Below are positions 1 to 43,107 of a stretch of DNA of 43,107 nt, piece after piece. The stretch covers positions 1 through 43,107 of IMG/VR virus record IMGVR_UViG_3300011113_000412, one strand, 5' to 3'. The notes beneath the pieces were generated by a model. The model saw only the letters and a list, made by a program, of their open reading frames with translations. It made no database searches and was not told the origin of the DNA. Source of the stretch: a virus. Positions within the stretch are counted from its first letter, which is position 1. Each line of letters begins with the position of its first letter. A program made the translations under genes and the position numbers.

Positions 1-278
1 AGCCAATCGAGTGCGGCGTTATCGACCCTATGGGGGCCAGAATCTGGCTCCGGTGCGCCGTCCTCGTCGAGCCAGCGTTGCTGATTCAGCCAGGTCGAAG
101 GGTGAGCTACGTACTGGATATCTGAACCCGTCTTCGCAGCGGCGTAGCGTTTAGCGCCGTCGAGGATGACGGATGGTGCGATCTTCATGCGATCGACGCA
201 TTTGTCCCAGGACTTTTGCGCTGCGCCCTTCCCTACCTTCCTGGGGTAAGCGCGCCAGAAGTCATCGAAGGTGATCAC
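1..278 (-). CDS. Phage replication protein, N-terminal part (cut by window edge)
   Basis: The frame opens at GTG 278, with a strong GGGAGG Shine-Dalgarno six bases upstream, and runs off base 1 after about 92 codons. The peptide begins ITFDDFWRAYPRKVGKG and later has a Gly-Ala-Lys-Arg-Tyr stretch followed by HPSTWLNQQRWLDE. This FW.AYPRK ... HP.TWLN.RW pattern is typical of replication-initiation or helicase-loader-like proteins in many phages and prophages, usually as a C-terminal domain; here it stands almost at the start. It overlaps the upstream gene by 17 bases, which suggests translational coupling. If the window ends were joined, the frame would continue antisense-like through the 42853-43104 gene without a prompt stop, so sequence is probably missing at the edge. 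Confidence 0.75.
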   Translation of the reverse strand, partial: MITFDDFWRAYPRKVGKGAAQKSWDKCVDRMKIAPSVILDGAKRYAAAKTGSDIQYVAHPSTWLNQQRWLDEDGAPEPDSGPHRVDNAALDW

Positions 279-537
279 GTTCTGCCTCCCTTGCTTCGAT
301 TTCCATCGGGTGGTTCCAATAGCCGTGCCGGATCAGTCCAATGGCGTATCGCCAAAGGAAACCAACAGCCCCATACCGTTCGATCTGATCGATATGCACT
401 TGCTCATGCGCGACGAGCCAATCTGCGGCTGGCCAGTGAAGGTAATAGGCCGTGCGCCAGGGCATGGTGATCGCCCAGAAGCCGGTGGCACGCAGATACC
501 AGCGGATGGGGAGCGGGGCGGGGCGGTGGCGGGTCAT
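262..537 (-). CDS. Small HExxH metallopeptidase-like protein
   Basis: A 91-residue protein with the zinc-binding signature HEQVH at residues 44-48, preceded by a hydrophobic/aromatic segment (about residues 17-43) and followed by a downstream acidic patch, NHPMEIEAREAE, that could supply the third ligand. This resembles small gluzincin-like phage proteins with an HExxH...E layout. The length is minimal for a peptidase, so catalysis is inferred, not shown. The ATG at 537 has only a weak ribosome site; it lies 13 bases beyond the stop of the preceding gene, and its own end overlaps the replication gene. The substrate is unknown. Confidence 0.65.
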   Translation of the reverse strand: MTRHRPAPLPIRWYLRATGFWAITMPWRTAYYLHWPAADWLVAHEQVHIDQIERYGAVGFLWRYAIGLIRHGYWNHPMEIEAREAERDHLR

Positions 538-549
538 GGCTTGGGCTGC

Positions 550-783
550 TCATCTGTATGGATTGCGCGGAATGTGACGAGCAGCCTTGATCATCCTTTC
601 CCGATGCTCTCCGTAGCCTTCGTCCCAGGCATCTGCTCTCGCGCGTTCAAACTCCGCGCGCAGCTTATCAATCTTAGCCAAAAGAACGGCGCGGTGCTCA
701 TGGAGCACCCATACATATTGTCGCTCCCCATTGGATTTAGATTCATGTTCCGCGCGGATCTGCTCAATCGTATATCTGCTCAT
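550..783 (-). CDS. Hypothetical helical protein
   Basis: 77 residues starting MSRYTIEQIRAEHESK. The start at 783 is chosen because its ATG overlaps the upstream stop as ATGA, the pattern used through this block; a longer in-frame extension exists but would run over the neighbour. The middle is a charged heptad-like helix (LLAKIDKLRAEFERARADAW) and the C-terminus is basic. No family was recognised. It lies in a chain of tiny co-translated early genes. Confidence 0.6.
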   Translation of the reverse strand: MSRYTIEQIRAEHESKSNGERQYVWVLHEHRAVLLAKIDKLRAEFERARADAWDEGYGEHRERMIKAARHIPRNPYR

Positions 784-1010
784 CGGGTGCCCTTTTCGTA
801 GAAGTGGCAATTGGCGATGGGAAAATTGCTCTTGCGATAGATATCGCCGCCGCGCACGCCAACGATGCCCGAATGCCGCCACCATTTCGATGCTGGCAGG
901 GCGGGCAGCTTTGGGGCGGGGGCCTCGCAAAATCCGACCCCTGTCAACCGGCCACTCTCATGTCGCCGCCACTCCGCATAGCGGCACGACAGGCATAGAT
1001 GCTTGCTCAT
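780..1010 (-). CDS. Small cysteine-containing protein, possible zinc binder
   Basis: 76 residues beginning MSKHLCLSCRYAEW. Cys6 and Cys9 form a CxxC pair, with two more cysteines near residues 28 (GFCEAP) and 68 (NCHFYEKG), so a four-Cys metal site is possible. There is no other recognisable domain. The start at 1010 overlaps the stop of the upstream gene as ATGA, and its own stop overlaps the next start in the same way. The function is unknown; the pattern resembles the many small Cys-rich early phage proteins. Confidence 0.6.
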   Translation of the reverse strand: MSKHLCLSCRYAEWRRHESGRLTGVGFCEAPAPKLPALPASKWWRHSGIVGVRGGDIYRKSNFPIANCHFYEKGTR

Positions 1011-1237
1011 GTTCCCTCCACCGGATGCGTCGCAGGCTCGCGGAAGTACTCGGCCACCTGGGCGCGGAGGCGGGCGTTTTCGGCGCGCAGGCGCGAGACT
1101 TCGATTAGCAGACAAGCCGCTCCCTCCGCATCGACGCGCATGACTTTGCCCAATAGCGTGCCGAATTGCAGGATGAGTTTAACCCGCTGCTCTTCAATTT
1201 CGATGAGAGCGTCTTCCGCCAAATAATCATTGCTCAT
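1007..1237 (-). CDS. Hypothetical coiled-coil protein
   Basis: 76 residues. The centre is a predicted helix ending in a leucine-heptad stretch (LLIEVSRLRAENARLRAQ), consistent with a short coiled coil and self-association. The start at 1237 overlaps the stop of the upstream gene (ATGA, in the junction GGCCAAGCCATGA that recurs in this block). No known family was recognised. Confidence 0.6.
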   Translation of the reverse strand: MSNDYLAEDALIEIEEQRVKLILQFGTLLGKVMRVDAEGAACLLIEVSRLRAENARLRAQVAEYFREPATHPVEGT

Positions 1238-1623
1238 GGCTTGGCCTCCACCGCTTCTATCCCCCGCTCCATCAGAGGCTTTAGTGCATACAGCGCCATA
1301 GCGTGGATTGACTCCTGCGAGTAAATGGCCCCGGCCGCTGCACGCTCTATGCCCGCGATGCTGGCATACAGATCTTCTTTTTCTGCCCTCAACCGCTCGA
1401 CCTCGGCCCGCGCATCCATCAGCGCCGGGCTATGCACCGCGCAGACATCGCCCGCCGCGTCGAACGAGCAGGCGCAGGATTTCTCTGCGTCGATCTTCTC
1501 TTGCAGTTCCTTGATGTGGTGCGCCTGTCGCTCGACCTCGGCCCGCAACCTTTCCACCTCTTCCGCTCGCGGGATCGCCCGCATCAGTTCTGTAATCTGA
1601 TCCTCTGTGATTTCCTTCCTCAT
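1234..1623 (-). CDS. Hypothetical coiled-coil protein carrying a duplicated helix module
   Basis: 129 residues starting MRKEITEDQITELMRA. It contains a long helix with LRAEVERQAHHIKELQEK, then a Cys pair (SCACSF), then a second heptad helix (ARAEVERLRAEKEDLYA). The first helix is nearly the same as one in the next upstream gene at 1620-1832, and the DNA beneath it is a 60-base imperfect direct repeat. The start is fixed by an ATGA overlap at 1623; the protein ends in EAKP, a tail produced by the recurring junction sequence. The function is unknown. Confidence 0.6.
   Translation of the reverse strand: MRKEITEDQITELMRAIPRAEEVERLRAEVERQAHHIKELQEKIDAEKSCACSFDAAGDVCAVHSPALMDARAEVERLRAEKEDLYASIAGIERAAAGAIYSQESIHAMALYALKPLMERGIEAVEAKP
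1484..1543. repeat. Direct repeat copy 1 (60 bp, coding)
   Basis: This 60-base segment matches 1633-1692 at 52 of 60 positions by direct comparison; the last 23 bases (1521-1543) are identical to 1670-1692. It encodes the coiled-coil module LRAEVERQAHHIKELQEK inside the 1234-1623 gene. Confidence 0.85.
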
Positions 1624-1832
1624 CGTCCGTCCTCTGCGTCGATTTTCTCCCTCAGTTCTTCGATGTGCCGCGCCTGTCGCTCGACCTCGGCCAGCAGCCA
1701 TTCGCGATCCCGGTGCATGTCGTAGGGGTTAAGATCCCACAAGCTGCTCATCGCCTCATGACGGGCGTGTCTCTGGCGGATTTCGCTGAGATCCTTTATT
1801 GGTGTGAAAGGCCACGCAGACCATTTGCTCAT
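1620..1832 (-). CDS. Hypothetical coiled-coil protein sharing a module with its neighbour
   Basis: 70 residues, MSKWSAWPFTPIKDLSEI at the N-terminus, ending with the helix LLAEVERQARHIEELREK that is duplicated in the 1234-1623 gene. The start at 1832 overlaps the stop of the upstream gene (ATGA). No family was recognised. The duplication suggests the two neighbours arose from one another or recombined through the repeat. Confidence 0.6.
   Translation of the reverse strand: MSKWSAWPFTPIKDLSEIRQRHARHEAMSSLWDLNPYDMHRDREWLLAEVERQARHIEELREKIDAEDGR
1633..1692. repeat. Direct repeat copy 2 (60 bp, coding)
   Basis: Second copy of the repeat at 1484-1543, 149 bases further along, in the coding sequence of the 1620-1832 gene. 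52 of 60 bases match. Confidence 0.85.
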
Positions 1833-2038
1833 GGCTTGGTCTCCTTCTTCTTTCTTCGGTATGGGTTGATAGACAGCTCTCCGTAACGAAACCCATGTTC
1901 ACAGCCTCTATCCCACGCCTCGCCCATGCGACGACGGATAAGGCGGTCGATGCGGTTGGCGAGATAGTGCTTGCCGACGAGGTCAAGCCCCTTCGTGGCG
2001 TTGGCGACCTTTTCGCCATCGGTCTTGCGGCGAGTCAT
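1829..2038 (-). CDS. Hypothetical basic protein
   Basis: 69 residues, strongly basic (MTRRKTDGEKVANATKG at the start; RRKKKETKP at the end). ATGA overlaps join it to both neighbours. A central helix contains IDRLIRRRMGEAWDRG. The basic ends could bind nucleic acid, but no family was recognised. Confidence 0.6.
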   Translation of the reverse strand: MTRRKTDGEKVANATKGLDLVGKHYLANRIDRLIRRRMGEAWDRGCEHGFRYGELSINPYRRKKKETKP

Positions 2039-2373
2039 GGCTTGGCCTCCAGCGCTTCGCGCGCCCGTCTGCCGCCATCGGTCATGATCGGCGGCTCCTC
2101 AACGAAGACCGCGACGGGATCAGGATCTCCTGATCTGCGGTGGTGGAGGACGGGGTAGTGGTTTCGATGGTCGGCGTACCAGCGCAGCGCCGCCCGCGCC
2201 TCGTCGCGCTCGCGGGTCAGCTTTTCGATCTCATCTGCCGCATCCTTCATCAATAATGATCGAATGCGACAGGGGCAAGATATCTCCAGACCTTTGAAGT
2301 CCGGCATGGTGACCCGCAGCTTTTGGGTGATGTCGTCTCTCATATCAATCTCCGCGATCTTGTCGGTGCTCAT
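2035..2373 (-). CDS. Hypothetical early phage protein
   Basis: 112 residues starting MSTDKIAEIDMRDDITQKL. A Cys pair (SCPCRIRSLL) is followed by a helix (AADEIEKLTRERDEARAALR) and a segment ALRWYADHRNHY of the kind seen in small variable early phage proteins. The start at 2373 is set by the ATGA overlap and by the AAGGAG-like site upstream (rather than the longer reading that would swallow the next gene). It ends in EAKP at the recurring junction. The function is unknown. Confidence 0.6.
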   Translation of the reverse strand: MSTDKIAEIDMRDDITQKLRVTMPDFKGLEISCPCRIRSLLMKDAADEIEKLTRERDEARAALRWYADHRNHYPVLHHRRSGDPDPVAVFVEEPPIMTDGGRRAREALEAKP

Positions 2374-2573
2374 GCCTTCTCCTTTCTCAATCTGTGGCAC
2401 TCGGGGAATCCCAAGTGCATGCCTGGTGGCAGTGTTTCTTTTATCTCCCGGTAGAGCAGCCGGCACTCGGCCACGGTCTCGACCTCCGCGATCAGAACGA
2501 CGCAATCCCGTTCGCTGACCGGCACGTTGACCGGACAGGCCAGGACGAGCAGAGCGAAGACGCTCGGGTTCAT
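2370..2573 (-). CDS. Small probably exported protein
   Basis: 67 residues with an N-terminal signal-like segment (MNPSVFALLVLACPVNVPV) followed by a soluble part with two further cysteines and a basic end. The ATG at 2573 follows a GGGGGA Shine-Dalgarno. The hydrophobic start and Cys residues fit export to the periplasm, or possibly lipid attachment (LLVLAC is lipobox-like but lacks the usual Gly/Ala at -1 context). The partner is unknown; it is translationally coupled to a 29-residue membrane peptide directly upstream. Confidence 0.55.
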   Translation of the reverse strand: MNPSVFALLVLACPVNVPVSERDCVVLIAEVETVAECRLLYREIKETLPPGMHLGFPECHRLRKEKA

Positions 2574-2659
2574 TGTGTCCCCCATGCCACAAGGATTGCG
2601 ACGGCGATTATCACGACGTAAATCGCGACATGGACGAATTGATACCGACTTTCGCGCAT
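2570..2659 (-). CDS. 29-residue membrane peptide
   Basis: A very short gene: MRESRYQFVHVAIYVV followed by a hydrophobic run to LVAWGTQ, giving one transmembrane segment with a charged N-terminus. The ATG at 2659 lies just behind the methyltransferase stop (sequence AAAAGGGGTGACAAATG, where the preceding gene end supplies the Shine-Dalgarno). The stop overlaps the next ATG as ATGA. The tight packing on both sides supports it being real; the role is unknown. Confidence 0.55.
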   Translation of the reverse strand: MRESRYQFVHVAIYVVIIAVAILVAWGTQ

Positions 2660-2662
2660 TTG

Positions 2663-3685
2663 TCACCCCTTTTCTGCGATATATGCGGTCAATAATTTCG
2701 CGGCGACTTGCGGGACGATCGCATTGCCGAAGGCGCGCAGTCGTCCCACTCGGCCGGGAACCCCATGAGCCAGCGGGAATGTGCCGGGTTCAACTGGCCG
2801 GGCCTTGCCGTCTCGGCAGGGGAGCCAGTCGGCAGCGGACCAGAATGCACCGCTTGATTGGCCAGTTGCTCCCCCTTCGTCGTCCCGCTGCGTTCTTGAT
2901 AGCTCCGCGCGTTCGCGTGCCGATAGTCCCTGGTCGCTGGCGTCGCCCAGCCCGTCATCCGCGCGGCATCGAGGAGCGTCGTGCCGGGATGCATGGTCAC
3001 ATGCTCCTTCCTGGGGTTCTTCGCTGCGCGATCCATCCCATCGTCCGCGTAGCCGTGACGCCTCGACCCCGCTGCATCCATGCGTGTCGGCGTCGGCCAG
3101 CCCGCCCAATTTGCAGTTCGCGGGAGGGATGATTGTTCCCGTCCTGGCGCTTGCGATTGTCCTGCTTTCGCATCCTCCGCGTTTGGCGTCGGCCAGCCAG
3201 TACAATCTCTGTCGGATGTGCGGCGCACCGACGCCCGCAGCGCACAGATCTGCCGCCCCGACGGCGTAGCCCTCAGCTTCCAGGTCAGCGGATACACCGT
3301 CGAGCCACTCGAGTCCAAGCCGGCTCGCAACCTGTTCGCCAGCCACGACTGGAGGGCGGCACTCTCGGACGAGCCGATACATCTCGGGCCAGAGGTGTCT
3401 GGCGTCAGCGGTCCCTGCGCGGCGTCCTGCTGCGCTGAAGGGCTGACACGGGCAGGAGCCGGTCCAAAGAGGTCGGTCGTCCGGCCATCCTGCGATCCTG
3501 GCTGCAAGGCTCCAGCCTCCGATGCCGGCAAAGAGGTGGACCTGAGTGTATCCTCGGAGGTCGGTGGGTTGGACATCTGTGATGCTCCTCTCATCAACAT
3601 CGCCAGGAGCGATATGCCCAGCGGCGATCAGGTTACGCAGCCAGGCGGCCGCGAAAGGTTCGATTTCGTTGTAGTAAGCAGCCAT
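2663..3685 (-). CDS. DNA cytosine-5 methyltransferase
   Basis: 340 residues. It transfers a methyl group from SAM to cytosine C5 in DNA. Motifs in order: [10 protein letters not shown] (52-60, SAM binding); [11 protein letters not shown] with catalytic Cys80; VI, GEQV (116-119) in place of the common [17 protein letters not shown] (156-165); a long variable target-recognition stretch (about 170-290); and [15 protein letters not shown] near the C-terminus. An N-terminal extension ([17 protein letters not shown]) is characteristic of a phage subfamily. No restriction partner adjoins it, so it is probably an orphan methylase protecting phage DNA or altering regulation. TGATG coupling links it to the upstream gene. 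Confidence 0.93.
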
Positions 3686-4041
3686 CAGCGGCTCCTGTAG
3701 CTGAGATCGCCCATCAGCCGCGCGAAGGCTAGCTCAGGGTCACGGATCTCGATCGGTCGTTCTTTGATGCCAGCGAAGTCCTGACAGTTTCTGCGCCATC
3801 CTGCGCCAGGATCCACGGGGGCGAGCGGCGGGAACAGGCGTGGCTTGTGCCTCAAAGAACAAGCCCCATCCCAATTCTCACATCGTCGGCACGCATCAGG
3901 ATGCGTCCTGTGCCTCTCGTACAGCGCGCGGAAGTAGCTGAGTGCCGGCAGACGCTGATCTGGCTCGAGGTCTGCGAGGAAGACGAGGAACTCGGCATCT
4001 TGCGCTAGCAGCCAGGTCAGGCGGGCGTCAGGGCGTTTCAT
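3685..4041 (-). CDS. Hypothetical four-cysteine protein
   Basis: 118 residues with cysteines at 51, 54 (CRRC), 61 and 86, spaced like a small zinc ribbon. The N-terminus is helical (LTWLLAQDAEFLVFLADL). The ATG at 4041 has an excellent GGAGGAGA site. It is coupled to the methyltransferase by a TGATG overlap, so a link to DNA modification or DNA binding is possible but unproven. Confidence 0.65.
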   Translation of the reverse strand: MKRPDARLTWLLAQDAEFLVFLADLEPDQRLPALSYFRALYERHRTHPDACRRCENWDGACSLRHKPRLFPPLAPVDPGAGWRRNCQDFAGIKERPIEIRDPELAFARLMGDLSYRSR

Positions 4042-4070
4042 CTTCTCCTCCGGTCATAGTTCGCTTTTCG

Positions 4071-4421
4071 CTATGCCGCCCAAGAGTTCAGTCTCTTAAT
4101 GACGAGTTCCCTGACCTTCTTGGTCGCCTTCCAGATGTCGATTTTGTCGCTCTTGGCAACAAGGTGGATTTCTTCGTGGCAAAGACGGCAAACCGCAACC
4201 AGGTCGGTCGCGATGTTCTCATCGCCAAGCCGCTTGTAGCTTCTGTGGTGGACATCGAGCGGAACGTTGTCAGCTTCGCAGCAGTAACACTTCCATCCGC
4301 TCAAGTTCCCAGGAGGATTGTTCTTCCACATCTTCGACGCGAAGAACCGTCTCTTTTTCTCAGCCCACTTAGGCGACCGGATGTAGCTGTGGTAGTTCAC
4401 CTTTCTTCGCTTCTTCTTCAT
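4071..4421 (-). CDS. HNH endonuclease
   Basis: 116 residues. A basic N-terminus is followed by a CxxC (CYCC, 45-48), His58-His59 (VPLDVHHRSYKRLGD), a central NIATDLVAVC and the closing CRLCHEEIH (78-86). This is the Cys-supported beta-beta-alpha metal fold of HNH nucleases. The GGAGG site sits about six bases before ATG 4421. It probably acts as a free-standing homing-type or phage-encoded endonuclease. The unusual flanks (direct repeats and a terminator-like hairpin at 4452-4524) would fit a mobile cassette. No intron boundaries could be assigned. Confidence 0.85.
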   Translation of the reverse strand: MKKKRRKVNYHSYIRSPKWAEKKRRFFASKMWKNNPPGNLSGWKCYCCEADNVPLDVHHRSYKRLGDENIATDLVAVCRLCHEEIHLVAKSDKIDIWKATKKVRELVIKRLNSWAA

Positions 4422-4451
4422 CTACTCCTCCTCTCCCTCGTTGAGACCAGA

Positions 4452-4524
4452 CTGCTTTTGGGGTGGTGTGCGGGCAGACTCCGACCATCCGTAGAAAGTC
4501 GGAGCTTTTTTCTGCTTTTGGGTC
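4452..4524. repeat. Direct repeat CTGCTTTTGGG flanking a hairpin
   Basis: CTGCTTTTGGG occurs at about 4452-4462 and again at about 4513-4523, 61 bases apart, on either side of the hairpin at 4479-4504. The 152-base gap between the HNH gene and the next small ORF contains little else. Confidence 0.7.
4479..4511 (+). terminator. Rho-independent terminator pointing right
   Basis: Stem CTCCGAC (4479-4485) pairs perfectly with GTCGGAG (4498-4504) across a 12-base loop, then CTTTTTT follows at 4505-4511. It is oriented against the leftward genes on both sides, so it would stop rightward (antisense) transcription. Confidence 0.6.
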
Positions 4525-4573
4525 CCATCTGGAGCCGCCGGAGCAGATTGCATCAGTCACCGTTGAGCCTGTG

Positions 4574-4786
4574 TTAGGCAATGGGCCGGGGCGGCGATCC
4601 GATGTGATGGCAACTACCCCACCACACCCCGATTAAGACTGTCTCCATATCGCGGTGGCAGAACCGGACGATGCAATTCGCCCGGCCTGCGCGCCTCTTT
4701 TTCAAGGCATCATTCTGGCTTCGCTTGAGCGCCGTTCCTGCTGTCTTACCCATGAGGGCGCAGCGGCGCAGCCGATAGACGGCCAT
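4574..4786 (-). CDS. Doubtful small basic ORF
   Basis: 70 codons (MAVYRLRRCALMGKTAGT at the start) filling a gap between the HTH regulator and the HNH gene. It is rich in Lys/Arg in the middle and has no recognisable family. Only a poor AAGG site lies about ten bases upstream and it has no overlap with its neighbours, unlike most genes here. It may be non-coding. Confidence 0.3.
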   Translation of the reverse strand: MAVYRLRRCALMGKTAGTALKRSQNDALKKRRAGRANCIVRFCHRDMETVLIGVWWGSCHHIGSPPRPIA

Positions 4787-4898
4787 GTCGCGTGAGCCTT
4801 GCAATGGGACAGATCGCGTGCCAGATTGCGCCGGCACTTGACCCGCCTCTGTGAAAGGCTGGGTCCGCGACACAGGGGCTTGCTGGCCCGCTGGGTCA

Positions 4899-4932
4899 GG
4901 GAGCCGGGGAGGCGCGAACCTCTCCGGCCCCC
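4899..4932. other. Strong 14-bp hairpin after the HTH gene
   Basis: 4899-4912 pairs with 4919-4932 in a 14-position stem with one A-C mismatch and one G-U pair, and a six-base loop (TTCGCG on the minus strand). It starts nine bases after the stop of the 4941-5393 gene. No T-run follows on either strand, so it is not a standard terminator; a 3' end stabiliser, processing site or regulatory RNA element is possible. Confidence 0.6.
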
Positions 4933-4940
4933 AAACTCTC

Positions 4941-5393
4941 CTACTCTCCGACCGGCCTGTCAAGCGGCTCGACCACAAGCCGGTAGCCCAAAGCGTTTGC
5001 GACCGCTTGCAAGCTCAGGAACGTAGCGTTCCCCTTGCGGCACCAATTCCGATAGCTGCCCGGATGCACGCCCGCCCGAAAGAAGATGTCCCTGATGTTC
5101 CCCGTCTTCTGGCTCTCAACCATGCAGAGCTTCAGGACGCGCGCGAGCGTCTTGTCGATCCTCGGGTCTGGCTCGGTCAAATTATGGGCGCCATCCTTTG
5201 TCTTCGACCAGGCACGAACATCAGCCTCGAGGACGCGGTACTGACGCTTCCCCCTGTGCTCGACCCATCGCGCGGAGACGCGGCCTGTTTTGGCCAGCCG
5301 GGCGATATGGCTGGGGCTTGTGTTGGCGATCCAGGCGGCGGTCTTTGTGTTGATCCAACCCTTGTCAGCGGACTGGTCGGAACGCATCGTCAT
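4941..5393 (-). CDS. Two-domain helix-turn-helix regulator
   Basis: 150 residues. An N-terminal excisionase/MerR-like winged HTH (WINTKTAAWIANTSPSHIAR, with RVSARWVEHRGKRQYRV as the wing; about 12-65) is joined by a linker to a second XRE-like helical domain (IRDIFFRAGVHPGSYRNWCR ... LQAVANALGYRLVVEP; about 97-145). Both halves look DNA-binding, so it probably controls early transcription or origin use. It overlaps the DnaA-like gene upstream by 29 bases, indicating coupled synthesis. A strong hairpin follows its stop. The exact operator is unknown. Confidence 0.75.
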   Translation of the reverse strand: MTMRSDQSADKGWINTKTAAWIANTSPSHIARLAKTGRVSARWVEHRGKRQYRVLEADVRAWSKTKDGAHNLTEPDPRIDKTLARVLKLCMVESQKTGNIRDIFFRAGVHPGSYRNWCRKGNATFLSLQAVANALGYRLVVEPLDRPVGE

Positions 5394-5688
5394 GCTCGAT
5401 CCCCCTTTTGATTTCGTGATGCATTTTCAGCAGCACCTTGTCCGCATTGACCATTGCGATCGAGTAGTTAACGACCGCGACGCTGCGGCCGAACATGGCC
5501 GCGATGCCCCTCTGGGTAGCGGTGCGGATCATATCGTAGGCCAGGGCGATGGCGACCGCTCGGACCCGCGCGATCTCGGTGGTTCGACGCCGCGACCGCA
5601 GATCGTTCGCGGTGACGCCAAACCGCTTTTCAATATCGGCGGCGATCACCCGCCAGGCCTTCTCCTCGGCCGACTGCACGTCATGCAT
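5365..5688 (-). CDS. Stand-alone DnaA domain IV-like DNA-binding protein
   Basis: 107 residues. The core IEKRFGVTANDLRSRRRTTE followed by IARVRAVAIALAYDM and IAAMFGRS matches the C-terminal HTH (domain IV) of bacterial DnaA, which binds DnaA boxes. There is no ATPase domain. The usual DHTTV-type signature after the FG.R segment is replaced by VAVVNYSI, so specificity is likely altered. It may recruit or block host replication initiation, or bind the phage origin. The start at 5688 (MHDVQSAEEK) overlaps the end of the upstream gene by eight bases; the overlap with the HTH regulator downstream suggests they act together. Confidence 0.8.
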   Translation of the reverse strand: MHDVQSAEEKAWRVIAADIEKRFGVTANDLRSRRRTTEIARVRAVAIALAYDMIRTATQRGIAAMFGRSVAVVNYSIAMVNADKVLLKMHHEIKRGIEHDDAFRPVR

Positions 5689-5908
5689 TGGCGGCTCCCT
5701 CGCTCTGCCGCGCAGCAATGACGCCCGCGAGCACGGACGCCAATTTCGCGGCGTTTCCCTCGGTGAGCATGAGCGTCAGATCATCAATTTCAATGACCAT
5801 TGCGTCAAGCGCAGCGGTTTTGTCCCCGGTCTCGAGCGGGTAGACGTACCGCGCGGCGATGCTGGTCGGGCTCGGGTACAGTAAATTGCAGGAATATCTG
5901 ATTATCAT
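5681..5908 (-). CDS. Hypothetical early protein expressed behind a ribozyme
   Basis: 75 residues (MIIRYSCNLLYPSPTSIA at the start; a helix LAGVIAARQSEGAANA at the end). Start 5908 is set by a strong AGGGAG site in the conserved leader GAGAAAGGGA, also seen before the genes at 6331 and 6909. Its leader RNA contains the hammerhead ribozyme at 5927-5979, so after cleavage this message would begin with a GC hairpin and a 5' hydroxyl. The biochemical role is unknown. Confidence 0.65.
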   Translation of the reverse strand: MIIRYSCNLLYPSPTSIAARYVYPLETGDKTAALDAMVIEIDDLTLMLTEGNAAKLASVLAGVIAARQSEGAANA

Positions 5909-5926
5909 AGAAAACTCCCTTTCTCT

Positions 5927-5979
5927 GGCCTCATCAGGCGCCGCATGACGGCGCGACCGGGGTCTCCCCGGTTTCGTCC
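5927..5979 (-). ncRNA. Type II hammerhead ribozyme
   Basis: Read on the minus strand from 5979: GGAC (stem II, 3' strand), GAAA (5975-5972), stem III ACCGGGG/CCCCGGT (seven perfect pairs, AGA loop), C17 at 5955 giving the canonical GUC cleavage triplet, stem I GCGCCG/CGGCGC (six perfect pairs, loop TCATG), CTGATGA (5937-5931), and GGCC (stem II, 5' strand). All universally conserved hammerhead core bases are present in the permuted order of a type II (open stem II) ribozyme. Stem II has three Watson-Crick pairs and one G-A mismatch. Cleavage is predicted between 5955 and 5954, separating the messages of the 5985-6317 and 5681-5908 genes. The ribozyme starts five bases after one stop codon and ends just before the next Shine-Dalgarno. 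Confidence 0.85.
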
Positions 5980-5984
5980 TATTG

Positions 5985-6317
5985 TCAGATCCTCTCAATG
6001 TCATGGAAAAGCGCGGGCCGACCGGCGCGCTGTTTGAACTGCTCGCGCGTCACCAGTGCGAGCGCAGCGCCATCGTCTTCGTCGCTGAGCCAGGACGAGA
6101 CCAACACCCGGTCCTTGTCCCAGGACCAGACGCCCGCATGCACGGGGATCGGTTCCCCGCCGTAGGTCGGGAGGTCGGAGAAGTCGAGCGCCTCCCAAGC
6201 CTCCGACGTGAGCAGCTTGTCGACCTCGAGGACGCGGGTCCAGAGGTCGGCGAGGTTATGCGCCTCCTCGATGTACTTCATCGCGGCGCGGGTGATGCAA
6301 TAAAGTGCTCCGTGCAT
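5985..6317 (-). CDS. Hypothetical early protein
   Basis: 110 residues, acidic, with several Trp (LADLWTRVLEVDKLLTSEAW; VWSWDKDRVLVSSWLSDED). No family was recognised. The ATG at 6317 follows a GGGGAGAA site. Its stop lies five bases before the hammerhead ribozyme; cleavage there would leave its message with a 3' terminal GC hairpin (stem III), which could protect it from exonucleases. Confidence 0.65.
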   Translation of the reverse strand: MHGALYCITRAAMKYIEEAHNLADLWTRVLEVDKLLTSEAWEALDFSDLPTYGGEPIPVHAGVWSWDKDRVLVSSWLSDEDDGAALALVTREQFKQRAGRPALFHDIERI

Positions 6318-6330
6318 GACAATTCTCCCC

Positions 6331-6603
6331 TTACGCGCTCAGAAACACGCCCGCTTCGTGCGGGTTGTACCAGCCCGCGGTCGCGGCGCGGCACGCGGCA
6401 ATCTCGGCGTTCATCCAGGCGATAGCGGCCTCTCCCCCAGGCTCTCCCGCGCGCCATCGCTCATAGGCCTCGAACGCGGCCCGGTAGTCGGTGATGCCCG
6501 CTGCCGAGAGGACTTCCCGCGCAGCCTTCTCCGCGCGGTACGTGTCATTTTCATCGTGCTCGCCGTAGCGGTCGCCCCACCAGTCAAGTGCGAGTTCGCT
6601 CAT
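6331..6603 (-). CDS. Hypothetical early protein
   Basis: 90 residues starting MSELALDWWGDRYGEHDEN; helical and acidic with a WRAGEPGGEAAIAWM segment. It is the first gene behind the tandem promoter-like repeats at 6671-6720. Start 6603 is supported by the leader GAGAAAGGGAGAG. The function was not recognised. Confidence 0.6.
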   Translation of the reverse strand: MSELALDWWGDRYGEHDENDTYRAEKAAREVLSAAGITDYRAAFEAYERWRAGEPGGEAAIAWMNAEIAACRAATAGWYNPHEAGVFLSA

Positions 6604-6670
6604 CGGTCTCTCCCTTTCTCGCCGGAACATCCGGTAGCCCCATATACGCGATATCCTATCATGATATGTA

Positions 6671-6720
6671 GGGTATTATCGCATAGCTGGCCGCGCGCGG
6701 TAATCTATTATCGCATGGCT
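6671..6720 (-). promoter_or_regulatory. Tandem promoter-like repeats
   Basis: The 15-base sequence AGCYATGCGATAATA occurs twice on the minus strand (about 6720-6706 and 6688-6674), 32 bases apart or three helical turns. Each copy contains an extended -10-like TGCGATAAT. Possible -35 hexamers 17 bases upstream (CTGTCG and TTACCG) are weak. The perfect palindrome TATCATGATA lies downstream near 6657-6666. This 305-base gap (6604-6908) holds no convincing gene, and it follows a terminator, so a promoter is expected here. Confidence 0.5.
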
Positions 6721-6850
6721 CGATCCACCCGACAGCGCTCGATCGATCGCATGTCAGCCGTGCGGGCGCGAGACCTGGCCGCGCGTGATCGGCGTCGCGT
6801 AGCTCGCGCGTGCCTGGGGAAGCTCGATTGCATGGGGCGGCCTGGTCGGC

Positions 6851-6887
6851 GCCCAAAACGAAAGGGGGAGGCATTGCTACCTCCCCC
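6851..6887 (-). terminator. Rho-independent terminator, leftward
   Basis: On the minus strand GGGGGAGG (6887-6880) pairs perfectly with CCTCCCCC (6871-6864) over an eight-base loop, followed by TTTCGTTTTGG. It lies just downstream of the 26-residue membrane peptide gene and would end the 8261-6909 transcript, separating it from the genes beyond 6603. Confidence 0.7.
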
Positions 6888-6908
6888 CCCTAGGTCGCTT
6901 GCGTGCTG

Positions 6909-6989
6909 CTAGGCGACGAACACAATCAGCGCGCAGATAGCCGCCATCATGAACAAGAATGCGAGACCGTCAATGAAAGCTCGGAGCAT
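6909..6989 (-). CDS. 26-residue membrane peptide
   Basis: MLRAFIDGLAFLFMMAA followed by ICALIVFVA: a single transmembrane helix filling almost the whole peptide. Start 6989 has the leader GAGAAAGGGAAATTG shared with two other genes of this block. It is the last gene before a terminator. The size and hydrophobicity suggest a small host-membrane effector; the role is unknown. Confidence 0.5.
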   Translation of the reverse strand: MLRAFIDGLAFLFMMAAICALIVFVA

Positions 6990-7005
6990 GTTCAATTTCC
7001 CTTTC

Positions 7006-7773
7006 TCACAGGATAAATCCCTCACCGGTGATATCGGCGCGCGCCATCCGCTTTGCGGCCGGACCTTTCGGAGATAGGGCGACGACGACGCCCGGCGGGT
7101 CAAGGTGACGCAAATCGTGTTCGTCGCCGTTGATTGCGGCGTACCCGCACCATTGCTCTAGGTAGCGCCCATGTTTCGGATTGTGACGCCGAGACACGAC
7201 GGCCACATTGACCCCGCGATCCAGCAGCATCAATGCCCGTTCACTGTTCCCGTCAGCGCGTGAGAACGTGAGGTGATAGTTCTGGGGAAGCGGCCGCTCG
7301 AACCTCTCCCAGCGCTTTGTATAGTCGGTGAACTGTACGTCGCGAAACGCCGCCATCATGTTCGGATATTGTGTGCCTCGCCACGTCACCGGGACGCGCT
7401 CGAACGGTATGTCGGTCGAACCGTTGAGCCTCACGCAAACCCGCAAGCCGAGACGCTGACCTTGCCTTTCAAGGCGATCGATCGATCGGCATAGCATGGC
7501 CATATAATTCGGCCGATCGGTAATGTAGGCGCGTGCCTTGGCGATGCGGGAAAGGCGAACCGCGTTCATGTCGCTCGGATCCGCAACCATCGAGGCTTGC
7601 CCGGCTTGCCAGCCGAGGCACAAGGCCTCGCATTGTGGCGTAGAGCGAGCGCATAGATTGAAGCCGCTGAGGCTGGCGGGAGCCATGTAGTGGATCCCGT
7701 TAATCCACCCAAAATCGGCGGCTTTCGCGGCTTTCGGATTGTCGGTGCTCAAGAGGCGATCATAGGTGATCAT
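7006..7773 (-). CDS. Conserved phage protein with CX6CX3C motif
   Basis: 255 residues from MITYDRLLSTDNPKAAKA. Recognisable family features in order: an N-terminal LSTDNPKAAK, a cysteine cluster CARSTPQCEALC (Cys41, 48, 52), VRLNGSTDIPFERV, VQFTDYTKRWERF, YHLTFSRADGNSE, NVAVVSRRHN, AINGDEHDLRHLDP and a C-terminal VVALSPKG. The same set is seen in many unrelated phages; as far as I know its activity is not established. The Cys cluster suggests a metal or Fe-S site. ATGA overlap with the upstream gene fixes the start at 7773. Confidence 0.75.
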   Translation of the reverse strand: MITYDRLLSTDNPKAAKAADFGWINGIHYMAPASLSGFNLCARSTPQCEALCLGWQAGQASMVADPSDMNAVRLSRIAKARAYITDRPNYMAMLCRSIDRLERQGQRLGLRVCVRLNGSTDIPFERVPVTWRGTQYPNMMAAFRDVQFTDYTKRWERFERPLPQNYHLTFSRADGNSERALMLLDRGVNVAVVSRRHNPKHGRYLEQWCGYAAINGDEHDLRHLDPPGVVVALSPKGPAAKRMARADITGEGFIL

Positions 7774-8261
7774 GCGTCGTCCCCCGTAGGAAGCAAAGGA
7801 ACAATCCATCCCCTGATCGTCTGTCCGTTGTCCTCATCAATCCACTCTCCGAGAGTGACGTTCTGGCCTAACTCCCATCCGTTATCGCTCATGCGGTACT
7901 CGGTAAAGTAGTTCTCGGCGACGATGTATGCCCACTCGGAGCATGATGCGCGGCCAATAACAACTTCGCCTTCAAGGGACACGGGAAGGCGAGGCTTCGC
8001 CGCTTCGGCCAATAGCGCATCCCAACTGTCAGTTTCGAAGACCGGGCATCCATCGGCCGTCGTTAGACCGAAACGGGGAACGCTAGGGCATTCACGCTGA
8101 TCCGGATCCGCGTAGTCGATAAACACGCGCATCGTTTCGCCGCTGTCAGCGACGAATTGAAACGACGGGCATGCGTCATTCGCCCATGACGTTTCGACCC
8201 ATCCCGACGGTATCGGCGGGAAGTCAGCTAATGGGTAGTCCCTAAAGATCGAGTGATTCAT
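7770..8261 (-). CDS. Hypothetical protein, first gene of the leftward operon
   Basis: 163 residues, acidic and Trp-rich (DYPLADFPPIPSGWVETSW ... GWELGQNVTLGEWIDEDNG). No family was recognised. Its Shine-Dalgarno GGGG is the loop of a perfect hairpin whose 3' arm ends on the A of the ATG (8261-8276), so initiation may be structure-controlled. It is coupled by ATGA to the Cys-motif gene downstream. Confidence 0.65.
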   Translation of the reverse strand: MNHSIFRDYPLADFPPIPSGWVETSWANDACPSFQFVADSGETMRVFIDYADPDQRECPSVPRFGLTTADGCPVFETDSWDALLAEAAKPRLPVSLEGEVVIGRASCSEWAYIVAENYFTEYRMSDNGWELGQNVTLGEWIDEDNGQTIRGWIVPLLPTGDDA

Positions 8262-8276
8262 CGAAACCCCTTTCGA
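8261..8276 (-). promoter_or_regulatory. Hairpin presenting the ribosome site in its loop
   Basis: On the minus strand TCGAAA-GGGG-TTTCGA is a perfect six-base-pair palindrome with the Shine-Dalgarno GGGG as the four-base loop; the last base is the A of the start codon. It could modulate translation of the first leftward gene. Confidence 0.45.
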
Positions 8277-8296
8277 GCGGCGGAATTGCCATCGCC

Positions 8297-8325
8297 TTTA
8301 TGACGCATGACGCGACCGAGTGCAA
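8297..8325 (-). promoter_or_regulatory. Candidate early leftward promoter
   Basis: TTGCAC (minus strand, 8325-8320), a 17-base spacer and CATAAA (8302-8297) lie 36 bases before the first leftward start codon. The match to sigma-70 is moderate but the position is right for the operon. Confidence 0.4.
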
Positions 8326-8710
8326 ACGGTTTTCGGGTCCGATTGCGAGAAATGTAGGGATCAAAGAAAAGACGCCCTTCCTCTATCCCTCATACCCGCA
8401 AGGAAGAGACCTCTAGAGGGAGAGACGCTAAGGGAGACAATGCCGCTCTAGCTGTTCCGTCTCCGGTCTCGCGACCTATCGCGACCAGGTCGATGCTGCG
8501 GTGCGACATGTCATCGCGCAATCCTTGTTGCAGCGCACAACGGCCGGCCGTTCGAGCTTGAACCCGCCGCGCCCCGCGCCCCTCCCGCGCCCGCTCGCGC
8601 CCAGGCTCGCCGCCCTAGCCCACCCCGATCGCCGTCCGATCGCTCTACCGCACGCCCAGGCGCGCCCTTGCCGGTCTTGCCTCGCCCGCGCGCGTTGACC
8701 CTTGCCGGAT

Positions 8711-8731
8711 CGACAGGGGGGAGGGGGAGGG
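8711..8731 (+). other. G-run (G6-A-G5-A-G5) in the divergent switch region
   Basis: The 576-base gap 8262-8837 has no convincing gene. It goes from mixed sequence to a C-rich stretch (about 8560-8700), then this G-run, then a C7-8 run near 8757-8764. The G-run could form a quadruplex in single strands. Its position directly before the small terminase gene makes a packaging (pac) or replication role possible but unproven. The direct repeat CGCGACC-TAT-CGCGACC near 8470-8485 is also present. Confidence 0.45.
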
Positions 8732-8773
8732 GGTCGAGAACGGCGGCAAAGCAGGCCACCCCCCCTTTGGGTT

Positions 8774-8802
8774 TTGACAAGCGCGAGTGCAGAGGCTACG
8801 GG
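8774..8802 (+). promoter_or_regulatory. Candidate late rightward promoter
   Basis: A perfect -35 TTGACA (8774-8779) with a 17-base spacer to TACGGG (8797-8802, poor -10), 35 bases before the terminase small-subunit start. It is the best sigma-70-like site in the gap. Confidence 0.35.
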
Positions 8803-8837
8803 CATGTCCTCACGCTTGGCACGGAGGAGGTGTCGCG

Positions 8838-9554
8838 ATGTATAAAAAAAACCAAATACCGATCCCTCGGCTTTACCGTCACACGCGCGGCTACTCGAGT
8901 GCGGTTGAGATTGGCCGCGACGTTGAGCTATTGCGAGTGCTGTGGGAGGCTGGTGCTGGGGAGTACTGGCTTTGGCGGCGGTATGGGGTTGGTGGGCGTG
9001 TTTTGGGGGAGTTGAGTTCTGGTTGGGATCTTGGGAAGCGGGAGGCTGTGATGCGCAAGGATGGGGATGGTCCTGTGAGTGTTGGTGGGTATGGGGGTGG
9101 CTTGGCTTTGTGGGTTGATCTGTTGGCTGGGGTTGAGGAACCGAATTGGGGTCGGGGGTTTCCTTTTGGGGAGATGGCACGGGCGTTGGAGGCTATTGAG
9201 GGGGGGATGCCGATTCAGATGGCGTGTGAGTCGGCTGGGGTTGAGTTTTCGCGGCTGGTTGAGTGGCGTCGGCGTGAGCCTCGTTTGGATGGGATTGTTC
9301 GTCGTGCTCGGGCTTTGGCTGCGGCTCCTTTGGTTGCGAAGGTTCGTGGGAGCGAGGATTGGCGTGCTGCGGCCTGGTTGCTTGAGCGGAGTGCTGCTCG
9401 GGAGGAGTTCCGGGAAGAGCAGAGGGGTGGGGAGAAGCTTGTGATTGAGATCAACGTTGCTCGAGACGAGTCGATTGCGGCGCGTGCTGGGGTGATTGAT
9501 GTGACGCCTGGAGGCAAGGATGGCGACGTGGTCGTTGGACTACCGTCCGAATGA
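8838..9554 (+). CDS. Terminase small subunit (putative)
   Basis: 238 residues from ATG 8838, behind the strong site GGAGGAGG. It lies directly before, and overlaps by 35 bases, the terminase large subunit. It has an HTH-like central part (IQMACESAGVEFSRLVEWRR) followed by a charged helix, the layout of small terminases that recognise packaging DNA, then a C-terminal tail that would contact the large subunit. Assignment rests mostly on position and size. Codon use is odd: from about 8940 the plus strand is rich in G and T and poor in C, unlike the later genes. Confidence 0.7.
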   Translation: MYKKNQIPIPRLYRHTRGYSSAVEIGRDVELLRVLWEAGAGEYWLWRRYGVGGRVLGELSSGWDLGKREAVMRKDGDGPVSVGGYGGGLALWVDLLAGVEEPNWGRGFPFGEMARALEAIEGGMPIQMACESAGVEFSRLVEWRRREPRLDGIVRRARALAAAPLVAKVRGSEDWRAAAWLLERSAAREEFREEQRGGEKLVIEINVARDESIAARAGVIDVTPGGKDGDVVVGLPSE

Positions 9555-11013
9555 GAAGCAGACGGTTCTGCATGCGGTACGGGCGCGGCAGATTTTGTAT
9601 GGGGGTGCTGCTGGGGGTGGGAAGAGCCATGCGTTGAGGATGGATGGGCTGATTAGCTGCCTCCAGAACCCTGGCTTGCAGGCGTACTTGTTTCGGCGGA
9701 CGTACCCTGAGTTGAAGGACAACCACCTGATCCCGATCCAGCAGATGGGGATCCCGCCTGAGGTGGCGACGTGGAAGGAGACGGATCGGAAGCTGACGTT
9801 TTACAACGGGGCGTTCTTGCAGTTTTGCTTTGCTGAGGATCTGGCGGACATCTTCAAGTACCAGGGGGCTGAGATGCACTGGTTGGGGGTGGACGAGGGG
9901 GCTTTGTTTCTGCCTGAGCAGTTGAAGTTTCTGCGGACTCGGGTGCGGTTGGGCCGGTACGTCCCGGAGCAGGATGGGATGTTCCCGAGGATTGTGATTG
10001 GCAGCAACCCTGGCGGGCCGGCGCATAACCTGTTGCGGGAGGTGTTCATCGAGCAGGCGCCTCCGATGCACATGTTTTCGGATCGGACGACGGCGACGAA
10101 AAAAAGCAAGGGGTGGAAGAGCATCTACATCCCGGCTCGGATGGACGACAACCCTTACCTGGACGTGGAAAGCTATGAGGGAAGCTTCACAGCCTTGTCA
10201 GCAGAGCGGGCAAAGGCTTTGCGAGACGGCGACTGGGATGTGGTGGCTGGGGCAGCACTCAGCATGCTCGAGCGTGGGAAGCATATGGTACGGCACTTCA
10301 AACCACCCCGGCACTGGACACACATCATGGCTATGGACTGGGGGACAGCCAAGCCTTTCTCGATCGGCTGGTACGTGGTGAGCGAGGGGGCGGTATTGAA
10401 GGCGAAGGAGGGGTATCCTGAGGTTCGGTTGCCCAAGGGGGCGTTGGTGCGATTTGCCGAATGGTACGGGTGGTCTGGAGAGGCTGACATTGGATGCCGG
10501 ATGAGTAGCTCGGAGGTTGCGCGGGAGATTGTGCGCATCGAGCAGGAGATGGAGTTGCCGCCGATCGATGTGCGGGTGGCGGATCCGCAGATGTGGGCGA
10601 GCCAGGACGGCCCATCGCCGCAACAGAACATGAGAACTGCGACAAGCGGCAAGCTGACGCTGCGTCAGGGCCGGCGCGATCGAAAGGCGAACTACACGGA
10701 GGTCATCGATCGGTTGAATGGCAAGCCGGATGACGATGGCGTTGTGAGGCCGATGTTCTATGTGACCGACAATTGCAGGCATTTCTGGCGCACGGTGCCT
10801 GGCCTGGTGCTTGACACCATGGAGCCTGACAAGGGGCCGGCGACGCGCATGCAAGAGGACCATATTTACGACGAGGTCGCGTTTGGATTGGCCACTTTTG
10901 CTGGTGTTATGACGCGCGAAGACAGGTATAATCAGGAAATGGCCGAGATGGCGCAGGAAATGGGGGCCGTGATCCGCGACCCTTACGCCGTGCGGTCTAG
11001 AAGGGGCAAATGA
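9520..11013 (+). CDS. terL: Terminase large subunit
   Basis: 497 residues. The ATPase and nuclease motor for DNA packaging at the portal. Walker A GGAAGGGKS (28-36), Walker B LGVDE (Asp126, Glu127), coupling motif GSNPGG (161-166), then a C-terminal RNase H-like nuclease with Asp273 (AMDWGTAKP), Asp355 (VADPQMW) and acidic residues near 447-451 (EDHIYDE). Full-length for the family. GGAGG precedes ATG 9520 inside the end of the small-subunit gene. The first third shares the C-poor, GT-rich strand composition of its neighbour. Confidence 0.96.
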   Translation: MATWSLDYRPNEKQTVLHAVRARQILYGGAAGGGKSHALRMDGLISCLQNPGLQAYLFRRTYPELKDNHLIPIQQMGIPPEVATWKETDRKLTFYNGAFLQFCFAEDLADIFKYQGAEMHWLGVDEGALFLPEQLKFLRTRVRLGRYVPEQDGMFPRIVIGSNPGGPAHNLLREVFIEQAPPMHMFSDRTTATKKSKGWKSIYIPARMDDNPYLDVESYEGSFTALSAERAKALRDGDWDVVAGAALSMLERGKHMVRHFKPPRHWTHIMAMDWGTAKPFSIGWYVVSEGAVLKAKEGYPEVRLPKGALVRFAEWYGWSGEADIGCRMSSSEVAREIVRIEQEMELPPIDVRVADPQMWASQDGPSPQQNMRTATSGKLTLRQGRRDRKANYTEVIDRLNGKPDDDGVVRPMFYVTDNCRHFWRTVPGLVLDTMEPDKGPATRMQEDHIYDEVAFGLATFAGVMTREDRYNQEMAEMAQEMGAVIRDPYAVRSRRGK

Positions 11014-11294
11014 TGGAAGATTTCATTGAAGCGCTGCGCGAGATGCGGGCGCCGTTCCGGCTTGTTGACGTGATGGCTGAGACGGGGCTGGGCCGGTACT
11101 TTGCGACGCGAAACCTGACTGCGTTGGTGCAGCAGGGGGTTTTGTTTAAGCAGAACATTGACAGCGATGACGGCCGGATGACCGTGTACAACTTTGCCGG
11201 CAAGCTTGCTTACGACCCAGAGGACCGGTGGAGCGAGCGGATGCGCGGCAAGCGGTACGAGGACATGCGCTTTAAGGTGAGGGCTGTGGCATGA
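11010..11294 (+). CDS. Small winged-helix-like protein
   Basis: 94 residues. The pattern FRLVDVMAETGLGRYFATRN, then LTALVQQGVLFKQN and a beta-hairpin-like end looks like a winged HTH. It overlaps the large terminase stop as ATGATG (start 11010 or 11013). It could be a regulator or a packaging accessory; no close family was recognised. Confidence 0.65.
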   Translation: MMEDFIEALREMRAPFRLVDVMAETGLGRYFATRNLTALVQQGVLFKQNIDSDDGRMTVYNFAGKLAYDPEDRWSERMRGKRYEDMRFKVRAVA

Positions 11295-12109
11295 ACCGTC
11301 TGTTGAGGTTCTTCGTGCCGCAGGGTGCACCGCATCAAACCGGAGAGGCTCTTGCAAGCGCGTTCTTTGGCGCAGAACCGGCTCGGCATGTGTGGTTGGA
11401 CTGGGGTGTCGTGCCGCGTGGCGAAAGCTTGGCGGTAAACAACATGCACTACGGCATTCTCTACGGCGGAGAGCAATTAGCTGCCCTGTGCGACGAGGCT
11501 GGCCGGAACTGGATCCACGTCGATCATGGCCACTTTGATCGCTCCTCGAGCCCTACGGCACTAGATGGCTATTATCGGTTTTCGTCGGGAAGCCAGGCCA
11601 ACAGGTTCAAAACGCCGACTACGCGGGATACGTTGCGGTTCCGGCAGTTGATAGACCGTGGCGTGTTTAAGCTGCTTCCGCCGATCTCGTTCGACCGTTC
11701 ACGGTTCATTGCCTACCAGCCGCCCAGCCAGTTCATGCGGGACTATTATCGGTTGCCGCCTGACTTCGACGTGATGTGGATGCGTCGGGCGCAGGATCTT
11801 GCGCCGGATTGTGAGATCAAGGTCGTGCCCAAAGGGGCAAAGGACAATGCGTTCTACCAGTCGATCGGCGGGTTTGTGAGCTTCAACAGCACGGTTGCGG
11901 TTGAGTGCTTGCAGCGTGGGATCCCGATTATGATGACCACGGCGACCAGTTGGTGGGACAAGGAGTTTACGTATGCCGGTCGGGAGCGAGAGGTTGCTCT
12001 TGCCTACCTTGCTGGCCGGAACTTCACGGTTGAGGAGATGGAGTCTGGCTTGGCTCTGTTTCACATGATCGAGAACGGCGAAATCAAGCTGAAAGGGGTG
12101 ACGCAATGA
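11291..12109 (+). CDS. GT-B-like glycosyltransferase (capsule-synthesis type), putative
   Basis: 272 residues. The segment WIHVDHGHFDRSSS followed by a Tyr-rich YYRFSSGSQANRF, then a PP-containing strand (IAYQPPSQFMRDYYRL) and a C-terminal GGFVSFNSTVAVECLQRGIP resembles the KpsC/KpsS-type capsular polysaccharide enzymes, where the S..NS..A.E....G.P stretch forms part of the nucleotide-sugar site in the second Rossmann domain. The N-terminal half is short. ATGA coupling joins it to both neighbours, making it the first gene of a modification island. Donor and acceptor are unknown. Confidence 0.5.
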   Translation: MNRLLRFFVPQGAPHQTGEALASAFFGAEPARHVWLDWGVVPRGESLAVNNMHYGILYGGEQLAALCDEAGRNWIHVDHGHFDRSSSPTALDGYYRFSSGSQANRFKTPTTRDTLRFRQLIDRGVFKLLPPISFDRSRFIAYQPPSQFMRDYYRLPPDFDVMWMRRAQDLAPDCEIKVVPKGAKDNAFYQSIGGFVSFNSTVAVECLQRGIPIMMTTATSWWDKEFTYAGREREVALAYLAGRNFTVEEMESGLALFHMIENGEIKLKGVTQ

Positions 12110-12438
12110 TCAAGGCGAAGTCGGCCAAGGCCAAGGGCCGGAAGCTTGAGAAATGGATTGAGGACAGGATGACCGATTTGGGCCTGATGGCTCGCCGGCA
12201 ACCTGGTTCTGGGGCGTTTGATGCTTTCCCGCACGATGTCGAAGCCGTGCTGAAGGACGGCACGCGCGTGCTGGTCGAGGCAAAGCAACGCAAGAAGGAT
12301 GCGTGGGCGACTGGGGAGCGGTGGCTTGGGCGGGCGGATGTTCTGGTTGTGCGGATTGATCCTGAGCCGTTCAAGCCCGAGAACGAGCCCAGGGTTTACA
12401 TGAAGTGGTCCACCTTTGCGCGGCTGGTGCAGCGATGA
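12106..12438 (+). CDS. PD-(D/E)XK nuclease, Holliday-junction-resolvase-like
   Basis: 110 residues. Glu15 in the N-terminal helix (KGRKLEKWIEDRM), FPHDVEA (Asp44) and VLVEAKQRK (Glu58, Lys60) form the D...ExK pattern of this nuclease superfamily. The size fits archaeal/phage Hjc-like resolvases, which resolve branched DNA before packaging. It lies in the glycosyltransferase/methyltransferase cluster just after the terminase, so a packaging role is reasonable. ATGA overlaps on both sides. Confidence 0.75.
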   Translation: MIKAKSAKAKGRKLEKWIEDRMTDLGLMARRQPGSGAFDAFPHDVEAVLKDGTRVLVEAKQRKKDAWATGERWLGRADVLVVRIDPEPFKPENEPRVYMKWSTFARLVQR

Positions 12439-13016
12439 TCATCAACGACTATGCCCAAGCAAAGGGGCTTTCCCCCTTGAAGCTCAACCTTGGCTGCGGA
12501 GGGCGCCCGTTGCCAGGATGGGTCAACATCGACAAGTACGATTACGACCCCGCCGACACCAGCAGAACAGGCTCGGTCTACGACGTGAAGGCTGACATCT
12601 GCGATTTGCCGGTCAGGGATGAGTCTGTGGATCAGATTTTGCTTGTCCATGTAGTCGAGCATTTCCCCCGGTGGCAGACGATTGACAACCTCAAGCACTG
12701 GGTTGCAAAGCTGCGGCCTGGCGGCTTGTTGATTGTTGAAATGCCGGATCTCGACAAGTGCATCGAGTGGTATCTAAAGGGGCGTTCTGCGCCGCACATT
12801 CAGACCCCGATCGGTTTGCAGAACATGGGCCGCACCCAGTTCTACGGGAACCAGTGGGACCGGCTGGACTACGAGACGCACAGGTACGTGTGGACCGTCA
12901 CGGAGTTCATCCGCGAACTGAACCATGCCGGCTTCTGGATCAAGGAAGCCAGCCATGACGCCAAATACCACCAGAAGGGGCGCGACATGTGGGTGGTCGC
13001 GGAGAAGATCCAATGA
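12435..13016 (+). CDS. SAM-dependent methyltransferase 1
   Basis: 193 residues. Class I fold: motif I LNLGCGGRPLPGWVNID (about 17-33, with Asp33 to bind ribose), ADICDLPVRDESVDQI (the acidic loop), LLVHVVEHFP (motif IV region) and a LRPGGLLIVEMPD strand. This small-molecule/sugar-type methyltransferase family often sits in polysaccharide loci, and the neighbours are glycosyltransferases. The start at 12435 is set by an ATGA overlap with the nuclease gene. The substrate is unknown. Confidence 0.85.
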   Translation: MIINDYAQAKGLSPLKLNLGCGGRPLPGWVNIDKYDYDPADTSRTGSVYDVKADICDLPVRDESVDQILLVHVVEHFPRWQTIDNLKHWVAKLRPGGLLIVEMPDLDKCIEWYLKGRSAPHIQTPIGLQNMGRTQFYGNQWDRLDYETHRYVWTVTEFIRELNHAGFWIKEASHDAKYHQKGRDMWVVAEKIQ

Positions 13017-13525
13017 GCACTTTGCCGCTGTATAAGGAGATGCATGCCAAGGGGTTCTTCCCAGGCCACTCCACGAAGAAGAACTCAGCCACGATTACGG
13101 CTTTGATCGACAAGTACGGCGCCCAGACGCTTCTGGATTTCGGCTGTGGCAAGGGCATGCAGTACCATGAGGCAAAGCTTCATGAGGACTGGGGAGTGCC
13201 GATGCCGACTTTGTATGACCCTGCGGTCCCTGGCATCGATGTTCTTCCGAATGCCCTGGCGGTTAAGTTTGACGGGGTGATCTGCTGTGACGTGCTCGAG
13301 CACCTTGAGCTCAAGGAAGCGGCCGGCGTTATCTTTGACGTGACAATCCGCGCCAAGGCGTTCGCTTTCTTCTCGATTGCCACCTATCCAGCAAAGAAAA
13401 CACTGCCAGACGGCCGCAATGCGCATCTGCTGATTCGCTCTGAGGATTGGTGGCGCGGGTTCATGGAAGCCACGGCTCGTTCTGGTCCAGAGATCGTCCT
13501 CGAGTTCGATCACGGAGGCAAATGA
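13013..13525 (+). CDS. SAM-dependent methyltransferase 2
   Basis: 170 residues. Motif I TLLDFGCGKGMQYH (about 39-52) and FDGVICCDVLEHLELKEA (the post-I/motif IV region), then an AFFSIATYPAKKTLPDGRN segment. It is similar in type to, but distinct from, the preceding methyltransferase. ATGA overlap at its start. It probably modifies a sugar or a peptide made by the adjoining transferases; unproven. Confidence 0.8.
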   Translation: MSTLPLYKEMHAKGFFPGHSTKKNSATITALIDKYGAQTLLDFGCGKGMQYHEAKLHEDWGVPMPTLYDPAVPGIDVLPNALAVKFDGVICCDVLEHLELKEAAGVIFDVTIRAKAFAFFSIATYPAKKTLPDGRNAHLLIRSEDWWRGFMEATARSGPEIVLEFDHGGK

Positions 13526-14259
13526 TGGATCCGTTCCCGTACTGGATTGGCTACGACACACGGGAGAAGGACGCTTTTGATGTCTGCTCTTTCTCTTGCC
13601 AGCGGAAGACCACGTACCCCTTGGTGGTGCGCGCTCTGAAGCACAAGGAACTGCGCACCGACCACACGTTTACCCGCAAGTGGATGACCGACGAAAACGG
13701 GCGGATGATTGATGCGATCGATGGCCGGCCGTTCTCGACGGAGTTTGCGTTCACGCGGTTCCTGGTCCCTTACCTTCAGCGGTACAAAGGCTGGGCGCTG
13801 TTTACCGATTGCGATGTCTTGTGGCTGGACGACATTGCCAAGCTTATCGAGGCTGTGGACGATCGGTTTGCCGTGATGTGCGTGAAGCATAACCACATCC
13901 CGCGCAACAAGGTGAAGATGGACGGCCAAGCGCAGCAGCCGTATCCCCGCAAGAACTGGTCTTCGGTGATGCTGTGGAACTGCGGCCATGCCGCCAATCG
14001 CGCTCTCACGCCCCAATACGTCAACACTGCGACGGGAGGGCAGTTGCATGGATTTGAGTGGCTCAAGGACGAGGAAATTGGTGGGCTGGAGCATGGCTGG
14101 AACTTTCTGGTCGGCCATACGCCGGCATCGATCAAACCCAGGGTGATGCACTTCACCGATGGCGGGCCTTGGTTCGAGAACATGATGGAGGCGCCATACG
14201 CCGGATGGTGGATGGCTGAGTTCGATCACATGCTCAAGGAAAAGGGGAAGTTTGAATGA
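13525..14259 (+). CDS. GT8-like (GT-A fold) glycosyltransferase
   Basis: 244 residues. STEFAFTRFLVPYLQRYKGW is followed by ALFTDCDVLWLDDI, giving the metal-binding DxD (Asp95-Cys-Asp97) after a hydrophobic strand, as in GT8-type transferases. Downstream WSSVMLWNCGHAANRAL and a C-terminal MHFTDGGPWFEN (His and acidic residues near the active site) also fit. Two ATGs (13522, 13525) are adjacent; the second has better spacing to GGAGG. Donor and acceptor are unknown. Confidence 0.8.
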   Translation: MDPFPYWIGYDTREKDAFDVCSFSCQRKTTYPLVVRALKHKELRTDHTFTRKWMTDENGRMIDAIDGRPFSTEFAFTRFLVPYLQRYKGWALFTDCDVLWLDDIAKLIEAVDDRFAVMCVKHNHIPRNKVKMDGQAQQPYPRKNWSSVMLWNCGHAANRALTPQYVNTATGGQLHGFEWLKDEEIGGLEHGWNFLVGHTPASIKPRVMHFTDGGPWFENMMEAPYAGWWMAEFDHMLKEKGKFE

Positions 14260-16205
14260 AACTTTTGGTTGTTACGAGCTGGTCTGAGACCGGCTACGAG
14301 CTTTATGGGCGTCGGTTTGTCGAGACCGCGCGCCAGTGGCCGAAATGCATGGAGCTTCTGGTGGTGACAGATGCCATGCTGCAAGACGACGTTGCATTTG
14401 CTGCGTTTAAGGAGCGGCATGCAGATCGCAGAATGGATGCGTCGCTGCCAGAATACGACTATCGGCAGGATTTGCTGCGTTTTTGCCACAAGATTTATGC
14501 ATTGAAGGCTGGCGTCGATCGATCGGACGGCTACGACTATCTGATTTGGCTGGATGGCGACATCGAGACGCGGAAGGCGCCAACTAGCGAGTTCCTGCTC
14601 AAGATTTGCCCGCAGGACAAGGATGGCGCTTTGCTGTCGCGCGCCGGCAGCGCTCCGCACCCCGAATGCGGGTTCATGTCTTTCAACCTACGGGCAAAGG
14701 GGTTGGACTTTCTGAGGTCGTACATCGACTTCTATGAGACCGACCAGATCTTGCAGCTTTCTGAGTTGCACGACAGCCATGCGTTCATGGCCATGCTGGT
14801 GGCGCACATCCAGTCCAAGGATTCAGTCTGGGAGGATCTTTGTCCGGTAGGGACTGGTCCGCACGGGCTTGATGCTTTCGAGGCCTCGATCCTGGACGAG
14901 TTCTTCGTCCACAAGAAGGGCGCCCGCAAGGCCGACATGACTAACGCCGAGATCCTTGCCAAGCTTTTGGATGGCAGGACCGCTCGGGTTGTGCGCACCG
15001 ATCAAGTGCCTGAGACCATTGAAGAAGATCTGGTTGTGTTGCACTGCACAATGAGGCCGGTGGAGGAGATCTCGGCGGCGATTGCCAAGCTTTCTGGCAA
15101 GCAGATCATTTACCACGGCTGGTATTCGCAGGATGTTGCCGGCCGGCACGTTGATACGACCCGGTTTGGCGTGAACAACGTCGTCACGGACCTGGTGGCT
15201 TTCGAGAGCATCGAGGTCGTGCCAGAGGGTGGGTACGTCCACATTGCGGTGCCTCGAGACTTTGCGTTCGATCCGTCCTTGCCCGTGTTCCGCGCGCGGC
15301 CGATGGGGGTCGTGACCAAAGACCAGATGAAGAAGATCACCCAGGGGAGCTACACGACCAACATGCTGGTTCAGACGCAGAACTGTGTGTCGAACGAGCA
15401 AATCCAGGCCAACATCCAGGCGAACCTGTCGTTGATCCCCAAATGGGTTCGGTCGGTGCTTCCTCATCGCAAGCGGGCGATTATCGTTTCTGCCGGCCCA
15501 TCCCTTGAGATGCCCGAGACTTTGGCTGCGATCCGCAAAGAGGTGCAGGACGGGGCAGTTCTTTTCTGCGTGAAGCATTCGCACGGCAAATTGCTACAGA
15601 AAGGAATTATCCCCTTTGGCTGCGTCATGCTTGACCCGCGCCCCCATGAAGGGGTCTCAACGCATGGGGAACAAAGGGCGGATCTTCTGCCGGCGGCGTA
15701 CCCTGGCGTGCGATACTTCGTGGCATCGATGGTCGATCCTTCGACCACCAAGCGGCTGCTTGAGACTGGTGGCGATGTTTGGGGCTGGCATGCGGCTGTT
15801 GGGGCAGATGAGGTGAATGTCCTTCCTGATGACCACCGCAAAATGCTCATGGGGGGAGGATCATCGTCGGCGGGCCGCGCTATGATCCTGGCGTGGCAGT
15901 TCCTCGGGTTCAACTCGATCGGGCTCTATGCGTTTGACTCCTGTCACCTAGACGAGAGCAAGATCGACAAGAACGCGAGGCACCAGGACGGGACCGAGAA
16001 GTACTTTGCTATGGAGGTCGGGGTCGGCACTGAGAAGAAGATGTTCTGGACCGATCGGGACATCCTCTGCCAGGCGCAAGACTTCACTCGGTTCCTTCAA
16101 GAAGTGCCTTGGATCCATTGGGATGCGCATGGACCAGGGATGGTGGCGTGGCTGTGGCAGAACTCCAAGGGGCGGTTGCCCAAGTTTGAGGAAGCGTTCG
16201 GATGA
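14256..16205 (+). CDS. Fusion of DXD glycosyltransferase and Maf/DUF115-like domain
   Basis: 649 residues. Residues 1-250: a GT-A-like domain with YDYLIWLDGDIETR (Asp100-Gly-Asp102 metal site) and later LHDSHAF. Residues 405-600: IIVSAGPSLEMPETLAAIR, VLFCVKHSHGKLL, MLDPRPHEGV, then GGGSSSAGRAMILAWQFLG and LYAFDSCH, the pattern of the DUF115/MptE-like fold found in Maf flagellin-glycosylating enzymes. A middle segment (250-350) joins them. A single protein may thus carry two sugar-transfer activities, or one transferase and a nucleotide-sugar domain. ATGA overlaps on both sides. Confidence 0.75.
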   Translation: MKLLVVTSWSETGYELYGRRFVETARQWPKCMELLVVTDAMLQDDVAFAAFKERHADRRMDASLPEYDYRQDLLRFCHKIYALKAGVDRSDGYDYLIWLDGDIETRKAPTSEFLLKICPQDKDGALLSRAGSAPHPECGFMSFNLRAKGLDFLRSYIDFYETDQILQLSELHDSHAFMAMLVAHIQSKDSVWEDLCPVGTGPHGLDAFEASILDEFFVHKKGARKADMTNAEILAKLLDGRTARVVRTDQVPETIEEDLVVLHCTMRPVEEISAAIAKLSGKQIIYHGWYSQDVAGRHVDTTRFGVNNVVTDLVAFESIEVVPEGGYVHIAVPRDFAFDPSLPVFRARPMGVVTKDQMKKITQGSYTTNMLVQTQNCVSNEQIQANIQANLSLIPKWVRSVLPHRKRAIIVSAGPSLEMPETLAAIRKEVQDGAVLFCVKHSHGKLLQKGIIPFGCVMLDPRPHEGVSTHGEQRADLLPAAYPGVRYFVASMVDPSTTKRLLETGGDVWGWHAAVGADEVNVLPDDHRKMLMGGGSSSAGRAMILAWQFLGFNSIGLYAFDSCHLDESKIDKNARHQDGTEKYFAMEVGVGTEKKMFWTDRDILCQAQDFTRFLQEVPWIHWDAHGPGMVAWLWQNSKGRLPKFEEAFG

Positions 16206-18481
16206 CAGACCGCAAGTGGCGAGGCGACAGCGAAAAGGTTAAGCGCCGGAAGCGGCAAGCCCTTTCTGCGTTCCTGGTCAATGTTGCGGAGAGCCTCGGG
16301 GCTGAAGAGCGCCGGCAGATTGCTCAGGTCTGCCTTGAGGACTTTGAGTCCGATCGCCAAAGCCGTTCTGGCTGGGATGCCATGCATGCCGACTGGGTGG
16401 CCGTCTACAACCAGCAGGATCATGCCATTTCCCGCCCCTGGGAGGGCAGTTCAACCGAAAGTCTCGGCTTGCTGACAGAGGCCTGCAACAGCTTCCAGGC
16501 CAGAGCATACAAGTCGTTCTTCCCGTCTCGGATGCCCGTGGCGGCAATCCCTGTCGGAGAGCAGGGGCCGGATGCTGCCGCTCGGGCAAAACGGGTCGGG
16601 CAGTTTTTGCAATGGTCTCTGTTTATAAAGGACCAGTCCTACAAGGAGGACAAGGCGGCGATGCTGTTGCGCGTCGCGGTCCACGGGTCTGACTTCAGCA
16701 AGACCTACTTTGACCCGGTCATGAACAAGATCGTGGTGCGTCCTGTTCGTGCAGAGGATCTGTACGTTCCCTACAGCGCCGGTCCCGTCAACATCGAAGA
16801 CGTGCAGCGCAAGACCGAGTTGATCCATCTCCCTTTGAACGAAGGGCGGATCCGTGCTGGCGAGGGGTACTTCCTTGTCGCGCCAGATCCAATGGTCATT
16901 GGCAAGCTCAGGTCGCCCATCCAAGACCAGAACGATCAGGATACCGGCATTGTCCAGGTCCAGGCCGAGAGCGAAGATTACGCCCAGATCATTGAGCAGC
17001 ACCGGGATCTCGACCTTGACGGGGATGGGATTGCAGAGCCCTACAAGGTTTGGGTCGATGTCACGTCGGAGGAACTGCTCCGCATCGAGGTCCGCTACCA
17101 GGTTGATGAGACTGGCCGGCCGACTGATGGGCGGTTGCCGATCGAGGAGTACACGCACTATCGGTTCCTGGTGAACCCTGATGGCTTCTACGGGTTCGGG
17201 CTTGGCTTCATGCTGGGCAACACGAACATCGCCATCAACAAGCTACTGCGCCAGTTCATCGACGCTACGACCTTGTCAATCGCCGGCAACATGTCGGGCT
17301 TCATCTCTGAGAGCCTCAACATCAGTAAGGGGCCGGTGAAGATCGAACTTGGCTCATTCAAATCGGTTTCGGCCAGCACGGACGACATCCAGAAAGGCAT
17401 CAAAACCCTTTCCTTTAGTCCGCCGCCGCCTACCGTGATGCAGGCGATCAGTCTGTTGGAGGCCAGGGCACAGCGTATTGGCGCGACAACGGATGCGGTT
17501 TCCGGTGATGTTGGCAAAGTGTTGCAGCCATCCACCGTGACGCAATTGATCGACCAAGCCTTGGTGGTCTTCACGTCGGTCCAGGAGTTCCTGCTCAATT
17601 CCTGGAGCAAGGAGTTGAACAAGATCTACCGGCTGAACAGCCTGTATTTTCGTGGCTACGAGTCGTTTGTCGTCATGAGCCCTGACGGCATTACGCAGAG
17701 CAAGGTGACAGCGGACGACTTTATCCAGGACATGATGATCCTTCCGATCGCTGATCCTCGGCTGGCGAGCCAGCAGTCTCGGTTGCAGAAGGCGCAGTTC
17801 TTGTTTGACTTCGCCACAAAGAACCCGCTGATTGCCCAGAACCCGGCAGCGCTTCTGTCGGTCTCGCGCCGGCTGCTTGAGGAGATGGAGATCGAGTCAA
17901 TCGACTCCTTGCTCCCGCGCAGCCCAGAGGAAATCCCGCCGCCCGCGCCTGATCCCAAGGCAATGGCAGAGCAGCAGAAGATGCAGATGGAGGCGCAGAG
18001 GCTTCAGCTTGAGGCGCAGACTGCCCAACAGGAACTTGCGCTCGAGCAGCAAAAGCAGCAGATCCAGAGCCAGATGGAAGCGGCTCGCATGCAGGGAGAT
18101 CAGATGCTCCAGCAGATGCGCATCGATGGCGAGCGCATGATGGCTCAGATGCGCCTGGAGAACGAGCGGGCTATCGCGCAGGAGAAGCTCGTTCTTGAGC
18201 GAGAACTGGCGACCATGAAGCTGCAATTGCAAGCTCAGATCGATCGCGAGAAGATCATGATGGACGCGGAGGTGAAGCGTGAGGCTGAACAGGCCAAAGC
18301 GCAGATTAACCGTGAGCAGCAGCAAGCTGCGGCGCAATCGACTGAGAATGGGGCCAAGCAGATGGTAGAGATCATGAAGGTGGTCACGACTGCCATGAGC
18401 GGACCTAAGGAAGTCAAGATCGTGTCGCAGCCTCGCGAGGTCATCATTAACCACAAAGGCGACAACGGGTCGTCGGAATAA
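16202..18481 (+). CDS. Portal protein
   Basis: 759 residues. Twelve copies form the ring at the capsid vertex through which DNA is packed. The N-terminus (FESDRQSRSGWDAMHADWV ... RPWEGSSTESLGLLTEACNS) and the central crown/stem region match podovirus-type portals; WVDVTSEELLRIEVRYQ and YGFGLGFMLGNTNIAINKLL are typical. The last roughly 170 residues are a Gln/Glu/Met-rich helix (QQKMQMEAQRLQLEAQ onwards), probably an extended barrel inside the head. The gene overlaps the fusion transferase as ATGA. Unusually, scaffold and capsid are not next to it but start 7 kb later. Confidence 0.88.
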   Translation: MTDRKWRGDSEKVKRRKRQALSAFLVNVAESLGAEERRQIAQVCLEDFESDRQSRSGWDAMHADWVAVYNQQDHAISRPWEGSSTESLGLLTEACNSFQARAYKSFFPSRMPVAAIPVGEQGPDAAARAKRVGQFLQWSLFIKDQSYKEDKAAMLLRVAVHGSDFSKTYFDPVMNKIVVRPVRAEDLYVPYSAGPVNIEDVQRKTELIHLPLNEGRIRAGEGYFLVAPDPMVIGKLRSPIQDQNDQDTGIVQVQAESEDYAQIIEQHRDLDLDGDGIAEPYKVWVDVTSEELLRIEVRYQVDETGRPTDGRLPIEEYTHYRFLVNPDGFYGFGLGFMLGNTNIAINKLLRQFIDATTLSIAGNMSGFISESLNISKGPVKIELGSFKSVSASTDDIQKGIKTLSFSPPPPTVMQAISLLEARAQRIGATTDAVSGDVGKVLQPSTVTQLIDQALVVFTSVQEFLLNSWSKELNKIYRLNSLYFRGYESFVVMSPDGITQSKVTADDFIQDMMILPIADPRLASQQSRLQKAQFLFDFATKNPLIAQNPAALLSVSRRLLEEMEIESIDSLLPRSPEEIPPPAPDPKAMAEQQKMQMEAQRLQLEAQTAQQELALEQQKQQIQSQMEAARMQGDQMLQQMRIDGERMMAQMRLENERAIAQEKLVLERELATMKLQLQAQIDREKIMMDAEVKREAEQAKAQINREQQQAAAQSTENGAKQMVEIMKVVTTAMSGPKEVKIVSQPREVIINHKGDNGSSE

Positions 18482-18501
18482 TTGCAGCGAAAGGTTAGGA
18501 C

Positions 18502-18933
18502 ATGGGCAAGAGCCGCGACTTCTCGAACGACTTCCTCAAGTTGTTCTTCAACGGCGGGGCCATCGCCAACCTGGCGCAGAACACCGCCACGTCGCCACTG
18601 ACAGACCTTTGGTTTAGCCTCCACAGCGCAGACCCTGGCGCGACGGGCAACCAGACGACTAACGAGGTCAGCTACACATCCTACGTCCGGGCTGCGGTGG
18701 CGCGCACGTCGGCTGCGTTCGTGGTGTCTGCCAACACGGTGCGCTTGGCCGCGAACCTGGACTTCGCCGCCTCGACGGGCGGTGCGGCCGTCTCCGCAAC
18801 CTTCTTCAGCGTGGGGAAGGGGAGTAGCGGGGCCACGCAGATCCTGTATTCTGGCACCCTGACGCCTGGGATCTCGATCTCCAGCGGCACGACCCCTCGC
18901 ATCAACTCGGGCCAGATCATCACGGAGGACTGA
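18502..18933 (+). CDS. Putative virion structural protein
   Basis: 143 residues. An N-terminal hydrophobic/aromatic part (FLKLFFNGGAIANLAQNT), then LWFSLHSADPGATGNQTTNE and VSYTSYVRAAVART, a pattern found repeatedly in phage structural genes, and a beta-rich, Gly/Ser/Thr-rich end. It is probably a minor head or neck component. It stands alone between portal and surface genes. Role not established. Confidence 0.65.
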   Translation: MGKSRDFSNDFLKLFFNGGAIANLAQNTATSPLTDLWFSLHSADPGATGNQTTNEVSYTSYVRAAVARTSAAFVVSANTVRLAANLDFAASTGGAAVSATFFSVGKGSSGATQILYSGTLTPGISISSGTTPRINSGQIITED

Positions 18934-18934
18934 C

Positions 18935-20266
18935 GTGGCAGACAACGTCGGCATCACCCCAGGTTCTGGGGACAAGGCCGCAAGCCGGTCGGTCACTTAC
19001 AGCGGCGAGACCGCTCAGGTTCAGATCGTCGGCCTGTCCGTTGTCTCCGGTCCCGATGACGCCAAAACGGTCGAGGATGTCAGCGCGGCCGCCCCTCTCC
19101 CTGTCCGTATGGATCAGGGGCCGGGCGCTCTGGTCACCGAGAACGGGGCGTTGAGGGTTGACCCGACTCAGGTCAACGAGCAGGCCCAGGAGGTTCTCAA
19201 CGCCACTGGTCTTAAGAGCCTGGGCGACGAGCCACTCCAGATGGTTGGTTTGCACCCCAGCTTCCCCTTGCCCATCGACACGGCCATGCCGATGCCGGTT
19301 GCGGGGCGCGATCCTGTCGGCGCGCAGCGGCAAGTTTCCGTTAATGCCAACGGCGAAATTATTGTTGCTGCGCCTTCTGATGCATCTGGAGTTGAAAAGT
19401 CTTTTGCTCGGCTCAGTTACGCAACTGTCGGGCTTCCTCAATTTGATGTTTACGATACAAAAGGGTACGCGGCTGCTTTTATCTTGTATGAGAAAGGCGG
19501 TAACAACTTTGTAGGAGTTGAATTTTCAAACAACCGCACAAACTGGGTCCAGGGCTTGTGGTATGTAACTTCTGGAATTGTGAATAGCGGCACCGGAACG
19601 TGGCAGTATGGAATCAACCCAAGCGGCACCTACAATATTATTGTGCCGTGCTACGCAAGGTATATGAGATTTGCATCGAACGTAGGTAGCGCAGAAGCAA
19701 CTGCATTTACAGTGACTTTGAAAGCAGTTTGCAGCGTACCTATACCAATTACAGGGCAAGTGGTGGCTTCTAACATCACGCAGATTGCCGGAACCGCCGT
19801 CTCGACGGGCTTCGCCCAACTTGGCGTCAACGCATTCGGCCCTACTGCCCCAAACGCGGCTCATAGCACCAACAACCCGGTGCAGATTTCCGGTTCGGAC
19901 GGTACGTTCGTGCGGCGCATCCTGACCGATGTCGCGGGCAACACCCAGGTCGTCGGAGGGCTGGTCGCGGGCGCGTCTGCCCTTCTCAGCACCACCGGAG
20001 TGCGCCCCGTTCAGCAAGGGGTGCTGGACGGAGAAGGCCGCGTCCGCCATGTGGTGGGGACGCCCAGAGGGCAGATCAACGTCCGCCAGGACGACGCCAC
20101 CACCACGTCGGAAGCTGGCGTGATCGATGCCCTCAACGATGTGGTGCGAGAGCTAAAGCTGCTCAACGCGCGCATCGGAGATCTTCCCTATTGGCTAGGC
20201 GTCGGTGCGGCGATGCCTGATGACGCCTCAACCTTCCGCGACGATCCCTACCTTTTCAACCAGTAA
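18935..20266 (+). CDS. Putative virion surface or tail protein
   Basis: 443 residues from GTG 18935 with GGAGGA just upstream. The N-terminal part is beta-rich and Ala/Val-rich; the centre (about 150-270) has a YDTKGYAAAFILYEKGG and NNRTNWVQGLWYV lectin-like beta pattern, with locally lower GC than the flanks; the C-terminus ends in a short helix (VIDALNDVVRELKLLNARIG) that could trimerise. This suggests a receptor-binding or decoration protein with a domain swapped in. No precise family was recognised. Confidence 0.6.
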   Translation: MADNVGITPGSGDKAASRSVTYSGETAQVQIVGLSVVSGPDDAKTVEDVSAAAPLPVRMDQGPGALVTENGALRVDPTQVNEQAQEVLNATGLKSLGDEPLQMVGLHPSFPLPIDTAMPMPVAGRDPVGAQRQVSVNANGEIIVAAPSDASGVEKSFARLSYATVGLPQFDVYDTKGYAAAFILYEKGGNNFVGVEFSNNRTNWVQGLWYVTSGIVNSGTGTWQYGINPSGTYNIIVPCYARYMRFASNVGSAEATAFTVTLKAVCSVPIPITGQVVASNITQIAGTAVSTGFAQLGVNAFGPTAPNAAHSTNNPVQISGSDGTFVRRILTDVAGNTQVVGGLVAGASALLSTTGVRPVQQGVLDGEGRVRHVVGTPRGQINVRQDDATTTSEAGVIDALNDVVRELKLLNARIGDLPYWLGVGAAMPDDASTFRDDPYLFNQ

Positions 20267-20277
20267 GGAGACTACCA

Positions 20278-20949
20278 ATGCTTGTTCAAGGCACGACCGG
20301 CCCGGTCAACTTCGGAGATGGCGTCAACCCGCCGCTGCGTCAGGGCCGACAGGGTGACGTGATGGTTTCGGTTCTGCACGGCGAGATGTACGAGCAGAAT
20401 TATCGCGGCAACTTGTTCTTCACCGGCCACACCGGTCTCACGGCGCTTTCGGCCAACACGATCACGCTGACGGCGACGACGACCCCGATCCTCGGCGTCT
20501 ACAACCCGGCCTCTTCGCCCGTCAACCTCGTCATGCTGCACGGGATGCTCAACGTCGTCGCGAACAACCTGACCAGCGGCGCGGCTCCTGGCGCGTTCAT
20601 GTGGGCGGTCAGCACGGGCAACAACGCGATTTCCACTGGCCTGACCCCGTACAACGCCAAGAGCCTCGTCGCCGCCGGATCGCAGGGTCGCGGTTTTGCC
20701 GGTGCAACCGCGTTGACCGGCCTGACCAACAACCTCGTCATCGCCGCCGGGTCGAACTTCAACAGCCCCACGGGCCTGACGTACACGACCCTTGGCAGCA
20801 CCGCCCTGCTGACCCCGTTCGGCGGATTCGAGAACTTCGACGGCTCGATCATCGTCCCGCCGGGTGGCGTGCTGGCGCTGCTGAACACGACATCCTCGAC
20901 GGTGTTCAGCGCTTACGGTCGCTTGATGTGGGAAGAAGTTCCGATCTGA
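20278..20949 (+). CDS. Putative structural protein
   Basis: 223 residues, Gly/Ala/Thr/Asn-rich and beta-type (MLVQGTTGPVNFGDGV at the start; YGRLMWEEVPI at the end). ATG 20278 follows AAGGAG. Such composition fits a virion surface or fibre protein. No catalytic motifs are visible. It lies between two other structural candidates. Confidence 0.6.
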   Translation: MLVQGTTGPVNFGDGVNPPLRQGRQGDVMVSVLHGEMYEQNYRGNLFFTGHTGLTALSANTITLTATTTPILGVYNPASSPVNLVMLHGMLNVVANNLTSGAAPGAFMWAVSTGNNAISTGLTPYNAKSLVAAGSQGRGFAGATALTGLTNNLVIAAGSNFNSPTGLTYTTLGSTALLTPFGGFENFDGSIIVPPGGVLALLNTTSSTVFSAYGRLMWEEVPI

Positions 20950-20957
20950 GGCGCGGG

Positions 20958-21125
20958 ATGATGACCATTGATTACATGCTTTCGATGGCCGAGAGGCGCT
21001 TGGCGCAATTGGAACTCGCCAAGCGCAACTCGGAGCAGAGCGGCGACCTTAGCGCCGTGCTGGACATCAACGACCAGATCATCCAGACGCAGGACACCAT
21101 CGCCAAGCTGACGCCCCTGGCCTGA
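20958..21125 (+). CDS. Small helical protein
   Basis: 55 residues, MMTIDYMLSMAERRLAQLEL and a second helix with IIQTQDTIAKLTPLA. ATG 20958 or 20961 lies behind a GCGGG-type site. It is too short for a confident family; it may be a structural chaperone or linker. Confidence 0.55.
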   Translation: MMTIDYMLSMAERRLAQLELAKRNSEQSGDLSAVLDINDQIIQTQDTIAKLTPLA

Positions 21126-21159
21126 CTTGGGGGCATAAGGCGGCCGCCGGGAGCATGTA

Positions 21160-22077
21160 GTGGCAGGCATACAGGGCCTTCTATTCCTTTTCGGCGGCCT
21201 CCTCGGCCAGGGTGGCGTTGCTGCGGCCAACGCCTCCGCAACTGGCACCAGCACGGTTGACGCGACGGCTTCTGCAACTGCGAGCGCAGACGCGTCGGCG
21301 GTTGGCACAAGCACAGTTGCAGCAGTCGGGTCCACTGGTGGGGCGGTAGCCGCTGCTGATGCTGCGGCAACGGGCGCAAGCACTGTTGCGGCAAGCGCCA
21401 CGGCAGTTCTCGGAACTGACGCCTCCGCAACCGGCACAAGCATAGTCGCCGCCACCGCATCCCGCACGCAGTCTGCCGATGCACTGGCGGTCGGCACTAG
21501 CACCGTTGACGCTGTCAGCGCTCGCGTTCAGGCGGCAGACGCCAACGCAGTCGGCAGCAGCACGGTCAATGCCGTCACCCCAAGCGTTGCGGCGACCTCC
21601 GCATCGGCAACTGGCCAGAGCATTGTCTCGGCAGAGGCGCGGATCGTTGGCGGCGCGGCGTCGGTCCCGCAAAAGTTTGCTCGGTGGGCATCTTATCAGC
21701 GCAAGCCAGGGTCGTTCCTGCGCCAGGTCAGCCCAGGTGTTTACCTTCGTGCCGGCACTGATGAACCGCCTGTAGTCGTTGTCAACGATCGCGAGCTTGG
21801 GCCAGCCGCAGATCTTCGCGGCGATCGACTTGCCGGCATGCTGGCTCAGGGCTTGGACCGCCGGGATGCGCGGAAGATCCGCAAGATCCTGCGTCGCCTT
21901 GACGAGCCTCCTGCGGCCGCTGAAGTCGAGCCTCCGAAACCGCCTACGCCACCAAAGTCCGCAGAGGCGCAGAAGCTGATCGAGGAGGTCAACGCCTCGA
22001 CCAGTCGTCGGTATACGATCAGGTCTGAAGCGATCGATGAGGAGATTGCGGTCCTGGTCGCGCTTGGTATCGTGTGA
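21160..22077 (+). CDS. Ala/Ser/Thr repeat protein, virion surface candidate
   Basis: 305 residues from GTG 21160. Residues 1-20 are hydrophobic (IQGLLFLFGGLLGQGG). Residues 22-165 hold seven imperfect repeats of 20-22 residues with core ASATGTSTV, varying to AVGTSTV, ATGASTV and AVGSSTV. The C-terminal part (from about 170) is a different basic domain (PQKFARWASYQRKPGSF ... SPGVYLRAGTDEPP) and a helical end. The repeats are rich in Ser/Thr, so O-glycosylation is conceivable given the island upstream, but nothing here proves it. Confidence 0.6.
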   Translation: MAGIQGLLFLFGGLLGQGGVAAANASATGTSTVDATASATASADASAVGTSTVAAVGSTGGAVAAADAAATGASTVAASATAVLGTDASATGTSIVAATASRTQSADALAVGTSTVDAVSARVQAADANAVGSSTVNAVTPSVAATSASATGQSIVSAEARIVGGAASVPQKFARWASYQRKPGSFLRQVSPGVYLRAGTDEPPVVVVNDRELGPAADLRGDRLAGMLAQGLDRRDARKIRKILRRLDEPPAAAEVEPPKPPTPPKSAEAQKLIEEVNASTSRRYTIRSEAIDEEIAVLVALGIV

Positions 22078-22081
22078 TCAA

Positions 22082-22107
22082 GGGGAGATACCCTCCCCTA
22101 AGAACCT
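22082..22107 (+). other. Hairpin and shared downstream motif
   Basis: GGGGAG-ATACC-CTCCCC (22082-22098) is a perfect six-base stem followed by TAAGAACCT. A similar layout (terminator, then ACAGAACCT) precedes the gene at 28388. There is no T-run here, so it is a weak terminator candidate or a regulatory element. Confidence 0.35.
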
Positions 22108-22136
22108 GACGTACATTCCTCGCGAAAGGATCGCCT

Positions 22137-22268
22137 ATGGCTAAGACCCCAGCATGGCAACGTAAAGCCGGTCAGAATCCGAAAGGCGGGCTGAACGCCA
22201 AGGGACGCGCGAGCTACAAGGCCGCGACCGGCGGCACGCTCAAGCCTCCGCGAGGGGTAGGTTGCTGA
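22137..22268 (+). CDS. Truncated paralogue of a small basic phage protein
   Basis: 43 residues, MAKTPAWQRKAGQNPKGGLN at the start. The first 38 residues match the 82-residue protein at 23116-23364 at 36 positions, then it diverges and stops at RGVGC. The family (T.AWQRK.G.NP.GGLN..GR.SY) is a small basic protein common in phages and prophages. The short version is probably a degraded duplicate, although it keeps a start and a ribosome site (CGAAAGGATCGCCT). Confidence 0.65.
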   Translation: MAKTPAWQRKAGQNPKGGLNAKGRASYKAATGGTLKPPRGVGC

Positions 22269-22310
22269 ACTATCCAGATCAGATAGGCTGACCGCAACCC
22301 GGAGGCCGAC

Positions 22311-23105
22311 ATGATCCGACGCCAGAACCGCATGAAGACCAGCCCAATTGACGCCGCGATGGAGATGCTTCGCGGGCAGGGCCGCTACGGCGACACCGAA
22401 CTGGCCCATGTGAACCCGCGCGAGAAGGCCATCCTCAAGGCCATGGGTGGTGCTGGCAGCCGGAACCCTCGCACGGGACTACGGGAGTATTACAGCGATG
22501 CAGACCGAGAGGCTGGGGACATGGCAACCATTGATCCGCTTGTCATGGTTTTGCAGGCTCAGAGGGCCAAGCAAAGGATTGCTGACCTTGAAGAGCTTCA
22601 GCGTATGCAGGGGTCAGTTCCCAAATGGCTCTCGGAGTATGAGAAGTTCCGAAACACACCGTGGTCCCCAACAAAGTTGCCGCCAGATCAGGAGATCCAG
22701 TTCAGGAACTGGCTGTCTGGAACAGACTGGTTTGACGAGGTAAAGAGAGAGATTGCGTCTGAGAACGGCATCGCTCCAGAGTCCATGAGCAACGATGAAG
22801 TCATGCGGATGATCCTTGAGGATGCTGACTATGACTATCGTGGTGCATGGGTTAGCAATCCTGAAATGAGCCGTAGCCAGTACGACAACCGCATCCATTG
22901 GTCGTCAAGAACTCCTAGTGGTAAGATGCTCAAGTCTCCAGAGCATCCTACCGCTTGGAAGGAGTTCTTCATGTCGGAGACAGGGCAAGATCCAGATTCT
23001 CTCGGCTTTGGTTCGATTGAGGAGGCACGCTCCTACAATCCACGCGGAACGACTATTTCGGAGCAACTGCAGTCTGTTCCCGTGTACCCAGAAGAAACTT
23101 TTTGA
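22311..23105 (+). CDS. Accessory protein with duplicated DTELAHV module
   Basis: 264 residues. An N-terminal module (GDTELAHVNPREKAILKA and then SRNPRTGLREY; about 27-62) is shared with the 23723-24865 protein and is a recurrent head of several phage proteins, often in front of unrelated C-terminal parts. The remainder is helical and acidic (DEVMRMILEDADYDYRGAW). The ATG at 22311 follows GGAGG. Its function is unknown; the duplicated head may be a capsid- or DNA-binding tag. Confidence 0.65.
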   Translation: MIRRQNRMKTSPIDAAMEMLRGQGRYGDTELAHVNPREKAILKAMGGAGSRNPRTGLREYYSDADREAGDMATIDPLVMVLQAQRAKQRIADLEELQRMQGSVPKWLSEYEKFRNTPWSPTKLPPDQEIQFRNWLSGTDWFDEVKREIASENGIAPESMSNDEVMRMILEDADYDYRGAWVSNPEMSRSQYDNRIHWSSRTPSGKMLKSPEHPTAWKEFFMSETGQDPDSLGFGSIEEARSYNPRGTTISEQLQSVPVYPEETF

Positions 23106-23115
23106 GGAGATTCAG

Positions 23116-23364
23116 ATGCCCAAGACACCAGCGTGGCAGCGCAAGGAAGGCCAGAACCCAAAAGGCGGCCTCAACGCCAAGGGAAGGGCCAGCTACAAGG
23201 CCGCGACCGGCGGCACCCTCAAGCCCCCGCAGCCCGAAGGTGGCGCGAGGAAACGGTCATTCTGTGCCCGGATGAGCGGCATGAAAAAGAAGCTGACCTC
23301 GGCCAAGACTGCGAACGACCCCAACTCCCGCATCAACAAATCCCTCCGCGCATGGAAGTGCTGA
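23116..23364 (+). CDS. Small basic phage protein (DUF6321-like)
   Basis: 82 residues, MPKTPAWQRKEGQNPKGGLN at the start and a C-terminal FCARMSGMKKKLTSAKTA segment, ending in SLRAWKC. I recognise the T.AWQRKEG.NP.GGLN...R.SY and SF.ARM.GM layout as a widespread small phage protein, probably of the DUF6321 type (name recalled, not checked). It is very basic and is often found beside virion genes. Full-length counterpart of the truncated copy at 22137. Confidence 0.7.
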   Translation: MPKTPAWQRKEGQNPKGGLNAKGRASYKAATGGTLKPPQPEGGARKRSFCARMSGMKKKLTSAKTANDPNSRINKSLRAWKC

Positions 23365-23365
23365 C

Positions 23366-23524
23366 ATGAAGAAGCCGATCTGGGATCGCGATCGCCCTAA
23401 GTCTCTTGGCAAGTCCAAGAAGCTGTCTCCCGCCCAGAAGTCTTCGGCCAAGGCAGCGGCTAAGGCTGCCGGCCGTCCTTACCCCAACATGATCGACAAC
23501 ATGCGAGCGGCGAGGAAGAAGTGA
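23366..23524 (+). CDS. Small Lys/Ala-rich basic protein
   Basis: 52 residues, MKKPIWDRDRPKSLGKSKKL at the start and an NMIDNMRAARKK end. This PKSLGK..LS..QK..AKA.AK.AGRPYPN.IDN layout recurs in podovirus genomes next to the protein at 23116. It is strongly basic and might bind DNA or act in the virion; unproven. Spacing to the preceding stop is one base. Confidence 0.65.
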   Translation: MKKPIWDRDRPKSLGKSKKLSPAQKSSAKAAAKAAGRPYPNMIDNMRAARKK

Positions 23525-23721
23525 AGCTTGACGCTGACGAGATCGAGTTCTGGCGCCGGCATCCTGTAACGCAGGAGATGATCAAGGCGCTGAAGAAGGA
23601 GGATCCGCTCCACAGGTATCGTGGGGCGAATGACCTTCTGAGCCTCGGCCGCGCTCAGGGATACGACATGGCGTTGATGACATTGGGCCGCGTGATCCAA
23701 GACCCCAACCTATTGGTGTGA
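23521..23721 (+). CDS. Hypothetical helical protein
   Basis: 66 residues from GTG 23521, which overlaps the stop of the upstream gene (GTGA). Helical throughout (EMIKALKKEDPLHRYRGAN; MALMTLGRVIQDP). Probably part of the duplicated accessory unit. Function unknown. Confidence 0.55.
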   Translation: MKLDADEIEFWRRHPVTQEMIKALKKEDPLHRYRGANDLLSLGRAQGYDMALMTLGRVIQDPNLLV

Positions 23722-23722
23722 C

Positions 23723-24865
23723 ATGAACCGCAGCATGAAGCTTGCAGAAGCCCTTGAAGTCATCCGTCAATACGGACGAGGGAAAGACACTGAGGTGGCG
23801 CATGTCATGCCGCGTGAGAAGGCGCTTCTGAAGGCCTTGGGTGGCCGTGGAAGCATCAACCCCAGGACAGGCTTTCGAGAGTACGAGGTGGATGGCGAAA
23901 GCGACGCTGGTGGCGGTGAGGGAGGCCAGACTGATGGCATGGGGGGTTTTGATTCTGCTGACGAACGATCGGCTGGTCCGTCTGATTTTGGCGGGCAACT
24001 TGGTGGCTACATGGAAAGCGCATCTGCTAGCGCTCCTGCGCCGGTCGAACTGTCGCAAGATCCCCTCCAGGGTGGAGCCATTGAGCGTGCGCCGCTTGGT
24101 CCGCCCACATCGCTTTATGGCGACTTCATCAACGCGCCAGTTGTGCAGGAAGAGCAAAACGTACTTGACCGCTTGAGCGCGCCGGCTGCGGTCCCCACCG
24201 TCGGAGACATTGAGCTCGCCACGGGCATTACTGCGCCAGCCCCTGCGCCCGACATACGGGACTTTGAGCAGTCGATCGCTGCGGGATTGCCCACTCCTGC
24301 ACCCCAGCCAAGCTACCTCGACCAGGTCTTGAACGCGCTAAACACTGGTCCTGGCATTGCCGGTGCTGTCGTTGGAACCCCGGCTGGGTTGTTGGCTCAG
24401 GCTATGGAGAACATCAACAACGCCTATTTTGGCGGGCAGGCTCGCGCATTCGGCGGCACTGAGGAAACGGGGCCACTGCAGGCATCCCTCGGGCCAGAGG
24501 GTCTGAACGAGTCTGTTGCGCCGGCAGCGATATCTGGTGAGCCTGCGCCGGCATACATCCGTCCTGCGGCGCAAGAGGTTCCGGACTTCCTTTCCGGCTA
24601 TCTTTCTCCTGGCCTCACGGATTTGCAGCGTCGCGCGTTGATCAGCACGCTTGGGAGCCAAGGCGTTAACCCGCTGTTCCGCAGTCGTCCTGTCCAGCAG
24701 TTCTACGCATCGATGCTGGCAAGAGAATTGGTCAATCCGCAGAACCAATTGGCACAGACACCGTACATCCTGCCGATCGAGCAGAGGTATCTGTCGGGTG
24801 TGGTTGGCGTCCCTGGCGCACAACCACAACAGATTTACCAGGGCATACGCCCATTGCTTTCGTAA
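23723..24865 (+). CDS. Accessory protein with DTEVAHV module, second copy
   Basis: 380 residues. The N-terminal module (KDTEVAHVMPREKALLKA, then SINPRTGFREYEV; about 20-55) parallels that of the 22311-23105 protein. The rest is Pro/Ala/Gly-rich with low complexity (ASASAPAPVELSQDPLQGG), a hydrophobic patch near 205-225 (AGAVVGTPAGLLAQAM), and a more ordered C-terminus (LTDLQRRALISTLGSQGVN ... YLSGVVGVPG). Possible minor virion or internal protein. Function unknown. Confidence 0.6.
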   Translation: MNRSMKLAEALEVIRQYGRGKDTEVAHVMPREKALLKALGGRGSINPRTGFREYEVDGESDAGGGEGGQTDGMGGFDSADERSAGPSDFGGQLGGYMESASASAPAPVELSQDPLQGGAIERAPLGPPTSLYGDFINAPVVQEEQNVLDRLSAPAAVPTVGDIELATGITAPAPAPDIRDFEQSIAAGLPTPAPQPSYLDQVLNALNTGPGIAGAVVGTPAGLLAQAMENINNAYFGGQARAFGGTEETGPLQASLGPEGLNESVAPAAISGEPAPAYIRPAAQEVPDFLSGYLSPGLTDLQRRALISTLGSQGVNPLFRSRPVQQFYASMLARELVNPQNQLAQTPYILPIEQRYLSGVVGVPGAQPQQIYQGIRPLLS

Positions 24866-24879
24866 AGGGGGTGGTTTAA

Positions 24880-24921
24880 GTGAAGAAGAAGCCTATGAAG
24901 AAGGGCGGTCGGGGCTGCTGA
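24880..24921 (+). CDS. Doubtful 13-residue Lys-rich peptide
   Basis: GTG-initiated MKKKPMKKGGRGC with GGGGGTGG upstream. It has the basic composition of the tiny proteins in this part of the genome but is too short to be certain. Behind it lie three hairpins (GCGGTC/GACCGC, GCGCCG/CGGCGC, GAAGGGG/CCCCTTC) in the 24906-25010 gap; none has a clean T-run, so a terminator is possible but not firm. Confidence 0.25.
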   Translation: MKKKPMKKGGRGC

Positions 24922-25058
24922 CCGCACGAATAGAGGCGCCGTTTTCCCCCTTTTCGGCGCTTCGGGAAGGGGTGGGATGTTATTCCTTGCGTCCCCCCCT
25001 TCTTTCTCGCCCGTTAATGCGTAGCGTCGGGCAGCGCATTGTGCGCAAAGAGGAAGGT

Positions 25059-25361
25059 ATGAGCAAAAAACTGAAACCGCTGTTCGCGCGCGTGGTCGTG
25101 CGAGCAGAGACTATGCAGTCCACCGTCACTGCAAAATACGCGGGTCTGGCCAAGATGGGGTTCCAGGTGCCGCAGACGGTCGAAGAGAAGCAGATCCCAG
25201 ACGAGGGGGTTGTTGTCTCGGTTGGCGAAACCTGTGAAGTGCTGAAGCCTGGAGACAAGGTGCTGTTCGGCAAGTGGGCCGCAAAGCAGCTTACCTTTGA
25301 GCCTGGGCTGTACGTCATGCAAGAGGAAGACATCATTGGTCTCCTCGAGGAGGCGGCATGA
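25059..25361 (+). CDS. GroES-like cochaperonin
   Basis: 100 residues. LKPLFARVVVRAETMQ matches the N-terminal strand (.RPL.DRV.V.) of cpn10, and GVVVSVGETCEVLKPGDKVL with FGKWAAKQLTFEP and the C-terminal YVMQEEDIIGLLEE match the core and end. A mobile-loop-like insertion (STVTAKYAGLAKMGFQVPQ) lies between strands. It would cap host GroEL during phage protein folding; it stands immediately before scaffold and capsid, as a helper for capsid folding would. ATG 25059 follows GAGGAAGG. Confidence 0.8.
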   Translation: MSKKLKPLFARVVVRAETMQSTVTAKYAGLAKMGFQVPQTVEEKQIPDEGVVVSVGETCEVLKPGDKVLFGKWAAKQLTFEPGLYVMQEEDIIGLLEEAA

Positions 25362-26287
25362 GCACGGAGCGCATGTCCAACCGGATCGAGATCCCTGACG
25401 ATGAACCCGCGCCGCCGCCGGCCAAGGCTCAGGTTCAGCCAGAAACCGCTCCACAGCCAAAGGCGGAAAAGTCGGCGCCCGCCCAGGAACAGGACGGCGA
25501 CGGTTCTGACTGGGTGGACATCGAGGATCCCAAGCTCAAGGCTCGGTTCAATCGGCTCTATCGCCATACAAAGGAGGCGAATGCCAAGGCCGAGAAGACG
25601 GAGCGCCAGGTTGCTTTGCTTGCAGAGCAGAACCGCAAGCTTCAGACGGCTCTTGAGACCTACGCTGCCCAGCAGAAGGACGCGAAGACCAAGGCGGAAC
25701 TTGCTGCTTTGAAGAAGGAGGCGAAGGAAGCTCTGGCCACTGGCGACACGGATGCTTTCCTTGAGGTCAACGAACGCCTCACGGAGATCAAGCAGGAGGT
25801 GAAGAAACCTGATCCTGCACCGCAGCCTCAGAACGCCATCTCTGACACGGAGATGAAGGTTCTGAACAATTGGCAGAACCAAGTCGATGACGACGGGGAG
25901 CCGGCACGTCCTTGGGCTCGTCCTGGGCATCCTGAGTTCGCGTCGACGCAAGACATGATCCGGCGAGTCGTGAATCTCCCTGACATGCAGGATGCGCCGA
26001 TCCGCGAGATCCTGGCTGAAGTCGATCGCCGGATGACGAAGGTGCTCGGCTCGGATGACATTGACGACGAAGCGCCGCGCAATACGGTGCAGCGTGCGTT
26101 TTCGTCTCCTCGAGGCGAACGGCCACGCGCGCAGGAGCGGACGACTCTGTCGGCTCAAGAGCGTATCATCGCGGAGCATATGTTCATGGGTGGGCGCGGT
26201 TCCCTTGCGCGCACGGCCAAGGATGCACATGAACTCTACGTCAAGCAGAAGCGTGCTTTGGGTAGGGTGGTTGAGGTGGAGGACTAA
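25358..26287 (+). CDS. Scaffolding protein (putative)
   Basis: 309 residues. A disordered acidic/Pro-rich N-terminus (PDDEPAPPPAKAQVQP), a long central helix (EANAKAEKTERQVALLAEQN ... AALKKEAKEALATGD) and a C-terminal basic/structured end. This composition and the position directly before the capsid genes are typical of a scaffold that guides head assembly. ATGA overlap with the cochaperonin gene. No protease domain was seen. Confidence 0.7.
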   Translation: MSTERMSNRIEIPDDEPAPPPAKAQVQPETAPQPKAEKSAPAQEQDGDGSDWVDIEDPKLKARFNRLYRHTKEANAKAEKTERQVALLAEQNRKLQTALETYAAQQKDAKTKAELAALKKEAKEALATGDTDAFLEVNERLTEIKQEVKKPDPAPQPQNAISDTEMKVLNNWQNQVDDDGEPARPWARPGHPEFASTQDMIRRVVNLPDMQDAPIREILAEVDRRMTKVLGSDDIDDEAPRNTVQRAFSSPRGERPRAQERTTLSAQERIIAEHMFMGGRGSLARTAKDAHELYVKQKRALGRVVEVED

Positions 26288-26749
26288 ATGGCAGAAGATA
26301 TTGAAATCCAGGGCGATGTTTCCCTGGAAGGAGCGATCCGCAAGCGTGGCGTGCGCCGCGTGGAGGAGCCGAAAAAGGGAACTCGGTCGTGGGTTCCGGC
26401 GGCGCCTCTGGGGATCAAGGCGAAGGATCCGACGAATCGACTTCGTTGGGTCCACGCGGAGCCGGCCAACATGCTCAAGAAACGTGCTGAAGGCTGGGAA
26501 CGCGCAACGAGGTCCGATGCCGTACACGATCGCCCGAATGGCGTCGAGAGCGGGGTCGGGGCTCCGGCCGATGTGCTGGAGTACAGAGACATGGTTCTGA
26601 TGAAGCTTCCAGAGGAAGTGGCGCGCGAGCGGGAGGCGTACTACCGCACCCAAGCGCAGCAGCAACTCTCGGGGCTCCAGAGCAGGGCCAAAACCGAAAT
26701 CCGCCGTCAGACCGGAGCTACGGTCGATGGCTCAATCCAAATCGATTAA
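26288..26749 (+). CDS. Putative head accessory protein
   Basis: 153 residues, mostly helical and charged (GAIRKRGVRRVEEPKKGTRS; VAREREAYYRTQAQQQLSG). It begins at the base after the scaffold stop and precedes the capsid genes, so it is likely a head-assembly or maturation component. No fold was identified. Confidence 0.6.
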   Translation: MAEDIEIQGDVSLEGAIRKRGVRRVEEPKKGTRSWVPAAPLGIKAKDPTNRLRWVHAEPANMLKKRAEGWERATRSDAVHDRPNGVESGVGAPADVLEYRDMVLMKLPEEVAREREAYYRTQAQQQLSGLQSRAKTEIRRQTGATVDGSIQID

Positions 26750-26767
26750 TCTCAGGAGACCTTCAAC

Positions 26768-27364
26768 ATGGCTAATGCACCGTTCGGGTTCGCCCCCGTT
26801 CGGAACATGGCTGCGGGTGGTGACCTCCCGACTCGGATGTATCGAGTCACGGCTACCGGCAACACCCAGGGCCTGTTCATTGGCGACCCGGTTCGATTCA
26901 ACCCCAACGGCGTCGGCATCGCTCGCGTCTCGGGCAATGCTGCGGCGAACACTCGAGTCCTGGGTGTCGTGGCGCAGATGTTCGATGACAACGGTCGCCC
27001 GCTGACCTTCAACCAACCCAACCGTGGCCCGTTCCTCCCGTCGTCTACGTCGGGCTGGGCGGCGGTCTACGACAGCCAGCAGATCACGTTCATCTGCCAG
27101 GTTGACGGCAGTGCGGCAGAGACGCTGGTCGGTCAGTACGTCAGCCTGACTGCGGCGACGAACGGTGGCAACACTGCTGCCGGCACGTCAATCATGCAGC
27201 TTCGTGCGGCGTCGGCCGATACGAGCGCGAAGATGTTCCAGGTTCTGGGCATCTCTCCGACCGAGTCGCGCGGCCTTGGCAGCTTTGCCAATGCTTCGGG
27301 CTGGGGCAATACGGACATCGATCTCGAGGTCCGCATCGCTCTCCACTCCCTGACCTCGACCTGA
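26768..27364 (+). CDS. Head decoration or stabilising protein (putative)
   Basis: 198 residues, beta-rich. MANAPFGFAPVRNMAAGGDL with RMYRVTATGNTQGLFIGDPV and VVAQMFDDNGRPLTF is a conserved phage structural pattern (FGF.P.R...GG......Y.......GD.V). Found directly before major capsid genes in several phages, so a decoration or head-completion protein is most likely. Confidence 0.65.
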   Translation: MANAPFGFAPVRNMAAGGDLPTRMYRVTATGNTQGLFIGDPVRFNPNGVGIARVSGNAAANTRVLGVVAQMFDDNGRPLTFNQPNRGPFLPSSTSGWAAVYDSQQITFICQVDGSAAETLVGQYVSLTAATNGGNTAAGTSIMQLRAASADTSAKMFQVLGISPTESRGLGSFANASGWGNTDIDLEVRIALHSLTST

Positions 27365-27379
27365 TAGGGAGGCCATTCA

Positions 27380-28270
27380 ATGACGACCGGAACTTCCAAT
27401 CTTCCTGAACTGCTTTGGCCTGGCATCAGCACGATCTGGGCCGACACCTACCGCCGGTATCCGCCGCTCTGGAACCGCATGCTCATTCTCCGTCGGTCCA
27501 CCAAGGCCTTCGAGAAGGAGCAGGGTGTGACCGGCTTCGGTCTGGCCGGCGCCAAGACAGAGTCTGGCAGCGTGCCTTTCGTTGATATGCTCCAGGGCTA
27601 TCAGCGTGAGTACGTCAACCTGACCTACGGTCTCGGAACCATCATCACGCGGGAGCTTATGGATGACGAGCAGTACAACGTCATCAACAACGTCCCTCGG
27701 ATGCTGGCCGAGTCCATGCGCCAGACTGAAGAGACGATCTCGGCGTCTGTGTTCAACCTCGGCTTCAGCACGATGGTTGGCGCGGATGGCGTGTCGTTCT
27801 TCAACTCGGCGCACCCGAATGTGCGTGGCGGCACGCAGCGTAACATCCCCGCTGTGGCCTCCGACCTTACCCAGGCCTCCCTGGAGCAGGCGTACATCGA
27901 CATCCACGACTGGCAGGACGATTCGTCCCTCAAGATCAATCTCATGCCAGAGAAGCTCCTGGTTCACCCGTCCAATCGGTTCGTCGCCGAGAAGATCCTG
28001 GGGACCAAGTTCGCCGTGGGAAGCGCTGACAACGACATCAACCCGATGGCCGGCCAGCTCGACCTGATCGTCAATCCGTTCTTCACGGATCCCGACGCCT
28101 GGTTCGTGCTGACGAACGCCAAGGCTGGTGCCACGTTCTACCGGCGCCGCAACGCTGAGATCTCCCGTGACAACGAGTTCGACACGGAGAACCTCAAGAT
28201 CAAGACGACGGCTCGCTTTGCCGTTGGCGTCACCGACTGGCGCTACGGCTACGCTTCGGCCGGCGCCTGA
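27380..28270 (+). CDS. Major capsid protein (HK97-like fold)
   Basis: 296 residues. LPELLWPGISTIWADTYRRY at the N-terminus, TRELMDDEQYNVINNVPRML, GADGVSFFNSAHPNVRGGT, and a C-terminal TTARFAVGVTDWRYGYASAG match phage Mu-gpT-like/HK97 capsid proteins, which form the head shell. Length is in the expected range. ATG 27380 follows GGGAGG. A UUCG-loop terminator lies just downstream, consistent with high expression of this gene. Confidence 0.88.
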   Translation: MTTGTSNLPELLWPGISTIWADTYRRYPPLWNRMLILRRSTKAFEKEQGVTGFGLAGAKTESGSVPFVDMLQGYQREYVNLTYGLGTIITRELMDDEQYNVINNVPRMLAESMRQTEETISASVFNLGFSTMVGADGVSFFNSAHPNVRGGTQRNIPAVASDLTQASLEQAYIDIHDWQDDSSLKINLMPEKLLVHPSNRFVAEKILGTKFAVGSADNDINPMAGQLDLIVNPFFTDPDAWFVLTNAKAGATFYRRRNAEISRDNEFDTENLKIKTTARFAVGVTDWRYGYASAGA

Positions 28271-28294
28271 GTTTCTGGCGCAGTTAAGGTGGTG

Positions 28295-28324
28295 GGGGCG
28301 TCCTTCGGGGCGCCCCTTCTGCTT
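28295..28324 (+). terminator. Terminator with TTCG tetraloop after the capsid gene
   Basis: GGGGCGTCC (28295-28303) pairs with GGGCGCCCC (28308-28316) in a nine-base stem with one T-G pair, around TTCG, then TTCTGCTT. It is a strong stem with a mediocre T-tract. Partial read-through to the genes beyond is likely. Confidence 0.7.
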
Positions 28325-28387
28325 GAGGGGGTCTACCCCACAGAACCTCCGTCCCTATGATGGCTCGACCACATCAGGGAGGCTTGC

Positions 28388-29818
28388 ATGAGCTTCAAAA
28401 CCCAGTTTAACGGTCCTGTGGCTTCTGGCCTGGACCTTGGCGCGCCGGCACTGACGACTAAGGCCTACGGTCGATTCTCGACCTGGACTCCGGTCACGAC
28501 CCTGCCAATCAGCCGATACCCTGTCGCTGTGCTGCCTCCTGATGCGATCCTCCAGGAAATCAACGTTTTCAAAACCGGGACGTTCACCGGGGAGTCGGTC
28601 TTCCTTTTCGGCACTGGATCTGGTGCTACGGACAATCTGTGCTCCGTTACTGTCGGCGCCAATGGCATTTACCGTCCCCTTCAAGCCAGCACGACGGCGC
28701 AAACGACACTGCCGTATCTGCATTCTAAGGTATCTGCGGAACCGACGCCGATTTACTTCACGAACCAGCAGAACAGCGGCACGCTGACGGCCCTCACGTC
28801 GTCGGCTTGGATCGAGGTCGTCTACACCCGAGTCGGGCTTGCGGAACGCCCCGATCTCGTTGCGGCATTCAAGGGCAATGACACGACCTATCAGGGGCCT
28901 GTGATCAGCGGCGCCCAGGATGTCGGGATCCCGTCGCGCCTTTCGTTCGGCAATTTGCAGACGGTTCAACAGACCACGGCTGCTGCTGCTCCTGTGACAG
29001 CACAGGTCGTTGGCGTGCTTCCGTTCGGGGCGCATCTCGACAGCATCAACCTGTATGTGAAGACCGGCGTCACTGGCGATGCAACCGTTCGGTTCGCTGC
29101 CGGCACGGATGGCGACAACCTTGGGGCTGTCTCGGTCTCGGCGGCGCAAGTGTATTCGGTGGCGCTGACGACGGCCCTCACCACCATCCCTCGCGGCATC
29201 AACACGGGCTCTGGTCAGCCGATCCGCATGTCGATTGTCTCGGGCAATGGCGCTCTGACCAACTTCGCTGCGGTGGCCGAAATCACCTTCACCCGGCACG
29301 GCCAGTCTGAGGGCTACCGTGGCGTCTCGATGAAGGAGACGACGTTCCAAGGCCCGATCGGCAGCGGTGTCCTGACAGGCAAGTATGCGAACCGCCAGGA
29401 TATCGGCTGGGGGCGCCTGTCTCGATTCACCACGACAATCCAGAGCACCAACGGTGTCGTCTCGGCGCAGTTGGCTGGCTATGTCCCAATCGGGGCGGCC
29501 CTAGTCGAGATCAACTACTACGCGGCCACGGCTGCTGCCGGAGAGGCGGTGGTTAGGGCTACCAACAGCCCGACCGTGTTTACGTCGGATGTCTATGGCT
29601 CGATCTCGGTTTCTGCTGCCGGGGTGTACCAGGTGATTTCTGCGAGCGCGCCTTCCGTGTTCGGGTTCACTGGCGTCAACCGGGCGGTGTCTGGAGCTAC
29701 GGCGCAGCCTGTGTACATCAACGTGGCGGCGGTCTCTGGCAGCATTGCCGCTCTGAGCGGTCAGGCGGTCATCGAGGTCGTGTACACGCGACTCGATCCC
29801 TCCATCTACGGAGTTTGA
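28388..29818 (+). CDS. Virion protein made of three homologous domains
   Basis: 476 residues containing three tandem repeats of about 150 residues, at about 4-155, 162-312 and 319-476. Each begins with FxGPVxSG-like (TQFNGPVASG, TYQGPVISGA, TFQGPIGSGV), has a LP..A.L..IN.Y.. segment and ends near EVVYTR or EITFTR. The repeats are beta-rich. Such triple-domain proteins suit decoration of a capsid or tail, or a trimer-like monomer. ATG 28388 follows GGGAGG. No known family was identified. Confidence 0.7.
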   Translation: MSFKTQFNGPVASGLDLGAPALTTKAYGRFSTWTPVTTLPISRYPVAVLPPDAILQEINVFKTGTFTGESVFLFGTGSGATDNLCSVTVGANGIYRPLQASTTAQTTLPYLHSKVSAEPTPIYFTNQQNSGTLTALTSSAWIEVVYTRVGLAERPDLVAAFKGNDTTYQGPVISGAQDVGIPSRLSFGNLQTVQQTTAAAAPVTAQVVGVLPFGAHLDSINLYVKTGVTGDATVRFAAGTDGDNLGAVSVSAAQVYSVALTTALTTIPRGINTGSGQPIRMSIVSGNGALTNFAAVAEITFTRHGQSEGYRGVSMKETTFQGPIGSGVLTGKYANRQDIGWGRLSRFTTTIQSTNGVVSAQLAGYVPIGAALVEINYYAATAAAGEAVVRATNSPTVFTSDVYGSISVSAAGVYQVISASAPSVFGFTGVNRAVSGATAQPVYINVAAVSGSIAALSGQAVIEVVYTRLDPSIYGV

Positions 29819-29819
29819 T

Positions 29820-30152
29820 ATGAAGCCGAAACGCTGGGAGTTTTCCCTTGCCGGTACGACTACGATCTACTGGCCGACCGATTACTACATCAGCACCCAG
29901 GAATACTCGTTCAACATCCGGCAGTCTGGCGGCTCTGGTAACCTGACCACGGCAACCTCGGCAGCATGGTCGATCGATCCGGTGCTGTCACGAGGAGTCG
30001 TGAGCGCCACCTTCACTCAGGTGACGGCTGGTGCCGGGTTCCTGGCGATCCACGAAGATCCGGCGAGTTGCTTCCGGTTCACGGTGGCAGCGTCGGGCAC
30101 GGCAACGGTGGAGATCGTGGCGATCCAGAGCGGACCTGAGCGCACCAAGTAA
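29820..30152 (+). CDS. Hypothetical small beta-rich structural protein
   Basis: 110 residues. WEFSLAGTTTIYWPTDYYIS and a TVEIVAIQSG end suggest a small beta sandwich. It begins two bases after the three-domain protein. Its location fits a virion role; no family is recognised. Confidence 0.55.
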   Translation: MKPKRWEFSLAGTTTIYWPTDYYISTQEYSFNIRQSGGSGNLTTATSAAWSIDPVLSRGVVSATFTQVTAGAGFLAIHEDPASCFRFTVAASGTATVEIVAIQSGPERTK

Positions 30153-30595
30153 TGTCCTCCTGGACTGAACGGAACAGGTGGAAGCGTGGTCGCTGGCTGG
30201 TCGTTGACGACGAGTCTGGCGAGGTTCTGTATTCGGATCAGGTCGTTCGTCGTTGGGATGGGATGTATGTCCGCAAAGACCAGGACGAGCCGATCGATCC
30301 CCAGTGGTTCATCACCTCGGAGAATGACCCCGCCGCACTTCCTTTCGTCCGACCCGACGACCCTGCTGCCCCGGCTTGCAAGACGCGCCTTGCCTATCAG
30401 AGCGACGGGATCTTTTCGCGATCGGTGGGGACGATGGTAATCGAGGAGACGTTCATAGTGTTCCCTGACGGTCGTCCTGTTGTTCGTCCGTTCCCTGGCT
30501 ACAGCCTGTATGTCGGGAGTTCGATCGGCTCTCTCGAGATCGGTTGCAGCTTCGTTGTGTTCCCTGACGCCGGTCCCTACCCGCAGAAGAATTGA
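30152..30595 (+). CDS. Hypothetical phage protein
   Basis: 147 residues with WLVVDDESGEVLYSDQVVRR and WDGMYVRKDQDEPIDPQWF, a pattern (KDQDEPIDPQ) also known from other phage tail or neck genes. The C-terminus is beta-type with repeated IVFPD/VVFPD segments. It overlaps the preceding stop (TAATG). Role unknown. Confidence 0.6.
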   Translation: MSSWTERNRWKRGRWLVVDDESGEVLYSDQVVRRWDGMYVRKDQDEPIDPQWFITSENDPAALPFVRPDDPAAPACKTRLAYQSDGIFSRSVGTMVIEETFIVFPDGRPVVRPFPGYSLYVGSSIGSLEIGCSFVVFPDAGPYPQKN

Positions 30596-30598
30596 CCT

Positions 30599-31231
30599 AT
30601 GGCAGAGCAGGACAAGGCAACCCTCAAGCAATCGTTTCAGACGGGCGACTCGCCTACTGGAAGCGACTTCGCAAACCTGATCGACAGCCAGTTGAACTTG
30701 GCCGAAAGCGTCGAACAGACGATCAACGGAGCGGTGAACTTTGCCGGCGGCATTGCATTCGCTTCGGTGTCCGCTGCGGTGGTGAACGGGACTGCCGGGA
30801 CGTTTGGGGCTCTGACGACATCGAACGCACAGATCACAGGCGGCGACATTGCCAACGTGGCGCTGTCAAACGTGTCTGGGCGCTTCGTGGAGCTTGGGTA
30901 TTCGCCTGGCGTCGGAGCAACTGCAACGCAAGCCGGCGCGAAGACAGCTGCTGTGGCGATCAACGCTCTGTGCGGCACAATCACAATGAACAACGCAACG
31001 CTCAACCGTGTGACGGGCGTGTCCTTCACGATGGACAATTCTCGTCTTGGCAGCACCGACGTGATCATCGCCAACATTGCTGGGAATGCGACGAGCGCTG
31101 CCTACACGCTCAATGTGTCCAAGATTGCCGCCGGGAGTGCGCAGTTCTCGCTGTACAACCTGTTGTCTGGCACGGACCTGTCTGAGGCAGTTCAGATCCG
31201 GTTTGCGATCATCAAAGCCGTCGCGACGTGA
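30599..31231 (+). CDS. Fibre-like structural protein (N-terminal adaptor module)
   Basis: 210 residues. The N-terminus LKQSFQTGDSPTGSDFANLI shares the (L-K-x-x-F-x-T-G-D-S-x-x-x-x-D-F-A-N-L-I-D) module with the proteins at 39454 and 40332, a typical anchor of phage fibre and tail proteins. A Gly/Ala/Asn-rich beta body follows. Probably a fibre or adhesin. Confidence 0.65.
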   Translation: MAEQDKATLKQSFQTGDSPTGSDFANLIDSQLNLAESVEQTINGAVNFAGGIAFASVSAAVVNGTAGTFGALTTSNAQITGGDIANVALSNVSGRFVELGYSPGVGATATQAGAKTAAVAINALCGTITMNNATLNRVTGVSFTMDNSRLGSTDVIIANIAGNATSAAYTLNVSKIAAGSAQFSLYNLLSGTDLSEAVQIRFAIIKAVAT

Positions 31232-31239
31232 GGTGAGTC

Positions 31240-31953
31240 ATGGCATCCCCTTATATGACCGTCATCGAGGTCGTGAACGAGGTCTGTGACCGGATGGGGG
31301 TGCGCCGCGTCACGACGACCACGGCAAACCTGTTCACCCGCAACTGCATCAATCTGCTCAATGACGTGATCGAAGACCTGTGCGACTTCGGGACGTGGAA
31401 CGAGCTACAGGCGTCTGCGGCTGTGGTGATGGTCTGCGGGCAGTCTGTCTACGACATCCCGACGACCACGCTGGGGACGGCAAAGCAGTTCATTCACTCG
31501 GTGCAGGAGGTCTACGTCTCTGGCCGAATTGCCAGCCTTGAGCCGATTGCCGACAAGAATGAGTTCCGTCTTCTGGTGCGCACCAGGTCGATTGGCACGC
31601 CATCCAGGTATGCGATTGATGGGACGGATAGCCTTGGCAACCCACGGATTGGCCTCTTCCCGCGCCCTGGCCCGACCTACAATAACAACAGCGCCTTCGT
31701 CCGGTTCCAGGTTTTGCCGCCTAAGTATGTCGCCGGCAGCGACGACAACGTGGTGATGCCGTTCCCTGGGCGAGTCCTGACGATGGGGTTGCATGCTGCT
31801 GCCATCCTTGACGAGTCTGGCGGGGTTCAGACCGACCAATACAAGGCGGCGCAGTCCCGATACTTCATCATGCGGAACAACAGCCTCGGCCGGCAGACGG
31901 CGAAGACCGGCGAGTTCACTCGCTTCCAGCCTGGAATGACGACGAGGACTTGA
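31240..31953 (+). CDS. Head-tail adaptor / tail tubular protein A-like
   Basis: 237 residues. The pattern YMTVIEVVNEVCDRMGVRRV, NCINLLNDVIEDLCDFGTWN, SVYDIPTTTLGTAKQFIHSV and the C-terminal LHAAAILDESGGVQTDQYKA matches podovirus adaptor (gp4/gp11-like) proteins that join the portal to the tail hub. The gene immediately downstream is the hub/stabilisation protein, as usual in podoviruses. Confidence 0.75.
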   Translation: MASPYMTVIEVVNEVCDRMGVRRVTTTTANLFTRNCINLLNDVIEDLCDFGTWNELQASAAVVMVCGQSVYDIPTTTLGTAKQFIHSVQEVYVSGRIASLEPIADKNEFRLLVRTRSIGTPSRYAIDGTDSLGNPRIGLFPRPGPTYNNNSAFVRFQVLPPKYVAGSDDNVVMPFPGRVLTMGLHAAAILDESGGVQTDQYKAAQSRYFIMRNNSLGRQTAKTGEFTRFQPGMTTRT

Positions 31954-34031
31954 TGGGCGAGCGGTTCTACGAGATCGGCAAGCGAGGCCTGGCGACCAAC
32001 TTCGCGGAATCGGAGATCCCGATCGACTACGCGGTTCGGTTCCGCAATCGGTTTATCAATGCGGCCGGCGCGGCTGAGAAGCGCCAGGGCTATGTTGATT
32101 TCGGGGCTGCATTGCCGACGAAGGCAATCGTGACCGGCCTCCATGAATACACGGACAACCTTGGCAACGAGAACCTGTTTGCCTCTGCCGATGGCAAGGT
32201 ATTCCGTTACACGGGTTCTGCGTGGGTTGAGGTGTATGCCTTCACGACGGCGGCCAGGGTAAAGACGATCCAATTCGGCAGCACACTGGTCTTCTACAAC
32301 GGGTACGACCGACAGGTGAGCATCAACAGCGTGACTGCTGAGTTCACCCGGCTCGAGGCGGTCATGGAAGAGGGTGTGTGCGGTGCAGCAACCTCTGCAA
32401 ACGGCATGTCTGATGCGGACATCACTGATTGGACGGCCCAGACATTCGTGACTGAGGGCGACATCGTCTTCAATGCCAAGCGGGGCAGCTACGGGCTGGT
32501 GACTTCGGTCACCTCTGGCAACATCACCCACACGGCTATGTCGGCTGCGGCTCAAGGCTTTGGAAGCACCCTGACTCCGGTGTCTGGCTCTGGACCTGGT
32601 GGCGATCCGACCGCTGGCGATGCCTACAAGATCTACGACAGCGTCGAGTTGAACGTCATCAACAATGACGGTGTGCCAGATAACGTCGGGGTCATTGCGA
32701 CGGCAACGGAGACCACATCTGGCACTTACATCACCGTTTCCGCAAATCTTGTAGCGAATTGGCTCAAGACAGAGCTTCGGGACGGGGACATTTTCTACAA
32801 CACGACCAAGGCCGCGGCGAGTTTTGTCCACACAATCCTGTCTTCTGGGATTTACTTGCAGCCGGCGATCACATCGACATCTGCCGGCGACGCTTTCGTT
32901 CTTTACAAGTCGGCCATGCCGATTGCGTCTTTCATCCATGTGCATTTTGGTCGCGCTTGGATGGTCGATGCCCGCGACAAGCGTGTGATCACGGCGAGCG
33001 GTGAAAACGACATCGAGGACTTCTCCGTAGATCCTACGGCTCTGACGACTCGGTCGCTGGACATTGGTTCGCAGCAGGATGGCGGCGAGATCGTTCGGGC
33101 GATTGCGACGTTCCAGACGTATTTGATCGTTGGCACAGAGCGGGCTGTCTACGCCTACCGGGGGACTGATCCTGCGGAGCTTTCACCGTCTGGCTTGTTC
33201 CCACAGGGGGTTGTCTCCCCAGACGGGTTTGTGAACACCGGCAACGACCTGGCCTTCGTTGGCTACGACGGGCTGATGAGCGTCAGCCTGCTGATGAACA
33301 CAAACAACCTTCAGCGGTCAAACCTGTCTGAGCCGATCAAGAACACGCTGCGGACGATCATCCGGCAGATTGTGAACCAGAATCCGGCCGATCCAGACAT
33401 TCGTGTGTTAAATTACCAGCGACGTTCCTGGGTCGTGTTAAAAATCGCGAGCAAATTGTACATTTACAACTACTCGAACTTCCTGGCTGACGACGGGCGC
33501 CTCCTGGTTGGCGCGTCGTGGAGCGACTTCGACGGGCAGATCGGGTTGCAGAAGTCGATGCTGGTCAAGAACAACTCCGACATGCTCCTCGGGGGATCGG
33601 ACGGTCGGATCTACACTTTCGACCAGAACACCTACACCGATGCTGGCGTGACATTCCCGACTGAGTACACGACTGGTTGGCTGACCCTTGAGGAGCCTCG
33701 TCGGACGACTCGGACGAAGATGGGAACCTATCTGATCCCCTCCTACCAGGTCGGCGGCGATGTCGTATACACGATCGAGGCCACCGGGGATTACGACATG
33801 CTCTCGCTGGATTCGGTGACGGTGACGGCTCGGGAGGACATTGGCGGGCGACCGATCGGTGCGTTCACGATTGGCGGGGCGCCGATTGGGACGGCCCAGA
33901 CGATGGGGCAGAAGACGCCTTTACGCTGGCGTGGCAAGAGCTTCCGACTGTCGTTCCGTACTCAGGACTCCGCTGGTCCTGATGTTCTGGCTGGCTTTTA
34001 TGTGTACGCCGAAATGGCAGGGAGGCGCTAA
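31953..34031 (+). CDS. Tail hub / DNA-stabilisation protein (P22 gp10- or tail tubular B-like)
   Basis: 692 residues from ATG 31953. It is beta-rich; ATNFAESEIPIDYAVRFRNR and EKRQGYVDFGA at the N-terminus, HVHFGRAWMVDARDKRVIT with SGENDIEDFSVDP and QQDGGEIVRAIATFQTYLIV in the middle (about 330-400) and GGSDGRIYTFDQNTYTD near the C-terminus are typical of podovirus tail hub proteins, which form the closed tail tip that keeps DNA inside. TGATG overlap with the adaptor gene supports the pairing. Confidence 0.8.
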   Translation: MGERFYEIGKRGLATNFAESEIPIDYAVRFRNRFINAAGAAEKRQGYVDFGAALPTKAIVTGLHEYTDNLGNENLFASADGKVFRYTGSAWVEVYAFTTAARVKTIQFGSTLVFYNGYDRQVSINSVTAEFTRLEAVMEEGVCGAATSANGMSDADITDWTAQTFVTEGDIVFNAKRGSYGLVTSVTSGNITHTAMSAAAQGFGSTLTPVSGSGPGGDPTAGDAYKIYDSVELNVINNDGVPDNVGVIATATETTSGTYITVSANLVANWLKTELRDGDIFYNTTKAAASFVHTILSSGIYLQPAITSTSAGDAFVLYKSAMPIASFIHVHFGRAWMVDARDKRVITASGENDIEDFSVDPTALTTRSLDIGSQQDGGEIVRAIATFQTYLIVGTERAVYAYRGTDPAELSPSGLFPQGVVSPDGFVNTGNDLAFVGYDGLMSVSLLMNTNNLQRSNLSEPIKNTLRTIIRQIVNQNPADPDIRVLNYQRRSWVVLKIASKLYIYNYSNFLADDGRLLVGASWSDFDGQIGLQKSMLVKNNSDMLLGGSDGRIYTFDQNTYTDAGVTFPTEYTTGWLTLEEPRRTTRTKMGTYLIPSYQVGGDVVYTIEATGDYDMLSLDSVTVTAREDIGGRPIGAFTIGGAPIGTAQTMGQKTPLRWRGKSFRLSFRTQDSAGPDVLAGFYVYAEMAGRR

Positions 34032-34669
34032 TGGCGCTGTTCGACATCATCAAGGACATTGCGGGCATTGGTGCTGCCGGTGCGTCAATCGCAGGAACGC
34101 TCGGGTTGACCGGAGGCGGCACTGACAAAGCTGTGCGACGGGTGGCAAATCGACAAGCCGCAATTGCAGAAGCTCTGGCGGACCCCAATAGCCCGATGTT
34201 CCAGCAGGCTCGGCAGCAGGCGATGGAGCAGTCTCGCACCGCACAGTTGCAGGCACTGCGCGACTACATGACGGCTCAACAGCGGCAGGCCCGCCGGTTC
34301 GCTCGGCAGGGCAACGTGTCGATGTACGCCATGAACCCGCGCAGGGATGAGGCGATCTCTAGGCAACTTGCTGCAATGGGGCAAAACGAGACGGCCCGTG
34401 CGGATGCCGCTGCGCGCCAGCAATTGGCGGGGAGCCTCGGGGCCGGGACTGAAGCGCTCAAGGGACTTGGTTATTCTGGCTCGCTTCAACGGCAGACGGC
34501 TCAAAACAGACTGCTGGCATTCCCGTCGATACTTGAGGGCGTGGAGCGCATTGCGGGCCGTTTGCCGCAGTTTGGGCAGCCTATGGAGTCTCCGGTGCAA
34601 AGCCAAAGCGCTCCGCAGCAGCCCGCAACGCCGGCACAAACGATGCAGCGCTTCACGGGATTTCGCTGA
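34031..34669 (+). CDS. Internal virion (ejection) protein, small
   Basis: 212 residues. A hydrophobic Gly/Ala start (IIKDIAGIGAAGASIAGTLG) is followed by a long helix rich in Gln/Arg/Ala (QARQQAMEQSRTAQLQALRD) and a Pro/Gln tail. This is the profile of T7 gp14- or P22 gp7-like ejection proteins that enter the host with DNA. It overlaps both neighbours as TAATG or TGATG. Confidence 0.65.
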   Translation: MALFDIIKDIAGIGAAGASIAGTLGLTGGGTDKAVRRVANRQAAIAEALADPNSPMFQQARQQAMEQSRTAQLQALRDYMTAQQRQARRFARQGNVSMYAMNPRRDEAISRQLAAMGQNETARADAAARQQLAGSLGAGTEALKGLGYSGSLQRQTAQNRLLAFPSILEGVERIAGRLPQFGQPMESPVQSQSAPQQPATPAQTMQRFTGFR

Positions 34670-36321
34670 TGGCTATCTTCGGTCTTGATACAGGGCAGGG
34701 GCCGGCGATGGAGACGGCGGCCAGCATGGCGCCTGTTGGCCCGGTCGCTCCTGCTCGTCGTCCTGTCGTTGCGCCGCGCCCTCCTGCACCCGCTCCAGCC
34801 GCTGCGCCGACAGGCCAGCCGGTGATGATGGACATCGAGGCCGTTCAACCTGGGGCGTCGCAGGCAGATCTGGCTGCGGCATCCAGGGCGGTGAACATCG
34901 AGGCCGCGACTGGTGCTCAAGGCCAGCCCATGCCGACCTATGCCTCAGATGCGGCGAATAGGGCGACTGCCGTCAGCCGCTTCCTTGAAGGTCAACTGCG
35001 GAACCTTGAACAGCCAAGCAGATTTGGATCGATCGCAAGTGCTCTGGCGCAGAGGATGATTGCTCCAGGCAAAACCTTCTCTCAGCATCTTGCTGACATT
35101 GAAGGTGCGCCGATTGACCGTGCTTACAAGATTGCTACGGCTATGGCTGGCCTTGGCAAGCAGAGCGATCAGTTGACGCAAAAAGACTTGATCCCCTTGA
35201 TGGTCGCCAGGATAAACGCCGAGGCCAGGTCTGGGGATAAGGACTCCACCGCATTCCTCAACTTCGCGAAAACGCTCACTGCTGGGGCTTCTGATGCAGC
35301 CGGGGCGATGCAAATCATCCTTGAGGAAACAGAGAAGGCGAAGCGTAACAACCCGCAGGCATCGACGGAAGAAGTTTTCCGGTCTGCCACTCCGCTGATC
35401 ACGGCACGGTTTCGCTCAACAGGCATTGATACGGGGCGCAAGGAGACCGCGACGCCTGGCGCTACGGGTGGTGGGCCTGAGTTCGATGCGGAAGGCAACC
35501 TTGCTCGGTTCACGCCGTGGACGGGAGATAAGCTGACCCGCGACGAGCAGGCTGCGAACACGCACTTCAAGACGTTCGGTGCCGCATCCATGCCTGGCTT
35601 CTTCAAGATGCAGGAGGAGAAAGCCCGGGGTGCTGCTGCCAGGGCAGATGTGACCAAAGTACAGAAGATGAAGGAGTCGATCGTTGAGACGAACTCTATC
35701 CTTCGTCTGACTGACTCGATCTCCCGTGGCATTGTAGATGGCGCGTCTGTCGGCGGCACGGGCATGCTTCAGTCGGCGTTGGCGGGGGTGACTGATCAGG
35801 TCAGGCAGTTGGCATCTGTTCCGATCAAGTATGGGGAAGGCGCAAACACGCTCCAGACTTCTGTGCAGGAACTTCAGAATTCCTTGGGTGCTAGGGCCGC
35901 TTGGGCTCGCGTCACTGGCGGCAACGAGGGGCTGAAGAGTGCATTGTCGTGGGTCGATAAGGCGCCGGAAGCACAGGCGATCAAGACCAACATGCTTCTG
36001 CTGGCCTTTTCTGTGGCTCGAGCGATCGATCCCGGCGGGCGGCTGTCGAACAAGGATGTTGAGAGCGTCCTGATGGCTCTTGGCCAAGCTGGGTCTGGCA
36101 TCCTGACAAACCGCGAAGCGATGTTGCGGGCCATGCGGGAGGTCGAGGACTACACCGTGATGCGGGTGCAGGATCGCTACAACCAGGATCGCGCGCTCTA
36201 CGAGAAGAACAATGTGATCTTGCCGCAGCGTCGTGGTCAAGCGACACAGGCGCCGCCAGCACAAACACTTGCCCCAGGACGGACTTATACGTTCAACCCA
36301 GCCACAGGGACATTTGACTGA
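34669..36321 (+). CDS. Internal virion protein
   Basis: 550 residues. A disordered Pro/Ala-rich N-terminus (about 1-55), the short motif QPGASQADLAAASRAV shared with the next gene, then mostly helical with low complexity and a C-terminal GRTYTFNPATGTFD tag. Its place between the small and large ejection proteins, and its helical makeup, support an internal head or ejection role. Confidence 0.65.
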   Translation: MAIFGLDTGQGPAMETAASMAPVGPVAPARRPVVAPRPPAPAPAAAPTGQPVMMDIEAVQPGASQADLAAASRAVNIEAATGAQGQPMPTYASDAANRATAVSRFLEGQLRNLEQPSRFGSIASALAQRMIAPGKTFSQHLADIEGAPIDRAYKIATAMAGLGKQSDQLTQKDLIPLMVARINAEARSGDKDSTAFLNFAKTLTAGASDAAGAMQIILEETEKAKRNNPQASTEEVFRSATPLITARFRSTGIDTGRKETATPGATGGGPEFDAEGNLARFTPWTGDKLTRDEQAANTHFKTFGAASMPGFFKMQEEKARGAAARADVTKVQKMKESIVETNSILRLTDSISRGIVDGASVGGTGMLQSALAGVTDQVRQLASVPIKYGEGANTLQTSVQELQNSLGARAAWARVTGGNEGLKSALSWVDKAPEAQAIKTNMLLLAFSVARAIDPGGRLSNKDVESVLMALGQAGSGILTNREAMLRAMREVEDYTVMRVQDRYNQDRALYEKNNVILPQRRGQATQAPPAQTLAPGRTYTFNPATGTFD

Positions 36322-39140
36322 TGGACGGGCAAACGATCGAGATCAGGGGCCCTGACAACAACATCTATCGGTTCCCGGCCGGGACATCGACGGATGTCAT
36401 TCGTGGCGCCATGCAAAAGCGGTTTGGCGCCGCTCAACAGGCTGGCCAAGTTGCTGCCCCGCGCGAAATAGAGCAGCCACAGCCGGGTGCTTCGCCGCAA
36501 GACTTGGCCATTGCAAGCAAACAGGATCTGCGTGCAGAGGCCATGTTCCCTGGGGCATCCGTTGACCCGTTTGGGCGCCCGCTTGACATGGGTCTTGAGC
36601 GGCAAGCAGAGGATGCTCGGATTCGGGAGCGACAGCTATACCAGCAGGCTGGCGAACAGCAGTTGCGGCAAGGCAACATCAGAATTGGCGAGGCTCCATT
36701 GCAGGCCCGCATCGAGTCTGGCCTTGGCATGTCCCGTCTCAGCGGCTACCGGGCTGCCTTGGGTCCAAATTTCGAGGTCAAAGAGATCGAGACTGAGGGG
36801 CCTTACAAGGGCGAGATCGTCTTCCGGCGCAAAGGTGAGCCCACCTTCCAGACCGTCAGGGATCCTGAGTTCCTTGGCAAGCCAATGGATTTGGCGGCTC
36901 GGGCGCGTGACATCCAGTCGGTGCAGAAGACTGCGGTTCCTGAGCTTCTTGGGACGGCCGGTGGAATGGCCGCAGCAGCGGTGATGCCAGAGGGGGTGGG
37001 GCCGTTGCTTGGCCCCGTTTTGGGAACTTTTCTTGGCGGCTTTGGCGGCCGCATGTTTGGGGAAACGCAGCGACTCAGAGAGGGCCAGAGCAAAGGCATC
37101 GTTTCTCCTGACGATCCTGTCATTATTGAAGCGGCAAAGCTCGGTGTGGAGCAGGGACTTTGGGAGGCCGGTGGTGTCGCGGGCCTTAGCCTCTTCCGTG
37201 CTCTTGCCGGCCGTGGCATCCCTGACATGCAGGGTATTACCGGTAAGGACATCCAAGACGCTTTGGCTCGCATCCGAATCAAGGTGGGCGATGAGGGAGC
37301 CAAGTCGGCGACCATCGGCGACGTGCTTGCTGAGATGGGGCGCACGAATGCGGCCAACCTGTTCAAGTCGGTTGAAGAGAAGATCGCTCGCACCGCACGC
37401 GCCCCGTCCAACCGTGAGTTCGCGGAACGGATGGCGCAGAAGGAACAGTTTGTCGGCGGGCGCCTTGGCGGTGAACTCCCAGAGGGAATTGCTCGTCCTG
37501 GCGTCGATGTCGAACAGCTTGGGCGCCAGGTCGAGGCGGCGGCTCCTGGGATAGAGGAGTTCACGCAGCAAGCGCAGCAGATCGGGGGGCGTCCTGGCGT
37601 TGCTCCTCGAGAGCTAGCGACCAGCATCCAGGAGACGGCGCTTGCAGCGGAGAGGGCCGCACAAGCCCCGATCCAGGCCGGATACAAGGCGATCGAGGCA
37701 CAGGTCGGCGGCTTACAAGCGCCTGCGACTGCAACGGGTGAGCTTGCCGAGAATTTGCGGGCTGGATACAAGACGCGCCTCTTCCCCAACCTCTCAAGCG
37801 ACTCGCGATCGGCTGTCAACTCGGCGGTGGATCGGCTTTACGAGACCGTGCCGGATCCTGCCGACCCGACAAAGGAAATCCGCCAGCTTGCGCCGGTTAC
37901 CTATCGGCAGCTTGATGATGCGATCAGCGACATCCGCACAGCGATCCGCAAGAAGCTGAAGGGGGAGTGGACCGGAGAACTGCGCGAGCTTGAGTCGATC
38001 GAAAAGGCTTTGCTCAAGGATCGCGACGACCTTTTGCGTCAGGCTGGCGGCGACGATCTGGTGAAGAGCAATTACGATCTCGACGCAGATTGGCGCCGCA
38101 CGAAGGACATTTTCCGTCGCGGGGACGTTGCGGATGCCTTCCGCGTGAAGCCGACTGAGGCACGCGCGATCACCGCTGAGAACTTCCTCCAGGAACTGGC
38201 GCTCGACAAGGACACAGCGTCGGCCATGCTGCCGTACCTGACGGACCCGCAAAAGCGGGAGATCCGTGCGCTGATGGTCGCGCGGTTGTCTGATCTGGCC
38301 CAGGTCTACGGCAAGGCGACGAACCGTGAAATCGGTCAGGCTGCGGTCGAAAAGGTTCTGATGCAGGCAGACTCGCCATTCCCGGTCTTCTTCAATCGTT
38401 CGGAGATCGATGGGCTGATCAAGGGCGGGCAGTTGCAGCGCACCCGCAAGCTGCTGGGAGTCGAGGACAGACAGGATTTCAGCGGCTGGTTCAATGACTT
38501 CTACAAGGAGCAGAACACCAGTGCGGCCAAGGCTCTGTACAAGCGTTTGGGCGCTAACCCTGCCCTTGCCGACACGGTGCGTGGATTGACCAGGCAGCGG
38601 TTGTACGACGAGATTGCAATGGAGGGGCCGCAGAAGGGGACGAAGATCCTGGACATGGATGCTTTTGACAAGCTCATGCAGGACGACAAGAAGCTCCTGT
38701 TCTTGCAGCAGACGCTTGGATCTGACTTCCCCGCCCGTATGCGTGTTGTGGCGGATGCGACGACCTCTCTGTTCCCCAAGTTCGCGCCGCTGAACCTTGG
38801 TGAGAAAGAGATCGCAGACGCGACGGTCAAAGGACAACTCGTCGGCGCAGCGCGAGCCGTTTTGGGTCCGTTGAGCCCGATGCAACGTAGGATCACCTAC
38901 GCCATGCAGCTTGCTGACGCAGATACCAAGCAACGGATCGCCCGCGCCATTCTTGACCCTGAGTACTTTGGCCGGATCCTCGAGGCTAGCCGATCGACGG
39001 CTGGGAGCCGTGCGACCGCTGCCGGAATCGGCGCCATCCTGAGCGAGCAGAACGACATGCTTGACCAGGATCAGGACACTTGGTTGACGCAAATCCCGAC
39101 GATTGCGGGCAATGCCTATCAACGCATGAGAGGAGACTGA
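36321..39140 (+). CDS. Large internal virion protein
   Basis: 939 residues. TIEIRGPDNNIYRFPAGTST at the start (a common first module of phage internal proteins), QPGASPQDLAIASKQDLRAE shared with the preceding protein, and a hydrophobic Gly-rich region near 215-245 (LLGPVLGTFLGGFGGRMFG) that could cross a membrane. The rest is long alpha-helical. It probably forms part of the ejected channel. No lytic transglycosylase or peptidase motif was seen. Confidence 0.7.
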   Translation: MDGQTIEIRGPDNNIYRFPAGTSTDVIRGAMQKRFGAAQQAGQVAAPREIEQPQPGASPQDLAIASKQDLRAEAMFPGASVDPFGRPLDMGLERQAEDARIRERQLYQQAGEQQLRQGNIRIGEAPLQARIESGLGMSRLSGYRAALGPNFEVKEIETEGPYKGEIVFRRKGEPTFQTVRDPEFLGKPMDLAARARDIQSVQKTAVPELLGTAGGMAAAAVMPEGVGPLLGPVLGTFLGGFGGRMFGETQRLREGQSKGIVSPDDPVIIEAAKLGVEQGLWEAGGVAGLSLFRALAGRGIPDMQGITGKDIQDALARIRIKVGDEGAKSATIGDVLAEMGRTNAANLFKSVEEKIARTARAPSNREFAERMAQKEQFVGGRLGGELPEGIARPGVDVEQLGRQVEAAAPGIEEFTQQAQQIGGRPGVAPRELATSIQETALAAERAAQAPIQAGYKAIEAQVGGLQAPATATGELAENLRAGYKTRLFPNLSSDSRSAVNSAVDRLYETVPDPADPTKEIRQLAPVTYRQLDDAISDIRTAIRKKLKGEWTGELRELESIEKALLKDRDDLLRQAGGDDLVKSNYDLDADWRRTKDIFRRGDVADAFRVKPTEARAITAENFLQELALDKDTASAMLPYLTDPQKREIRALMVARLSDLAQVYGKATNREIGQAAVEKVLMQADSPFPVFFNRSEIDGLIKGGQLQRTRKLLGVEDRQDFSGWFNDFYKEQNTSAAKALYKRLGANPALADTVRGLTRQRLYDEIAMEGPQKGTKILDMDAFDKLMQDDKKLLFLQQTLGSDFPARMRVVADATTSLFPKFAPLNLGEKEIADATVKGQLVGAARAVLGPLSPMQRRITYAMQLADADTKQRIARAILDPEYFGRILEASRSTAGSRATAAGIGAILSEQNDMLDQDQDTWLTQIPTIAGNAYQRMRGD

Positions 39141-39141
39141 G

Positions 39142-39306
39142 ATGAAGAAGCAGATGAAAGGGCCGGCTAAGGTCGAGAAGGTCATGGGTGAGTACAAGCG
39201 CGGCACCCTCCATTCCGGCAAGGACGGCCCGGTGGTAAAGAAGCGTGGGCAGGCGATCGCCATTGCCCTGTCGGAGGCCGGTATGGCCAAGAAGCGGAGG
39301 AAGTGA
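39142..39306 (+). CDS. Small basic protein (DUF6496-like)
   Basis: 54 residues with VMGEYKRGTLHSGKDGPVVK and QAIAIALSEAGMAKKRRK. This GE..RG.L.SG....V....QAIAIALSEAG pattern is a widespread small protein of phages and bacteria, DUF6496 as I recall (name not checked). It is strongly basic. ATG 39142 follows GGAGACTGAG. Function unknown. Confidence 0.7.
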   Translation: MKKQMKGPAKVEKVMGEYKRGTLHSGKDGPVVKKRGQAIAIALSEAGMAKKRRK

Positions 39307-39452
39307 TGCCTGGACATTACGGCAAGATGGACAAGAAGAAGTCTGGTGGGGCGAAGGTCAGCATGAGCTATCCCACCGGCACGACCAAGTCGGCCAAGGT
39401 TTCGCTGTCGGCGCAAAAGACGAACCCGGCGAAGCGCAACAAGAAGGCCTGA
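39306..39452 (+). CDS. Small Lys-rich basic protein
   Basis: 48 residues, MPGHYGKMDKKKSGGAKVSM at the start and a KTNPAKRNKKA end. The ATG overlaps the preceding stop (TGATG). Very basic and low complexity, likely disordered. It belongs with the other tiny basic proteins of this part of the genome. Confidence 0.6.
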   Translation: MPGHYGKMDKKKSGGAKVSMSYPTGTTKSAKVSLSAQKTNPAKRNKKA

Positions 39453-39453
39453 T

Positions 39454-40335
39454 ATGCCCGCCCTGTCGAAATCCTCCCTCAAGGCGCTGTGGACGAACTT
39501 CTTCCAGCCCACCAGTGCCGACTTCGCGGACCTGATCTCCTCCTGGACGGACTACTACGCCGGCCTTGAGACGCTCGGGGCCGCTGTCAGCGGGGGCTCG
39601 ACAGGGCTGGCGAACTTCTCGTCGCCTAGCTCGATCTCTTTCATCTCCGTTGGCGCTACGGGCTCTGGCCTCATCTCGACCAGCGTGGCTTCGTCGGCCA
39701 GGTCTGTCCTGGGTCTGGGAACGCTTGCTGTTCTCGACTCGGTGTCGGCCGGCAATGTCGGCACGGATAGCGTTGGGACGGCGGCGATCATCGACCAGAA
39801 CGTGACGCTGGCCAAGTTGGCGCGCGTTGGGACGACCGGGCAGTCCCTGATCAGCGGTGGAGCGGCTGCGGCTCCTTCGTATCAATGGACCGGTTTGATT
39901 CAGACCGTCACGACGCAGAACGGATCTGTCGCAACGAACACGACTGCCCTCCCATACGACGATACGCCCCCGTTGAATACAGAGGGCGCCGAGTTGATGA
40001 CCGCCACTATCACACCCCGCAGTGCGTCCAACCGTCTGGCCGTGGATGTGAACGTGTTCTGCGCCGGATCGACCGGAGACATTACGGTGGCTCTGTTCAC
40101 TGATGCGACGGTCACGGCTGTGGCGGCTGGCGGAACGTCTTTGACGAACCGTGGCAACAGCATGATGCAAGTATCGTTCCGATACGAAGCGACCGCTGCG
40201 ACGACAAGCGCGATTACCTTCAAGGTGCGCGGTGGTTGTGCGTCTGGGACGTTCACGTTCAATGGGCAGAGCGGTGGCCGACTTTACGGTGGGGCGATCG
40301 TCTCGAGCATTTCGGTTTCGGAGATTGCGCCATGA
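39454..40335 (+). CDS. Fibre-like protein 1
   Basis: 293 residues. The N-terminal module LKALWTNFFQPTSADFADLI continues as SSWTDYYAGLETLGAAVSGG, shared with the next gene; the body is Thr/Ser/Ala/Gly-rich and beta-like. It carries the anchor typical of tail fibres, followed by a variable body likely to interact with the host or the particle. Confidence 0.7.
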   Translation: MPALSKSSLKALWTNFFQPTSADFADLISSWTDYYAGLETLGAAVSGGSTGLANFSSPSSISFISVGATGSGLISTSVASSARSVLGLGTLAVLDSVSAGNVGTDSVGTAAIIDQNVTLAKLARVGTTGQSLISGGAAAAPSYQWTGLIQTVTTQNGSVATNTTALPYDDTPPLNTEGAELMTATITPRSASNRLAVDVNVFCAGSTGDITVALFTDATVTAVAAGGTSLTNRGNSMMQVSFRYEATAATTSAITFKVRGGCASGTFTFNGQSGGRLYGGAIVSSISVSEIAP

Positions 40336-41111
40336 CGGCACTGAGCAAGGCGACGCTGAAGAACATCTGGAAGGCTCGGTTCCAGCCCCAGGCGAGCGAC
40401 TTCGCAAACCTGATCGACTCCTGGACTGACTACAGCGTCCCCCTTGAGACACTGGCTGCGGCGGTATCTGGCGGCTCTGTTGGGGTTCCGCTGTACACCT
40501 CGGCTGCGAGCGTCACGATGGTAGCTGCGTCTGCGGCTGCTGTTGCCGGCATCCCGATATTTACCGGAGCCCCTTCGGCAGATGCCATGCCGATTGGGTC
40601 ACAGATGTTCTACGCCACAAGGTTCAGCGGCGGCAGCTTCTTCACCATGCAGTCTGTTGGTGCTGCGACTGGCGCCCCCACTGTTTTCGCCAACACAGGT
40701 GTGTTCCTCAAAACCTACCAGGGCTCTGCAGGTACGATCTTCGGCAACTTTATCAACGCCGAAATGTATCGCGGAACACCGGCTGCGCCGCTTGCTGTTC
40801 CGACGAGTACGAACGTCTTGCAAATAAGGGCAATCGCGCAGGGGGATTTAGCCGGATTAACCGGGGCCGAGATTCGGGCGAGGACTGTCGCTGGGACGTC
40901 TGCGGCGGCGAACATCGAGTTCATGTTCTACATTGCAGACAATGTGTCTGGGGCGACCAGTGAGCGCCAGATGCGTATCCGCAAGGGTGCCGTGAACTTC
41001 GAGCCCAAGGTCTCTGCCATTGCCACTCCTGTGGCCGGCGACGTGTACTACGACAGCGGAACAAACAAGCTTCGTTGTTGGAATGGGACTTCGTGGAACG
41101 ATCTCTTTTGA
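40332..41111 (+). CDS. Fibre-like protein 2
   Basis: 259 residues. Anchor LKNIWKARFQPQASDFANLI plus DSWTDYSVPLETLAAAVSGG, then a beta-rich body and the C-terminal PVAGDVYYDSGTNKLRCWNG segment ending GTSWNDLF, a common closing module of phage fibre proteins. ATGA overlap with fibre 1. The two fibres share their heads but not their bodies, suggesting modular shuffling. Confidence 0.75.
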   Translation: MTALSKATLKNIWKARFQPQASDFANLIDSWTDYSVPLETLAAAVSGGSVGVPLYTSAASVTMVAASAAAVAGIPIFTGAPSADAMPIGSQMFYATRFSGGSFFTMQSVGAATGAPTVFANTGVFLKTYQGSAGTIFGNFINAEMYRGTPAAPLAVPTSTNVLQIRAIAQGDLAGLTGAEIRARTVAGTSAAANIEFMFYIADNVSGATSERQMRIRKGAVNFEPKVSAIATPVAGDVYYDSGTNKLRCWNGTSWNDLF

Positions 41112-41117
41112 GGACGA

Positions 41118-41363
41118 ATGATGCCAAACGATCGCGACCTCGGTCGCCTTGAAGGCCGCCTGGACGAGTTCATCGAGGCTCGGGTGGCTAGGGACAAGCG
41201 CACAGACGAGAGGTTCGACCGGCTCGAGGGCAAGGTCCAGGCGCTCCTGGATGCAGCCAACATGGGCAAGGGCGCGTGGTGGTTTGGGCTCAAGGTCGGC
41301 GGCGCATTGCTGGCCCTCGCGTCTGGCTTCGCCTGGATGTTCGACAAGATCCGGTGGCACTGA
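41118..41363 (+). CDS. Small membrane protein next to the holin
   Basis: 81 residues. A helical acidic N-terminus (RLEGRLDEFIEARVARDKRT), then one transmembrane helix (GGALLALASGFAWMF) and a basic tail (DKIRWH). It is probably a lysis accessory or antiholin-like membrane protein. ATG 41118 or 41121. Confidence 0.65.
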   Translation: MMPNDRDLGRLEGRLDEFIEARVARDKRTDERFDRLEGKVQALLDAANMGKGAWWFGLKVGGALLALASGFAWMFDKIRWH

Positions 41364-41761
41364 TGCTGGCGGCTCTGCTCCCAGTTCTCGGCCCTATCCT
41401 CGGCCAGGTCGCCAAGTCGGTTTTCCCAAATGCAGAGGATGAGATCCGCCGGCTTGAGATCCAGGCTCGGATGCAGGAAGCCCTGATCGCCAACCAGGCG
41501 CAGATCGAGGCTGCGGCAGCGGATGTGATCCGCACGGAGGCTCAGGGTGAGTCCTGGCTGCAGCGCAACTGGCGACCGCTGACAATGATGGTATTCGTCG
41601 GGTTGATCGTCGGCAAGTGGCTTGGATACACTGCGCCAGGGGTTTCGGAGGCTCTGGAGCTACGCCTTCTCGGGTTGATCGAGATCGGCTTGGGCGGCTA
41701 CGTGATCGGCAGAAGCGTCGAAAAGGTCGCCCCGGTGATTGCCGGCGCCCTCAAGAAGTAG
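41363..41761 (+). CDS. Holin, three-transmembrane type (putative)
   Basis: 132 residues. A hydrophobic start (LAALLPVLGPILGQVAKS), a helix with IRRLEIQARMQEALIANQAQ, then WLQRNWRPLTMMVFVGLIVG and LGLIEIGLGGYVIGRS as further membrane segments. The QRNWRPL....F motif is the hallmark of Holin_3TMs. It would make the membrane holes that release the endolysin. TGATG coupling with the previous gene. Its end overlaps the oppositely oriented endolysin by 11 bases. Confidence 0.8.
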   Translation: MLAALLPVLGPILGQVAKSVFPNAEDEIRRLEIQARMQEALIANQAQIEAAAADVIRTEAQGESWLQRNWRPLTMMVFVGLIVGKWLGYTAPGVSEALELRLLGLIEIGLGGYVIGRSVEKVAPVIAGALKK

Positions 41762-42131
41762 GGTAACTCCACACGGCCGGCGTCGGCCTCGTATCGACGT
41801 GCAGGAACCTTTTCTCGACTGGCCCTGACTGTTTCACCCCGATGCCGGTAAACCCGATAGACAATGCCAGCCTGAGCAGCTTGTAGGCATCCTCTCCGCT
41901 CACCAGGAGATCAGCAGCCTTCCCTTTCGTGTGCCACCCAGGAGCCGGTTTCACGGCTTCTGATGGGTGGGAAGGGTCTCGGAAGGCAGATGACACCCTG
42001 ATCGGCTTCCCGTGCGCCAGACGCAGCGAATCGAGCATCAGCATGAACGTCGGGTCCATCTCGCACTTTCCGGTCCAACTGCACGACATCTCGGCCCGCG
42101 TGAAGAACTGGTAGTTCCAGGGTTCTTTCAT
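41751..42131 (-). CDS. Endolysin, M15-type peptidase
   Basis: 126 residues from ATG 42131. FTRAEMSCSWTGKCEMDPTF and IRVSSAFRDPSHPSE, with HTKGKAADLL (His and Asp zinc ligands) and RFLHVDTRPT (the HxD-type third ligand), match the M15 D-Ala-D-Ala/L-Ala-D-Glu peptidase fold. It would cut peptidoglycan cross-links or stem peptides. No signal peptide is seen, so it depends on the holin. It is on the opposite strand to the holin. ATGA overlap with the upstream gene. Confidence 0.85.
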   Translation of the reverse strand: MKEPWNYQFFTRAEMSCSWTGKCEMDPTFMLMLDSLRLAHGKPIRVSSAFRDPSHPSEAVKPAPGWHTKGKAADLLVSGEDAYKLLRLALSIGFTGIGVKQSGPVEKRFLHVDTRPTPAVWSYPTS

Positions 42132-42394
42132 TTGACCCTCCATATTCTGATCCCTGATGCCATTTTCCTGGCCACGTATAGGCGATCCAGCCGCTTTCTC
42201 TTCGCCCAGTTATTCGCGCCCATTTGAACGCCCGACGCGGTTGTCGTTCTCTGAACTACGACTGAATCGCCTACCTCGAGTGGTTCGTACTTCGCTCTGT
42301 TGCGCCTAACCTTGATCTTAGGCAGTAAGCTTGCTTCGAGCGAACGTCGCCAGGTCTCGAATGTCTGATGCGGTGGACACTCGGATGATTTCAT
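42128..42394 (-). CDS. Hypothetical phage protein, late part well conserved
   Basis: 88 residues if ATG 42394 is the start, overlapping the next gene by 77 bases. The C-terminal part (KYEPLEVGDSVVVQRTTTAS ... SGIRIWRVK) has the L.VGDS.....(R).....G.R.WR.. layout common in small phage proteins. No ribosome site is visible for any start, so the N-terminus is uncertain. Function unknown. Confidence 0.5.
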   Translation of the reverse strand: MKSSECPPHQTFETWRRSLEASLLPKIKVRRNRAKYEPLEVGDSVVVQRTTTASGVQMGANNWAKRKRLDRLYVARKMASGIRIWRVK

Positions 42395-42536
42395 CAAGTG
42401 CCGCAGCCGCAAGTTGTATCGCCGCTTTGCGCTCGAGATCTGCGACTGCCAGAGCCGCCACAGCCGGTCGTTGCTTTGGCGGTCGCCCCCGGCGTCGGGG
42501 CGGATCCGCAATATGTGTCTGGGCATCTGTGGTCAT
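42318..42536 (-). CDS. AT-hook-like small protein
   Basis: 72 residues from ATG 42536, which overlaps the preceding stop (ATGA). Near the N-terminus PPRRRGRPPKQRP is an AT-hook-like minor-groove-binding motif; the rest is helical (DLERKAAIQLAAAALDEII). A DNA-binding or recombination helper is plausible. Confidence 0.6.
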   Translation of the reverse strand: MTTDAQTHIADPPRRRGRPPKQRPAVAALAVADLERKAAIQLAAAALDEIIRVSTASDIRDLATFARSKLTA

Positions 42537-42853
42537 ATTTTCCCTCGTCGGTTTGCACTCATGGTTTGCCAAGCGTCGATGACACGCTCGCGCCAGGCTC
42601 TTTCGTGTCGGAGACGTTCAGAGTCAAGAAACGCCCGACGCTTCTCCTCAAGCGCCTTTCGGTAAGCCTCCGACGCATATGCGGTGGCCTCTCGATCGGC
42701 GGCTCGCGGGAGTTCGCACTTGAGGTATTCGTGTGCATGCACGGTCCTCAGATAATCCTCCGCGAAGTCATAGTCGGCTCGGGCGATCGCGGCCTTCTCG
42801 CCCAGCCCTTCCAGAACGGTCAGATGCCGTTCGATGTCGTCGTCTGTCAGCAT
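42533..42853 (-). CDS. Hypothetical helical protein
   Basis: 106 residues, acidic to basic, strongly helical (MLTDDDIERHLTVLEGLGEK; EEKRRAFLDSERLRHERAWR). TGATG overlap with the SSB-tail gene upstream. The C-terminus is basic. No family was recognised. Confidence 0.6.
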   Translation of the reverse strand: MLTDDDIERHLTVLEGLGEKAAIARADYDFAEDYLRTVHAHEYLKCELPRAADREATAYASEAYRKALEEKRRAFLDSERLRHERAWRERVIDAWQTMSANRRGKI

Positions 42854-43104
42854 CAGAACGGCACGTCGTCATCAAGGCCGGATGGCGGGTCGTGCCGGAT
42901 CGGCTTGTCGTCTTCCTTCCGATCGCGGGGCGGGAACAAGCTGATCGAGAGCTTTCCATCCTCCGATCGGGTGAGCGGCATGTAGTCCAGGTACAGCGTG
43001 TATCCGCCCGCCTTGTTGGGCATGGCGATCCCCACCTTGTTCCAGTAGGTCTTGCCGCTGCGCGGGTTCTTGATCCCGTGCATGGCGTCCAGGCGTTCAG
43101 CCAT
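42853..43104 (-). CDS. Small protein with SSB-type acidic tail
   Basis: 83 residues. A NPRSGKTYWNKVGIAMPNKA core (OB-like beta pattern) is followed by TLYLDYMPLTRSEDGK and a Pro/Arg/Lys-rich stretch; the C-terminus is GLDDDVPF, which matches the DDD(I/V)PF tip of bacterial single-stranded DNA-binding proteins that recruits partner enzymes. The compact size is short for an SSB, so it may bind ssDNA or only use the tail. Its ATG is three bases from the window edge; the upstream region is not seen. Confidence 0.6.
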   Translation of the reverse strand: MAERLDAMHGIKNPRSGKTYWNKVGIAMPNKAGGYTLYLDYMPLTRSEDGKLSISLFPPRDRKEDDKPIRHDPPSGLDDDVPF

Positions 43105-43107
43105 TGT

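Follow-up and report, generated by a model that had tools for sequence, protein, structure and literature searches.

A type II hammerhead ribozyme between two genes of a phage early operon, and the UNANG-loop subfamily to which it belongs

The window analyzed here, the whole 43,107-nucleotide stretch of IMG/VR virus record IMGVR_UViG_3300011113_000412, carries on its minus strand an element that is almost certainly a type II hammerhead ribozyme. It sits between two codirectional genes of a leftward early operon and belongs to a subfamily with a UNANG pentaloop. Ribozyme junctions have a consistent address directly behind stop codons and a raised gene turnover, and the subfamily is large and largely missed by default Rfam searches. 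We think it likely that the element acts in cis, splitting the leftward early message at the border of a gene cassette and leaving hairpin-protected ends. The window copy itself is one modest, possibly weakened example, and the interest lies mainly in the wider pattern and in the cultured systems that share it. The question of why phages carry hammerheads dates back to 2011.

The window element and its subfamily

Read on the minus strand, the element follows the permuted type II order of stem II strand, GAAA, stem III hairpin, UH, stem I hairpin, CUGANGA, and stem II strand. Its core has CUGAUGA, GAA, and the A5972-U5956 pair, followed by C5955 as H17. The original prediction had described this arrangement correctly, including the coordinates, the GUC triplet, and the perfect stems I and III, and the spacing that it gave also holds, with the element lying 5 nt after the stop codon of the upstream gene and 7 nt before the next Shine-Dalgarno sequence. 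The features are as follows.

5926 to 5980, minus strand: type II hammerhead ribozyme in full, with flanking bases A11.5 (5980) and A10.5 (5926), from the sequence and covariance models R1 and RF02276
5980, minus strand: A11.5, flanking stem II
5976 to 5979, minus strand: first strand of stem II, GGAC (11.4 to 11.1), with A5977 mismatched to G5929
5973 to 5975, minus strand: core G12, A13, and A14 (GAA), from the sequence and in agreement with model R1
5956 to 5972, minus strand: stem III hairpin ACCGGGG-AGA-CCCCGGU, from the sequence and fold, with strands at 5972-5966 and 5962-5956 around the AGA loop and seven pairs counting A15.1-U16.1
5955, minus strand: C17, with cleavage predicted between 5955 and 5954 from homology to the hammerhead core
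5938 to 5954, minus strand: stem I hairpin GCGCCG-UCAUG-CGGCGC, with strands at 5954-5949 and 5943-5938, six pairs, and a conserved UNANG pentaloop at 5948-5944
5931 to 5937, minus strand: core CUGAUGA, from the sequence and the RF02276 and R1 alignments
5927 to 5930, minus strand: second strand of stem II, GGCC (10.1 to 10.4)
5985 to 6317, minus strand: upstream gene from the open reading frame (ORF) list, 110 aa, no known family, stop TGA at 5987-5985; 87% identical in a close relative, with the same stop
5915 to 5922, minus strand: Shine-Dalgarno sequence AAAGGGAG of the downstream gene, retained in the relative, where this site has no ribozyme
5681 to 5908, minus strand: downstream gene from the ORF list, 75 aa, no known family, ATG at 5908-5906; 81% identical in the relative from the same start

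Identification as a type II hammerhead is supported by both the sequence and covariance models. In a search of 201 bases, Rfam family RF02276 (Hammerhead_II) scored the window copy at 26.7 bits (E of 0.0011) and was the sole Rfam family matched at an E of ≤1. This score does not reach the curated gathering threshold of 37 bits, and the default Rfam scan of the whole window therefore reported nothing at that threshold. Model R1, which was built from 51 equal-length relatives with the window copy and its close relative left out, gave 57.6 bits (E of 3.8e-14, with a rough calibration), and the window copy was its only match at an E of ≤10 across the 43 kb. A type II descriptor found 84 matches in 490 kb of retrieved loci, which had been preselected for such motifs, and zero matches in reversed or shuffled versions of the same 490 kb; together with the R1 score, this shows that the motif is more than chance.

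The subfamily was collected with a pattern that fixed the core, GTC, a U-N-A-N-G pentaloop at the right spacing, the first pair of stem II, and a C-G pair beside A15.1-U16.1, leaving the other pairing free. At least 120 stretches in IMG/VR match it. Even though pairing was mostly unconstrained, all 156 matches in the retrieved DNA pair: stem I is paired at 6 of 6 positions in 154, stem III has at least four pairs in all 156, and stem II has four consecutive pairs in 149, so that a four-pair stem II is typical and not universal. Position 11.5, which lies just outside stem II and was left unconstrained by the pattern, is an invariant A (148 of 148 distinct members), and the base opposite is almost never able to pair with it. 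A 6-bp stem I with the UNANG loop, a 4-bp stem II, and A at 11.5 therefore describe the subfamily, and the window copy has the first and the last of these together with the loop.

A second scan left the loop free and instead constrained an additional pair in stem III and two bases of stem II. Among its 138 distinct sequences, the first loop position was U in 137, the third A in 113, and the fifth G in 120, and 11.5 was A in 137. Since the UNANG loop and the flanking A recur when the loop is unconstrained, they are natural features and not products of the pattern. The stems covary strongly. In the 51 equal-length members, 99.6% of cells are paired compared to 65.4% in shuffles, 270 cells are changed on both sides where 75 are expected, and the covariation score is 0.858 versus about 0.1 when the alignment is slid. 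A pseudoknot between loop I and the 3' tail showed no clear excess, with runs of at least four pairs in 27 of 148 members and 21.9 expected from shuffled tails, and the window loop UCAUG has no complementary run in the adjacent tail AGAGAAAG. Rfam reports 3 matches among 20 loci that hold more than 30 members, which makes the subfamily mostly invisible to default annotation. In the article texts on phage hammerheads that we covered, we found no description of the UNANG/A11.5 subfamily, of arrays of 8 to 19 copies, of the stop-codon address, or of the gene-turnover statistics.

Calling the window copy complete is accurate for the core bases and both closed stems but not for stem II, where GGAC and GGCC give G-C, a G-A mismatch, C-G, and C-G. 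The single mismatch had been noted in the original prediction and corresponds to G10.2-A11.2, a combination found in 1 of 148 distinct members, the window copy alone, whereas nearly all relatives are paired there. In a nearest-neighbor model, in which penalties and pair probabilities disregard tertiary contacts, the 10.1-11.1 pair has a probability of 0.008 (family median, 0.915), owing to competition for the core from an alternative hairpin, GCCU-GAUG-AGGC. Adopting the hammerhead fold costs 3.5 kcal/mol, where the family median is 1.2, and this penalty is the fourth worst of 146. Stem I (probability of 0.89) and stem III (above 0.99) are predicted to form regardless, while stem II is predicted to be absent from the minimum free energy fold. 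We take the window copy to be a real ribozyme by descent, for which activity is plausible but may be reduced or lost; a single base change separates its stem II from a normal four-pair stem.

Stop codons, relatives, and arrays

The two proteins flanking the window ribozyme matched no PHROG or Pfam family. The end of the 110-aa gene reads TGA CAA UAG, and the second in-frame stop, UAG at 5981-5979, overlaps A11.5 and G11.4. Within the subfamily, UAG at this offset occurs more often than any other arrangement. Among members with enough flanking sequence, 182 of 235 have the stop of an upstream same-strand ORF 2 to 12 nt before stem II, compared to 23 of 217 on the opposite strand, and that stop overlaps A11.5 in 75 of 235 versus 4 of 217. 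On the downstream side, ORFs with a Shine-Dalgarno sequence typically start 10 to 30 nt later. Elsewhere in the window, 5365-5718 of the minus strand encodes a small early protein with the C-terminal helix-turn-helix domain of DnaA (PF08299), the rest of DnaA being absent.

Only one close relative of the window was found (locus L002 of genome G001, about 90% identity), and searches with three neighboring proteins all retrieved the same single contig. At the site of the window ribozyme, this relative carries a pair of small genes (97 and 64 aa), and the whole ribozyme is absent, while the upstream stop and the downstream Shine-Dalgarno sequence are conserved around the site. A core lost with its hairpins kept, which the original prediction had named as evidence against it, was thus not seen in close relatives, as the entire element is missing. 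The relative carries a sister ribozyme of its own (L002 1245-1300; G001:C1:31475-31533) with a paired stem II and 63.1 bits with the family model. It lies between two small ORFs, and the window has one GP88-like gene at that slot. Each of the two ribozymes thus lies at a place where the gene content of window and relative differs.

In eight other related phages, the same conserved genes enclose a ribozyme that immediately follows small genes, which for the most part share no sequence relationship; most of these small genes begin with MTTN, and seven of the eight stop at offset -2. The gene slot in loci L140, L145, L157, L160, L176, L133, L097, and L068 combines an MTTN start in most cases and a mostly fixed UAG end inside the ribozyme strand with coding sequence that is mostly unrelated. 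Isolated type II hammerheads were also observed on metagenome-assembled contigs that are possibly prophage, one from Planctomycetota (L184, G027) and one from Magnetococcales (L056, about 3175-3227). With the CCGGGG stem III pattern, about 85,000 genomes yielded just four stretches of this kind.

BLAST of the window locus and of three multicopy or related loci against cultured phages gave no match. Unannotated type II arrays are present in cultured Streptomyces phages (loci L282 to L287), with 8 to 12 copies each in Janus (NC_054660.1, 41939-49152), Paedore (NC_054671.1), Haizum, Tefunt, SqueakyClean, and Puginator; Wentworth has six. Bcep781 gave a weak match only, and Coruscant, FP_Brigit, Phedro, and Eula were rejected as carriers, as their short BLAST matches contain no ribozyme. 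Among uncultivated viruses, IMGVR_UViG_3300033551_000003 has 19 type II hammerheads on one strand within 18 kb (42951-60649; L037, L042, and L055), mostly of a long-loop kind with a visible loop-to-tail complement.

The arrays of the Streptomyces phages occupy almost every sizeable gene gap of the leftward operon. In four distinct lineages (Janus, Haizum, Paedore, and Puginator), 38 annotated junctions have ribozymes, all co-oriented, and only seven gaps of at least 60 nt are without one. Gene neighbors are kept in 23 of 102 comparisons at ribozyme junctions versus 95 of 194 elsewhere (Fisher P of 1e-5, with comparisons that are not independent), a test confounded by gap size, since genes overlap at most of the junctions that lack a ribozyme. 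In 22 of the 23 cases with a retained gene pair, the ribozyme is retained as well. Cultured hosts of these phages include the laboratory host Streptomyces lividans (phage Paedore), and cultured phages with 8 to 12 copies make ribozyme function testable during infection.

A proposed role and its alternatives

In the mechanism that we favor, the RNA would fold as RNA polymerase passes and would cut itself after C5955. The upstream product would then end in the GC-rich stem III hairpin with a 2',3'-cyclic phosphate, and the downstream product would begin 46 nt ahead of the start codon, with a 5'-hydroxyl and the hairpin of stem I. This agrees with the two hairpin ends that the original prediction expected if the element cleaves, and it follows from geometry: a type II cut falls between two closed hairpins, whereas types I and III cap one side only. 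Bacterial mRNAs whose ends carry hairpins, a 5'-hydroxyl, and a cyclic phosphate should decay more slowly. With both new ends at a closed helix, exonucleases and 5'-end-dependent decay would be slowed, and the two genes would become separately controlled messages; we infer both this protection and a benefit to the phage. The element would mark the border of an exchangeable small-gene cassette, and early operons would be punctuated by ribozymes where gene content changes. As a speculation, translation could delay cutting, since a ribosome terminating at the stop codon would sit over the strand of stem II.

A broader version can be put forward only tentatively, and we think it more doubtful than the cleavage mechanism for the window. 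UNANG ribozymes may be the standing punctuation of cassette operons, with each exchangeable small gene ending, stop included, in a ribozyme strand, so that a shuffled operon would yield separately stable messages whatever genes are slotted in. The type II order would be favored here because it is the sole circular permutation of the three that caps both cut ends with closed hairpins.

The mismatched stem II, the hairpin competing for the core, the poor folding rank, and the absence of the element from the only close relative would also fit a ribozyme in decay with little activity left, either newly inserted or the scar of a cassette, that has already lost a stem II pair and in which only the hairpins, or nothing, are useful. 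We regard this as rather unlikely given that the core bases, both closed stems, the UNANG loop, A11.5, and A10.5 are all intact and one base would restore stem II, and natural hammerheads with a stem II of one or two pairs have been reported to be active (PMC3088659). It is less probable still that the ribozymes are recombination landmarks, repeated sequence kept as homology at gene borders for swapping small genes, with self-cleavage being incidental. In several related phages, one ribozyme family recurs between conserved genes and behind unrelated small genes; this recurrence, the higher neighbor turnover at ribozyme junctions, and the sister copies within a genome would all suit such a role. 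The stems covary freely, though, so it is not primary sequence similarity that is kept, while the catalytic core is; a role in homology alone would require neither CUGANGA and GAAA nor perfect pairing.

Two explanations without a ribozyme fare much worse. An intrinsic terminator, or a stable pair of hairpins resembling a hammerhead by chance, would account for two GC-rich hairpins between genes and is very improbable, as a U-run follows neither stem, no terminator was called at the ribozyme, and the family evidence, the R1 score, and the silence of the descriptor on shuffled and reversed controls contradict it. That the region is an N-terminal extension of the downstream gene is hardly credible. 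ORF 6004-5681 is open in frame, with no stop codons, but the relative keeps the Shine-Dalgarno sequence and the start of the 75-aa gene with different DNA before them, and RNA pairing is preserved across the family.

Comparison with known hammerheads

The original prediction knew of no description of hammerheads in this operon context, which does not hold, as phage hammerheads flanking variable genes were published in 2011 (PMC3088659); phage hammerheads are already known, and the window context is not new in kind. In that work, Perreault et al. found type II hammerheads to be common among bacteria, frequently as groups that flank one gene or a block of genes in prophages, and suggested the processing of long phage transcripts while leaving function open (PMC3088659). 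The phage link and the open functional question are repeated in later papers (PMC6155905; PMC10085705).

The UNANG subfamily shares with published type II hammerheads (RF02276; PMC3088659) the permuted order with an open stem II, the universal core, GUC, and a location at phage gene junctions with several copies per operon. It differs in its 6-bp stem I with a UNANG pentaloop and in the invariant A11.5. The published consensus also has a pseudoknot between loop I and the 3' tail, reported for the majority of type II hammerheads but not all (PMC3088659), and often a 2-bp stem II, whereas the UNANG subfamily has a 4-bp stem II and the pseudoknot is unsupported.

The HHphage of halophages HF1 and HF2 (Perreault et al. 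2011) likewise lies in a phage early region, there 13 nt before a start codon and with a mapped 5' end near the cleavage site. Unlike the window copy, it has a variant core that needs high magnesium, and it belongs to an unrelated phage. Hammerhead and twister ribozymes are enriched in proximity to one another and to Mu-like phage genes (PMC10085705), where the reason for the clustering was stated to be unknown. These too are clustered by phage genes, but the window phage is not shown to be Mu-like, and its ribozyme, unlike those clusters, lies in an early operon.

A further parallel is given by the clustered hammerheads that surround ardA in Agrobacterium and by those of Azorhizobium and Clostridium scindens (Perreault et al. 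2011), which also flank single small phage genes in one orientation. These were shown to cleave, and some clustered bacterial hammerheads do so both in vitro and in Escherichia coli (PMC3088659), whereas for the window copy such activity is plausible. Copies are few there, with a triple in Agrobacterium, compared to 8 to 19 per phage in the arrays found here and a single copy in the window.
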